Origin: Labia minor
Taxonomy: Eukaryota; Arthropoda; Insecta; Dermaptera; Spongiphoridae
Reading direction: 5' to 3'
Assembly: GCA_963082975.1 (NCBI GenBank)
Contig: OY720350.1
Coordinates: 52,344,734 to 52,408,733, forward strand
Length of the DNA stretch: 64,000 nucleotides
Below the pieces are notes generated by a model that ran no database searches, was not told the origin of the DNA, and was given only the letters and a program-made list of their open reading frames with translations. Of the stretch, positions 1-64,000 are shown in pieces. Both the position numbers and the translations under genes were made by a program. The number at the start of each line of letters is the position of its first letter. Positions within the stretch are counted from its first letter, which is position 1.

Positions 1-2651
1 TCTTTATTGTAAATGATCTTTTCAGATTTTATACTGGCTATTAATTAAAAATAAAAACAAAAAACAAATCTAGATCAAAAAATTTTACAAACGGTTTAGT
101 CCTTTTTATGATTTCTCGGCTAATTCTGCAGTAAGAGAATGCATTCTTCCGAAGATTTACGTAAATTCTTATTCTTTCTTGATGTTTTCTTGCATATTGT
201 TTTTTCTTAAATTGGCCACTAATTCTATGTTCAAGTCTCTATGTTACGTACATTTCACTCAACTCAGACTATGCTTCTATGAATTTTGGTGTTAGATAGT
301 TTTTCCCACAATTGTGCTTATGGGTCTTAATATTTGCATTTAAATCATGATTTTGTTTTCAATTTCCAATTTTGAATATTTGCCCATTAGCCATTGATTA
401 TTTTACTAATTTTTCTTGTCTTCTCATATTGAAAAATAATTAAGACAATTCTATTTTGTTTTTTTCGTTATATCATTCACACATTTCTAATCATCTAATT
501 CTTATTGTACTCTAATTATATTGCCCTCCCTTCTCTTCACCGAACATCCAACAATATTTTTGATATAGGAATTGGTGGCATTATATGGCAAACATACAAA
601 GATCGCACCTCGTCAAGTTCATTTAGATATTTAAGAATAAATAAAAATAATTCAAAATCATTCTGAGAAAGCTGGCAAAATGGAGATTTATTCCATTCTT
701 ATTCTTTTTTCTTTTTGAAAAATTTAAATCATTTCATAAGTTAAATAATTTATCTCATAAAAATTTAAATATAATATTTTCTTCTAAATCTTTTAAATAT
801 ATTATTTATTTTAGAAAATTCTGAAGAGGGGAAAGGGGCAATATAATTATAATTTTGTTATTCTCTCTCTCTATTCAAATTATAATTATTTTAATGAATT
901 AATAAAATTTTCCTGGGAATACATGTGAACCTTTATTTTTTCCAAATAATTTTAATAGGAAAAATACCAAAAAAAAAAAATTGACAAATAAAATTAAAAT
1001 TAGATTTTAAATAAAAAATTTGATATTTTATTTTTGAAAAGAAATTTAATATATATAAACATCTATTAAATATATTTATTTTCTCTCTCTCTCTCTCTCT
1101 CTTTGTCTAATGTTTTATTCAATTTAGTTATTTTGTTTCATTTTATTTAATAAAATCTCTCTTTTGAAATATTTTTTTTTTTAAAGAATTCTTTAAACTT
1201 GTACTATTTCATTCCAATTACAATAATATTCCAATTATAGGTTATTTGAAAAATAATGAACTATCTATTCTTTTAAAACATTAAAATACAAAAATTATTT
1301 AATATTTCTGTTTTATCATTTATTTTATTTGAGTTAATTTAATAATAACCATTTATTTTGTTATATATACTAAAATTTAGATAGAAATGCTTTAATTTAG
1401 TGAAATAATTATGTATTCTATTAAATTAAATTATTCCTAATAATATTATCAAGATAACTCTGAAGATTATCATTCCTCCCTTCTTCCTGTGCTCATTTTA
1501 TATTCGTCTTCTTACCACCTCCATCTTTTCAAATTTCATATTTAAACTTCATCATTTTTATGGTTCTTTTCTGATCAATATAATGTGATTTTTCTTTTTT
1601 GTTAAAATTAAAGAAATTAATTTATTTATATTAATGAATAATAATAAACACATTTCATTTAGTGAAATTTAATTAATTTATTTATTTTTATGATCTGAAT
1701 ATTTTTTTTTTTTATTAATTATTTGTGACAATTTGAAATATTATATTTTTATTTTAAATTTTAGAATTTAATAAATTATTTCATTTTTTTAATTTTTAAT
1801 TTTTTTGGTTATCCGATGTCAGGGACAAAAGGTGAATGTTGAAAAGATGATTGGATTGCTTCGAAACTTGTTTTTTTTTTTTATTATTATTTAATTCGTC
1901 GACGAAAGCCATTTGGGTCAAAATTTTTATTCATTTCCATATTCCTTTTAAAGTAAAAGGGAGAATGGGCTGTTATATGAGAAAGCAACCGGCTTCCCAC
2001 TCATCATCACTAATCATTGACCTCACCATATTATCTCCCAAGAAAAAAAAAAAAAAAATAAAACATTCACCCATCCCCATTCAAGGTTAACTTTGTTAAC
2101 TTTTCAGAAAAATATTTTATAGATTTTTTTTTCTTTTATAAATACATACTTTCGCTTTGGTCTAAATTGTGATTTTGAAAATACAAATCATTTGTTAATC
2201 GTGATATAGTTTTCTAAGTATTTTTTTTATATATATTAAAAAAAAAATATATAAATTTATTAAATCCAAGCCTTTTTCTTAAATTGCATAATTGCCTGTG
2301 AAAACCTCGCCTTTGTTAGTAATTTTATTTTTAAGAAATCTAAATTATCATAATTAGCTTAAAAATGCCTCCTATTCTATTAGTAGAATATTAAAAAAAA
2401 ATATATATTTTTCAAATATAAGAATATTTCAATTTTTAAAAAAAGTAAAATTTATCAATAAATAAATTATTCTAAAAAACATATAAAATCCTATTTTTTC
2501 CTATATCATATAATTAAATTACATAAAAACATTCATTAATTAATGTTTTTATACACTTATATTTAAATATTCATAAATATCAAATAAAAAATATTACAAT
2601 ATTAATATTCTCAAAAATTAATGTTTTTTTTATTTTATCAACATATATATA
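1..2651. other. A+T-rich sequence, no gene seen
   Basis: The stretch is low-complexity A+T-rich DNA with a (TC)n tract at about 1082-1102 and A or T runs throughout. The short open frame at 1851-2090 is largely encoded by poly-T and poly-A tracts and is not credible as a gene. I see no element ends here. Confidence 0.6.
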
Positions 2652-3155
2652 TGTGGGAATGGAGCCTTTTGGCTCATCACCGTCCGAATCAGCAAACGCC
2701 TGGCGCATCTTACTGCCTCAATGTCTGCCATTCTCAACCACAATATCATCGGAGTTGGTACTTCCTCTCAACGCCGCTCCAAGCAGCGAACGCCCCAGAC
2801 GCCGTCGCCGCCTCCCCACCATGCGCTACCATCACCGTCGCCGCCATTCTCCCACTCCACGCCACCGACCAATAGCAACCGAGTTCCAGCTGTTTGGACT
2901 TCCTTTTAAAAGGGACACCGGCACGATTCGAGTTTAGTATATAGTCAGATTTCAGTCAGTTTACAGTTAAGAGTTTATTCAGTCTTTTGTACATCGCCAG
3001 AAGTATTCAAGAAACGAAGAAGTTACGATTTCATTTATCTTTACACTGTATTTTTATCTTGTTCATCTTTATTCAATAAAACGATATTTTTGCAACCATT
3101 TAAACAAAACAGATATTTTTTGCTAAACAACCCCTAGACAACGAAATTCCCTACA
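2652..3155 (+). repeat. 5' LTR
   Basis: This 504-bp repeat has TG and CA ends. It is far richer in G+C than its surroundings over its first ~280 bp. A TATA-like TTTAAAA lies at about 2905-2911, arthropod initiator-like TCAGT motifs lie near 2952-2960, and AATAAA lies at 3075-3080. U3 is therefore roughly 2652-2940 and R/U5 follows. U3 carries an open frame encoding an Arg/His-rich peptide, which in the 3' copy is fused to the internal ORF. Confidence 0.92.
2905..2911 (+). promoter_or_regulatory. TATA-like box of the 5' LTR promoter
   Basis: TTTAAAA lies inside a CCTTTTAAAAGG palindrome, about 25-50 bp upstream of TCAGT initiator-like motifs. The same motif is at 5227-5233 in the 3' LTR, where it overlaps the end of the coding frame. 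The promoter role is inferred from position only. Confidence 0.55.
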
Positions 3156-3158
3156 AAT

Positions 3159-3176
3159 TGGAGGCTCAGTCCGTGA
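3159..3176 (+). other. Primer-binding-site-like sequence
   Basis: TGGAGGCTCAGTCCGTGA starts three bases after the 5' LTR, where a tRNA 3' end would prime minus-strand synthesis. The leading TGG pairs with a tRNA CCA end, and TGGAGG would fit some Gln or Ala tRNAs. The rest does not match a tRNA I can name. Confidence 0.55.
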
Positions 3177-3222
3177 TTGAAAACAACTCGTTTATCGTTC
3201 GGGCAAAAGAAGATTCCTAGAC

Positions 3223-3478
3223 TTGTTCACTCTCAAGATTTTATGTGAATAATCTTCAAGCAAAGATACAAGATTCAAGATTCAAGTCTTATTCACGTTC
3301 AAGATTTTTGTGAATAATTCTAAAGAAAAGATACAAGATTCAAGATTGAAGATTTATTTACTCTCAAGATTTTTGTGAATAATTGTCAAGGAAAAGATAC
3401 AAGATTTAAGATTGAAAACTTATTCACTTTCAAGATTTTTTTGTGAATAATCAGCAAGAAAGAAAATACAAGATTTAA
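3223..3478 (+). repeat. Four-unit tandem repeat in the leader of the LTR element
   Basis: Four imperfect units of 64-66 bp lie between the primer-binding-like site and the ORF, beginning near 3227, 3291, 3356 and 3422. Each has the pattern TTCAC, then (T)CAAGATTTT, then GTGAA, so each can fold into a short hairpin with a CAAGATTTT-type loop. The third unit has a changed first arm. Each unit is followed by several AAGAT(A/T)CAAGAT repeats. The position matches that of a retroelement leader or packaging region; that role is inference. Confidence 0.8.
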
Positions 3479-3513
3479 TACAGTAAAGATTAAAGAAATA
3501 AAAATATATTAAG

Positions 3514-5259
3514 ATGTTGAATTTGTTTTTTTTTCCAAAAATCGCAAAAAACATCAATGAGGCCAAACCATATGAATTGAAAGGATTAAAAACGATAATA
3601 ACGGGTGACGCAACATGCCGCCTCAGTAGAAAAACCCTACTCAACTTTGAAGGGTTCAACTTTGTTGAAGGTTCTGAGGAATACGAAAAGAAAAATGAAG
3701 AATTAAAGGAAAAACTTACCAGTAAGCAACTACGTCGAACATCTAATATACTCAATCTTCCTGAGCAAGACAGCGACGAACTAATCAGAGGTAACATTCT
3801 ATCTTGGTTATGTACACTGGACGAAGATGATGAAGAAGAAGAAAAAGAAGAGACTGATAAGAAAGAATCTAATAAAAAAGAAGAGACTGAAAAGAAAGAA
3901 TCTAATAAAAAAGAAGAGACTGATAAGAAAGAATCTGATAAAAAAGAAGATACTGAAAAGAAAGAATCTGATAAAAAAGAAGATACTGAAAAGAAAGAAT
4001 CTGATGAAAAAGAAGATACTGAAAAGAAAGAATCTGATAAAAAAGAAGATACTGAAAAGAAAGAATCTAATAAAAAAGAAAAAACTCAAAAGAAAGAATC
4101 GGAGAAAATAGAAGAGACTGAAAAGAAAGAATCTATTAAAAAAGAAAAAACTGGAAAGAAAGAATCGGAGAAAATAGAAGAGACTGAGAAGAAAGAATCT
4201 AATAAAAAAGAAAAAACTCAAAAGAAAGAATCGGAGAAAATAGAAGAGACTGATAAGAAAGAATCTGATAAAAAAGAAGAGACTGAAAAGAAAGAATCTA
4301 ATAAAAAAGGAGAGATTGAAAAAGAGGAAGTCAAAGAAGAAAAGAATGAAGTTAAAGAATCTCTAACGACTGATAATGAAAAAAAGACCGAAAGTGAAGT
4401 TAATGAAGAGGATAAAGTAAATGACGATGAATCAATGGAAGTTGATAAGGATGAAAGCACTTCAGAAGATCGAAATAAAACGATCCGTGAAGAAGAGATT
4501 GATCCCAATGATAAAATGTTTTATCTTGATGAAACAATGCCTGAAAGTGAAGATGGTGAGAAAGACAGTGAAGAAGATGACGTTACTAATTTAAAATTCG
4601 CCTGGAAAGTTTTAAAATTGGCAAAAGTGATTTATGAAAAACAAGCAAATGAAGGAAATAAAGAAACAAAATTAAATTTAGAAAATGTTTTTTTAAAATT
4701 AGACGAAATTAAAGAAGAAAGTTCTAACGATAATGATAAAACACAAACTGCAAGTAAAGTTGAAACTGAGGATAGTGTTTTAAATAAAGAAAATGAAGAT
4801 TTTAATGTGGATTTAAATTTAGAAACAGGGATAAATGATTTATCCAAATCACAAGATATACTATTTTACGTGAAGAAAAAAATCGATAAATATCGAAAAA
4901 CGAAGGCGAAGTGGAGAGATAAGGAAAAGAAGATTAACGTATTCGAGGCCGAATACATCGCAGGACGGCCGAATGTGGGAATGGAGCCTTTTGGCTCATC
5001 ACCGTCCGAATCAGCAAACGCCTGGCGCATCTTACTGCCTCAATGTCTGCCATTCTCAACCACAATATCATCGGAGTTGGTACTTCCTCTCAACGCCGCT
5101 CCAAGCAGCGAACGCCCCAGACGCCGTCGCCGCCTCCCCACCATGCGCTACCATCACCGTCGCCGCCATTCTCCCACTCCACGCCACCGACCAATAGCAA
5201 CCGAGTTCCAGCTGTTTGGACTTCCTTTTAAAAGGGACACCGGCACGATTCGAGTTTAG
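3514..5259 (+). CDS. DEK-like/NASP-like chimeric protein encoded by an LTR element
   Basis: This is an intron-free frame of 581 codons. The ATG at 3514 has a purine at -3 (AAGATGT) and is the first ATG after the leader repeats in this frame. Residues ~20-105 resemble the SAP-type DNA-binding region of DEK: the spacing GF-x-F-x2-GS-x2-Y-x-KK-x-E-x-LK at ~47-65, followed by a helix ending ILSWL at ~94-99. Residues 112-265 are fourteen 11-residue units such as EETEKKESNKK. An acidic stretch follows. At ~359-408, NLKFAWKVLKLAKVIYEKQ and, after a gap, FLKLDEI resemble the NASP segment whose TPR helices bind histones. Residues 488-581 are encoded by the 3' LTR and include RRRRR and HHRRRH. DEK and NASP are both nuclear histone chaperones. 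Family assignments come from motif memory, DEK stronger than NASP. No gag or pol motif was seen. Whether protein is made is unknown. Confidence 0.8.
   Translation: MLNLFFFPKIAKNINEAKPYELKGLKTIITGDATCRLSRKTLLNFEGFNFVEGSEEYEKKNEELKEKLTSKQLRRTSNILNLPEQDSDELIRGNILSWLCTLDEDDEEEEKEETDKKESNKKEETEKKESNKKEETDKKESDKKEDTEKKESDKKEDTEKKESDEKEDTEKKESDKKEDTEKKESNKKEKTQKKESEKIEETEKKESIKKEKTGKKESEKIEETEKKESNKKEKTQKKESEKIEETDKKESDKKEETEKKESNKKGEIEKEEVKEEKNEVKESLTTDNEKKTESEVNEEDKVNDDESMEVDKDESTSEDRNKTIREEEIDPNDKMFYLDETMPESEDGEKDSEEDDVTNLKFAWKVLKLAKVIYEKQANEGNKETKLNLENVFLKLDEIKEESSNDNDKTQTASKVETEDSVLNKENEDFNVDLNLETGINDLSKSQDILFYVKKKIDKYRKTKAKWRDKEKKINVFEAEYIAGRPNVGMEPFGSSPSESANAWRILLPQCLPFSTTISSELVLPLNAAPSSERPRRRRRLPTMRYHHRRRHSPTPRHRPIATEFQLFGLPFKRDTGTIRV
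3847..4308 (+). repeat. 33-bp coding minisatellite (14 units)
   Basis: Fourteen in-frame 33-bp units encode 11-residue Lys/Glu-rich repeats. The varying positions are EET/EDT/EKT, then D/E/Q/G, KKES, and N/D/E/I followed by KK, EK or KI. Units 8-12 also show a 66-bp higher-order period in which EKT-type and EET-type units alternate, indicating unequal exchange or slippage. The region is charged and probably a long helix or disordered linker. Confidence 0.9.
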
Positions 5260-5477
5260 TATATAGTCAGATTTCAGTCAGTTTACAGTTAAGAGTTTAT
5301 TCAGTCTTTTGTACATCGCCAGAAGTATTCAAGAAACGAAGAAGTTACGATTTCATTTATCTTTACACTGTATTTTTATCTTGTTCATCTTTATTCAATA
5401 AAACGATATTTTTGCAACCATTTAAACAAAACAGATATTTTTTGCTAAACAACCCCTAGACAACGAAATTCCCTACA
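4974..5477 (+). repeat. 3' LTR
   Basis: This is a 504-bp copy of the 5' LTR with no difference found by eye. AATAAA is at 5397-5402 and would serve as the poly(A) signal. The first 286 bp are read in frame as the C-terminal tail of the internal protein, with stop TAG at 5257-5259. Confidence 0.92.
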
Positions 5478-6739
5478 TATATCTATATATATTACATACA
5501 TATAGATATAAAATTTTGTTTTTATTAATTAAAAAAAAATATATTTCAATACATTATGTTATTTTTTTCTCATAAATATCCTTGAATTAAATTATGATTT
5601 CTATTATATATATATATGCTATTTTTTATTTGTCAAATTATATTAATTTAAAATAATGGAGTAGATAAAAAAAAAATACATAAAAAAATGATAATATTAG
5701 AAAGAAATTAAAATAATAATTTAATGTTTTTAGATTTGAAATTATTTATTATATAATTCTGCACCAATATTAATTAAGAGTATTTATTTAGGATTATTAG
5801 TAGAGGATTGTGTGTGTGTGAATAGTAAATTGGAAAAAAAAACATAAGTAATCATAATTTATGCTATTGATCTTTTATCAATTATTTATAAAAATATTTA
5901 ATAATTTATCATAATACATATTTTAAATTCTAAAATAAAAATGGTGTACCTATTAATTAACTTTGATAAATTTTAATAAAAATTTTGAAATCAAATGACT
6001 AACAACAAAATGTTTTTGTAACATGATTGCTTGCTCTGGAGCCCTAAATAATAATTTGTACTTCATTTATTTAAAAAAAATTTAGGAATTAATTATAAAT
6101 TATGAAATATTCGATAATATTTTTTACCTAAAAAATTACAAGTTGTCATAACCATCAAAATTAATTAAGTCTGATTTAAATTGGGCATAAAAATTGAATA
6201 ATAAAATGAATAAAAAAAATGCTCTGATTACTATGCTTGGCATATTTTCAAGGTACCTACACTTCTTTATTAAATGAACATTAAACAATTTCTAAAACAA
6301 ATTTTCTATGTCTAATCGTGTGACAAAAAATAAAGCTGTGATCTACGTACCTAGACGTCGAGAGTTAAAACTTCACCCAGTTAAAAAAAAAACAATTTAA
6401 AAATTTATCTATTAAATTAAAAATAAATTAATAATGAAATTATAATAAAATATGTACTATTACTAAAATGTGCTTAGATTTAATTTGCCATGTATTTCTT
6501 TCTATTACACAATGGTTCTCATTTTTGGTAATTTATGCTTTTAATGATTACAATAATAGATAGTTGTTATGTGGATAATTCTAATTAAGAATATTTACAT
6601 AAAATCGTCATGTTGATTTGGAAGTATATTTTATTTTTAATTTTCTAATATATATTTTCTTTAATACAAAGTTGGATGATATTTTCTTCCCTTCCATATA
6701 GTAGAAAATTTAAAGGGATTTTTTTTATGATAAAAAGCA
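5478..6739. other. A+T-rich sequence, no gene seen
   Basis: It starts with the (TA)-rich flank of the LTR element and continues as unique A+T-rich DNA with many stops in all frames. No repeat family of the window was recognised in it. Confidence 0.6.
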
Positions 6740-6990
6740 TGATATATAAGAGAAGAATATTGGGTGGGAGAGGGAGAAAGAGGGAGACGAGTCGTGAGAC
6801 GTTATTGTATAAAGGATTCCAATGTGGATGGGAAATGTCTTGTCCTGGACAAGAAGCAAAGAATATCAATGAGAGTTTAAAACGAGATCCGGGAAAAGGA
6901 TTATTCAGGTATCGGAATCATCAGCAGCATCATTCAAACAGGAAACGATTTCACGATGAAGTTCATGCATGCCAGGAAAATACCATTAAC
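6740..6990. other. G+C-richer island
   Basis: This island is richer in G+C than its flanks and contains a near-perfect palindrome CTTGTCCTGGACAAG near 6839-6853. A 144-codon frame crosses it (6676-7110, +), but its ends run into A+T-rich low-complexity sequence and I recognise no domain. It may be a regulatory element or an exon. Confidence 0.35.
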
Positions 6991-7373
6991 ATTTCGTATA
7001 ACGATAGATACAATTATTATAGTAAAAAAATACAAAAAAATCAATCCATCAACATAAAAGAAAAAGAAGCAATATACATATATACATATAATATATTCAT
7101 TTTTAAATAACTTTCTCCCAAACATAACATAAGTATGTTTTATTTGATTTTGTTTTTCTAATTTTTCTCACTTATAATAAATAAAATTTTCTTATTGAAT
7201 TAATTACATTTTTTAGACTAGGTGAAAGGATCAATTTTCAGTTTTCATTGTAAAAATAAAATTTTCGAAAATATTAATAATGATGTTTGAACAGAAGGTA
7301 TACATTCTACAATTTAATATAATTATCAAATTAAATTTAATTACTTAAATAAAATTGTGACTAAATTAAAAAA

Positions 7374-7640
7374 TCTGGAGTATCTCCATTCGACTATCTC
7401 GCAAATTGGAATTGGAATAACTAACATATATTATATTTAAATTAAATTTAATTAATTATAATTTAAAATTAATAAATAGTATTTATTAAACCAGCGCGTG
7501 TTTGGCTCTTTGTTGATGCCACCACGTCATGTGCTGACGCGTTATTTGCAGTCGTGTTAAAAAATTAAAAATCCGGTACTTTCAGTGATTCAATCAAGCT
7601 GAAATCCTATATATATAGCAGTTTTATACAATTTTTAATC
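7374..7640 (-). mobile_element. Helentron-like family A, truncated copy
   Basis: The copy starts at its hairpin end (TCTGGAGTATCTCCATTCG) with the subterminal CTATCTCGC. It carries the family landmarks CCAGCGCGTGTTTGGCTC, CCACGTCATG and CAATCAAGCTGAAAT, then stops short of the other terminus and runs into a (TA)n tract at 7651-7675. Another copy begins 75 bp further on. Confidence 0.8.
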
Positions 7641-7715
7641 TGATCAGAAATATATATATATATATATATATATATTTAAATCCACCGCAAGCTAAAAAAT
7701 CACATTTTCAAAAAA

Positions 7716-8029
7716 TCTGGAGTGTCTCCACTCGACTATCTCGCATATTTGAATTGGATTAATTAACATATATTATTTTTATATTAAATTTAATTAATTA
7801 AAAATTCTAAAAAAAAAAATTAATATATATTAAACCAGCGCATGTTTGACTCTTTGTTGATGGCACCACGTCACGTGTTGGCACGTGAGATTTTCAGTGT
7901 TAAAAAATTAATTTTGGTACTTTCAGCGATTCAATCAAGCTGAAATTATATATATATAGCAGTTTTATACAATTTTTAATCATGTGAAAAACTATCAAAC
8001 ATATATTTTTGTCTCTGACCAGATAGTAA
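7716..8029 (-). mobile_element. Helentron-like family A, internally deleted copy
   Basis: Both ends are present. The left hairpin end is TCTGGAGTGTCTCCACTCG and the right end is CAGATAGTAA, but the ~300 bp that carries the CA microsatellite in longer copies is missing. It is about 314 bp against ~615 bp for the copies at 35001 and 36397. With the copy at 7374 it forms a head-to-tail pair. Confidence 0.85.
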
Positions 8030-8839
8030 AAAAAAATATATATAAATAATCATAAATAATTATTAGCAATATAATTGAAGAACAATTTTTTTCATTTGTA
8101 AGTCAGCATATCTCATTTCGAAATCAATTGCAATAATTTAATTCACACTCTCGAAAGATATTTTATTTGAATTATTATATTTATTTATTATCACCCATGA
8201 CCACTTAACCAAATGTAAAAATACATATTAATTCAAATTTATTAATTTTTAAGTAATTTAATTTAATAATGTATATTTACTATATATATAATTATGTTTG
8301 TTTTTTTTTTACTTCTCAGACTTTTTTAATTTTATAATATTTAACTTAAGTTAATATAAGGTATAAATCTATATTTATTTGATTACTTGACTCTCATTCA
8401 TAAACAAAACGTAGTAGTAAAAGTGAATTATGGAATTCCCTCAAACAAGATTAAAAGTTGTGTAAATTTATAAAAAAAATATAAAATTAAAAAAAAAATA
8501 TTAAAATAGTTAATAATTTATTTTACTAAAAATAATCCTACTCTTTCTACCAGGAATTTTTGTAATAGATACAAATCTAATAAAAATGTATATTTTTTGG
8601 TAACCATTTTTGAAATTTACTTTATTATGGAATGTCAAATCAATTTTCAATTTTTTAACTTTCTTACAACTAATCCATTTAAGCAATGATTGTTTTTTTT
8701 TTCTTATTAATTAAATTAATATTATTTTTCTGGTATTGGCTTAATTTGTATTTTTATACATATTATGTATAATTATTTACAAAAAAAAGTAACCTATCTT
8801 AACAGATATTGTTGAATAGATTTAATTCTAATATTACAC
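8030..8839. other. A+T-rich sequence, no gene seen
   Basis: This is unique A+T-rich DNA with poly-A and poly-T runs. No open frame or repeat end is supported. Confidence 0.6.
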
Positions 8840-9060
8840 ATCCAAATTTCCAACCTCCCCCACCCCATGCATTTCTCCCAAATTACCTATTACCACTTTT
8901 CAATGATATCATCACACGTTTTACTAGCAGATAAAAGATAAAATAGAACCTTTTTTCCCTGTTGGCATTTGGTTTGGTGATTCACTAAGTGAACTCCACC
9001 TGGGAGTTTTATCCTTTCCGCCACTCATTCACTCACTGACTCATCTTTGCAAAATTTATA
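8840..9060. other. G+C-richer island, possible regulatory element
   Basis: It contains two AGATAA-type (GATA factor) motifs close together near 8930-8942, and a partial palindrome around GATTCACTAAGTGAAC. It has no long open frame. The regulatory role is inferred only from composition and motif clustering. Confidence 0.3.
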
Positions 9061-11179
9061 TTATACTTTCTTTAATTTTCTCAAGAATATCCTCTTTAAG
9101 TTTTTTTTTTTTCATTATATTTAATTTATTTTATTTTCAAATTAATATTTGTAAAAAATAAATATTTTTTTTTTGAAAAATACTGAAAATTATTTAATTC
9201 AATTTTATAATATCCATTAATATTATTATCTTATTTTATTTTAATTTTTGTTTGTACATTCATATTCTATAAATCTACCCCCTCCATCCCTACGCTTACA
9301 CAGTATAATTCTCTACTGAAATATCCTTTTTTATCTACTCATGTTTTCTATAAATTTAATTAAAAACTAATATATTTATAATAGATTAAATTAAAAATCC
9401 TTTTTTTTTTATATATTCTATCTAGATTTAATCTAGATTAAAAAAAAATTGCATTTATTTTGTTTTTATTATAAACTTTTATGCAAATTAAATAAAAAAA
9501 TATAATCATATAGTTAAATTATATTATATAATTTCGATATAATAGATTAACAAATGTAAATTTTTTATAATTTTATTTAATATCTATGAAAGACCAAATA
9601 AGTGGAATTTATTTTGTTATAAAAAAAATGGATATTTATTTTTATATTATTCTTGTCATGTTTTATATATTTAGCTAATTTATTTTAACATTTTAACATT
9701 GTATTTTTTGATCATTGGAAGTAAGAAACTAACAATTGTTGATATAGCAACTTGTTATATTTTTCCAATGTCTATAATAATATATAATAATAAAGTATTG
9801 TAAAACCAGAACTGGTATACCTAAAATAAATATGGATACTGTGTAAAATAGTGAATTTTATTCATAATCTAAGATAAATAATTTCCTACGAATATTTATA
9901 TATTATTTTCTACTAATTTGATTCTAATCGATAATTTTTTTCTTAAATTTATATAAAACAAATTGAGAAATATTTTTAAATTATTTGAATTGGAAACATA
10001 TTATTATATAATTATTATGTATAAATATTTGATATTAAGTGGGTTTGTTAAGATCGGCTAACCGGAAATGCTACTTTACATTATATTCCTTAAGTGGATT
10101 CTATTTAAACTTGCTATACAATAGCAAACAAAATTATCTTAAATATTAGGAATATTTTATTCACTTTGAATTACTCCCAAAGGAGGAGGCAAATTTTCAA
10201 AATGGCTCTGGTAGCTTTAATGATTTTTATTTAACATTATAATAATAACGAATATTTTTATATTGTTTAAAGTATTAAAAGATGGATAAATATAAACTAA
10301 AACTAAATATTTAAATCCAAAGAAAATTGTAAAAAAATAAGGTGGTAAATCTAATGAAAACTAAAAGCGCCCAAAGTTTTTAGTTGAATATGAAGTAATT
10401 CATCCATAAACTTTGTCAGGCTTATAGAAAAATATTTTGTTCTTTTTAGTCCATTGGAAAAACGTTATTTTATAAAATTTATTTATATTTATATTCTTTA
10501 TTAACCCGATATTAACCCTTGGTCTCGCAGACTAAGACCCAGAATCTCCAAAATATTCCTATCTTAATAATTTCTTGAAAATGGCGCCAAAATGGGTGCC
10601 GAAACGTCGAGAAAACAATAAAAAATACGTGATTATAAATCTAATAGTTATAATAACTAAAACTAACATATATATATATATATATATAATAAAAATACTC
10701 TTGATTTCTTTCATATATTATCAATTGATCTTTTAAAAATATCATATTTATTTAATAAGTTCTATTTTAATCATTTTTTCCCCAAAACATACAAGGTCAT
10801 CCGTGATTGATCGTCCATCATCAATTCTTCCTTCCCATTTAAATAAATCTATGAATATTATCCAGACAATTTTTAGTTTATTTATACAATAATTTGTTCT
10901 TCCTGGAATTTTCATCTTCAGAGAGAATAAATAACGAAAATTAATCATTTAAAACTTTAACTTTTTTTCTCTATATATTTATGAATATTATTTTTTTTTT
11001 ATTAAAAATAAAAAAAAAATTAAACTAATCGATTTGAATTTGTATTTAATTACCAATTATTTTTTGTTTAAATTTTTTACTTATTTAATCTTATCACATT
11101 GAAAAAAATAAAAGTATGAATTTAGAATCAATAAGAAAAATATAAAATAAAATAAAAATACAAAAAATAATATAGAAAA
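9061..11179. other. A+T-rich sequence with one Penelope-like motif
   Basis: Mostly unique A+T-rich DNA with a short (TA)n at ~10669-10688. The one distinct segment is at 10564-10605, where GGCGCC and GGGTGCC flank a short loop and CGAAACGTCG follows; it is listed separately. The small minus-strand frame at 10748-10948 has no recognisable features. Confidence 0.55.
10564..10605 (+). other. Stem-loop plus CGAAACGTCG motif, possibly from a Penelope-like element
   Basis: GGCGCC can pair with GGTGCC across an A-rich loop, and CGAAACGTCG follows. A related stretch is at 28290-28318. Such 'stem then CGAAAC' segments recall the ends of Penelope-like retroelements, some of which carry hammerhead ribozymes. 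The canonical CTGATGA half of the ribozyme core is absent, so catalytic activity is not supported. Confidence 0.3.
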
Positions 11180-11400
11180 TTTCTTTTTGAGAGTCAAAGG
11201 CATGTCATGTGTCGTTTGAAGATTGGTTTTGTTTCTCTATTTTGTAGTCAAAGGAGGACCGTTTGACCAAATCTTGGATGCAAGTCGTGTCCTTGTATCT
11301 CTTCTTCTTCCCTTTGTGTCGGATGGACCAGAGGCGCATAGCAATCATTGCTAGCGGTACCTCCACCTTTCTTTTCCTATTAACATTTCTCTTCCATCAT
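11180..11400. other. G+C-richer island with paired GTCAAAGG motifs
   Basis: GTCAAAGG occurs twice, at about 11194 and 11248. It fits the TCF-type motif CTTTGA(C) on the other strand, and also nuclear-receptor half sites. TTTGACCAAAT lies nearby. No long open frame crosses it. It is a candidate enhancer on motif grounds only. Confidence 0.3.
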
Positions 11401-13683
11401 TCTCCTTGCATTTATATATCATTCATTTAATAATTCCATCCATTAAATCTTAATTAATTAATAATACTAATAATAATAATAATCAAAAGATAAGATTTTC
11501 TATAAATTCATTGGGATCCACTAACAAATTGTTGAATGATTCATTATAATGAAAACAATTCATATATCTCAACGTTAATTTTAAATATTCATAGCATTTC
11601 AATGCTGTAAAATGTATACTATTGCTCTAGTTTCACCACAGACAGACCATTTACTGAAAATTGTGTTTTTCGACTCCAGGGAAATATCGAATTCAAATTT
11701 TTAGATTATGGATATATGTTTATGGAATACGATATTAGTAAATGAAAGTAAAAAAAAAAAAATCAAAAGTTTTTTTTTTTTGTTCTTGTTAATTTACATT
11801 TATTTACTTTTATTTTTATACAACTTGACTTTTAAAAATAATAAAAAAAAAAAAATAGTCGATTAGTACAATAAAATGGATTATTTTTCTTCTTCTAGTC
11901 TGTTTTAACATTATTTTCAATCGATCCTTTTCTTTCTTGGAATCCAGGTATCTATAATATAATTTACATTTTATTTTTAACATGTTTTATTTTTTTTTTT
12001 TTTTTTTTTTGCAATCCTTTCGTTCTTTTTTTCTCTGTCCCTGAATATCCAGATTGCATTCAAATCGTTGAACTAGGGTATCTGTTCGTTTTCATTTCAA
12101 TATAAAATGAAAAATATTACAATCCCCTTTATTAGGATAACGGTACATATATTTAAAAAAAAATAACATTTCGTGTGTTGAATAAAAAAATTAGTAAGTA
12201 TTAATTTTTTTTTTTTTTTTGTGAATTAATAAATATCATATTTTTGGATTTGAATATTAGAACAGGTTTAAAAAATGATGAAATGAATTTAGAAAAACTA
12301 TATTTTTAAAGTACATTAATATTGTAAGTAAATAAATAAATTATCCTAAATAATTTCCAATTAATATTACTAATTAATAAATTATTAAACAAACATTTTA
12401 TAGTTGTATTAATATTCAATATATTTAATTTGAATTTAGTAAATACAAATAAAATACGACCAATAATGGCTGAAATGCTGAAACGGCTGTATTTCAAATT
12501 TTAATAAGGTTTATATCATATTATATAATATCTTATATTTGTATTTTTTATTATATATATTTTAAACATTTAAAAAGATTAAATTTTTTTTCAATTATTT
12601 TTAATTATGTATTTAATTCATTTAATTTGGAAAATAACATCATTTTATAATAAAGTCCTCGCATATTGATGAAAAAGAACCTTGGATATCTTATTAATTT
12701 TCCATCAATCAAATTTGTAAATCAATTACATCAAATATTTCAAAATGATTGTCAAATAAATACTAAAATTAAATATAAAATAAAATTTACACTGTATTAA
12801 ATTTCATTGAGAAAAAAAGTAATATTTTATCTGGCCTATTAATTACAATTAATTTTGTTTATCATCTTTATTGAGTTTTCTTCATATTATCCAAATGATG
12901 GATTAATCCCTGACTTAAGATATTTAAAATTTCACCCTCCACCTTTCAACGAGCTTAAAATATATCACCTATCAATTTCAAAAGAATATATTTATATCGA
13001 AAATGGTGGTAGTACTAAAATAAAGGAAGAGAGGGTTTTATTTTTTCTTCCTGCAAGACGACTACCTGTCAAGGGCAGTAATGTTGTATCTCATTACAGG
13101 AACGTCATCGGCAGAAGATGAATATAAAAATATAAAAAAATAATCTTATCAATTTCACATCGGATCCATCTTTCTTTTTCTATTCTCCAAATTCATTGGT
13201 TCTGATGGCTAAAGTTCATTTAACTTCTCTTTAATTTTCTCGCTTTCGTGTTTTATTTTTATATACATACAGAAAAATTGGATAATTTTATGGATGAGTT
13301 GAATAATAACGATTAAAATACAAAGGGAAATGTGTCATTCTCTGTCTGAGCTTAATCCACACTTTACTCCAAAATGAGAGAGAAGTTTAAATTAAATAAC
13401 TACCAAGAGACAAACATTTTATTATATTTGACCTCCATTTTTATAGGCATTCAATGGGTTTTATAGGGCAAACATAATACAAATAATTATATTAACTTAC
13501 GATGTAAACTTATTTATATTATATACCAGTGTATTTTTTATTTACATTTTTTTTTCTCAATAAATCGGAAGCCCTCACAGGTTAAAAAATAAGTTTTTTT
13601 TTAAGTTACTTGATAGAAAATAATTATAAAATTCATAAACATAAAATAAAAACGCTATATGTATGTAGGTCATAGGCAAATCA
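11401..13683. other. A+T-rich sequence, no gene seen
   Basis: Long T and A tracts occur near 11750, 11990 and 12205. A slightly G+C-richer patch at ~13000-13110 lies in a short open frame without recognisable motifs. No element ends were identified. Confidence 0.55.
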
Positions 13684-14067
13684 CAATTTTAGGAAAATAG
13701 CATTTGGCCAAATAGCTTCAACTATTATTTCATTTCAATTTGACTAGGAAAATAGCTCAGAAAATGTTGGACATTTATTGGACAGACAGATGAACAGAAA
13801 AAATACCCAAATATTTTTTATTTTCAAAAAAATTTTTAATCAATTAAACCAATTTAATAAGGAAACGAATATTTAAAAAAAAATGATATAAACAAAATAA
13901 TTTAATAAATAATTAAAGTAAATTCTTTGCCATTGTCGCTCTGCAAAATTATTGGGGCTCCCTGCTCTAAAGTTATGGCAAGCTGAAGTTAGATAAATAT
14001 ACAAAAAAAAAAAAAATTTGAATATTTTCATAATTGGCTACTGTAATAGTTAAAGCAAGATTTAGCT

Positions 14068-14078
14068 AAATGGCTTTT
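14068..14078. repeat. Target-site duplication of the SINE, left copy
   Basis: AAATGGCTTTT here is repeated exactly at 14348-14358, bracketing the SINE. Confidence 0.85.
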
Positions 14079-14347
14079 CTTCTTCTTAAGGTGCCGTCTC
14101 CCTTAAGGAGTTTGGATATCATCATGACTAGGATAGCCTTAGAAGCCACCCAGCCATGATGATTTTTCTTGGGAATGTTAATGCGGTGATTTCCCGTTGC
14201 CTTCCGCATGTATAGAACCAGGAACTGACAGTTCCGGGAGCTGGAGGCAGATGATGTTAAATTGAAAATTTTTGTGCTTAGTTGGAATCGAACGCCGAAT
14301 TCTTGCGTGGAAACTTGGTATCCTACGCTCTCGGCTACCCTGCCTCA
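14079..14347 (-). mobile_element. tRNA-derived SINE with target-site duplication
   Basis: Read on the minus strand, the element opens with a tRNA-like head: an A-box-like TAGCCGAGAGCG and, about 45 bp downstream, a good B box GTTCGATTCC. These would form an internal RNA polymerase III promoter. A body follows containing GGAAGGCAACGGGAAATCAC and CCCAAGAAAAATCATCATGG, which I recall as typical of a central domain shared by insect SINEs (not searched). It ends in an (AAG)n-like tail. An exact 11-bp duplication flanks it. Being whole with an intact duplication, it is fairly young. Confidence 0.9.
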
Positions 14348-14388
14348 AAATGGCTTTTATCTAAGCAAATGCTATTTTCCTAAAATTG

Positions 14389-15790
14389 CCATTGACATAT
14401 ACAAAAAGACAACTATATTGATTAACAAAATATTAACAAATTTAATCCATCATAGATTTATTATTAATTATTATATAATTTTATAATAAGAATTATAAAT
14501 ATTCATGAATTTTAAAATTTCTTATAAATTAAAATAAAAAATAATAGACCATATAACAAATATTAACTAGTTTGTTTAATGTAAAATATAAAAGAATATT
14601 TAGTGTGTTAAGTTATTTTTTCTAATTTAAATTGCTATTAGAAATTTTGTTGAAAATTGTTTGTCTTGTTTTTGTTTTTACATTTTGTTTTTATTTCTAA
14701 TCAAATTTCATTTAATTAAATAAATTGAAATATTGTGTATTTTTTTTTCTTTCTTCATTAATTAAATTTAAATTAAATTAAATTTACAACTTTTCAACTA
14801 GACATCGAGTAGGAAGAAAATACTCTTTATGAACTGTTATCAAATATTTATTAAAATTAAATTTAATCTACTTTGAAAAACTTTTAAATATTAATTAACT
14901 TTTTATCATCGCTTTGTAAAGCTATAATTATAATAATATTAAATTTTTAACATAATTCTTACATTATTACAATTTTATATATAGGTATTTCTAAATATGT
15001 TTATTTTTCGTTGTACTCATTTGAACGATTGTACATATTTTTTGATTATGATTGTTTCGATTGAAAAACCAGTAAAGATCTAAATCGAATTTAAATAAAT
15101 TAATTTCTATTGGGCTTGTAGTTGAAATTTATTATTCATTTAACGGTCAAAACAAAAAAAAAAAACAAAATTAAAATATGTAATATTTAAATAATTCTCT
15201 TTGAGCTCATCAATCTCGAATCCCAATATTAATAATTTTGCACAATATCTGTTTTCTTTCATTATTAAAATAATTAATTATTTTGTATTTGTTTAACCTG
15301 AGATAAATTTCCCATTTTTGAGGTATATACTTTTGATATTACAAGATATTGTTGTATTGTTATGAATAAAATTATAAAGCGAATGAAGATATGAAATGTT
15401 TAATATTTATTTTCTGAAAAATAAGAATGTTAATGATTCAGAAACATAATATCCATAATAAATATTAATTAACATTTATTTTCAAGCAAAGAATTTTATT
15501 TTATTTTATTTTTTGTTCATATTTTATATTTAAAATAAGAAAAGACTTTTTTTTCAAAAAAAAAAAAATTAAATTTTATCTACTTTCTCGATTCTGGTCG
15601 ATGACTTAGATTATTTACTATTATTTTTTATATCTTATAATGATAAAAAATCTTTTTATCTTCACTCTCTCTCTCTTCCTTTCTATCTTGCGGTGCATTA
15701 AAATTCATCCCTTCACCTGAATGATATTCATTATATATTACATTCTCTCTCTCTCTCTCTTTCTTCTTTTGCTCTGATATAAATCCTTGT
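14389..15790. other. A+T-rich sequence, no gene seen
   Basis: This is unique A+T-rich DNA. (TC)n tracts at about 15665-15680 and 15744-15762 lead up to the splice-type motif at 15826. Confidence 0.6.
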
Positions 15791-15797
15791 CTGATGT

Positions 15798-15832
15798 TAA
15801 TCAATTTTTCTCTTCTTTGTTTCAGGTAAGAA
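15798..15832 (+). promoter_or_regulatory. Candidate recursive-splicing ratchet point
   Basis: A pyrimidine-rich tract (TTTTTCTCTTCTTTGTTTC) ends in CAG at 15825 and is followed at once by GTAAGAAA from 15826. A branch-like GTTAATC lies about 30 bp upstream. A 3' splice site fused to a 5' splice site gives a zero-length exon, the form of ratchet points in long Drosophila introns. The strand implies a host transcript running left to right. Confidence 0.6.
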
Positions 15833-15849
15833 ACGATTTGTTTTTATTT

Positions 15850-16289
15850 TCGACATTCTTCATATAATATCGTAAGTAATATTTATTTTCAATAGTCAAA
15901 AATGATATTCACAGTTTAAAGTTTGATTTAAAAGAATTGGGAGAAGGTAAAAATTGGATGGGGTGGCGTTCAAAAAAATTTTAAAACTCAATAACTTGAC
16001 AAAGATATAGCTGAAAAAGAGAGGGAATTTATTACCAATATGTGTATTAGTATTTTCCACTTATTATATTTTATTGCATTATTTTTATAAATAATCTGTC
16101 AATAAGCAAATCAAAGTTCCTCTTTAGAAGTATTTATATACTTATCTATTTTTATTTTATATTCTGTAAAAATATCTTTTAAATGCTTCTATTTTATATA
16201 AATTTTCCGCTTGGTGATAAAAAAACATTTAAGAATTCCAAAAAAAAAAAAAAAAAGATTAAATTATCCTTCGTCCTGTTTCTCTCTTT
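15850..16289. other. A+T-rich sequence, no gene seen
   Basis: Nothing recognisable. It ends in an A run at ~16239-16257. Confidence 0.55.
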
Positions 16290-16460
16290 CTCTTCTGACT
16301 CTCCTTAAGATCTGCAATCCACCCTTTCACTTTTTCGGAGTGAATGATCTATTAACCTGTTGTTTTACGGGAAACGAACCCACTCATTCAAGGACAACCT
16401 GTGAGTTGCCTGGATGCTGAATCCTGACCATCATCAGACACTCGGTTGTGTCTCGTACAA
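16290..16460 (+). other. G+C-richer island; possible short exon 16310-16400
   Basis: A strong pyrimidine tract (TTTCTCTCTTTCTCTTCTGA) runs to CTTAAG at 16309. GTGAGT starts at 16401, after CCT rather than AG. The 91 bases between are open in one frame and contain two Cys-Cys/Cys positions, but I recognise no protein family. It may equally be a conserved non-coding element. Confidence 0.25.
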
Positions 16461-19349
16461 AAGAAATTATTCTTAAACCAATCATAAAAAAAAACATTCT
16501 ATTTTTATTATTTTCATTCAAATTTCATTATTAATAACAAATTTTAATTTTCTATTATTTCGTAGGAATATATTTTCAAAAAATCTTATATTATTTTTAT
16601 TATTATTATTATCATTATTAAATCAAAAATATTTCAATTTTTCGTTTTTATATAATAATTTTTTTTTATCAATTCGTTTAAAATGTAATAAATCATTTAA
16701 AAATTGTATAAATCTTTTTTGGGCCAAAAAGTTCAGGGCCCATTTTAATATTCATTTTTATTAACAAAATTATTATTTTTTTATTATAGTAAAAAAAAAG
16801 TTCGATTCCTTGTTTTCAATATTAAACATAAACGTAACTGTTAAAAAATAATTTCATATGATAATTGAAGATATATATATAAATTTCCAATCAAGATAAT
16901 CATATATAGTAACATATATACTTTTTTGTTTGTCTGTTAAAACTAAATTTCTTTCTAAATATATGTTTATTTTATAATCATATAAACATTGATTATATTA
17001 ATGTAAAAAAAAAAAAAATTCACTCATATTGGGGGTGGCAAGGATTTAAATAAAAAAATACAAAAATTCAAATTATTTGAATTTTTTTTAGGTTTAAAAA
17101 TTTATTATATAAATATATTTATATATTTCTTTATTATTCAAAAAATTATTAAAAAAACGATCAATTTATTCCAATATACGTTGATTAGCTTTTTTATTCA
17201 TATCTTAAGAATTAAAAAGTGATTTTAACTATAAAGACAAAGTAATTCTCAATATTAAATTTTCAATTTAGATTTCTGATTAAAAATATTTTATATGAAA
17301 TTCTGATGCAATTATTTAAATATTAAAAAGACTTTAACAAATATTTATCTATTAGATTTCTTTTATATCTAATATATTTTTTATTTTTTTGTTTCTTAAG
17401 TACCAATGTTTTTTTTATTTAATTTAAAATAAAATATTTTTCTCATTAAAATTATTAATTTTCATTTAATTTGATAAATGATTTATTCTTTATGCAGTCA
17501 CTGAAATTATTTTTTATTTTATTTTATTTTATATTTTTGTTCATTGCCAATTGATTGGTTCAGGTTTTTCAGGGGCGGGGCATGCAAGGTTCTTAAGATT
17601 TTCTTCGGCCGGTTCGTTGATGCGTGACGGCCGCCGGAAGTCAATTTGAACTTGAAAATGAACAGAACAGGAAAAAAAAGTTAACCAAGTAATGTAATGT
17701 GGACGTACTTGTTATTTACAAATATATATATATATATATAAATGAGTAAAATTTTCAGAAATTATTATTCTGCTCGAAAGTATTCTTAAGAACATGCAAT
17801 TTTCATAAAAAATAAATAAATAATAATAATAATGGAGAATTATTAGAATGAAATGAAACCGGAAAAAAGAAATACGTAGAAATTAACAAAAAAAAAAATT
17901 CACCAATCTTTATTATTTAGAATTCATTAATTTGAAATCGAATACAATTTTAAATCATAAACTTTATTTAACTTATAGTAATATTTTGTAAAACTATTCA
18001 TATTTTTATGATAATATCAATTTCAAAATCAATCTAATAAAATAAAGATTCGATAAACTAATAATAACAATAACTAATTAAGGATTAAACCATTTTTTTC
18101 GGTTAGTTTTTCACAAGTGAAAGTTTTAATTTTAATTTCAACGTTACTATTTGTTATTAAATTTTATAAATTTATTTTCAATTAGATAATGTTGAAATAT
18201 GTTTATAAAAAAATAAAATTATATAAATATTTTAAAAAATATTTCATTTTTATTACTTTTAAATAACGATTACTACATTGTTTTAGTTCAATTTATTATT
18301 ATGTGTTATTATTATTTTGATTGGAGGTCGTCATGTTAGAATATTACACTACACTCATATTATTTTGTTTTCAATAAATTATCCCAAAATAAATAATAAA
18401 TAACTAAAATATGAATATTAATAAGTACTATGGATATTTATTGGAGTAGCTGTAATTCGTTTACACAGAACTAAAATATTGGAATATTAGATTTTTTTAT
18501 ATTAGCATTATATTTACTTACAATGCAAATACAAAATTTTTAATTTTAACAATCATTACATATTATTTATATACAAAATTCACAAATTATACATGTTTAT
18601 TGTTTAGATTTATGTTACAAGCAAATATTCACAAATCAATTGCTATTTTTTTTTAGTTTATTTATTTAGCCCCCCTAAGGCGACATACTCTTACCTTACA
18701 TAGATGACTCCAAAACCGGATTATTACATCCTAGACTATCGCTTGCTGGACATGACTAGAGTAAATACTAAAAAAATACTTTTTTATACAATAGTTATAA
18801 AGCTTAAATTTAAAATAAATATATTAATTTACTTTTTTTGAATATTACGAATATTTTTTGTAAAGTATTGATTATTTGGTATTTTTTATATATTTTAAGA
18901 CTTTTAAATCGCCTCTTACATAATCCTAATAGTCATCACAGACGATTGACTTCTAATTGAAGAATTAGTAACGTTTTCTTCTAACTTATAAGGAAAATCA
19001 TAATTAAAGATAATTCTAAAGACGAGACACAAAAATTTTAATATTACTTCTATTTTTTATAAAACATAATTATTTTACATCTTATTCTAAGTTTTATATT
19101 TTATATCTTTTTTTTTATTTTTTCTCTGATTAATCCAACAAAATCTTGTCATACTTAATTCTTTTACATGTGTACTATTTAAACAAACTAATATGAAAAC
19201 AAAATAATATTTGTTAAAATTATTTCTCATTTTGTTTTGTTTTTGTATTATGTTTTAATTTTTTTTAAGTGCACTACAATTCAAGTGTAGTAATGTGTCA
19301 TTCGTTTCTTTTGTAATTTCGTAAAAGATTTTATAAACAACTTAAATAA
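16461..19349. other. A+T-rich sequence with one small G+C-rich patch
   Basis: Mostly unique A+T-rich DNA. The patch at 17560-17660 contains GGGGCGGGGCATGC, CGGCCGG and GACGGCCGCCGG and is the most G+C-rich ~80 bp for several kilobases. A moderately complex patch lies at 18668-18770. No credible open frame was seen. Confidence 0.55.
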
Positions 19350-19610
19350 AGTTCTTACGGTCGCGGTATTCAACCCGCTCACTTGATTGAAGGGGGTTTT
19401 TTTACGATGCATGTGTTATAAAACGCGTGTGGAATGAAAACAGCAACTTGAGGGCGGAAAGAAACAGACCAGGGACGAGGAAGAGGTTGGGGAAGGGGAG
19501 TAAAAGGAATTCAATTGCCCCGTGACCTGGTAGCTTCTTCTTTTTCTTGTCTTCCACAGTGGAATTAACATTCTCTCTTTGACGTTTTATCACTGGTAGT
19601 TTCCTCTTTG
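19350..19610. other. G+C-richer island
   Basis: The island includes CGGTCGCGG and AAAACGCGTGTGG, a purine-rich central run, and on its right a (CTT)n-like stretch. The 63-codon minus-strand frame here has no recognisable motif. It may be a regulatory element. Confidence 0.3.
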
Positions 19611-19611
19611 G

Positions 19612-19612
<1 letters not shown>

Positions 19613-19651
<39 letters not shown>
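19613..19651. repeat. (TA)n microsatellite
   Basis: An uninterrupted TA dinucleotide tract of about 39 bp. Confidence 0.95.
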
Positions 19652-19653
<2 letters not shown>

Positions 19654-20675
19654 CAACTTGTTTACAAGTGAGTAGACCTTGATATAAACCTCTTTCTTTG
19701 AGTTTTAATCCTTTATCATTATCTCCCTCTCTCTTTCCTTCTTACTTACTGTCCCTTTTTTACCTTACAAACATTTTCCAAATGAAAAGTTTGAAAATCT
19801 CGAGGCGACAGGTTTAGTCATCTTAGTTGATGGTTGCACTTTATGTCACATAAAAAATCACCACCTTACCTCAAAAAGGTCTTAAATAGGTTATCTATAT
19901 GTCACTAGAAGCTTTACGCAGCTTTCTAAGGAGAATAAAAATATAATCTACGCAACTCCTTTTATGTCATATCAAAAATATATTGCATTTTCAATCGCCA
20001 TTTTTTTTTTTACCTCAAAAAAATATTCGTATGTCCAATAGACTTTGTGCCCCTGAAAATTATGCAACCGTTCAATCGTTAGAAATGTTTTTTTTTTTTA
20101 ATTAAATAAGTATACTTACTTACTTATATTTTTTTCTTTATATAAGAATACATATATAAATTATATAAATCATTTATAAGAGAATATAAATTTAATTCTC
20201 TTTATAAATTCTTATGAAGTGAATTCTTGTTCGGAAAATATTATTTTCATTTTTATACCAAACAAAAAAAAAAGGACTTTACATAATACATTTAAAGAGA
20301 TCTAATTCTAGGAGTCTTACGAAAAATATTTAAAAAATCTTAAGACCAATGAGATTGCTTGTATTATCAATTGTTCAATTCATGTATAAACATGAAAATA
20401 TTAGATAATTTAAAAAAAATAATATCAGAAAAATATTTACTAGTCGTATTTTATTTCCAATTGAAAACTAAAAATACTGTATTTTCTTATTGATTATTCA
20501 TATATTTTTCTAAAATTTTGAGTGAAAGGGATATAAATCTTATCTTTTTTCATTTTCAATAATTGATTAAAAATTTCTCTAAGTATTCAAAATATGAAAA
20601 ATCACATAAATTCTTAAATTATAAAAAAACATTTGATTCTCAATCTTTCTTCTTGATCTCTTTATTGTATTCTAT

Positions 20676-20712
<37 letters not shown>

Positions 20713-21179
20713 TGTACTGATTTGAAAAGTGACATTGTGACTTAGTGAATTCATATTTATATTATATATATAAATATATTTCTCCCATAAATAATTCTTC
20801 AAATGTATGATTTATTTTGTTTTTGCTACATATATGAATATTAATTTCATTGGTTTGTTTAATTATAGTCTTGGATGGAAAATTTCTATGAATCCAAAAT
20901 CACGAAAGATTTATCATCAAGAAAGATCATGAAAAAAAGATTAAGATATAAAATTCTCTTGAAAAATCAAAGGATAAATATCTAGGAATAAAAAAATTCT
21001 AGGAATAAAGTATACGTGTGTTTCAAAATAATATAATTATAAACAGACATTGAAATTTTATTTTCAAATAAATAAAAGAATTTTATTTTTCTACTATTGA
21101 TTATTAATTAATAAGGAATTAAGACAGGAAAATTGTTTCAAAATCTTTGTTTTTTTTTTGTTTTTTTTTGGGCATTTAA
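19652..21179. other. A+T-rich sequence, no gene seen
   Basis: Includes a second (AT)n tract at about 20680-20709. The small open frame crossing it encodes an Ile-Tyr run from the microsatellite and is not a gene. Confidence 0.6.
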
Positions 21180-21820
21180 TTTATTTGCTAAAATTTGGCT
21201 GAACGAGAAAGCAACCTAGCGTCTAGTTCGAAGAACTGGTTGAACTCTTGACCTTAGCGATGCCCCACCTGAGAGAGAGCTGGGCTTATCGTTTGAATGA
21301 TGCCTGGATGGGCTGCTGGTCCATTGTCCCGGACGGACGGGTTCCACCCTTGTTTGGACTTGATTTCTCTCTTTCTCTCTCTCCCTTCCTCTTACTAAGG
21401 CGTGTTGTTGTTGTTCTTCTTTTTCTTCTTCTTCTACTTCTTCTCCTGCTGCTGCTGCTGTTGTTGTTGTTGCTGCTGCTGCTGCTGCTTGCTTATTGCT
21501 CGTTGTTGGCCGCTTGTGGCGAATGTTATTTTCGCCACTTCCTCGACGGTCCTCTTCGCACAGTGGCTGCTGCTGCGCCGTCAAGGCCACATTCCACTCC
21601 TGTGTCAATGGCTTTGGCCAGGGTCGGGAAATGCAGCGCAGCTCAGCCTGGACCTTACCCTTACCCCATACCCTTCCATCGCCTTTGCTGTTGTCGATGT
21701 CTCGCGGCCTCCAGTCTCCCGCCAAATACTCAGTCAAGAAACCTCGGGTGGGTTGTCCAATGATCATCGGGAAAGGAGAGGAGAGGCGGGAGGATGAGGA
21801 AAAGGGGAATGGGGGGGGGG
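21180..21820. other. Large G+C-rich island with CTT, CTG and GTT repeats
   Basis: About 640 bp clearly richer in G+C than the rest of the window, with sharp edges. The centre (21400-21490) is (CTT)n, (CTG)n and (GTT)n. Frames are open on both strands, partly because triplet repeats suppress stops. The minus-strand frame 21216-21767 would read poly-Ala, poly-Thr and poly-Glu, like insect regulatory proteins, but has no recognisable domain. No good splice sites frame it. It could be an exon, a promoter or a large enhancer. Confidence 0.4.
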
Positions 21821-21829
21821 GTGAATAAG

Positions 21830-22479
21830 AAACAATTTAACTCACCATACACTCTACTTCTTTCAATTACGTTTTAATTTACTTCGTCAGTACAAAGATT
21901 GAATATTCAGAAACTTCCTTTTGTGTTCCAGACACAACTTTGTCAATTATATTTCATTTTCAAAAACACACACACACACACACACACCAAGATTCAACTC
22001 ATTTCCAATAAATCGATGGATAGGAATTTTCCATTTTATTTAATTAAAAGAAAAAAAGTTTATATTGATTTAAATTAATTATTCTTATTTTTAATTCTTT
22101 TACATCGAATTGTTTAGAAACAAACTCAAGCTTCCCCATTATCATTATATTAATTAATAATTTTAATGTATACATATTAAATGAATGAATTTTACACATT
22201 TAATTCCTTTTTGATATTAAAAAAAGAAGTTTATATTATATATATGATCAATTTCTTAATAAATATCTAACGTACTTTTAAATTATTCATTTATTAATAT
22301 TTTAAAATTTTTATTAAAACAAATTCATAAATTAAATATGAATGTCATACCATTTATTTAAATTATATATTATATTAGTATTTTTATTTTTTTATTACCA
22401 AACGTATTAAATATGTAAGTGCAAACCAGATTAATGTTATTATCGTATAAATAGTCAATAATTTTATTTGTCAGTTTGA
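21830..22479. other. A+T-rich sequence with a (CA)n tract
   Basis: A (CA)n microsatellite at about 21966-21987 is the only distinct feature. Confidence 0.6.
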
Positions 22480-22720
22480 TAAATGACTTGAAAGGATTTT
22501 GCCCTCAACATTCGCCTTAAACATTTTACTAGATAAAAATAGCGAACGATTTTGGGCCCCCTTTGGCCTTTCGCACGCTGGAACCAGCCTCTTACGGTCG
22601 GTATTTCCGACTGCCTCCAGTATAAGAAGATGAAAGAGGAAAAAAGAGAGAGATAGGGCGTGCTTAGTTAGGTCCTGGATCATCGATCATCATCAGCCAA
22701 TGGTCTTTACCACTTGATAG
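22480..22720. other. G+C-richer island
   Basis: Contains GGGCCCCCTTTGGCC and TACGGTCGGTATTTCCGACTG, the latter holding a CGGTCGG...CCGAC partial palindrome. Short minus-strand frames cross it without recognisable motifs. Confidence 0.3.
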
Positions 22721-23656
22721 GAAAAAAAAAAAAAAAACATTTGAAAAAAACAGGGGGCGGGTGAAGAGGAATGAAGGAAATTTTATTAAAAAATCTTCCA
22801 AGAAATTTTGAGTACAAATTGAACAAAGAAAAATAAAAATAACAGTCATTCGTTAAGGAATCGTTATTGAATATATTAAATTATTATTATTTATAAGAAT
22901 TTTTTAAGAAAAAGAAGTATATATATATATATACTTATATATATATTTCTATAAAACTTTAATGTCTTCACAGAATATTATATAATATATATAAAAAAAT
23001 TATATTTAAAAGACTTTGAAGAGTTGTTTGCACTTTTTTATTAAATAAGATTATTAAAGTAGCTATGCTGAAAATACTACTGATGTAAAATCAAGAACTA
23101 AAAAACTTGAAAACGGGAGTTCAAAACTTACCAAGTTCATAAAAATTTATAAAGAGCAAAAATTATCAAATAACTCATACATCATTTGATATATATATAT
23201 GTAAATACTTGGCAGATTATTATGGTAATATTATCCATTCTCATATTTTTATCATATTATACAATATACTATATATAGTCTAGTATATATTTACAGACTA
23301 TAAATCATCTATGAATATATATATATATACATAATTAATATTCAATTATTTAGGTATATACATTTCTCGTATCATGATTTTTCTTCCCATAGCCAAAATC
23401 CCATATTATTAAAATTTTCAAATGAGAGATGTTAAAAACGTTAAAAATGAAAATGAAAGTAAAAGAAAATAAGTTTCAATCTCAAATGGTTTCTTTTTTT
23501 AAAGGAATTCTATATAAAAATATAGTAATACAGGTTTAAAACTATATCTATATCAAATTTTTTATTCGAATAGTAAACCAAATATATTCCTATTCATATT
23601 AATTCACCGAGTAGCAAATTCGACATATATTATCTCCTTGTAAAATAAAATATTAG
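22721..23656. other. A+T-rich sequence, no gene seen
   Basis: Several short (AT)n tracts near 22919-22945, 23190-23200 and 23314-23330. No element ends recognised. Confidence 0.55.
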
Positions 23657-23791
23657 TACCTGGGACACCGAGCTCTCGCTCGACCCTTTAAATAATATTT
23701 TTATAAAATTCTTTAATTATTTATTACAATTATTAAATGTTACATCATTGCATCAAACTGATTAAAATGAGTGGAACTTGGTGTCCTCAAT
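23657..23791. mobile_element. Short hairpin-ended element (family C), copy 1
   Basis: It runs from TACCTGGGACACCGAGC to TTGGTGTCCTCAA. GGACACC at one end and GGTGTCC at the other form a short inverted repeat. A CGAG...CTCG hairpin sits just inside the first end, and CGACCCTTTAAA follows it. The rest is A+T-rich. At about 135 bp it is MITE-like. Other copies are at 36116, 38453, 39345 and 46528. Confidence 0.75.
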
Positions 23792-23884
23792 ATTAATATC
23801 TGATTCACCGACACGCCATTCAAATAATTTAAAAGAACATAAATTAAAAAAAATTAGTCATAAAATATACACCCCTTAAACGTA

Positions 23885-24500
23885 CGTATTAATGCACTGG
23901 AAGACAGAAAAGTAGACCCGTTGATATAAAATGTATATATTTTCGTAATTTTGATTTATTTATATGTATATAAAGATAAAAAGGGTTTTCTCTGCACATT
24001 ACTGCGAATTTAAAATTTTTGCATATCTTCGCGTTTCATGACCTCCAAGAGTGACTTTATTATTTTTCATGACTGTCTGTCTGGAAATTTTGACGTTATA
24101 GTGTCAAAATTGGCTGAACCGATTTCGATGAAATTACATACCTCTATTTTTTCGATATATATTCAATAACCACAGAAATTAAGTCTTTCTGTCGGCAAAT
24201 TTTGACGATATAGACTCAAAATTGTACAGATTATTTACGGAGGCGCTGAATGACGATATTGAATTTTCTAAACGTTGTGAAACAATTTCAATTTTGTTTT
24301 ATATTTCAACGTAGTCTCGTTTGAGCTCTATACATTTCGTCCAACAAAAACTCGTCCATATTGCCGTTAAACAACGGCAAACATCAATAAGCACACGCAA
24401 TTCACTTTTTTCTATTTTCTTTTCAAATCAACAGGGAGTCTTCTATTAATGAATGTCAAACAACAACTAAAAGACCCAGCTGGTTCAAATTTCGACAGGA
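23885..24500. repeat. Decayed repeat with 'arthropod transposon' phrases
   Basis: The segment TTGCATATCTTCGCGTTTCATGACC...CATGACTGTCTGTCTG reappears in diverged form at 30114-30185. GGCTGAACCGATTTCGATGAAATT is the same type of phrase as in families A and B. It probably represents another non-autonomous family whose ends I cannot define. The G+C-richer part at 24230-24480 has no recognised coding. Confidence 0.45.
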
Positions 24501-26289
24501 TCCATCTGATAGTTGCCTTCATTTAAGATACAGACTTATTGACAAGCAATATTATTATAAAAAAATTTTAAAAAATATTTTTCTTTTTAAATACATATAC
24601 TTTATATATTTTAATTGTTTTGCGTTTTTTGTTTTCTGACTCCTCCCTCCTTTTGTAATTATTTAATACAATTAAATGTATATATGAATATTTAGTTCTA
24701 AATAATAAAATTCTTTATTTATTTCTCTCTTCAATTAATTATTTATATTTATTTGAATTTCTCTCCATGATTTGTCTTTTAATTTATTCGATCGATAATC
24801 TATTCAAATTTATTTATAATTAATATTTAATAATAATATTTCAAGCAATGATTTCAAAAATGTAAATAAAAAGTAAACGGGTTTCACCAGCCCAATATTT
24901 CAATGTAGAAATACTCTGCAAATTCATTGGAAAATTAAAATATTTTCATTAGTTATTTTTTTTTTTAGTATAATAGACATTGATTGGATATCAATGGACG
25001 CCAAAATGGCTGGATGAGCGTTAATTAATAACTATTTTAACAGTATTTCTTTTTAATTATTATTATTAATTAATAAAATTTAGCTATTCATTTCTATGAA
25101 TATTTGGTTATTTATGTATTTTTTTTTTAATTATTTATTTTTCAATTATTTTCTTTATTCATTTTAATATTTTAATACTCTCAAACACATCATCGTTTTA
25201 ATTTATTAATTATTTCCAATGCGATATGAAAATTATTTTTAGATTTTCAATAAAAAGTAAGTTGATTACAGTATTCTGGATTGGCCAACGATATATAAAT
25301 ATTTATTATTAAAATAAAAACAGAAAAATATTAAACAGGCTGTTCATTTAATATAGTATAGTATTAATATTTTGAAAACAATAAAGACCCAATTCACAAA
25401 CTCAAATTCTTCTTGGTTTGCATTTTGTACATACTTTTTTTTTATAATAGATTAATGAAATTGTTGAGATCATACTTTTTTCTCTGATGTAATGGGGAAT
25501 GTGATAAAAGTTTCTTATTTTACGAAAATTCATTCAGTTTGCGTCAATTCTAAAAACAGAATATATATTTTACTTTTAGCCAACACCAAACCAAACAAAA
25601 AAAAAAAAATTCGAAGAATATTGTTAAAAAATTAATTAATTAAATAATTTTCCTATATTCAAACCTAACCAAAAAAAACGCTAAAAGTAATATATATATA
25701 ATTATAATGCCACCAATATATAGTACAGCAACAACTCAAAAAAAAAAAACCTGCATTCTATTCTACTGGCCCAATAACTCATGATATTTATAACATTTAC
25801 CATTACGATTTGAATATTTCCCAAATTTAATGGTGATTATGATGATAAGTGCAAATTTTGTAAAATAAAAAACTTATCAGAGTTGGGGACTTACCGATAA
25901 ATTTGATAAATATGAAATAATTTATCATATTTACCAAATTCAGTGGTGATTATGTATAATCACCGGTAATTTTATATAATCAACGATTTATCATTTTGAC
26001 TGTAACATATATATATATAAAATAATTAGATAAATTAATCGATTTTTTTAATTTATTAAAACTATTGACACAATTAAAGTAATTTTCAATCTTCAATCCG
26101 TGAATATTTGATAAAATAAAAAAAGTTGAGAAATCAATCCGTTATTTTTCGTTTATATACATCATTATATTATTTATTTATTTTATTTATATGATATAAT
26201 TTTAAATTAATCTTAATGGAATGGAATGGATTTGATCAATAGAGCTACACTAAATTTTAAGTGGCATTTGTCTATTCAAGAAGGAAATT
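24501..26289. other. A+T-rich sequence, no gene seen
   Basis: Unique A+T-rich DNA. A near-perfect palindrome GGTGATTATgTATAATCACC lies near 25954-25973, within a patch (25830-25990) that repeats GTGATTAT and TTTATCA motifs. Confidence 0.55.
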
Positions 26290-26510
26290 GCCTCAAGAAG
26301 GATTTCCACACGCGATGACACTTATCTCTGCGTTTATTTTTCGTGGCCCGATCAACGAAAGTCGGGTAAATGGAGGAGCGCGGGAAGTGGAAGGTTGACC
26401 TCTGTCTGTCGTTCTCATCTTATTTAGACAATGAGTAAGTCGCATGAGATTACGTAGGGGTAGAAGTACTAACGGCAAAGTTCCTCTGACCAATTAAGTC
26501 CGTTTCAGAC
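26290..26510. other. G+C-richer island, possible regulatory element
   Basis: About 220 bp of complex sequence with CACACGCGATGACAC and GGAGCGCGGGAAG. A minus-strand frame (26293-26493) spans it without recognisable domains. It lies just left of the nested family A/B insertion. Confidence 0.3.
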
Positions 26511-26545
26511 ACATATTTACTTGTACTTATTAATAATTTTAAAAA

Positions 26546-26715
26546 TCTGGAGTGCCTCCACTCGACTATCTCGCAAATTTGAATTGGATTAAATAACATA
26601 TATTATATTTAAATTAAATTTAATTAATTAAATTATAAATTACAATTAATAAATAATATTTATTAAACCAGCGCGAGTTTAATTAAATTAATTTAAATAA
26701 ATTATAAATTAAAAT
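26546..26715 (-). mobile_element. Helentron-like family A, split copy (hairpin-end part)
   Basis: Starts TCTGGAGTGCCTCCACTCGA and continues through TTAAACCAGCGCG. It is then interrupted by a family B element, and resumes at 27337. Confidence 0.8.
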
Positions 26716-27336
26716 AAGTTGACCTGTGGCCAGGTCCGAACCGACCGACTGTTTGAAATAAATTAATTTCCAGCTACAGAAACAATTTCAAATAATTTTA
26801 ATATATCTATTAATGTAATAAAAAACAGATATGAATATAACATAAATATTTTTAATTTTATTTTATTTATAATATATATGCAAGACCAGACTGTGACGTC
26901 ATGAATGGCTGGATGACGTCGTATAATTTTAAATCAAGAAAAAACTAATAAATATGATTTTTCTCGAGGATAAAACCAATACAAAGTGCATGATTCGTGG
27001 TGATATATAAAAAAATCTCCTTTGGTGTGAAAATAACCCTTTCCTTCCTATCGTCGATCGCTAATACTACCACTTCCGGTTTCCGGAATTGCACGAAAAG
27101 TTGATCAATTCATCCCACTGATGCATTAAGTAAATATACCAAATTTCATCAAAATCGGTTGAGCCGTTCAGGCTGTACACATCTATACGGACGGACGGAC
27201 AGACGGACGGGCAGACATCATGCTAAAAATACTTTTTTCTGTTTAGAAAATGCATGATTCGTGGAGATATGTAAAAATCTCCACATGTGAAATTTGGTGT
27301 GAAAACAATACCTCCCTTACTATCGTCGGTCGGTAA
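26716..27336 (-). mobile_element. Helentron-like family B, copy 1, nested in a family A element
   Basis: Read on the plus strand it begins at its hairpin end (GTTGACCTGTGGCCAGGTC) with the subterminal ACCGACCGAC beside it, and ends ACTATCGTCGGTCGGTAA. It carries two TGATT(C)GTGG(A/T)GATAT blocks, GGAAACCGG-type sequence, and (GGAC)n at about 27190-27212. Since it lies inside a family A copy, it inserted later. Confidence 0.85.
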
Positions 27337-27783
27337 TTAATGAATAATATTGATGGCACCACGTCACGTGCTGGTGCGTGATTTGCAATGTTAAAAAATT
27401 AATTCCGGTACTTTCAGTGATTCAATCAAGCTGAAATTATATGTATAGCAGTTTTATACAATTTTTAATCATGTGAAAAACTATCAAACATATATCTTTA
27501 TTTTTACGATCAGTTTTTAGGCAAAAAAATGAAAACGTGGTAGGTAATGACCCTCTTCCAAAAGAGCTACATTTCTCAAAAGTTGTTAGAAAAATACGAA
27601 TTTTGAATAATAATACCGTGCACCAAATTTCATTATTTTAGCTGAAACCGTTTTTGCGTAATCTTGTCTACACATTCACACACATTTTTCTCAAATATAG
27701 TGAAAATGACTGAGGAACCTTCAAAACGTATAATAACATCAAAAATTTTCGTGATCGCAATACTATCTCTGGCAAGATAGTAA
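27337..27783 (-). mobile_element. Helentron-like family A, split copy (other part)
   Basis: Resumes with TTGATGGCACCACGTCACGTG and ends CTATCTCTGGCAAGATAGTAA. It carries the family phrase GTAATGACCCTCTTCC and a short CA tract. Confidence 0.82.
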
Positions 27784-28374
27784 AAAAAAGATAAAAGTGA
27801 AAAACCATGAAAACAAATTATATTAATTCATCTTGTTTGAAAGTTTCTTGATTATGATTTAATTATTTTTTTATAGTGAATCTATGTCAGAATGGTTCAT
27901 TCTTTTCTATATAAAAAAGTCATATTTTAAACTTAAGAATTAATATTTAAAATTCATTCTATGTTTTGATCAACTCTTTAAGTTTTTCTAAGTAGAAAAT
28001 AAGAGAATTTAAATGAAACTTATTTTAGGTCGTTAAACTTAAATTTTCATTTAAACAATTATTAAAAAGAAAATTATTATATTTATATATTCATTTAGAT
28101 TTCTGTGAAAGCTTTTATTATTATGAGAAGAGATTTCCGGGTTATTTTCATGTTTAATTGTGAGATTTGAGTCCCGACTTTTCCCCGGCATTTTTAAGAG
28201 GGTATTTTAGGAAGTAATTTTTGCCCAAAAATTCGATCCCAAAACAACAAAAATGTTTTTTTCACAATATTCTCTTCGAAAAATCTCTTTTTTTGAAATT
28301 GGCACTAAAATGGACACCGAAACGTCACAATACAAATTTCACTAAACGATGTGAAATAAACTTTGAAATAACTA

Positions 28375-28430
<56 letters not shown>

Positions 28431-30038
28431 TAAAATTATTATAGTTTATAAATAAATAAATGTTTAAAAAACAATCAAATTTTATTTTAAAAGTATTTTA
28501 GAGTTTAAAATTTTATTTAAATTAAAATTAATATCTATATATAATTAGGTTTTATAATTTTTTCACTTTTAGTCGAAACTGATCTCTGTTCAAGTTTTAA
28601 AATATTTAATGCATTTTGGGCATACCCAAATATAATATCAATTTTTGAAGGGCTTGTGTTGATTGATGATCGTGTAACCACAATTTTCATCATCAATTAC
28701 AAATGATATTCATCAAAAATTCAAACCTTTATTTTGTAAAATTCATAAAAACTTAAAACTGAATCGAAATTTATGTATATTTACTAATTAACACCACTTT
28801 CTGTATATATTAATAATTATTTAAGTTTAAAATTATTGTGTGAAAGGCATATTAAATTTTAGAGTGTATTATATTTTGAGTATTAAGTATGATACACAAA
28901 GGCTTTTTCTCCCCCAATGGATTTTGTTTGTTCCCTGAGATAAATGTAATAATATATGTGAGTATTCAAGTGTGGATGGGCATAATTTATTGCCTAGATT
29001 TGTTTAGAATATCCAATTAATACTCCCCTGCATTTCATTGGTTTATGAATGGCATAACCAACATTTCCTATTTGAGAAGATTAAAAGATCATTTGCAAAT
29101 AAATATATTCAGGAAAACAAAAATAATAAATAAATGCAAGGGAATATCATGTAACTATACAGATATATGTATATTATTATTATTATTTTTATTATTATTA
29201 TTATTATTATTATTACCACTCGAATGGTTGTAGTAAAATTTGACTTAGTCAATAATAATTACTCAACCAGAGGATTTGAATGCTGTTAAAAAAACTCAAA
29301 TAACAAGACAAATATTTAATCCCCTTCCTTATTCACACACGCATTTGCTACACACAAGCAATTCCTCTCTCCCTCCTGTCATAATTATTTCTACCAAATG
29401 TGGCATCATCGAAACTGAATACTAACTCAAACATGGATTAATATTTGTGCTTTGTTAACAGGCTGGTTAAGCTCATTCCAGTGGGAGATCAACTGTTCAG
29501 TAATTAGTACACATTTCTCTCTTTGTTTTCTAACCGATATATAACTTTCGAAACAACAACCACACAGAATTGACAAAAAAAAAAGAGAAAATTAATCCAA
29601 ATAAATAAAAATATCCAATTCAATTATTAAATATTTTACTTTCAAAAAATGGAATATATATATATATATATATAAATCATAACTCGATGGTTTAATAGGG
29701 TCGTTTGAACCTCAATAATTTCAAATATTTACAATTTAAATAAAACATTCATCTGTGTATATGGTCAAATAACCCTTCAGATAGTCAAAATAGTAAATAA
29801 ACCCAAGGCACATAAAAATAAGTAAATAAAATCTTACGGTATTAAAATCCTAAAGGAACCAGTAAAGATGGGTGACACTAAATTTTAGTGTCTTTTTTAA
29901 TGTTTGTTGTTCTAACTATAATAATTTATTAAATTTTCTACAATTTTAATAAATAAAATGATAGAAATGGTTACAAACGCCATAAATAAATGCTTATTTT
30001 AATAAAATAGGTTAAAGTACATGAATTTATATTTGTAA

Positions 30039-30078
<40 letters not shown>
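27784..30078. other. A+T-rich sequence with microsatellites
   Basis: Contains a 48-bp (AT)n at 28378-28425, a (TTA)n-like tract at about 29168-29214, a (TA)n at about 29655-29673 and a 36-bp (TA)n at 30043-30078. A GGCACTAAAATGG...CGAAACGTCAC segment at 28290-28318 is related to 10564-10605. Small open frames here are microsatellite-driven. No gene seen. Confidence 0.6.
28378..28425. repeat. (AT)n microsatellite
   Basis: The longest uninterrupted AT tract in the window, 48 bp. Confidence 0.95.
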
Positions 30079-30082
<4 letters not shown>

Positions 30083-31578
30083 TATTGTCTACACCTAGTT
30101 CAGAATTTAAAATATTTTGCATATATTTAAGTTTCATGGCCTTTAGAATCCGAAAGTGGCTCTATTTTTCATGTCTGTCTGTCTGTGTACCTAGCTATTC
30201 ATTTCCGACAATAAATATAAAATTAAAAATTCTAGCAATTTCCAGAAAAAGAATGAATATAATATTTAAATTTTTATTTTAATTTCTAATATTTAAATAT
30301 CATTTCAAATTAATTTATTCTAAATGTTATCATTTTAATTAATTTAATAAAAATATTTTGATCATATATTTCTTAAATTATTATTTGTTTAAATTATATA
30401 CTTGTTTTATTTGAATACTACTTACTTACTTCTTTTCGTAGGGAACAAAATTTATCTATATCTAATGAAAAAAACTGAAATTATTGTATTTTTAGTGTTT
30501 TATTAAGACAAAAATAATTTTAAAACGTCGAGTAAATTTTATTTTTTTTTTGTTTTTAGTTTAATTAAACAATTATTAATTACCACTTTATTTTAAGAGT
30601 GAAAATGATTTATTGATTATATACAAATTAAAATATGATTTTTTAGAAAAATGAAGAAGAAAGGTTGTTTTAGATTTTTCTCTTTATAAAAAAAAATTTG
30701 GTAAATTTTTAAAATTTGTTTCAAATCCAAATGATTATATTCTATTTTAATTTATTAAAATGTTTCGTTTTTTTATTATGTTTAATAAATTCTCTTTTGT
30801 GATTTTATATTGATAAAAAAATATATTAAATTTCATATAAATTTAAAATTAATATATTTGAATTTGTTTGAATTTTTAATACAAGTAATCGATCATATGC
30901 AAAGAAAATAGAAAATTTTGAAAATTAAATTCAGAAAGATGTGTTCAATTATAAATATTTTAAAATTTGTATATTTAATTATAATATTAAAATATAGGTA
31001 TTATTTGAGAATATTTATAATAAAATTATATTTTGATAAACTTTTATAACAAAAAATTTATATTAATAATAAATCATAATTCAAATATATATTTATCATT
31101 ATAATCTCTTTCTTTCTCTTTATTTAAAATTTTATAAAAATCGGAATGTGTTCTAGAAAAATTTAAAAATTTAGATGCCTCTTGGAACATTAATTATTTA
31201 GTTTTTCCCAAAGCGTATGACTCAGTTTTAAATTAAAACGTATATAAATTACAAAAAAAAAAAATTGTATTTATTTAAATTTTAATACACACAATGAAGC
31301 AATTATATAGAGATTAAATATATAGTTTGCGAATGATGAAGCTGGGAGAGAGTATATGGAGATGATTCACGACAGAGACTGTTTGAGGAATCTGTTTGTT
31401 GGAGCTTATAATTTTCGAACCCCATAGCTCCACATTGATAGATAAGTTTCTTCTGAGGGTTGAGGACACTTATGTTCTTGAAAAATTAATAAAAACGAAT
31501 ATTATTAATGAAAGTATATATTTTATGTTATAACGTTAAAGATGTGAATTTTATTCTTATAATAACATGTCTCAAGTC
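30079..31578. other. A+T-rich sequence, no gene seen
   Basis: Begins with a decayed relative (30114-30185) of the repeat at 24020-24080. The remainder is unique A+T-rich DNA, with slightly more complex sequence at 31330-31470. Confidence 0.55.
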
Positions 31579-31827
31579 TCTAACCAGGCCCCCTAAACTC
31601 TATTGTTCTTCGTGAAACAAAGTTTTTAGCGCCATCTGGTTATGCTGGCATTCGAAAATATAATAAAAAATCGGGCTTGTGTGTGTGTTGTGTGTATGTA
31701 TTTGGTCTTTGCAAAGACCAAACACACAAGTCCGATTTTTTTTTAAAATTAGTTACTGCCAGCATTCGCATGGTGGCGCCAAAAACTTTGTTTCATCGAG
31801 AACAATAGAGTTTAACAGTCTGTTAGA
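31579..31827. mobile_element. Foldback (long inverted repeat) element
   Basis: Two arms of roughly 100-120 bp face each other around a centre of GGTCTTTGCAAAGACC. Matching blocks on both arms include AAACTCTATTGTTCT, GAAACAAAGTTTTT, GCGCCA, ATGCTGGCA and AAATCGG(G/A)CTTGTGTGT. Arm similarity is high but not perfect, so it is not brand new. It codes for nothing. The 9-bp GTCTCTAAC at 31576 and again near 31835 may be a chance match or a target duplication. Confidence 0.8.
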
Positions 31828-33420
31828 TGGTCTGTGTCTCTAACTTTAGATTTCATTGTAATTAATTAATATTATTTAATAAATCAATGAAAATAAAATA
31901 TCCAAATGAAATGATTTAGGAATATCATACTACATTATATTATATACAATAAAATTATATTTAATTAAAATTATAATTTACTGATTATATTAAAATCTAT
32001 TTTAAATAATAATACAAAAAGAAATGAATGTTTTAAAATACGGATTGAAATAAAATTCATGAAAATATTTTGCACACAGACTTTCAACCAAATATTATTT
32101 ATCACTTCGTGGGTAGAGCTCCTTCTCTAGGTGACTGTATGAGCAGCTAATTAATTACATAGTAAAAGTACTTGAAAAAAAAGTTTTAATCCATATTTAC
32201 AGAATTAAACAAGTTTAACATGTCTCTAGAACACCCTCAGGTCACTATATTATTTGATGATTATTATATTGGTATTATTATTCCAAGAATGTCATGAACT
32301 GATAATATAAAAGTAGATATAAGTTAATTGGGGTAAGAGGGGAGGTGGCTTGGTATAAAGATGGCTGGAGGAAAGTATAATAGATGCGACAATCAAGAAA
32401 TAGATGAATTTCTAAAAATTCTTATTATTTGGAATGATGTGAAAAATTGTAAATGTAAATGTAAATATAGAAATCCATATTTGTGATTGAAGTTTAAATA
32501 TACAACCTTAATAACCGTATAAATTTTTAAATAAGATTTAATTATTTTAAATTTATTTAGGAGAAAATATTCTTATTGATCTGAAAATTGTATATTTATA
32601 AAAAAAGTTTATTTATTAAAAATAATCATTCAAAATTTCCCTATTAATATTTATAATAATAATAATAATATATATATATATATATTTATAATAATTTATA
32701 ATATAACTTTTTTTCTTTAATTTATCTTATATTATTTCTTTAAAATCCACTATTTGCTAATTCATTTAGTTCTTCTTGAACCGGATGTCTTGAAATAAGC
32801 ATTTCCTTCAATATAAAATTCAAGCGAAAGCGTGAAATTGCTAAGTTGCAACCGTTTTAACTCTTTTTGTAGTCTTTCTAAGTGATAAGCTAGTTGGCAT
32901 GTATAGATGTACAATAATAATAATAATAATAATAATATATTAATTTATAATGGAACATAAAATAGGTTAAAATGAAATTGATCCCAATTTTTATAAAATA
33001 ATTAAAATTTATAAAATATAATTATTAAAGTGATTTTTAGGAAAAATCTATCTTAGCTATTATATTAGAGTGTAAGGTTATTATTTTATTCAGTTTTTTT
33101 TTCTTTTTACCAGACCTATATTATTTTATTATTATTTATTCCATTTTAATTACTGGTTTCTACATTAGACAAGGTTATGATTATTTTTCTTACCTGTGAA
33201 ATTAAATAACCAATTAACTTCGATGTTATTCAATATTCTTTTATTAATTCATTGTCTTTCGATTGAACTTTTCAAGTATTTATTCCATTTATCATAATAT
33301 TAGGTATAATATGTATTATATTTAGAATGTTTAATTTAAGTGTAAAAAAAAAAAAAATAAAAGTACTGTGAAAAAGCCAGATGGGTGACCAATAATATTA
33401 TCATGTGTCCCGGAAATCAC
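31828..33420. other. A+T-rich sequence, no gene seen
   Basis: Unique A+T-rich DNA with (AAT)n tracts near 32653-32670 and 32911-32936. A moderately complex patch at 32330-32400 has no recognised coding. Confidence 0.55.
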
Positions 33421-33439
33421 ATTTTTCAGGTTAAGACAT

Positions 33440-33520
33440 CGTATATATATTTATATGCAACTGAATGTTTCGCTCGGTTGCATTCCCTTCCTCAAACACA
33501 GTGATCCGCAAAAGAAGATC
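33440..33520 (-). other. GAGGAAGG...GCGAAACATTC stem-loop, possibly from a Penelope-like element
   Basis: On the minus strand, TTTGAGGAAGGGAATGCAAC is followed by CGAGCGAAACATTCAGTTGC. GCAAC can pair with GTTGC. GAGGAAGG followed by CGAAAC is a familiar pattern near the ends of Penelope-like elements. It is a remnant at best; no coding part is present. Confidence 0.35.
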
Positions 33521-33938
33521 CCCACATTTAAAAACAACTTTCCTAATAAATATTTAATGAAAAACGAAAAAAAATATAATAGTCAATGATGCCAGAGATC
33601 TTAAAGACAACAGAATTTTCTTTTTTTTTTTTTTTTCAAAAAAAGGAAAATAACTAGTTTCACATGAATCTTCTGTAATTTGTTTTTATAATTTAAACAC
33701 TAATTATAATCAATTAAAAATATGTTCCAAATAATTGAACTAATTTGATCTTTTAATATTTCATTAGTATGAATAATATAATTTTCATCTTAAATAATAA
33801 ACCATAAATTACTTATAATTTTATATTGCATAAAGGCTACAACATAGAATATTATTTTATGCTAGGCTTTAGTTTTAACAAAATGATGCTTTTCGACTCT
33901 TCTATATATATATATATATTATAAGCAATATCAAAAAA

Positions 33939-34128
33939 TCTGGAGTGTCTCTACTCGACCATCTCGCAGATTTGAATTGAATTAATTATCACATATATTA
34001 TATTTAAATTAAATTTAATTAATTATAAATTAATAAATAATATTTATTAAACCAGCGCGTATTTGGATCTTTGTTGATGACACCACGTCACGTGCTGGCG
34101 CGTGATTTGCAGCCGTGTTAAAAAATTA
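33939..34128 (-). mobile_element. Helentron-like family A, truncated copy
   Basis: Starts at the hairpin end TCTGGAGTGTCTCTACTCGA and runs through CCAGCGCGTATTTGG and CACGTCACGTGCTGGCGCG, then breaks off in A+T-rich sequence. A separate hairpin GAGGGTCCGAGGCCCTC lies about 70 bp beyond, at 34197-34213. Confidence 0.8.
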
Positions 34129-35000
34129 ATTTAATATTTCAAAAATACAAATATATATACCATTTTTGCAGGTATAATAAGTAATAAGATATATGGAGAG
34201 GGTCCGAGGCCCTCATGACTTTATCACTTATAAATAATCAAATTTAATATATATAATTAAAAACTTAGGGTATAAAATATCATAATATATATAATATATA
34301 ACAAAATAATATAAAATAAAAAATTGTTTCTAATCGAATTGTAAAAAAAAATATGTATTCATACATTTATAAATTATATATATATATATATATAAAAATA
34401 TATAAATATATAGATTATCTTTTTCTAATGAAAAACATTCCTTAAATTATTTTCTTTATCAATTTAATTATTAATATATAAAACATCAATGATATTCTTT
34501 ATTTTATAAATGCAGGTGGCAAACGGGCACAGCCACAATAATTCGATTGTTTATAGGATTGCATGAAAAAGCGATAAGCGACTCGGCCAATTCTTTGAAA
34601 AAGAATATTAAAAAATATTAAAATAAAATAAAATAAATTAGAATAAAATAAAAGAATTTGATTTTTAGTATTCATTGAACAGTGAATCGGAAAAGATGCC
34701 ACCAAAATGGCTGAGTTAACGTTCTAACAGGTAATTAACAACTATTATATTGTATATACACACTATAATAATCCCTTTTTAATTATAAATATATTATTAA
34801 TTAATAATAGTTATTCGTTTAATAAACTTCCTCTCTGAATAGATTTATTAATTATGATTATAATATTATTTTTCATATTGATAAACTCGTAAAGTTATAT
34901 AAATACTTTATATACCTCAATTACTTTTTCTAAGGTGAATTACAAATGATTTGTATTTGATATTCTTTGAATAATGAAGGAAAAACTAAAATAAAAAAAA
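34129..35000. other. A+T-rich sequence, no gene seen
   Basis: Includes the GAGGGTCCGAGGCCCTC hairpin at 34197-34213, preceded by TTTTTGCAGGTATAATAAG, which resembles an end seen at 40740 and 46985. A short (TA)n is at 34377-34394. A small complex patch at 34510-34600 shows no recognised coding. Confidence 0.5.
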
Positions 35001-35617
35001 TCTGGAGTGTCTCCACTCGACTATCTCGCAATTTGAATTGGATTAAATAACATAATATATTATATTTAAATTAAATTTAATTAATTATAAATTATAAATT
35101 AAAATTAATAAATAATATTTATTAAACCAGCGCATGTTTGGCTCTTTGTTGAAAAGACCACGTCACGTGTTGGCGCGTGAGATTTGCAGTGTTTAAAAAT
35201 TAATTCTGCTACTTTCAGCGATTCAATCAAGCTGGAATTCTATATATAGCAGTTTTATACAATTATTAATCATGTGAAAAATTATCAAACCTATATCTTT
35301 CTTTATTTTTAAGGTGACTTTATAAGAAAACAAATCAAAACGTTGTAGGTAATGACCCTCTTCCGGTTGAGCTACATTTCTCAAAAGTTGATAGAAAACT
35401 ATGAATTTTGAATAATGCCCATGTATCAAATTTCATTATTCTAGCTCAAATCATTTTTGCGTAATCCTGGTTACATACACACACACACAGAGAGAGAGGG
35501 AGAGTGAGAGATCAACCTCAGTGAAAATGATTCAGGAACCTTCAAAACGTATAAAAAATCAAAATCTCAACATCGAAAATATTCGTGATCGCAATTCTAT
35601 CTCTTACGAGATAGTAA
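35001..35617 (-). mobile_element. Helentron-like family A, full-length copy
   Basis: About 617 bp with both ends: TCTGGAGTGTCTCCACTCGA on the left and CTATCTCTTACGAGATAGTA on the right. CTATCTCGC near the left end is inverted as GAGATAG at the right end, forming the asymmetric terminal repeat typical of Helentrons. CA/GA microsatellites lie at about 35474-35510. The phrase GTAATGACCCTCTTCCGG and the G(A/T)GATCGCAAT stretch near the end are shared with copies at 36397 and 42294. Confidence 0.88.
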
Positions 35618-36115
35618 AAGACTGTACAATTTGAATACCACCTTTTCTATATTATATAATTACAGATTAAAGTCCCCATTGAGAAAGGTCAATTTAACCA
35701 TTAAAAGTATTTTCTTTTATTTTCTACCACTTCATCAATATCTGTGATGAGATCATTGAAATACAATCCCAATCGAATAAGAGGGATGTATGACTTAGCT
35801 TTATACATTTGATTGATCATTTATTTATTTACTAGATTGGTATGTGGTCGATGGCCTAACAAGTGTCAATGTTGACTTTTAAGAGTCTCTTTTCAATTTT
35901 ATATTTATGAGGGAATAAAATAAAACAGTTGAATGATTTATATTTATAATATAACCTTAATTTAAATGATATATCGAAAATAATATATATATATATAGGA
36001 ATATAAATTTTAAATCAAATTAAATAAATAAATCATATAATAATCTATATTGTGCTATTTTATATTAATAAATAGATATAAAATTATTATTAGTTAATTT
36101 TAGAATTATATATAG
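35618..36115. other. A+T-rich sequence, no gene seen
   Basis: Unique sequence between a family A and a family C element. No open frame of note. Confidence 0.55.
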
Positions 36116-36250
36116 TACCTGGAACACCGAGCTATCGCTCGACCCTTTAAAAAATATTGATATACAATTCTTTGATTATTTATTACAATTATTAAATGTT
36201 ATTTCCTTGCATCAATCTGATTAAAATGAATGGAACTTGGGGTCCTCAAT
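36116..36250. mobile_element. Short hairpin-ended element (family C), copy 2
   Basis: TACCTGGAACACCGAGCTATCGCTCGACC at the left contains the CGAG...CTCG hairpin, and GGAACTTGGGGTCCTCAA ends the copy. It is the same length and layout as the copy at 23657. Confidence 0.78.
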
Positions 36251-36396
36251 AATTATAAATAATATTAATAAATATTAAATAAAATTTATTAAAAAAATAT
36301 TAAAAATTATAAATATTAATTAATAAAAAACGATGAATAAATAAATATAAATTAGTAATTTAATAAATAATAAACACAAAAATAGATAAAAATAAG

Positions 36397-37006
36397 CTGG
36401 AGTGTCTCCACTCGACTATCTCGCAATTTGAATTGGATTAAATAACATAATATATTATATTTAAATTAAATTATTTTTAATTAATTATAAATTATAAATA
36501 ATAAATATTAAACCAGCGCATGTCTGGCTTTTTATTGATGGCACCATGACACGTGTTGGCGCGTGAGATTTGCAGTATTAAAAAATTAATTCTGGTACTT
36601 TCAGCAATTCATTCAAGCTGAAATTCTATATATAGCAGTTTTATACAATTATTAATCATGTGAAAAATTATCAAACATATATTTTTATTTTTACGGTCAC
36701 TTTAGAATAAAAAAAATCAAAACGTTGTAGGTAATGACCCTCTTCCGGTTGAGCTACATTTCTCAAAAGTTGATAGAAAACTATGAATTTTGAATAATGT
36801 CCATGTACCAAATTTCATCATTCTAGCTCAAACCGTTTTTGCGTAATCTTGTCTACATACATACACACACACACACATACACACACACAGACATTTTTCT
36901 CAACCTTAGTGAAAATGATTCAGGAACCTTCAAAACGTATAAAAACATCAAAATCTCAACATCGAAAATTTTCGTGATCGCAATACTATCTCTTACGAGA
37001 TAGTAA
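36397..37006 (-). mobile_element. Helentron-like family A, full-length copy
   Basis: CTGGAGTGTCTCCACTCGAC on the left, CTATCTCTTACGAGATAGTA on the right, about 610 bp. A CA-rich microsatellite lies at about 36862-36890. It is very close in sequence to the copy at 35001, so both probably derive from one recent source. Confidence 0.88.
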
Positions 37007-37149
37007 AAACAACATAAAATTAACTAATAAAAACTTATAAGAATTAACAAAAAAAAATAAACGACAAAACATATTAAAAATCTTCAAATATTTTAGAGAA
37101 ATAAATAACAATACTTAGAATGTTTGCTAAACAATTGCCAAGTCGTATT

Positions 37150-37450
37150 TGTTTTTTGTTTTTTTGAGGGATTAATAAATATATTTTATTAAAATAAATA
37201 TTTTAATTTCGAAATTAAATAAAAAAATTTTAAAATATTTTTAATTATAAAAAAATATTAATACAATATATATTAAAAAATGAATAGCAAGAGAAAAATT
37301 CCAATATAGATGACGACATTTGTGACGTCATATAAATTTAAATTTAAAAAAATCTAATGATTTTTCTTCAGGCTGAAACCAATACAGATCGATTTGTCTT
37401 TATAAATATTATCTATGGTGTGAATTTCCAATAAAAAATCCTCCTTCTTA
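37150..37450 (+). repeat. A+T-rich repeat (family D), partial copy
   Basis: Shares long stretches with 39950-40130 and 40435-40700. These include TTTCGAAATTAAATAA, AAATATTAATACAATAT, a block with (A/G)TGTCA or TGTGACGTCAT, and CTTTATAAAT(A/T)TATCTA(T/G)TGTGAATTT. The element ends are not resolved. Confidence 0.55.
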
Positions 37451-37489
37451 ATTAATAAATTAATTCAAAAATATATAAACATATATATG

Positions 37490-37580
37490 GATTTACGGAA
37501 CGCAACAACCACATTTTTCCAAGTGTTCCTACCCTGAGTACACACATCCAACTCCTATTTTCTCCCATCTCTCTTATATA
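37490..37580 (-). pseudogene. RTE-like LINE, C-terminal reverse-transcriptase-ORF remnant
   Basis: On the minus strand two frames together give REMGEN and then GRNTWKNVVVA, the C-terminal pattern '(D/E)R..W...(V/A)V..A' of RTE-like endonuclease/reverse-transcriptase ORFs. It is frameshifted and about 90 bp. It resembles the better copy at 51655-52150. Confidence 0.45.
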
Positions 37581-37839
37581 TATATATATATATTCTCTGT
37601 ATTAATCTTAAAAAAGAAAAAGACAAGCATTGGCTTTTAGCTGAACAGATTTTGTTCCTAGAAGTATTTATTCAATGAAAAATAATTTTGTAAAAGATTT
37701 TTATTTAATTTTCCAATTACAAAAGTCAAAATAAATTTTAAATGTTATATTAATAAAATCCTTAAGACTCCCTCACCATAGATTTTGTTTATTATTGTTT
37801 TAAGGGTTAGTAACCTGGACATTTGATCTAAAAGCCCTA

Positions 37840-38120
37840 TTGAGAAAGGGCACCGACTGACAGACGATGATAATAGGGAGGGGGGGGGAAGAGAGCGACA
37901 AGGGCAAACACCTTGCGCATGCATTGCTTGGTTGCACTTTCCGGAAGTACACTTCTCAGGGCGGGCAGATGTCTCCGACGAAGGCGCCTTCCGAGCTCGA
38001 AACCTTGCTCTGTTCTGTTCCGGTTGGTCGTTCCACTGCCGGAAGCCACGTCATGCTCGGACACACGCATCTCGAAATGTATACATACACATTACAGGGT
38101 GTTCCAACACTCTCATTCAA
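37840..38120. other. G+C-richer island
   Basis: About 280 bp of complex sequence with a G9 run near 37881, GCGCATGCATTG, GGGCGGGCAG and GAAGGCGCC. Three plus frames and one minus frame of 66-116 codons overlap here, none with a recognised domain. It may be regulatory or an unrecognised exon. Confidence 0.3.
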
Positions 38121-38366
38121 TCAACAAAATAAATTTCAAGATTTGTCCCTTCTCGCCATAATAAATAAAAATTGTTCATATTATCTTTTTATAGATTATT
38201 TTAAAAATAATATGTGAATAAAAATTTAAAAAAAAAAATTATTTTTGTTTATTGATTAAAATAATATTAATTAAAAAGCGAAAAATGTGTAGAAAATTAA
38301 TACTTTGAAGGCAAATTTTTTTTTTTTTTTTGAATATTATACAAAATGAAAAATACTAACTTAAGG

Positions 38367-38452
38367 AACTAGTACCGGGACCCCGAGCCTCGGCTCGGTA
38401 CTTAAGTTAAAAAAAATGATTCATTATTATTGGGTTTGGCTGGTAATATTAA
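38367..38452. repeat. Hairpin terminus ACCGGGACCCCGAGCC... (family D/C relative)
   Basis: CCGAGCCTCGGCTCGG is a perfect stem-loop in the longer ACCGGGACCC...GGTACTTAAGTT. The same end appears at 39881 with one stem change. Its layout parallels the family C end (ACCTGGGACACCGAG...CTCGACCCTTTAA), suggesting related elements. Confidence 0.6.
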
Positions 38453-38581
38453 TACCTGGGACACCGATCTGTCGCTCGACCCTTTAAAAAATATTAATCT
38501 ACAATTAATTATTTATTACAATTATTAAATGTTGCATCATTGCATCAATCTGATTAAAATGAATTGAACTGGGGTCCTCAA
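38453..38581. mobile_element. Short hairpin-ended element (family C), copy 3
   Basis: Starts TACCTGGGACACCGATCTGTC and ends GGGGTCCTCAA. It lies directly beside the ACCGGGACCCC hairpin terminus. It has small internal deletions compared with the copy at 23657. Confidence 0.72.
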
Positions 38582-39139
38582 TAATACAAACAAACAATTT
38601 TAGCTAGCATAATAAGATTAATCCAAGTAATATCGTCTATTTCTATTCGACACTATTTTCAGTTATGAAATGAACAGTCAGTAGAGAGTAAAAAAATTGT
38701 AATTGAAGACCGTTGTTTTTAAAAATAATTAAATTATTTTATAGATTATAAAATAAAAATTATTGTATTAACATTAAAAATATTGAAATAAAAAAATAAT
38801 AGTTTGATTTAATAAACTAAAATATTATAAACATTTTTAATGTGAATTTCTCAGGGAGGTAGGGAGCCCAATTCATTTAACCATCCATGTTGTATAAGGA
38901 ATCTTAATTTCTTAACACTCCGTTTTTTCAAATTTAAAATAGAGGGAGAGAAAGAGTTTCAATTATATTCGAATAGTCTATATATTCTATATATGAGTAT
39001 TTTTTTTTTCTGAATTTAATACCAAGTTGATTTTCAAAATTTTCTATTCTTTATGCATATGATTGATTACATGTGTTAAAATTTAAACAAATTTAAATGT
39101 TCTAATTTATAAATTTATATAAAATTTAATATTATTTTT
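38582..39139. other. A+T-rich sequence, no gene seen
   Basis: Starts with TTTTAGCTAGCATAATAAGAT, which also ends a repeat near 40740-40765. The rest is unique. Confidence 0.5.
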
Positions 39140-39244
39140 TCGAGACTAATGGCAAATACCGGTGGCCCTAGTCAGAGCAAGAGAAGACTCCTTTTGGTAG
39201 CGGCCCAGTCGATGATGTTATATGGATTTGGGCTTTACAACTAT
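39140..39244 (+). pseudogene. R1-like LINE reverse transcriptase fragment
   Basis: One frame reads SRLMANTGGPSQSKRRLLL and then AAQSMMLYG. This closely follows the segment of R1-clade non-LTR reverse transcriptases usually seen as RLMPN-x-GGP-x3-RR-x-LL...S-x2-LYG, near the end of the RT domain. The frame runs into A+T-rich sequence within 15 codons, and no other part of the element is present. The clade name is from memory. Confidence 0.7.
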
Positions 39245-39344
39245 ATTTTAAGTGAAAAAATGATTTCTTGGTTATATAAAAATTAAAATATGATTCTTTA
39301 TATCTTTATTATACAGAAAAGTAGGCGTGTTAATATAAAATATA

Positions 39345-39460
39345 TACCTGGGACACCGAACTATCACTCGACCCTTTAACCAATTTATACAATTTATTTT
39401 TATATACTTTAAAAATTTTACAATTTTTTAATTATTTATTATAATTGTTAAATGGGATTT
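39345..39460. mobile_element. Short hairpin-ended element (family C), degraded copy 4
   Basis: TACCTGGGACACCGAACTATCACTCGACC is recognisable, with the hairpin weakened by changes. The far end is lost. Confidence 0.6.
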
Positions 39461-39880
39461 CTAAAAATGACCCATTAAAAATTTGTTTCCTAAAATGTTT
39501 CAAATTAATTAAAATAAATTGTATAAATGTTCATTTATAAAATCTATATATCTGTGAGTTTGTTTTTCGATTTTTTAAATTTTGATTTTGGATTCGATTA
39601 GAGCTTAAAATGTGTAAATGTAAAGTGGTCTTGGTTTTTTTAAAATTCGTTTGGGAACATGGTCAAATCGGCAGTCAAAGTTGAAAATTCCCCATATATT
39701 ATAACTACTGTAATTAGTATTATTATAATGTAAAATTATAAAGAAAAAATGTTTAGACATTATTATAGACATTTTCATTCTGTAAATTAAATAATTTTAT
39801 TTCATTTAAATAAATATCTATTTTTAAATATTTTTTTCTCTCTACATTATTTATCTAATTCTCACAATATATTAAGATCA

Positions 39881-40770
39881 TACCGGGACCCCGAGCCTCG
39901 GCTCTGTAATTAAGTTAAAAAAAAAAAATTCATTATTATTGATAAATATATATCGTAATTTATAATTATAAAATATTATTAAAATATATATTTTTAATTT
40001 TATTTCGAAATTAAATAAAAAATTTTAAAATATTTTAAATATAAAAAAAATATTAATACAATATTCTTTAAAAAAAGGCGGGAGTCAAATTTCAATATAA
40101 ATGTCATTTGTGATGTCATCAATATATAAATTAATAATAAATAATATTAATAAATATTAAATTTAATAAAAGAACAATGAATAAATAAATATAAAATAGT
40201 AATTTATTAAAATGTAAACAATAGATAAAAAGAAAAAAAATAACAAATTCATTATTTTCATTTTCATTTTTAAATAACGATTCACCCGGAGAGTTTCGAA
40301 CCGACGAAATCCACTCGTTAAAACATCACTTTACCATCTTGACTAAATATATTTAGATAAAAAATTGTGATTTTTTTACTGTCTTAGCAGGCAGATTTGA
40401 TGTTTTTTATTTTATTTTTTTTTTTTTGAGAGAGATTAATAAATATCTATATATATTTTATTAAAAATAAATATTTTTAATTTTATTTCGAAATTAAATA
40501 ATAAATTTTAAAATATTTTAAATAAAAAAAAATATTAATACAAATAAAAATGGAGGCCAATTTTGACGTTTTCCATATATAATTTTCAATTAAGAAATTA
40601 ATAATGAAGCTGAATGTTTCAAGAGATATCATCAATAAAACTTAATTTTTCTTTATAAATACTATATCTAGTGTGAATTTGAAAAAAATCGTTAGAGCGG
40701 TTTTTGAGAACCAATATATATAGATAGATAGATATATACAATTTTAGCTAGCATAATAAGATAAGATATA
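39881..40770 (+). repeat. A+T-rich repeat region (family D)
   Basis: It opens with ACCGGGACCCCGAGCCTCGG and contains two tandem diverged copies of the family D core (39950-40130 and 40435-40700), both with TTTCGAAATTAAATAA and AATATTAATACAA. It ends near TTTTAGCTAGCATAATAAGA. CGTTAGAGCGGTTTTTGAGA near 40690 is mirrored in the minus-strand copy at 49120. A tRNA-like segment is embedded at 40277-40346. Confidence 0.5.
40277..40346 (-). other. tRNA-like segment (SINE head or tRNA relic)
   Basis: On the minus strand TAGTCAAGATGG resembles an A box and GGTTCGAAACT a B box, about 30 bases apart. A convincing cloverleaf with an acceptor stem is not evident. It is probably the head of a SINE or a degraded tRNA, not a working tRNA gene. 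Confidence 0.35.
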
Positions 40771-41083
40771 CTATTTTACTATTTTTCAATAAATAAAGTA
40801 TGAAACAAACATTAATGAAATGGCTTAATATAATTAATCCAAGTATTATAAAAAAATAAATTATACTACTTATTATAAAAATGTGATTTTTATTATAATT
40901 ATTTTAAAAGTTTAGTATTTTTCACGCAATGTCCATTCCAAAAGTAAAAATTAAAAAAACCAGTGAAGAATATTTTTATTTATTCTTATATTAACTTATA
41001 ATTATAATATTAATTTTGGAACAAATAAATAATATTTCTCTCGGTGAAAATCACTTTTTAGAAAATACATCTAAACTCACTAA

Positions 41084-41121
<38 letters not shown>

Positions 41122-42293
41122 TTTTACTTTAACCACAATACATACCTATTCTAAGAATTTTCAAAACAAAATCCTACTAAAATAGCATAAACAGACCGTG
41201 ACGAACAGGCAGACGTTAACTTATTATGTCTAAGTAATATAGACGTTTTTATTCAAGTAAAAATGATAATTTCTAATTTAATTTAAACGATCATATTAAG
41301 AATATTCATTTACAAAAATAATTTATAAAAAAAAAAAAAATAAAATCACTTCCAATATCCAATATTTGAATAATTTATTTAATTTATATATTCTTTAATT
41401 GATTGTGCATTTAAGAGAAATTTATGAATTTTATAAAACAATATTTTGATTCATTATTATTAATTTTGTTTCTAAGTAATTTAATCATATGTTTATTATA
41501 TTTTGTTTTTGTTTTTTGATCACCCGGTATCTCCTTTTACCTCAATTCAATTGCCTTCCATTCTTTTGTATTATAATAAAATGGAAACTAATTACTCATT
41601 CTCAACTTGAAAAATATAAAATTCCGGTTCTTTTCAATTTCAAATGTGGCTTCATTTTTTTCTCTTTCTCTCTCGCTTGTTTACTTCTTAATTAATTATT
41701 CATATTTTTTTTTCTTCTTGTTATTTTTATTTATTTATTTTTGTTATTATTTCACTTTCACTTACATTTATTTAAAATAAGTAGAACATTGAAGTATCTT
41801 AATGAATTATTTAAATAATAAAATAAATTATAATATCATTTATTTATTTATATATTTATTTATTCTATAACATATTTTTTTTTTAAAACACATCAAAATT
41901 ACTATATAAAGAAATAATTGTATATAAGTTTTGAATTTTAATTGATTTTATTCAATCCTATAAAATTCTTGGAGCATCTGTATATTTTATTATAGATCTT
42001 GTATCTTTGATAAATATATACTCGATCACCTCTTAGAATAGCGTAACAAATTAAATATAGGAAACCTTGAAATAAATTTTCTTTATATAGAATGAAATTA
42101 ATTCTCTTCATTGGCTCTCCAATAATTCTTTAGTTTTTTTTTTTTTTTTTTAGTTATTTTTCTTTCGAATATCTTAAAAAAACAAATTATTCTTTTTTTA
42201 ATGGTTGTTAAAAATGAATAGACCAAATTGATTTTATATTAGTAATTTTTTTTTTTTAAATTATAAATTAAAATGAATCAATATATATTAAAA
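40771..42293. other. A+T-rich sequence, no gene seen
   Basis: Includes an (AT)n tract at about 41089-41118. The Phe/Leu-rich open frame at 41489-41695 comes from T-rich sequence and has no homology I can recognise. Confidence 0.6.
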
Positions 42294-42889
42294 AAGCGCG
42301 TGTTTGGCTTTTTGTTGATGGCACCACGTCACGTGTTGGCGCGTGATTTGCAATGTTAAAAATTTAATTCCGGTACTTTCAGTGATTCAATCAAGCTGAA
42401 ATTCTATATATAGCAGTTTTATACTATTTTTAATCATGTGAAAAACTATCAAACATATATCTTTATTTTTATGGTCAGTTTAAAGGAAAAAAAATCAAAA
42501 CGTGGTAGGTAATGACCCTCTTCCGGATGAGCTACATTTCTACAAAGTTGATAGAAAACTACAAATTTTGAATAATTCCCATATACCAAATTTCATCATT
42601 CTAGCTCAAACCGTTTTTGTGTAATCTTATCTACACACACACACACACACACATTTATCCTTTATTACTGTACTGCCAATGTACCAAATTTCATTATTCT
42701 AGCTCAAATCGTTTTTTCGTAATCTTGTCTACACACCCCTCACACACACACACACACATACATACATACATACATACATACATTTTTCTCAACCTTAGTG
42801 AAAATGTCTCAAAAATCTTCAAAACGTATAAAAACATCAAAATGTCGAAAATTTTCGTGATCGCAATACTATTTCTGGCGAGATAGTAA
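42294..42889 (-). mobile_element. Helentron-like family A copy lacking the hairpin end
   Basis: Begins at GCGCGTGTTTGGCT, so the TCTGGAG hairpin end is missing, and ends CTATTTCTGGCGAGATAGTA. It has two CA microsatellites (about 42634-42652 and 42739-42758) because the block AAATTTCAT(C/T)ATTCTAGCTC is duplicated inside it. A (CATA)n run follows. Confidence 0.85.
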
Positions 42890-43139
42890 AAACGATTTAT
42901 TTATTATTTTCTTTAATATCTATAGTTTTAAGAATTCTAATAACTTATAATATTTTTATTGAAATTGTCTACTTTGAAAAAAATTAAAATAAATGTATTT
43001 ATTTATTTTATGTTCCATTGGTTATATGTGTGTGATTATATATATATTAATATTAAATTTTCTAAACTTTTTCTAAAATTTTCCCCCAAGCGAAATAAAT
43101 CTCTATATATTTGCCTTTGTATAATTATGTCTTTTAGAA
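42890..43139. other. A+T-rich sequence, no gene seen
   Basis: Nothing recognised. Confidence 0.5.
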
Positions 43140-43530
43140 TAATAAAAGCGGACTCGAGAGGTGCTGATGCCATATACATTACCTTTCCTCTTTCTCTTCT
43201 ATCTCTTTCGTTTCATTGTTTTGTACCCTGACAGAGCGATCTGAAGCGGTACAGTTTATCTAGGAGGTATTTTCCGTAAATGAAACAAAAGCCAGACCAC
43301 TAAAAAGCCAATTATCTTGTAAAGAAAGCCCTGAGAGAGAGAGAGAAATTGTAATTTGTATGCTGGACAAAACATGTCTCCCCACACCCATTTCTCTTTC
43401 ACTCACTCCCATTCTATAATTCTCTCTCTGGATTTCTGGAACTAGATTATTCACAATGGATTATTTGTTGAGAATTAGAATTGCGTTCAAGTGTTTGTCT
43501 ATGGGGGTGAGCCCCGGTGGGGAGGGGGTG
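43140..43530. other. G+C-richer island, possible regulatory element
   Basis: Complex sequence including GCGGACTCGAGAGGTGCTG, CTGACAGAGCGATCTG, and a (GA)n at about 43331-43348. It ends in GGTGGGGAGGGGGTGG. Short frames on both strands show no domain. Confidence 0.3.
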
Positions 43531-44519
43531 GATTTTAAGAAACAAAGCAGGAAAATTAAATAAAATAAAATTTCATTTTATTTTTGAAATTCGACTAGCA
43601 AAAGTATAATATTAAACGCACTGTGAATATTATTAAATAATATAAAAAATTTATTTAAAAGAAAATAATGAATAAAAATAGAAGTTGTGTAACGATTTTT
43701 ACTTTTACAAAAATTGAAGATTTAATTTCATATGTTCCAAATAATTTGTTCTAAAAAGTACATTTAAAATGAATTAATGTATATTTTTTTATATAAGAAA
43801 TATTTAGACCTGTAAAACATGATGTTGTTAAATTTAAATATTATTAAAGATAATAGTGGTTTATAATTTTTAATTTAAAAACACAAAATACTAATAATTT
43901 AGATATATTTATTGATTTTTTAAGAACTTTTTAAATATTTAATTATTTATAATACTCCACACAAAAAAAAAAGAATGAAAAAATCATCTAATCAATATTA
44001 AAATTACATACCATATAAATTTGGTTCATTCATTTAAACTAAAGAAAAAGAAAGTTTAAATATTCGGATTATTATTTTTTTTTTTTAGATGTCGAACTTA
44101 TATAGCTATATCTAATTAGCAATCTAGATAACGAAACCTCTTCAAATATATAACCAGAAAAAGAAATAAATTTAAAACTATTATAAATTTGATCCAATAA
44201 TCGATAAGGAACGAGTGACATTAATTCAGAGTTCATTCAAAGAATTGTCTCATAAATATAATAGAAACAATAATGTAATCGAAGTAAGATAGAGTGAGAA
44301 AAATAATTGTCAGATTCTTAAGATTTATGACTTGTAAGCTTTTCATGATGAGAAAGAGAGAGAGAGAAATAATGAAAATATAATTATCTAATCTAAAAGA
44401 GACTATAATTAGTTCTTAAGGAGGATGAAACGAAACTCTTAATCATAAATGGACAAATCATCTCAGCATCCAAAATATTTTATTTTTCATAATTTGAATA
44501 TATATATAATAATTTCGTA
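43531..44519. other. A+T-rich sequence, no gene seen
   Basis: Unique A+T-rich DNA with a (GA)n at about 44355-44368. Confidence 0.55.
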
Positions 44520-44765
44520 GTGGGCTCCACAATAGTTTGATGGGCAGCAAATTTCTCTACTAAACTACTGGACTCGTATTTGATTTCTCGGCCTGACAAG
44601 GGAATTTTTCTTTCTGGGGTTTAACCAACCTACGTGATTAAAATTGGGAAGCTACTTGAAATAATAAGTACCGGCCTCCGGAAAAAATCAATATAAACGT
44701 TGAGGTTCCGTTGTACTGATCTTAAAACACCTCTACCCTACAACCGAGGCACTTTTAGGATAATA
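44520..44765. other. G+C-richer patch, possible decayed repeat
   Basis: Contains GGCCTGACAAGGGAA, TACCGGCCTCCGG and CTACCCTACAACCGAGGC. It looks like a decayed mobile element rather than an exon, since all frames are broken, but I cannot assign it. Confidence 0.3.
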
Positions 44766-45375
44766 ATATAGCACATGCAATTTTTTTTTTTTTAATTCTA
44801 ATTTTTGATTAACTGTTACGATTAACATTATTATTTTTAAAGTTACCATTGAAGTTAGCTAATTTCTATTTTCTGATTCTTATCTCTTTATCAATACAAC
44901 AGATACAGTGAATATATAATTTAATTCCAATAAAAAGTAAATTTGATTTAGAAAAATGGTTATATCAACAAAAGTTGAAACAAGTTCCTATTGAATGATC
45001 TATTAAAACTACGAATCTTAATTCACTTTATAAAATCTTACAACTTCATTAAATTAATGTAATATAATTTAATTTATATGATAAATAGTTAATGGATTTT
45101 TAATTACTCTGTCAAATCTTTAAAGATCAATAGGATAAATACAACAAATTATTTTGTACTTGTCATTATAATTATTGCGTATAATCATTGTAATTAATCA
45201 AATATTTTATAAAATAATATGACAATTTATTTGTATACAAAGTAAATAATTATAATTATAATAATCATAAATCTCTGAAATTGATTAAAATAAATAAATA
45301 TATTTAATTTTCATTCAATCTATTTATATTATATATAATTATTTATTTATTTATTTTTAATACTACATACATATT
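44766..45375. other. A+T-rich sequence, no gene seen
   Basis: Unique sequence leading to the splice-type motif at 45405. Confidence 0.55.
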
Positions 45376-45412
45376 CATACTAATTGATTTTTTTTTTCTT
45401 TCAGGTAAGTGA
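45376..45412 (+). promoter_or_regulatory. Candidate recursive-splicing ratchet point
   Basis: A branch-like TACTAAT at 45379-45385 is followed by a T12CTTT tract and TCAG ending at 45404. The full consensus GTAAGT starts at 45405. All four parts of the zero-exon ratchet layout (branch point, pyrimidine tract, CAG, GTAAGT) are near ideal. It is the better of the two candidates and on the same strand as the one at 15826. Confidence 0.7.
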
Positions 45413-45569
45413 TGGACCTTTCTTTCTTTGTGAAAAGTAACAGCCTAATAGTTTTAAGTAAATGAATGTGAGTATTTTGACCGTTTGCTTTTGTTCCTAT
45501 TTTGTAGTTTCTTTAAATAGAAAATGAATTCACTACACACAACTCATAATTTTTTCCATCATTAATAAT

Positions 45570-45870
45570 ATTTTATCCAGAGTAGTTGTTGTTTTCCGGT
45601 TTATAAAAGGGAAATTAGTTTTATGCCTCTTTTCCAATACTCCACTTCTCCAATGGCTTAGGGCGGTAAGGAAATTCCGTCGTCGATGTTTTTTTGGTTG
45701 AGTGATTGCTTTACGGGAATTTAAAGTCGTTAAGATTGAGGTTAGCTAGGCACGCAGAACAACCCACAAACTGCAACCAACAACCCTTGTCAACCCCACC
45801 TGTTGACTCTCGATTCTGCACTTGCGCCTTCGTATAGGAAGGACACTTTATAACGCAATACAATATACAA
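45570..45870. other. G+C-richer island 170 bp after the ratchet-like site
   Basis: Complex sequence with GTCGTCGATG, CACCTG (E box) and a run of AACAACCCA(C/A)AAAC- and CAACC-type motifs. All frames are short. A candidate enhancer by composition. Confidence 0.3.
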
Positions 45871-46259
45871 ATACATAGATAGATATACACTTCCCCACTA
45901 TCTACAAAAAATTATCTTTGGAAGCTCAAGATTATCTAATCTTCGTTTTAAAATAAAATAAAACTACTAAAGTAGGCGACTAAAATATTTTCGAAAAATA
46001 AGATACATAAAAATATTTCCATTAAAATTTGAAAAATAAAAATATTTTTTTTTTCTAATTTAATGAAAAACAAAAAATTTTAAAATATTCTATTCCACCA
46101 ATTATCAAATTTAATATCAAATCCTTTTGTAATTTTGAAGAAGCACTCGAAATTCTTTTAAAACAGGGAATCAACTTTAAAAAATGATTTTATTTATGCA
46201 TCCCTAAACATAAAAGTCATAAAATCGGGGGAGGTTATGATAGGAGGTATACGTGACTT
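45871..46259. other. A+T-rich sequence, no gene seen
   Basis: Nothing recognised. Confidence 0.5.
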
Positions 46260-46470
46260 GAAATTCTTAAGAACCTAGTAAGAATTTTAAAGAGAACCCA
46301 ATGGGTAAACGACCAGTAGATATTTTAAGGATGCGGTGGACTGGTTTATAGGTAGATTTAGGGGAATTTGGTGAAGAAAGAAATTCGATGGGGTAGGGAT
46401 AGGTGGAGGTATGTTACAATTTATGATCAACTTTCAACGATTCGATTTTAACTTGAAATTGGTAGGTATA
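46260..46470 (+). pseudogene. RTE/CR1-like LINE C-terminal remnant
   Basis: One frame reads ENPMGKRPV, RMRWT, then DLGEFGEERN; after a frameshift GRDRWRYV follows. This is the order of the C-terminal part of RTE-like ORFs (GKRP-x-GRP-x3-RW...W...A-x-DR-x2-W). Stops and a frameshift make it a pseudogene. A diverged fragment of the same kind may lie at 51505-51612. Confidence 0.6.
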
Positions 46471-46527
46471 TTCTTTTATCCCTTCTCTTTAAAACAGTTC
46501 TAAAAATTTTCAATTGAATATTTAAAA

Positions 46528-46612
46528 GTAGCTGGACCACCGAGCTATCGATCAAACACTTTATTAAATATTGTTATACAATTTTTTTAATTATTTATTA
46601 GAATAATTAAAT
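46528..46612. mobile_element. Short hairpin-ended element (family C), degraded copy 5
   Basis: GCTGGACCACCGAGCTATCGATCAA retains the hairpin end with changes. The far end is not found. Confidence 0.5.
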
Positions 46613-46859
46613 CAGTTTTTTAAAAATGGTACATCCAAAATTTGTATTAATATTTAATATTAGTAGATTATTTTATTCAACAATTTATTTGAAATAAAAT
46701 ATTCTTTCATTATCATTTTAAATGAATATCAATTAAAGAATGAAATTGTTTTTAAAATATAATATTATAAATAATATGTTGACAGTTTTCAAAATCAGAA
46801 AGAGAAAAAGAAATATGTACCTATATACTTACAATCATTCACTAATAAGATAAATTTTA

Positions 46860-47010
46860 GATTAACGCCACTTTTCTTTAATATAAATATTTTTTAATAA
46901 CAAAAAAACTAATAAGATGATTTTCCAGGAGGCTGAAACAATAGAGATCGATTTTGCTATTGTGTGAATTTTATAATAAATCTAATTTTTGCAAGTATAA
47001 TAAGATAAGA
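46860..47010 (+). repeat. A+T-rich repeat (family D), 3' part
   Basis: GGCTGAAACAATAGAGATCGATTT, GTGTGAATTT and TTTTGCAAGTATAATAAGATAAG match the distal part of copies at 37380 and 40690-40765 and the reverse copy at 49070. Confidence 0.5.
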
Positions 47011-47239
47011 TATATCTAGGTTATTTATTTTCCAAACTATTAAGTTTTTTGTAAATAACTTTTGATTAAAATTTAATATAAATATTTATTGATTTAATTA
47101 ATTGGTAATTAGGAGATTTTAGTAGTTCCTAAAAGAAAGATAACTTCTTATTATATTATTATTTAATCAATTATAATTGTCAAACAAGTCCTGTTAGACA
47201 AGGGGTACTTATCCAAAGGAATAAGTATCCTAAAAATTT

Positions 47240-47247
47240 ACCAGACA
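47240..47247. repeat. Target-site duplication of the hAT element, left copy
   Basis: ACCAGACA here is repeated exactly at 47998-48005. Confidence 0.92.
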
Positions 47248-47997
47248 CAGTGGCGTACCTAGGGGGGTGCGGTGGGTGCGGTGCGCACCGGGCGGCACTT
47301 ATCTTGGGGCGGCATTTTTTATATTTAGTTATAGTTGTAAAAAGCAACTTATTCATTTCATATTTATTTTTTTTCTTTCTTGAATAATAAATGATTATTA
47401 TGATTATTATAAGTTTACTATTTGATTTATATAAATTATGATTAACTATATGATTTCGAATATTATTCCTCGGTGTATGTAAATGCATTTTAGTGTAAAT
47501 TTTGAATTCTAATTCCAAGAATAGGATAATAATTTTATTTTATCATTAAAATTCGTTGAATTCGTAAACCCATCTTTACGATTTTGTTTAGCAATTTTTC
47601 CTAACTAAAATTTTTTGATATCAGTTTATAAATGTCATTTCTTTTGAAAAGTTTATATGATTACTTTGAAGTGATATACCAATATTTTTTTAAATCATCG
47701 ATTTTTCTTTTGAAAAGCAGGGCCGGCGGAAAAAATATAAATATAAATTTTGAGAGCATTATACACGATTTTTCTAGTATGAAAGCTAGAAGAGTAAATA
47801 TTATATTAATATGTTTACGAGTGCATACAAATATGTGTAAAAAAATTTACTCTGAAAATTAATTAATATTGATTAAATAACTAAATAATTTATTTATGTG
47901 CATTAATTTATAAATACCACTATTTGATTGACTTATAATAAAAAGGGCGGCAAACTGGAGATCGCCCCGGGCGGCAAAAGTTCTAGGTTCGCCACTG
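47248..47997. mobile_element. Non-autonomous hAT-type DNA transposon
   Basis: A 750-bp element begins CAGTGGCGTACCTAGG and ends CTAGGTTCGCCACTG, giving a terminal inverted repeat of about 15 bp with one internal difference. An exact 8-bp duplication flanks it. Both the CAGTGGCG-type end and the 8-bp duplication are hallmarks of hAT elements. Just inside each end is GGGCGGCA-type sequence. There is no transposase frame. A second hAT-like end, CAGGGCCGGCGG, lies inside at 47719, possibly a nested or older element. Confidence 0.92.
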
Positions 47998-48005
47998 ACC
48001 AGACA

Positions 48006-49070
48006 CAAAAACATCAAAAAAAAAAAAAATAAAATAAAATAACTTAACTAATTATAATATAATTATCATGAAAATGAACAGAAATCAATTGCATATTTAT
48101 ATTTATTTAATATATTTCAAGGATTTTATTGTTAAACGACTATTATCTATAAATAAAATTTATAAAAAATATTTTTTTTTTCAATAAACATGAGTTTAAT
48201 TTAAACTTCATTTCCTTCATTTATTCTATTTTTTATTTTAAACGTTATAGCAAAACAATACTTATTAATATAATGATTTACATAGAATAAATATTCTAAG
48301 TATATTATAATTATGTTTTATTTATATAGGTAAATATCGAAATAAATATAGGAGGATAAAAAGAGGTAAATTTTTGTATTATTTCATAGTTTGTAATGTA
48401 ATTCTAGGGGTGAAAGCAAAATTATTATAAATAAAACATAAAATTAAGTCTAAGTAATTAATTATAAATTCAATCAATTGGGATTTAAAAAATTAGTGTC
48501 AAAACACACCCTCTCACAACAGTAATGATTCTAGTATAAAATTCTTTAAACGATTACATAACATTTAATTAATTAACATTTAATGAAAATTTCCAAAGGT
48601 GACGTTAGGTTAAAATTGAAGACTGAGTTAATTAACAACTAAAAAATTATTTAGCAAGTATAAATATTTTTTTTTTATTATATATGAAATGGTATAGAAT
48701 TTTTAAAAAATTCCTATTACTTATTGATATGGAAACTGTTCGTAATATACACCCATACACCCACCTCATTCATCGATTTCATCATAAAGAATGTCAGATA
48801 TTAGTTTATAGAACCTTAAAACGCAGTAATACATTGCTTTTAAGTAATAAGGGCGTATCAACTTCCTTTGCTTTTATCGCCACAATACGGAAATTAAAAA
48901 TATCTTTATATATAGAATTTTTTAAATAATATTAAAAAAATTATTCGTAACCCGTTGCAAACAGTGTTTGTAATTTAAGTTTAAACAGAATTTGTAACTA
49001 ACTTCATAATGTTACAGACATAACATACATATATACATACGACAGAAATATTATTATCTTATTATACTAC
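48006..49070. other. A+T-rich sequence, no gene seen
   Basis: The open frame at 48684-48929 (+, 81 codons) contains His/Arg-rich residues such as THLIHRFHHKECQ. It could be a small decayed coding remnant, but no family is recognised. Confidence 0.45.
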
Positions 49071-49260
49071 CAAAAATTGTATATATATATATATGTTTGT
49101 ATATATATACCTTTGTATATTTTTGAGATAATAAACCGCTCTAAGGATTTTTTTTTGAAATTCACACCACAGATAATGTTTATAAATATAAATCGATCTG
49201 TATTGGTTTCAGCCTTGAGAAAAATCATCTTCATTAGTTTTTGGGGTTTATGACATATTA
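49071..49260 (-). repeat. A+T-rich repeat (family D), inverted copy
   Basis: On the minus strand it carries GGCTGAAACCAATACAGATCG, GTGTGAATTTCAA and AGCGGTTTATTATCTC, ending in TTTGGTAGTATAATAAGATAA. These parallel 37380-37445 and 40690-40765. Confidence 0.55.
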
Positions 49261-49515
49261 TACATACTATTTATGATATTTTAAAATTACTTTTTTTTCT
49301 TTAATTAATTATCATTTAAAATGATAATTAAGGAATATCTTATTCAAAATAAATTATTGAATAAATATGATCTAAATCTATTTAAATAGAAATAGAAAAG
49401 CATAAATAAATAATCTTTTAATTCCTTTTTCTTTAAAATATTTGAAATTTTTTAAAATGTCTTAGTACTAAGTATTATAGATTATATTATATTTGCTCAA
49501 AATTCTATTATATAG

Positions 49516-49547
<32 letters not shown>

Positions 49548-49779
49548 TGTATTATTTTATTATAAATAAATAAACAATCGCCAGTTTTATTAACAATATT
49601 TCTTAATATTTATTTAGTTTTTTAATAGATAGCTATTTATTTATTTATTTTTAATAAAACATGCTCCTTTAATATTTCTAATATTGGATCTGATATATGT
49701 AAATAATAATAATTTAGAATGCCAACAAAATCATGTCGAGTAAATATTTGCTGGCTGTTTGTTAAAGAAAGATGCAGAT
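49261..49779. other. A+T-rich sequence with an (AT)n tract
   Basis: (AT)n at about 49516-49544. No gene seen. Confidence 0.55.
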
Positions 49780-50230
49780 ATCTCCTCTCTGTTTAACGTT
49801 GTTTGATGTGTCCAGTTTCGGTTGGTGGTCCACCACCCCCTTCTCCTCTGTCTCCGAAATGTCTCTGAAGAATGATCTCGTGGAATGTTAATGGAGCGTC
49901 CTGGTCTGATTTTGGTGGGGATTTTGCAGAGCAAAGAAGGAAAACAATTGAGAGAGAAGCGAGGGGCCCGTGGTGCAATGGCGGGCGCGGTTTGATGGAG
50001 GGCAGGGGGAAGCAACCCGGAGACACGCGCGGCACAATCCCTTTGTCTGGCTGCGAGGGGGGCCAGACGCCTGGCCTTGGATAGGTCATTCCTTCTCGGT
50101 TGCCCCTCTTCCCGGACTCGGTCCAGGGAGTAGCCTTGTCCAGGAGGATCCGTCGCCAATCGATCCTCATGCAACCCTTCCTTCCTTGGCACAAGCATGT
50201 GTACTGAGTGGCTCCAAAATGACAAGTCGT
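49780..50230. other. Large G+C-rich island
   Basis: About 450 bp with sharply higher G+C. Frames are open on both strands (minus 49731-50225, plus 49970-50302), as expected by chance in G+C-rich DNA, and none shows a domain. Distinct motifs are GTCTGGCTGCG, GGCCAGACGCCTGGCC (a hairpin that also holds SMAD-like CAGAC sites) and CGCGCGGCAC. The plus frame start MISWNVNGASW recalls a LINE endonuclease opening, but the match does not continue. It may be an exon, promoter or enhancer. Confidence 0.4.
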
Positions 50231-50450
50231 CTCCTTATATTAATATATATTCAAAAAGAAAATAATAATAATATTAACATTAATAATAATATTAATCTTT
50301 GAATTTTTTTTTTATTATTATTTTATATATCTCTATAAACAAATCAATCGGCATATCACGCGAAAATAATTTATTATATGTAACTTAACAAAATACAAAA
50401 ATATTTTATTTTTTTAATATACATCGCTTAAATGTATAATATTTCATCAA
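50231..50450. other. A+T-rich sequence, no gene seen
   Basis: (AAT)- and T-rich sequence between the island and the LINE. Confidence 0.5.
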
Positions 50451-51313
50451 GGGGAATGAGGCTGCCGACCAACTAGCTAAATTAGGAGCTAATAAAATAG
50501 AGTTCGACATGCTTGAAATCTATTTAAATAACTCTCTTAAGTATATGAAAAATCAAATCTATAAAATTTGTACTCAAGAGTGGGAGAGGAATAGCGCATT
50601 ACTTAAAAGAGTCAAACCAATTATTTGTCCACTCGAAAAATATTCAATATCGAGAAGAGAGCAGGCCATTCTGTACCGTCTCACTGCTTTTTTACCCATG
50701 GACATCTGATTCTAAAAGAATATGCCCCATATACGATAGGAGAGTCACAATGGATCATGATCTGTTGAATGTCGATCGTACGCATCGGCCTGAAGGTCAT
50801 GTAAAATTGAAAATTTGTCTATTAGTGATTTATTGGGAAAGTTGGAAAATTTTGAGAATTTGTTTAGGTTTCTACATAGGATTAGATTGCTATACAAAAT
50901 ATAGTATTTAATTATTTATTATGATTATTATTTATTTATTTATTTGTAAATATAAATTGTTGTTTTTGTTATTATTGTTTACTGCATAATCCCTTATCGA
51001 GAGGTGATATTTTTTATTATTTATTTATTTATTTATTTATTGTTTATTGGTCAATTTTTGAATGGATTGTTTTTGGTCTAAAAGTTCATTCTTTCCAAGT
51101 GATCTACCCGGGGAGCGTTGAGTCTGACACAATCGAATTGGTCAGAATACACTAATTTACTGATTTGCCTGGCTGTGCTGAAATTCTCACTGTAGGGATT
51201 GCTTGGAGATAAATGAAATTTATCTTGTACGATGGATGATTTCTTTAAGGCACAAATGGCCGTAGTAGTTGTTGAAGTGCCTCGATCCTCAAATAATAAT
51301 AATAATAATAATA
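50451..51313 (+). mobile_element. 5'-truncated I/R1-like LINE with RNase H end and (AAT)n tail
   Basis: The start encodes IKGNEAADQLAKLGA, the last catalytic motif (GNE-x2-AD-x-LAK, with the active Asp) of the RNase H domain found in I- and R1-type LINEs. About 80 further codons follow, with CTQEWER and SRREQAILYRL, then a broken zinc-knuckle-like Cys/His stretch. The 3' untranslated part has GGCACAAATGGCCGTAGTAG and GAAGTGCCTCGATCC, typical LINE 3' ends, then (AAT)n. It contains frameshifts and stops, so it is dead. TATAAT on both sides may be a short target duplication. Confidence 0.78.
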
Positions 51314-51504
51314 TAATTTTAATATATTTTATATATTTTAATGTAATTTTTAACTAATTTTAGATTAAATAATTTTATTTCCCTTTCATTCGTACATAAC
51401 ACAAACAAATTATAATTATAATTCAGTTTTTCTGAAAATAAAATGAAAAAATAAATTATTTGAAAATCTATATGTTATTTTAATAATCTCATTTGGAATA
51501 ATAT

Positions 51505-51612
51505 GGATAGATCATGGCTGACAAGATAAAAGTAGTTGAAAAAGACTGGAAATTGATAGAATAGGTATATTTGGAGGAATGTGGTTGCAGATATTAGGCG
51601 CTCACTTTACTT
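51505..51612 (+). pseudogene. Possible LINE C-terminal remnant
   Basis: One frame gives NRYIWRNVVADIRRSL after several stops, which resembles the W-x-NVVA end of RTE/CR1-like ORFs and the fragment at 46400-46450. Short and uncertain. Confidence 0.35.
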
Positions 51613-51654
51613 TCCTCTCTCTTTCTACTATTTATGCGTATCTATGATTGAAAT

Positions 51655-52150
51655 TCTATCTATCTATCTATCTCTGTGGCTCTACGAAACTCGAAAAATC
51701 TTAGCCGCAGCAATCAAACCCCTCCAAGTATTCCTATTCTGAGCCACAACCCTCCAGTCCCTATCCTCTCCCATTTCTCTCACTTCCCTTCCCACATTAT
51801 CCACGCACCGCGTCCTTGGTCTTCCAAGAGTTTCCCACTCGGTCTCCTTACCAACATATTTTTCGCCATTCTATCTTCTCCCATTCTAGCCACGTGTCCT
51901 GCCCACCGCACAGCCTTCTCGATTTTATAATTCTAACTATATCTGGAGATGCAAATCATCGTTATGCAAACTTCGCACTTCCCCGGTGACCTCATCTTTC
52001 TTTGGCCCATAAATGCTTCGCAGAATCCTATTCTCAAATACTCTAAATCTACTCTCGTCCTCTAAGGTCATAGACCATGCCTCACACACATATAATACAA
52101 CCGGTAAAATAATAGTTTTATATATTTTAATTTTGATTCCCTTTGATAAT
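51655..52150 (-). pseudogene. RTE-like LINE, C-terminal half of the reverse transcriptase ORF
   Basis: On the minus strand the order is ILPVVLYVCEAWSMTLEDES, FENRILRSIYGPKKDE, then (after frameshifts) CAVGRTRG/MGEDRMAKNML, LGRPRTRCVDNV and DWRVVAQNRNTWRGLIAAA, and a stop. This is the well-known C-terminal layout of RTE-like endonuclease/reverse-transcriptase ORFs. A (GATA)n tail at about 51655-51674 lies where the 3' end should be, as in RTE elements. A stop after HLQI and a frameshift make it a pseudogene. Confidence 0.8.
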
Positions 52151-53942
52151 AATTTTGTCGCGATAAGCCCCTTTATTGCATGAAAACAGGCGTTTCCCGA
52201 TTATAACCTTGCTTTAAACTCATCTTGAATTGAAATTCTTACAGATAATATTTTAATTTATAAGGATAATTATCAAAATTAAATAAATGTAAGTACTTTG
52301 TAATTTTTTTTTCTGACAATTCTAAAAATTTATGAATGATTTAATTATTTTTATAAAAAGGGAAAAAATAGGCACAAGTTTTTTTAATTTCTTTGTCTTT
52401 CATTAATTTTATTCCTCCAGTTTATATTTATTTAATTTTATTATATTTTCTTCTTTTTCATTATATTAATATTACACTTTTGTATCTTTAATATTTTATC
52501 TACTCTGATAAAACAAATGGGAATTAATTGAATAATAATAAAATCAATTCTAAATTAAAAACATTTTTAAATAATGTGAATATTAATTTATTGAAAATAG
52601 ATTCAAATGAGAAATACGGAATTAAGATAAAAAGTTTGTTAAAAAAACATCTTCATTTATAGTTTTCCTTTATATTAAAAAAATCTCACTATTCAAATAA
52701 CTTTACAAATAAGTTTTTCTTAATTTATATATATATATATATATATTTAATCGAAAAGTAAATTATCGCCTATTTTGATCTTTTGGATTTTCTGATTTGT
52801 TAAGGTGGTTGCCTACCCATTCGAATACAGGAAACCAACTCGTTTGTGGGGAATCCCCCTGAAGTATATTTATGGGAGGCGAAGGAGGAAAACATGCCAA
52901 TCCTATGAATGTACCTATGTGGCAAATAATAATTAAATTGAAATTATGAAAGTTAACATTTCTCAATTATTTATATTTATAAATTTTTAAACATCATCCA
53001 TTCAAGACAGGTTTATCATCGCTCTTTTTATTTAAAAATAAATAAAAACTCACTAAAATTAATTAAATTATAAGATCTTAAATATTTATTTTTCATTAAA
53101 GGAAAAAAAAAGATTTAATAATATATTTTTTAAATTATGATGTCTTGATTAATAACTTTTTAATAGATTAAATTGTCTCTTTATGCAACTGTAGTTACGT
53201 TTGTCTGTAAAATTGAATTCTTATTAATAATCTTTTTAATTTTATATAAATTTTAAAAAATAAAATAAAACTTATCTTCCCTTAATTAAATTTTTCCGAA
53301 AAAAGTAGATACTTCTTTTAATACTTAATATTATTGAAATATATATTTTTTAAAAAATAAACAAACAAAAAATCGTATGAATAATTTTTTCTCCCAAACC
53401 TCTTTGATTTATAATATATATCGAAAATTTGAAATAAATGTTTTTTAATGCAAAACGATTTATTCAAAAATTATTAAAATACCCATATCTCAAATATATT
53501 TCTTCTCTTCTCCACAAAAAAATTTTCAGTTGTTATTAAATTGTTTATTTTATCTTCACTCTGTACACTTTATACTGAAATTTTTTCTCTCCCAAAGTAG
53601 AAAATTTTCTTTTCAATTTATTATAATCATTTTTTGTCATATTACCACATTGATTTCCGTCAATATCAGCCTATGAATTCATCATTTAGTTGTCTCTATA
53701 CTTCTATTATATAATTTCTCTTTCTCTCTCTCTCTCTCTCTCATTCTCTGACTTGAAACTCTCAAACCTCTTCTTTATATAGAATTTTTTTACAATATAC
53801 TTAATTCATTTCTTAATATGCTTAATGGTACATACAAACATATTTTTTTGTTTATTTGTTTGAACTGAATAAATGCTCTCTTTATTCAGTTGAACTGAAA
53901 TAAATTGAACGTATAAATAGTTACTCAATTGATTGATAGACT

Positions 53943-53978
<36 letters not shown>

Positions 53979-54617
53979 AAGAGAGAGGAGGGGGAGAAGA
54001 AGAAGAGAGTATTTCATTTACATACATTTCCATTTATTAATTTACAGATAATTATACACATATTATATATTTAGTTAAAAATTAAATATCTAATATATTT
54101 TGAATAAAAACCTATTAATTTAAAATAATAATTTGTGTGATTAAAGAATTTAAAAATTAATAATAGTTAAAGTTATTTGTATTTTTTATATAAATTATAT
54201 ATCTAATCATTCTTATTTTAGATTTTTGCAAGTTCATGGTCACAAACAATCCTACACAACCCTGGACCCGTCTCCATCCACATTTATTATTATCCTCTCT
54301 CCCTCCTACTTCGTTCTTTCTCCTCTCCGCTGCTAATTTCTGAGTCATTCTAAATTTTCATTTTTAATTCTATTTTTTTTTTTTTATTTCTTTAATATTT
54401 AGTCTCTTATCATCAAAAAATTTATGATGAAGTCAATATAATTCATAGAGCAGTTAGTAATTAAATATCATTGCAAATTGCATCTCAAATTGCGTTTAAT
54501 ATTCTTTCTATATTTCGGAAATCAATTAGAAAAGTATTTTTTTTTACAAATTTAAGAGTAAAAATTGAATATTTTTATTACGTTATATTTATTTCCATTT
54601 AACCATTTTAAATCTCT
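52151..54617. other. A+T-rich sequence, no gene seen
   Basis: Includes a small complex patch at 52790-52920, (TC)n at about 53722-53742, and adjoining (TA)n and (GA)n at 53944-53987. A T/C-rich patch lies at 54225-54345. Open frames here are short and without motifs. Confidence 0.55.
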
Positions 54618-54716
54618 CTGTAGCTCTACGGAACTCAAAAGTTCTTGGCCGCAGCAACCACACTTCTCCAACTATCCCTATGCTGAGCCACAACCCTCCA
54701 ATCTCCAATAAATTCG
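54618..54716 (-). pseudogene. RTE-like LINE 3' fragment
   Basis: On the minus strand, GDWRVVAQHRDSWRSVVAAA is nearly the same as the end of the copy at 51655-52150. Only about 100 bp remain. Confidence 0.65.
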
Positions 54717-55432
54717 CATATCTGTTTTACAATATATTAATAAGAATTCAATAAATTTCAATTTAAATTACACTTAATATAAAATGGAATATCTTAAATG
54801 ATTTTTTATTTTTTTGTTCAAAAGAGGGTTATTATTAAATTCGATATTTAACGTTTAATTTAACAGTAAATGTTCTAAATTAATTTTACATCTAAAGTTT
54901 ATCGAGAACTTAAGATGGTGGGAATTCAAAAAACGTTTATTTAAAAATAAGAAAATTCTCAATTTATTATATCATGTATTAATAAATTAATCTTAAATCT
55001 TATTTATAATTTTTTGCATATTTTAAAATGTGTTCAATTAAAAAAGAAAAAACACAAGAGAACATTTCTAGAAGAGAATTTTATTTTATTTTTTTAATTT
55101 TTTGTATAATTCTAGTGAACACAGTGACATTTTAACTAATATATTATATACATTTTTTTAATTAAAAGTTAAATTATTAATTTCATTAGCTTAATCTATT
55201 ACTTATTTACATCATTTATTTTTGTTAATTTTACTTTAATAAATTGTTCTAGATAAATTAAATAATAAATTAAATGACATAAGAAATGAAATAAGAATTT
55301 ATTTATTTTTAAGCTTATTTATTAAATTTTATATATAATAATAATAATTCAGATTAAAATAATAATAAAAAAATTCATAAAATACTATATAATAAAGGGT
55401 GTAACTTAATTGGATTCCAATGTTATTGTTTT
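54717..55432. other. A+T-rich sequence, no gene seen
   Basis: Nothing recognised. Confidence 0.55.
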
Positions 55433-56046
55433 TTACCGACCGACGATAGTAAGGGAGGTATTGTTTTCACACCAAATTTCACATGTGGAGATTTTTACAT
55501 ATCTCCACGAATCATGCATTTTCTTAACAGAAAAAAGTATTTTTAGCATGATGTCTGTCTGTCCGTCCGTATAGATGTGTACAGCCTGAACGGCTCAACC
55601 GATTTTGATGAAATTTGGTATATTTACTTAATGCATCAGTGGGATGAATTGATCAACTTTTGGTGCAAATCCGGAAACCGGAAGTGGTAGTATTAGCGAT
55701 CGACGATAGGAAGGGAAGGGTTATTTTCACACCAAATTTCACATGAGGAGATTTTTTTATATATCACCACGAATCATACACTTTGTATTGGTTTTACCCT
55801 CGAGAAAAATCATATTTATTAGTTTTTTCTTGATTTAAAATTATATGACGTCATCCAGTCATTCATGACGTCACAGCCTGGTTTTGCATATATATTATAA
55901 ATAAAATAAAATTAAAAATGTTTATGTATCCATATCTGTTTTTTATTACATTAATAGATATATTAAAATTATTTGAAATTGTTTCTGTAGCTGGAAATTA
56001 ATTTACTTCAAACCGTCGGTCGGTTCGGACCTGGCCACAGGTCAAC
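55433..56046 (+). mobile_element. Helentron-like family B, copy 2
   Basis: Starts TTACCGACCGACGATAGTAA and ends with subterminal CCGTCGGTCGGTTCGG followed by the hairpin GACCTGGCCACAGGTC and AAC. ACCGACCGACG at the start and CGTCGGTCGGT near the end form the asymmetric inverted repeat. (TGTC/CGTC)n is short here (about 55553-55570). Near-identical to the copy at 59213. Confidence 0.88.
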
Positions 56047-56092
56047 ATATTTTTTTAAATTTTCTATTATTATTTTTTTTTTTATATTTTAG

Positions 56093-56241
56093 AATCTTGT
56101 TCCATATGTTTTTATATAAAATTTGTAGAGATTTGTCACCAGTTGCCATCGGCAATCCCAGGCACGATTCCGTCAATTGTGTTTGCGTTCTAAGGGAAGG
56201 GCCCAATGATGCAATCCACTCGCTTGCCTATTGGGCACAAG
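56093..56241 (+). other. Candidate short exon in a G+C-richer patch
   Basis: A long T-rich tract ends in TATATTTTAG at 56092, a plausible 3' splice site, and CACAAG|GTGAGG gives a plausible 5' site at 56241/56242. The 149 bases between are open in one frame, reading ...RDLSPVAIGNPRHDS and CVLREGPNDAIHSL. No family is recognised. It sits directly after a family B element, so a mobile-element origin is also possible. Confidence 0.25.
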
Positions 56242-56410
56242 GTGAGGGACTTGAAATTTTTTCTATTGGATTTTTTTTTTTTTTTTTTTGATATGACCTG
56301 AACTAGGACACCATACGGAATTAACCCCACTCGGCCTATAAAGAAAGTTCTATCTAATAAAATCAATACTTATAAAATCATTTTATGAAATAATATATTT
56401 AAGTAATTAA

Positions 56411-56448
<38 letters not shown>

Positions 56449-57709
56449 ATTAACTATATTTTTTGTTTACTAAAAGAATCATGTGAATTTTCAGTTTTAC
56501 TTATATAATCGAGAACTAAAAAAGGGATGTGTTTATAGTTGCGAAATTATTAATTCAATACTAATTCGTGACAGTTTCTATCTGTTCTCGTGTGACGTCA
56601 TAAGACTAAAAATAGCAATGTGGAAATAATGAAATTAAAATATTTAATTTTATTTATTATTATTATTATTAATTATTAATATTAAATTAAAATTTCAATT
56701 TCATTTTCCAAAAATAATATTTAGATATTTAATTGAAAAAATATTTTGGTATAAATTTTTAAATTTTGTTAATAAAAAATTCCTTTCCATAATTATATTA
56801 TAAAAATATAGATATATCTTAATTAAAATAATATAAAATAGTTTGACTTAAAATATATAAAATTGCTTAATTGTATTTTATTTCACTCTTAAAAAACAAA
56901 ACAAAAATACAAACATTTTTTTTAAATCTTAAGTTACTGATTTGAAAGTCCGAATATAGGCTTCCCACTCGTTTTCATCGGAAATATTTTTTTTTATTTG
57001 AAAAATTAGCTCATTGACTGAAAAATTGAATAAAAGATCAACTGAAAATAGCTAATTTTAACTAATCTGTATATATTAATATATTATCTGTACTTTTTAT
57101 TAATATAAAACTTTTATATTTATATTCTTTTTTCAACTTAAATTTTAAATTTTTCACACATGTATTTTATCATTTAAAATATTTTTTTTTTTAAATTTAT
57201 CAATTTAGCACAACAGCTTCGTTTAATTAACAAGAATTTTTCTTTAAATCATTTGGCCCCAAGGACGAAGCCCAATTCCTTTCCGAGTCATTTCATTAAA
57301 ACCGCTTTCATTTAAATAAGCCATTTGCGAAATTTTCTTTAAAAGAAAAACAATTAAAAATAATTGATACTCAATTGGTTATAAATACAGATATTAATGT
57401 AATAATATGTACATAAGAACAAAATGCTGAATCTCAAAATCAAAAATTATTCTATTTACTTTCTTTCTTTTTTTTTTCTTTTTAATATTTTTCTCACAGC
57501 TCAAGTTTTTTATATATCAATTAAAAATGATTGAATTATAAACTCCAATGAAATAAAAAAAAAATATATTTAAATGTTGATATGAATTTTAAATTTAATC
57601 AGTTTTGCTTTGTGAATTATAAGGTTTATTACAAAAAAAAAAAAAAAAAATCAAAAGAAAATAAATATTTTTAAATTTCACACACGTCACATTTTTTGAA
57701 ATGAAAGGG
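56242..57709. other. A+T-rich sequence, no gene seen
   Basis: (AT)n at about 56414-56446. A small patch at 57250-57310 is slightly more complex. No open frame is credible. Confidence 0.55.
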
Positions 57710-57860
57710 AAAAGGAGACAGTAATTTTGGAGTGTCTGACGAGAGGAGAGTGGGGGGGACCCCACGTGTCACGTGTCTGGGTCCCTGCAGGACCTCCCGA
57801 GGACTCTGTTTATAGAAACGTCCAGATGCCATCTGTATCTGGCAGCAGCATCCCTAAAAA
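57710..57860. promoter_or_regulatory. Dense E-box cluster in a G+C-rich island
   Basis: Within about 75 bp there are CCACGTGTCACGTG (two CACGTG E boxes) and CAGATGCCATCTG (two CAT/GATG-type E boxes facing each other). GGGGGGGACCCC and CTGGCAGCAGCATCCC lie beside them. Paired CANNTG sites are bound by bHLH proteins. The sharp composition change and lack of a reading frame suggest an enhancer; that is inference. Confidence 0.4.
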
Positions 57861-58719
57861 GTCCCTTTATTTAGCAAATAAGTTTCAATTTTAACGAAAT
57901 ATAAAAAAATTCATTTTTTTTTATGTGTATTATATATGAATATATCTTAATAATATTAAGTTATTTACTGTATTTATATATTTTATTTTGAATATGTTTT
58001 TAATGAACTGCCATAACTGTGATTTACCTTATTCACTACAAATACAAATAAGATAGATAATAATTAATAAATAACATAATTTAAATATAAATTAAGATTT
58101 AATTATATATGGATTTACTAAAAATAAAAATTGTTTAGAACAAACAACAACATTATTTTTAATAATTTTTATTTAGTTATTATCATAATTTATACATTAT
58201 ATATATTATGTTTATTATTACACACAAAAAAGATAACACTTTGGTGGAATGATTTTAAAATGGTTAAATATTTGTTTGTTACATATTTGTTGTTAACACA
58301 TTTACTTGTAACAAACTTTAAAGGGAATAAAAATGGGTATTTTTCTTAGAATTTCTTTGAAAATTCCAAGAAAAGAAATTTAAAGCAAAATATAGGTCTT
58401 TAGGGAAGGGCGTTATTTCATTTATTTTCTTTTTTTGAAAGAGAAAATATGCAAGGACAATTGGAAAAAGGGTTTAAGTACATTTTTAAACAAGGTCACA
58501 TTGAATGATTGTGTAAAAGAATGGTTTGCAGAAAATCCCATTTATATTTGGCAAAAGAGGAGACAAAAAAAAAAGACAAAGAGGATGAGGGAGAGAAAGA
58601 AGAAATGAAAGTAAAAACCCGAATAATACAAAGAAACAAATTACATCTGAAATTGTTAAAAAGTGGGTGATGATATTTTTATTTTGTTTTTATATTTCGT
58701 TCCACCTCATTCTCCTTCC
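57861..58719. other. A+T-rich sequence, no gene seen
   Basis: Unique A+T-rich DNA with purine-rich sequence at 58555-58630. Confidence 0.55.
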
Positions 58720-58960
58720 TAGGACCATTCTTCCAAATTTCTCAGTGAAAATTGAGTGGTGATTTATGTGTCAGGGGTGGCCTACACGTATTCACTGATT
58801 CAGTGTTGCTGTTGTTGTTTTGTATTGTGGCCAAATAGGGCAACTGCATCCGAGAACTAGCAAGGCCTCGCATAACGCAATTTAACTTGGAACGGATTTG
58901 ACTTCTGAATAACCCAACCCGACACAAACACATTCACCAATCAAATAAAACTTTGCTCAC
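58720..58960. other. G+C-richer island
   Basis: Complex sequence including a GTTGCTGTTGTTG tract and CTAGCAAGGCCTCGC. A minus-strand 63-codon frame has no recognised domain. Confidence 0.3.
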
Positions 58961-59212
58961 GTTGTATAAATATATAAACAACTCACATTATTTTCGTGGG
59001 TGTGAAACCATTTATAAATTTAATAGTATACAAATTTAATAAATGAATCATTTTCTTGATAACAAAGTAAATGTATTAATTTATACTAAAAATGAAAATC
59101 TGAAAAAAAAAAAATTATTATTTATAAAAAAATTTTAATCTGAATGATTATTATAAGAGAGATTGTCAATCGATTTTAATTATAATATTCCAAATTATTA
59201 CAAATAAATTTT
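58961..59212. other. A+T-rich sequence, no gene seen
   Basis: Nothing recognised. Confidence 0.5.
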
Positions 59213-59872
59213 TACCGACCGACGATAGTAAGGGAGGTATTGTTTTCACACCAAATTTCACATGTGGAGATTTTTACATATCTCCATGAATCATGCATTT
59301 TCTTAACAGAAAAAAGTATTTTTAGCATGATGTCTGTCTGTCCGTCCGTCCGTCCGTCCGTCCGTCCGTCCGTCCGTCCGTCCGTCCGTATAGATGTGTA
59401 CAGCCTGAACGGCTGAACGGATTTTGATGAAATTTGGTATATTTACTTAATGCATCAGTGGGATGAATTGATCAACTTTTGGTGCAAATCCGGAAACCGG
59501 AAGTGGTAGTATTAGCGATCGACGATAGGAAGGGAAGGGTTATTTTCACACCAAATTTCACATGAGGAGATTTTTTTACATATCACCACGAATCATGCAC
59601 TTTGTATTGGTTTTATCCTCGAGAAAAATCATATTTATTAGTTTTTTCTTGATTTAAAATTATATGACGTCATCCAGCCATTCATGACGTCACAGTCTGG
59701 TCTTACATATATATTATAAATAAAATAAAATTAAAAATATTTATGTTATATCCATCCAAATCTGTTTTTTATTACATTAATAGATATATTAAAATTATTT
59801 GAAATTGTTTCTGTAGCTGGAAATTAATTTACTTCAAATCGTCGGTCGGTTCGGACCTGGCCACAGGTCAAC
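59213..59872 (+). mobile_element. Helentron-like family B, copy 3, with expanded CCGT tract
   Basis: Same start (TTACCGACCGACGATAG) and end (GTCGGTCGGTTCGGACC, then hairpin GACCTGGCCACAGGTC) as the copy at 55433. It differs mainly by a 12-unit (CCGT) run at 59340-59389, which is two or three units in the other copies. High identity points to recent activity. Confidence 0.9.
59340..59389. repeat. (CCGT)12 microsatellite
   Basis: A tetranucleotide tract of about 50 bp inside a family B element, the only strongly G+C-rich microsatellite in the window. Confidence 0.95.
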
Positions 59873-60554
59873 TTATTTATATTAAATAAATATTTAACAT
59901 TTACTTTGCTAGATTTTTTTAAATCATCTTTATTAATTACTAAAACAATTTTCTTTCAAAAAGAACACGTATACTCTTACCGTGTTATTTGAATGCTAGT
60001 GATTTCATAGTTATTATTCTAATTTGAAATGGAATATTTAATTTTTTAATTATAGTATTAAAAAAAAAACAATTTTCAAAGAATTGGTTAATTCAAACAC
60101 ATGCATTTGGAATATTTTCTTAATATAAATATAATTGTTAACAATTTAATTATTTTATTATAATTAAATAAATATTATTATTGTGTTTATTTTCATTAAC
60201 ATAATATAATTGTTGATTTTATACTTCGTATGAAATTAGTGACTAATTATGACATATTATTTTACTAGGAATATTAATTAGTTACAATTTAAGGTCTCAT
60301 GAATTTATTTTTCTAAAATTTATTATTTTATTACTTGTGGGTAAATGGGTCACACTATTTGTCCTATTGATTTCAAAATTCAATTTTCTTTTAGTGTTTG
60401 TTTTCAAAGAAACCTTTTGGAATATATATATATATATATTTAAGATTAACTAATTTTAAAATTTAATTCATTAAAATTATCTAAATTATTTATTATTTTT
60501 GTAAATGAGTCAAAACGTACTTTTAGGCATCAACAATAATGATTGAAGATATTA
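59873..60554. other. A+T-rich sequence, no gene seen
   Basis: Nothing recognised beyond a short (TA)n at about 60424-60440. Confidence 0.55.
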
Positions 60555-60921
60555 TATTATCTCGCCAGAGATAGTAATAACGAAAATTTTCGATGTCGAG
60601 ATTTTGATATTTTTATACGTTTTGAAGGTCCCTGAGTCATTGAGGAAAAATGTCTGTGTGTTTTGTGTGTATGTAGACAAGATGACGCAAAAACGGTTTG
60701 AGCTAGAATAATGAAATTTGGTACCCGGGCATTATTCAAAACTTTTGAGAAATGTAGCTCTTGCAAAGAGACTGCAAATCACGCGCCACATCGTGGTGGT
60801 TTAATAAATATTATTTATTAATTTTAATTTATGATTTAATTAATTAAATTTAATTTAAATATAATATATGTTAATTTATCCAATTCAAATTTGCGAGATA
60901 GCCGAGTGGAGACACTCCAGA
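60555..60921 (+). mobile_element. Helentron-like family A, internally deleted copy
   Basis: The only plus-strand copy. It starts ATTATCTCGCCAGAGATAGTA and ends GCGAGATAGCCGAGTGGAGACACTCCAGA, with the hairpin GTGGAGACACTCCAG at the very end. Internal sequence between GAAATGTAGCTCTT and CAAATCACGCGCC is shortened. Confidence 0.85.
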
Positions 60922-61149
60922 TTTTTTTTCTATAAAAAAAATTAAGAATATTTAACATTTTAGATTTAGTGGATTCAGAACTTCGTTTTTGTAGTGCATT
61001 TTTTTTTTATTTGGAATAGATTTAGTAATAAATAATTAATGTTTTTGTTGTGGCTTTTATCTATTTTTCTAAGAAATTTCTTTATGTTACCCTTCACAAC
61101 TTGAATGACTACGCAATCGTTAGAGCTCACTAGTATGAGAGCTACTTGC
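60922..61149. other. A+T-rich sequence, no gene seen
   Basis: Nothing recognised. Confidence 0.5.
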
Positions 61150-61440
61150 TCCCTAGTAAACATAGTCCGAGGCCAAATTTTCTCACCTCAAGCTTTCCTA
61201 AATACAAATGAGGAAAACTGAATGTCGAGTGTCCTGGATTCGAATGGGGTCCGGTGTCAAGGCAGTCGGGAGCAACTCGCCTGCAACATAAGTACCTAAC
61301 TACCTGATCACCTGTCAGGATTACTTCAGAGCCTGGCTACCTTACTTGCTTCTTAACCCTCCTTGCCCCCCCTTCCTCTCTCTCTCCCAACCCCCAACCC
61401 ACTCAATAAGACCATCCTCTTATTCAATTGCATCATTCTT
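61150..61440. other. G+C-richer island
   Basis: Complex sequence including TGGATTCGAATGGGGTCCGG (a B-box-like phrase without a partner A box) and CAAGGCAGTCGGGAGC, and ending in C-rich (CT)n-like sequence. No open frame is convincing. Confidence 0.3.
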
Positions 61441-63459
61441 CCTCTAGATTTATTATTTTCACGTGCCTACAACAAGAAATAACATTAATGAATTAAACAA
61501 TACAAATCATTAATTTCGAACATTTTTGATTATTTGATGCCCTATATCATTATCGACAAACAACCAATTGATAAAAATTCCTCCTGTTTAATAATTATTT
61601 ATAAAAAGAATCCGATAGTTAAATAAATGTCTTTCTTATTCCTGATAAAAAATTTTCGTTTTTTTTTTTGTTTTTTTTTTTTTTTGGAAAATTAATAATT
61701 CAAATTTTCACTTGTAAAAAAATGATGAATAATATTTTATTCTCAAATAGTAAATTGGTTGAGTATGTAAATTTTGAATTTGATATTGTCAAAAGAAAAA
61801 AAAACAAAAAGATTGGTGGGTTGATTTATAATTCATCATGAAAAAGAAAAATCAATAAGTATTAAACCAAAAAAAAAAAAAAAAAAAATGTGTTAAAACA
61901 ATTTCCTTTTAAACTTCTTTTCCTTTCCAGCACACAAAATCTTCAAATATGCATTGGCATAAATAAATAATATCACAAGTTTAATAATAGGATCCAAAGT
62001 CAAATCTTATATGTACTAAAAAAAAGATAATAATATAAAAATAAAAAAGTAAAAAAAAAATCAATAATATATTCATTCAGTCAATCAGTTTCTATTCCAA
62101 TGATTAATTCATTCGTTGATTTGACTTTATTATATTAATTATTATTTCCTTAATAATACACAATCAATACAAATAATGAATTATTCAAAAAAAAAACTAA
62201 AACATTCAGAAAAAAGCAATTTTTTGGGATAAATTAAAATGATCAATAAGAATTTTTTATTTATGTTTTTTTTTTAATAAAATTGATTTTCTATAAATTT
62301 TTCAAAATATCAGCTAGAGAAAATTGATGAAAACTTATCATACAAACAATTTTTCATAAATCTAAATATATTATATATATATACTCCTAGGATAGATTTA
62401 AAAAGTTAGAAAAGAATGGGAATTGGATAAAATATTATTGCTATATGATGTGGTTGCTTTTATTTTCATTGGCATATATCTTAGAAAATCAATATTGTTA
62501 AAAAAGCAAATTTTGATTTTATAAGAAGTGAAATTTTGCAATAGAAGTTTCAATCATGAAATAATTATTAGTTTCAAAATACCAAATAATTAAATAAATA
62601 AAACTGAAACTATTTCTTTTTATTATAATCAAAGTTAATTAACTAGTTTCGTTTTTTAGTATATGAAATCATTTAAAATAATTTAATATTATTAATAATT
62701 TAATAATATTAATAATAATAATAATAATAATAATAATTGTTTTTTTAATAGCACATGTATATATAAATTAAGATATCGCATACCTTTACATTTAAATAGG
62801 TATGAATATAAATAAGGAAATTCAAACTTATACTGAAATATGATAATGAAAACATCAAATATTATCATATTGATATGATTATATATTATTTGCGTCAGGA
62901 TAAGGATATAAAATAGGAAAATAAAAATTAGAATATCATATTTTATTCGGATTCCTATTCCTATTCTTTTCCTATTTATTTAATGTCAATTCTGATCCAT
63001 CTTTGAGATATTATTAGCAAATTTTATTGAATGAAAATGATTGAGAATAAATATATATATATATATCTATATTATAAATTTATTTATTTATTAAAAAATA
63101 TTTTTAAATTATTTTTTCATTTATCTCCAAATCTTCATTAACATTATGGTAGCTTATCAAATTAATATAAAACAGAACAGTCGAAAATATTATTTTAAAA
63201 AGTAAAATTAAAAAAAAAAAATTGGGTTAATTAATTAATTTTATTAAAAAACAATCTTAATGATTATTATTGTAGATTTTTTTTATTTTTAATAAAAGAG
63301 TATATTCTGAAATAAAGCGTTTCTTCTTAAATTGAAAAAACATTTTTTTAAATATTTTGTTTTTATTTTTCTAAATGATTAATTGATTTTTTTTTCTGAC
63401 CGTATTCCTTATTTTTATCTTTTCTATTTTATTCTTTGTTTTATATAATTTGTCTTTTG
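61441..63459. other. A+T-rich sequence, no gene seen
   Basis: Many A and T runs, with (AAT)n at about 62701-62738. No repeat ends recognised. Confidence 0.6.
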
Positions 63460-63600
63460 TCTACAGGGCCCTTTCCCTTAACAAGGTTGTTAAGTGAAAA
63501 TTGTCCCACTAAAGAGGTTCATTTCAGGTCCCTTAGCATATGTGTGCGCTTCAATTGATCTGATAAATTACGACAGGAAAGTTGGTTTGCATTGTATACA
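63460..63600. other. G+C-richer patch
   Basis: TTTGTCTTTTGTCTACAG at 63453-63470 is a plausible 3' splice site before GGCCCTTTCCCTTAACAAGG. No matching 5' site or frame is convincing, so it is not called as an exon. Confidence 0.25.
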
Positions 63601-64000
63601 AACATTTCTATTTCACACACAGACATACACACACATACATTACGTACTATATTAGTCTCACTTTTTAAATCTTTTCATTCTTTTCTCTCGCCTCCTCTCC
63701 AATTTTCTTCACCTCACAAAAAAAAAAATAATTCTTTTATAAAGGATCAATTAGGGTCATGTTTTAGTTTTGTCAAAAATAGTGTTTCAGTCTAGGTCAA
63801 GGCCATACGCATTTCTCTTTTTTTTATTTTATTACGATATGGATTTTTAGATAAACAATACAAAAGAAAAATAAATGTAGCAGAATGATAGATATATTAG
63901 GTAGGTATTTACCCTATATAAAGGAAACTTTAATTACTATCTATTTACCTTTTATTAAACCTTTCAAATTGAAAATAATTAAAATATAATTGTATTCTTG
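63601..64000. other. A+T-rich sequence, no gene seen
   Basis: Starts with a CA-rich tract (63616-63640). Nothing else recognised. Confidence 0.5.

Follow-up and report, generated by a model that had tools for sequence, protein, structure and literature searches.

How does an LTR retrotransposon come to carry coding sequence that resembles host histone-chaperone genes in place of its own gag and pol? The question is raised by an element at positions 2652-5477 of the window, here meaning the whole 64,000-nucleotide stretch analysed, from Labia minor contig OY720350.1 (52,344,734 to 52,408,733, forward strand; assembly GCA_963082975.1). A preliminary description, made from the letters alone, read it as an element that had transduced pieces of the host's DEK and NASP genes, or else a chimera of the two formed in the host. 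Our reading, to which we assign a probability of roughly 0.85, is that the element is a Gypsy-type LTR retrotransposon, dependent on a helper, by which part of the host NASP gene was transduced.

Structure of the element

Identical 504-bp LTRs with TG/CA ends, a primer-site start TGG and one intron-free frame without gag or pol motif had been described, and all are present at 2652-5477. The features, with the window element designated copy L001 of its family, are as follows.

2648..2651 (no strand): target-site duplication TATA, left copy, with the right copy at 5478-5481, so that TATA adjoins both outer LTR ends
2652..3155 (+): 5' LTR, 504 bp, TGTGGG...CCCTACA
3159..3176 (+): primer-binding site, starting with TGG at 3159; TGGGGGCTCGTCCGGGATT stands here in a few other copies
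3156..3513 (+): untranslated leader; tandem repeats of ~66 nt occupy about 3219-3490; 2.8% divergence from the gag-bearing copy L050
3514..5259 (+): single open frame of 581 aa, a GagN-NASP fusion of which ~95 aa are encoded within the 3' LTR
3553..3807 (+): DEK-like (SAP-region) domain, the N-terminus of the Gag of this family
3808..3850 (+): acidic Asp/Glu stretch, junction of gag with NASP-derived repeats
3841..4310 (+): EETEKKES-type 33-nt repeat array, 14 KKES units here and 6-14 among copies
4224..4710 (+): host NASP-derived coding piece, from the acidic region to the first 10 SHNi-TPR residues, about 92% identical in DNA to the host gene
4711..4973 (+): non-NASP coding tail, 99.3% identical in the gag-protease-NASP copy L053
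4974..5477 (+): 3' LTR, identical to the 5' LTR

A Pfam search of the 581-aa frame detected no gag or pol domain. The primer-binding site is presumably a variant of a tRNA-Pro-type site; tRNA and Rfam searches of the window returned no match. A structured leader RNA was rejected (z-score 0.27). We take the repeat array to be an expanded version of the KKES repeat, which is shorter in host NASP, and the coding tail is possibly the end of pol, with nothing below E=0.24 when it was compared with PDB sequences.

Family size and age

The 604-Mb host genome holds at least 40 dispersed copies of the family (40 scored among 132 candidates). The LTR pair is identical in 26 of the 33 complete pairs, and matching 4-bp flanking duplications were found in 32 of the 33. 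The element is thus a member of a young, multi-copy family. The usual end before the 3' LTR is reached by 37 of 41 ORF matches, which represent 40 distinct copies, one match being a duplicate cut by its locus end; copy L037 has a deletion and its frame still reaches the LTR. Three of the 32 duplication-flanked pairs (L018-L020) look like a single insertion.

A longer NASP piece, the 5' one, is present at 56 places besides the host gene, none of them shared with the 40 young copies within 5 kb. Frames of at least 500 aa enclose it at 50 of these places, and the matched part is free of stops at 54. The viral contigs searched gave no match.

Host origin of the NASP piece

When residues from about 268 onwards were searched against PDB sequences, four matches were obtained, three of them named NASP (best E=9.7e-6), and hence the NASP-like resemblance first noticed from the letters goes beyond chance. 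The fourth was a plant TPR-like protein, 7w5m (E=1.9e-4), which we take to be a NASP relative. Only one SHNi-TPR locus, the host NASP gene, was found in the genome, and the element piece is 91.9-93.1% identical to it in DNA over 130-131 codons (7 copies, 4 haplotypes). Judged by this identity, NASP sequence was genuinely captured from the host, and the earlier claim of a non-autonomous LTR element spreading a host NASP fragment in many copies is borne out, with the NASP origin demonstrated at the DNA level.

An intact histone-binding NASP domain is not supported. The element has the acidic region of NASP and ends after 10 of 37 SHNi-TPR residues; the complete TPR/SHNi-TPR domain of the NASP histone chaperone is absent, and Pfam gave no TPR in the element above its cut-off. 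Because the TPR fold is cut, the predicted fusion protein probably does not work as a NASP chaperone. The host NASP frame is itself intron-free, and therefore RNA-mediated capture is not proven by intron loss.

The DEK-like domain as the Gag N-terminus

The resemblance to DEK is likewise beyond chance. The first 104 residues, searched against PDB sequences, had DEK as the top three matches (2jx3, E=1.9e-4) with the next match at E=0.15, and the DEK alignment score was reached by none of 2000 shuffles, against host DEK and against human DEK. A DEK profile search gave E=7.7e-13, with a profile that contains host DEK itself and hence is not independent. The frame has SAP-region sequence similarity to DEK and no Pfam match to DEK_C; the genome has four DEK_C matches, none at a copy examined. 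The host's own DEK exon also lacks a SAP or DEK match in Pfam, so that the silence of Pfam on the element frame says little. Predicted structures of the domain (mean pLDDT 46.7 alone, 58.2 with three sequences) were too low in confidence for use. A public protein database gave no match to the DEK part, the NASP part or the L050 Gag (best 8000 candidates for the last); animal proteins seem to be scarce or missing in this database, because the NASP part is also unmatched there. L041 was retained as host DEK, and two other candidates were discarded: L040, apparently a slingshot-type phosphatase, and L042, apparently a SWIB-type gene that has DEK_C.

Joint capture by one element of two host histone-chaperone genes, or of a host chimera, would account for two resemblances that are both statistically real. 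However, in copy L050 the DEK-like domain precedes capsid and zinc-knuckle matches, both just under Pfam cut-offs, and copy L053 has a retroviral protease followed by NASP. The element domain and host DEK agree in just 18 of 61 aligned columns (~30% identity), with an alignment score of 70 as against 175 between host and human DEK, whereas the NASP piece is 92-93% identical in DNA, which argues for different ages and sources. Among the DNA matches listed, none was to the host DEK SAP exon. We therefore consider a double capture or captured chimera largely refuted and very improbable; the DEK-like part is the N-terminus of the Gag encoded by the family itself. In the comparison of L050 with the window element this domain is under constraint (dN/dS 0.15; 7 nonsynonymous and 11 synonymous differences over 94 codons). 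Thus NASP capture and non-autonomous spread survive from the preliminary description, and DEK capture and a host chimera do not. The refuting outcome that it named, a match to a retroviral gag domain, is seen in part, since the DEK-like part comes from a Gag.

Relatives and candidate helpers

Of the features expected in an autonomous Ty3/Gypsy relative (Gag with CCHC knuckles, retropepsin and the order RT-RH-IN), those seen are Gag and a zinc knuckle, just under the Pfam cut-off, and the protease. Among 23 closely related protease copies, 17 have NASP within 1.5 kb downstream and six are without it, and exactly these six have frames of 1398-1399 aa. These are candidate helpers and probably autonomous Gag-Pol copies. 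The canonical LTR-end/primer-site pattern occurs at 14 places, none within 5 kb of the six, so that the LTRs and primer site of these candidates are unproven; an RT search, in which 150 of 7052 candidates were scored, gave none among the matches listed at the six. A distant lineage, with a protease 44-46% identical, has NASP in 7 of 8 copies.

Proposed origin

One copy that shares the LTR and leader encodes a Gag whose N-terminus is DEK-like, followed by protease and then by NASP where the remainder of pol would lie. In the smaller window element the acidic stretch of gag leads straight into NASP; this form lacks capsid, zinc knuckles and protease, and LTRs, leader, primer site and open frame are kept. 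A host NASP piece behind a Gag N-terminus, together with candidate helpers, indicates a gag-onc-like, helper-dependent element. Divergence between the window element and the gag-bearing copy is unequal from part to part (LTR 5.2%, leader 2.8%, Gag-N 7.8%, NASP 2.8%, tail 0.7%), which implies a mosaic history and not one simple deletion.

We propose that mixed particles contained element RNA together with NASP mRNA and that NASP was captured when the template switched between the two, that internal deletion may then have occurred at Glu/Asp-coding runs common to gag and NASP, and that the element would be mobilised in trans by copies whose Gag-Pol is intact, the six 1398-1399-aa frames being the probable ones. 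The fusion protein, with its long charged NASP tail, would most likely use the N-terminal domain of Gag to enter or bind particles or chromatin, and the DEK-like character of that domain suggests a chromatin-binding route for particles.

Selection and alternative readings

What the NASP piece does for the element divides the remaining readings. It may be an inert stuffer, captured by accident, with spread depending on LTRs, leader and primer site recognised by the helper as in TRIM/LARD elements, a reading that we place at about even odds. The substitution pattern looks neutral, the repeat number varies from 6 to 14 units, and the frequency of identical LTR pairs indicates recent spread of many internal variants; against this, frames are still open at many divergent NASP-bearing places. 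Retention of the Gag-N/NASP protein for the element's benefit, for example by tethering particles or cDNA to chromatin or by disturbing histone supply or silencing at new insertions, is a tentative but possible reading. It is favoured by the mostly open frames at the 56 places, including those of the distant lineage, by the constraint on Gag-N, and by gap lengths divisible by 3 (all 4 gaps when the 5' part of L053 is aligned with host NASP, and gaps of 6 and 9 bases where a further alignment is good, in its 3' part). However, indels of repeat units preserve the frame without selection, and the TPR fold is truncated. The dN/dS of the NASP part against the host is 0.6-1.1, so that no protein-level constraint is shown on it though the frame is kept; pN/pS among haplotypes of recent copies is 0.76 from the NASP part onwards and 1.47 for the Gag-N part, and under neutrality the NASP piece by itself would stay free of stops with a probability of 0.09-0.22 at 32 changes.

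The presence of NASP in the distant lineage could also mean that two or more retrotransposon lineages captured it independently, and at 8 of the 56 places identity to the L053 query drops to 64-77%, which makes them as distant as the host gene itself (75% over residues 18-88). Yet 32 of the 56 are 85-91% identical to that query and hence nearer to it than the host gene is; in both lineages, moreover, NASP comes after the protease. A single capture with later recombination between elements would fit this pattern, and we find independent captures doubtful. Unlikely, in our view, is a retrotransposon clade with a chromatin-directed protein, in which an old DEK-like Gag domain would have gained the histone-binding NASP acidic piece, passed between distant lineages, and would steer or shield integration via histones. 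For the capture itself, transduction of a NASP piece by a helper-dependent Gypsy-type element remains the preferred reading.

Comparison with known systems

Among the titles and abstract openings listed in searches of open-licence PMC papers, a set outside which most subscription papers lie, none indicates a NASP-bearing or DEK-Gag retrotransposon. The case presents a gag-onc architecture in an endogenous retrotransposon, with several forms side by side in one genome (gag-N-NASP, gag-protease-NASP and a probably autonomous Gag-Pol), and opens the questions of how host genes enter retroelements, how cargo is transferred between lineages, and whether selection acts on the cargo or it is mere stuffer.

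In acutely transforming retroviruses the Gag N-terminus is fused to a host coding piece, pol is lost and spread depends on a helper. The element shares the Gag-host fusion and the loss of pol, and helper dependence is likely here; unlike those viruses, it is an endogenous Gypsy-type retrotransposon in a host genome, with no known oncogenic cargo. TRIM/LARD elements are short and helper-dependent and keep their LTRs and primer site. The element resembles them in its shortness, in its likely helper dependence and in these retained parts, and differs in its long coding frame.

A P450-like fragment captured in a TRIM is mentioned in one review (PMC13317346). LTR-mediated retroposition, as outlined in another (PMC5408686), takes an mRNA into the particle, where a template switch at microsimilarity gives an LTR-flanked chimeric cDNA; the mechanism proposed here is alike, but in contrast to such retrocopies a replicating family is found. 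A further parallel is maize Bs1, which according to the first review (PMC13317346) took pieces of three genes, for a membrane ATPase, a xylan endohydrolase and a glucanase. As in Bs1, host coding sequence lies inside a transposing LTR element and is fused into a hybrid frame; unlike that plant element with its three genes, the present one belongs to an animal and has one chromatin gene behind a DEK-like Gag domain. Set against Bs1, the family of the window element comprises at least 40 young copies, with 56 further places that carry the longer NASP piece.

Structure of the window element and its reading frame

The element and one further feature were located in the window as follows:

2652-5477, LTR retrotransposon
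3514-5259 (+), 581-aa GagN-NASP frame
21216-21836, GC-rich island with long single-codon repeats (43% GC in 21001-22000, the rest of the window being AT-rich)

The structure reported in the preliminary description was confirmed, with two LTRs of 504 bp that do not differ, TATA on each outer flank, a primer-site-like TGG and one 581-aa frame in which Pfam gave no gag or pol match. A PDB sequence search with the first 104 residues returned DEK at E=1.9e-4, the next family standing at E=0.15. With the downstream portion of the frame it returned NASP (best E=9.7e-6), three of the four matches being named NASP and the fourth a plant TPR-like protein. For the alignments to host and to human DEK, 0 of 2000 shuffles reached the score of either.

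Copies in the genome

A genome search with an element probe scored 40 of 132 candidates, each a full-length match at 94-100%; all 40 were retrieved and, because they are the best of the 132, the sample is biased toward young copies. The frame was open as far as its usual end point, ahead of the 3' LTR, in 37 of 41 frame hits, which represent 40 distinct copies (the duplicate hit, in L013, is cut by the locus end). In L037 the frame runs to the LTR after a deletion, and L009 and L033 carry an earlier stop. Both LTRs are complete at 33 loci; the two were identical at 26 of these, the 33 pairs together differing by 10 mismatches plus 4 gap columns in 16,969 bp, and matching A/T-rich 4-bp flanks were found at 32; the tandem array L012/L013 was excluded from this count beforehand and L002, L007 and L022 have no complete pair. 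The array (C5:65616344-65623211) comprises four element copies head-to-tail at 2121-bp spacing, with LTRs apparently common to neighbours. At L018-L020 (C1:1957200-1996800) what looks like one and the same insertion, with its ATAA duplication, recurs in a duplicated flank that is present three times; the shared flanks suggest a single insertion that was duplicated. The primer site across L001-L038 was TGGAGGCTCAGTCCGTGATT in 34 cases, canonical TGGGGGCTCGTCCGGGATT in 3 and other in 4, one perhaps counted twice in the L012/L013 overlap; this variation may reflect different tRNA primers or inherited mutation.

Host NASP and the captured piece

A single SHNi-TPR locus was found in the genome (2 of 2 candidates scored), within the host gene:

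C1:91120670, SHNi-TPR match (E=1.3e-13)
C1:91119180-91121300, host NASP (L039), one 707-aa intron-free frame with TPR matches and long Lys/Glu repeats

The C-terminal half of the element frame aligns to host NASP. Identity was 91.9% over 131 codons (EKEEVKE to LDEI) for the window copy and 91.9-93.1% for the copies with the anchor string, a comparison covering 7 of the 40 copies (4 haplotypes). Over a shorter stretch (39 hits, 11 haplotypes) protein identity was 83-89%, the haplotype that L012 and L013 share with other copies being closest to the host. The captured piece breaks off after the first 10 of the 37 residues in the SHNi-TPR match, and its KKES repeat is longer than that of host NASP. 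Copies L012, L013, L014 and L016 share a haplotype with a local patch nearer host NASP (GDVPNLNLAWEV), which is either ancestral or the product of a later exchange with host RNA.

A longer form and the DEK-like domain

A pattern search for the LTR end with the canonical primer site gave 14 places, one of which (L052) is another short GagN-NASP copy. Another, L050, has the LTR and leader of the window element plus a Gag, in which the DEK-like domain is followed by an acidic stretch, a capsid-like region and a pair of CCHC knuckles recognised by eye. The capsid-like region matched Retrotrans_gag at E=5.2e-5 (23.8 bits, cut-off 24.1), and the zf-CCHC match (E=0.0012) was likewise slightly below its cut-off. 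Adjoining it, L053 carries a retroviral protease (PF00077 E=5.5e-8), after which come NASP (KTEKIDTKEAK through LDEI), then the tail and finally the 3' LTR.

The host DEK gene was compared with the element domain:

C1:104779199, host DEK (L041)

The preliminary description had both DEK and NASP captured in place of gag-pol. The resemblance to DEK stands, and the Gag domain of L050 searched alone again returned DEK (E=1.3e-4); however, the domain also fronts a Gag in L050 and is only 30% identical to host DEK (18/61 columns). Among the DNA matches listed for the host DEK locus, most fell in the acidic exon and AT-rich stretches and none in the exon resembling the element domain. Pfam gave no SAP or DEK match for the host's own DEK exon either.

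Series of forms

The protease search (150 of 166 candidates scored) gave 104 matches, including 23 places at 93-100% identity, and the 5' NASP piece was found at 57 places, one being the host gene (76 of 76 scored). NASP lies within 1.5 kb downstream of the protease in 17 of the 23; the other six are without it, and exactly these lie in 1398-1399-aa frames; they are probable autonomous Gag-Pol copies. None of the 14 canonical primer-site places is within 5 kb of these six, whereas 6 of the 14 have a 5' NASP place within that distance. Of the 57 NASP places, 33 (host gene included) are not accompanied by any of the 42 best protease matches. Frames of at least 500 aa occur at 50 of the 56 non-host places. 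These 56 are probably all retrotransposon copies, the one read directly being L050/L053; none of them is among the 40 short copies.

In the next protease group (44-46% identity) NASP accompanies 7 of 8 copies, against 0 of 1 at 41%, 0 of 10 at 37-38% and 0 of the other 62 matches. Repeated, independent capture of NASP by more than one retrotransposon lineage would be a rather unlikely account of this distribution. A more divergent NASP-bearing group, 64-65% identical to the query (C1:38177179, C1:64159063, C1:96123991, C5:55248987 and C5:60496850), possibly represents old lineages.

Selection

Between L050 and the window element, Gag-N gave dN/dS 0.15 (7 nonsynonymous and 11 synonymous differences in 94 codons). 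The NASP piece compared with the host gave 0.91 over 250 codons in L053 and 0.60-1.09 in the short copies. Among haplotypes of recent copies pN/pS was 1.47 for Gag-N, where 10 haplotypes had 9 variable codons, and from NASP onwards it was 0.76 (19 haplotypes), so constraint is not visible at that depth. Gap lengths in the L053-host alignment were multiples of 3 in 4 of 4 cases, as repeat units would also give.

Origin and relation to known systems

A piece of a host gene lies inside LTRs, dispersed with target-site duplications, beside a Gag domain that belongs to the element's own family, and a longer related form exists. We regard the element as a helper-dependent Gypsy-type LTR retrotransposon with a transduced piece of host NASP (probability about 0.85). 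Template switching within mixed particles may account for the capture, an internal deletion may have arisen where gag and NASP share runs of Glu/Asp codons, and the Gag-Pol copies would mobilise the short element. Divergence of the window element from L050/L053 is unequal (LTR 5.2%, leader 2.8%, Gag-N 7.8%, NASP 2.8%, tail 0.7%), which suggests recombination among copies.

Retroviral gag-onc fusions are a known class. The nearest described case is maize Bs1 (PMC13317346), and template-switch retroposition is a described process (PMC5408686). This kind of element is therefore already known; as far as the literature search goes, what is new is the NASP cargo, the DEK-like domain of the Gag, the element's success in multiplying and its cargo's presence in a second lineage.
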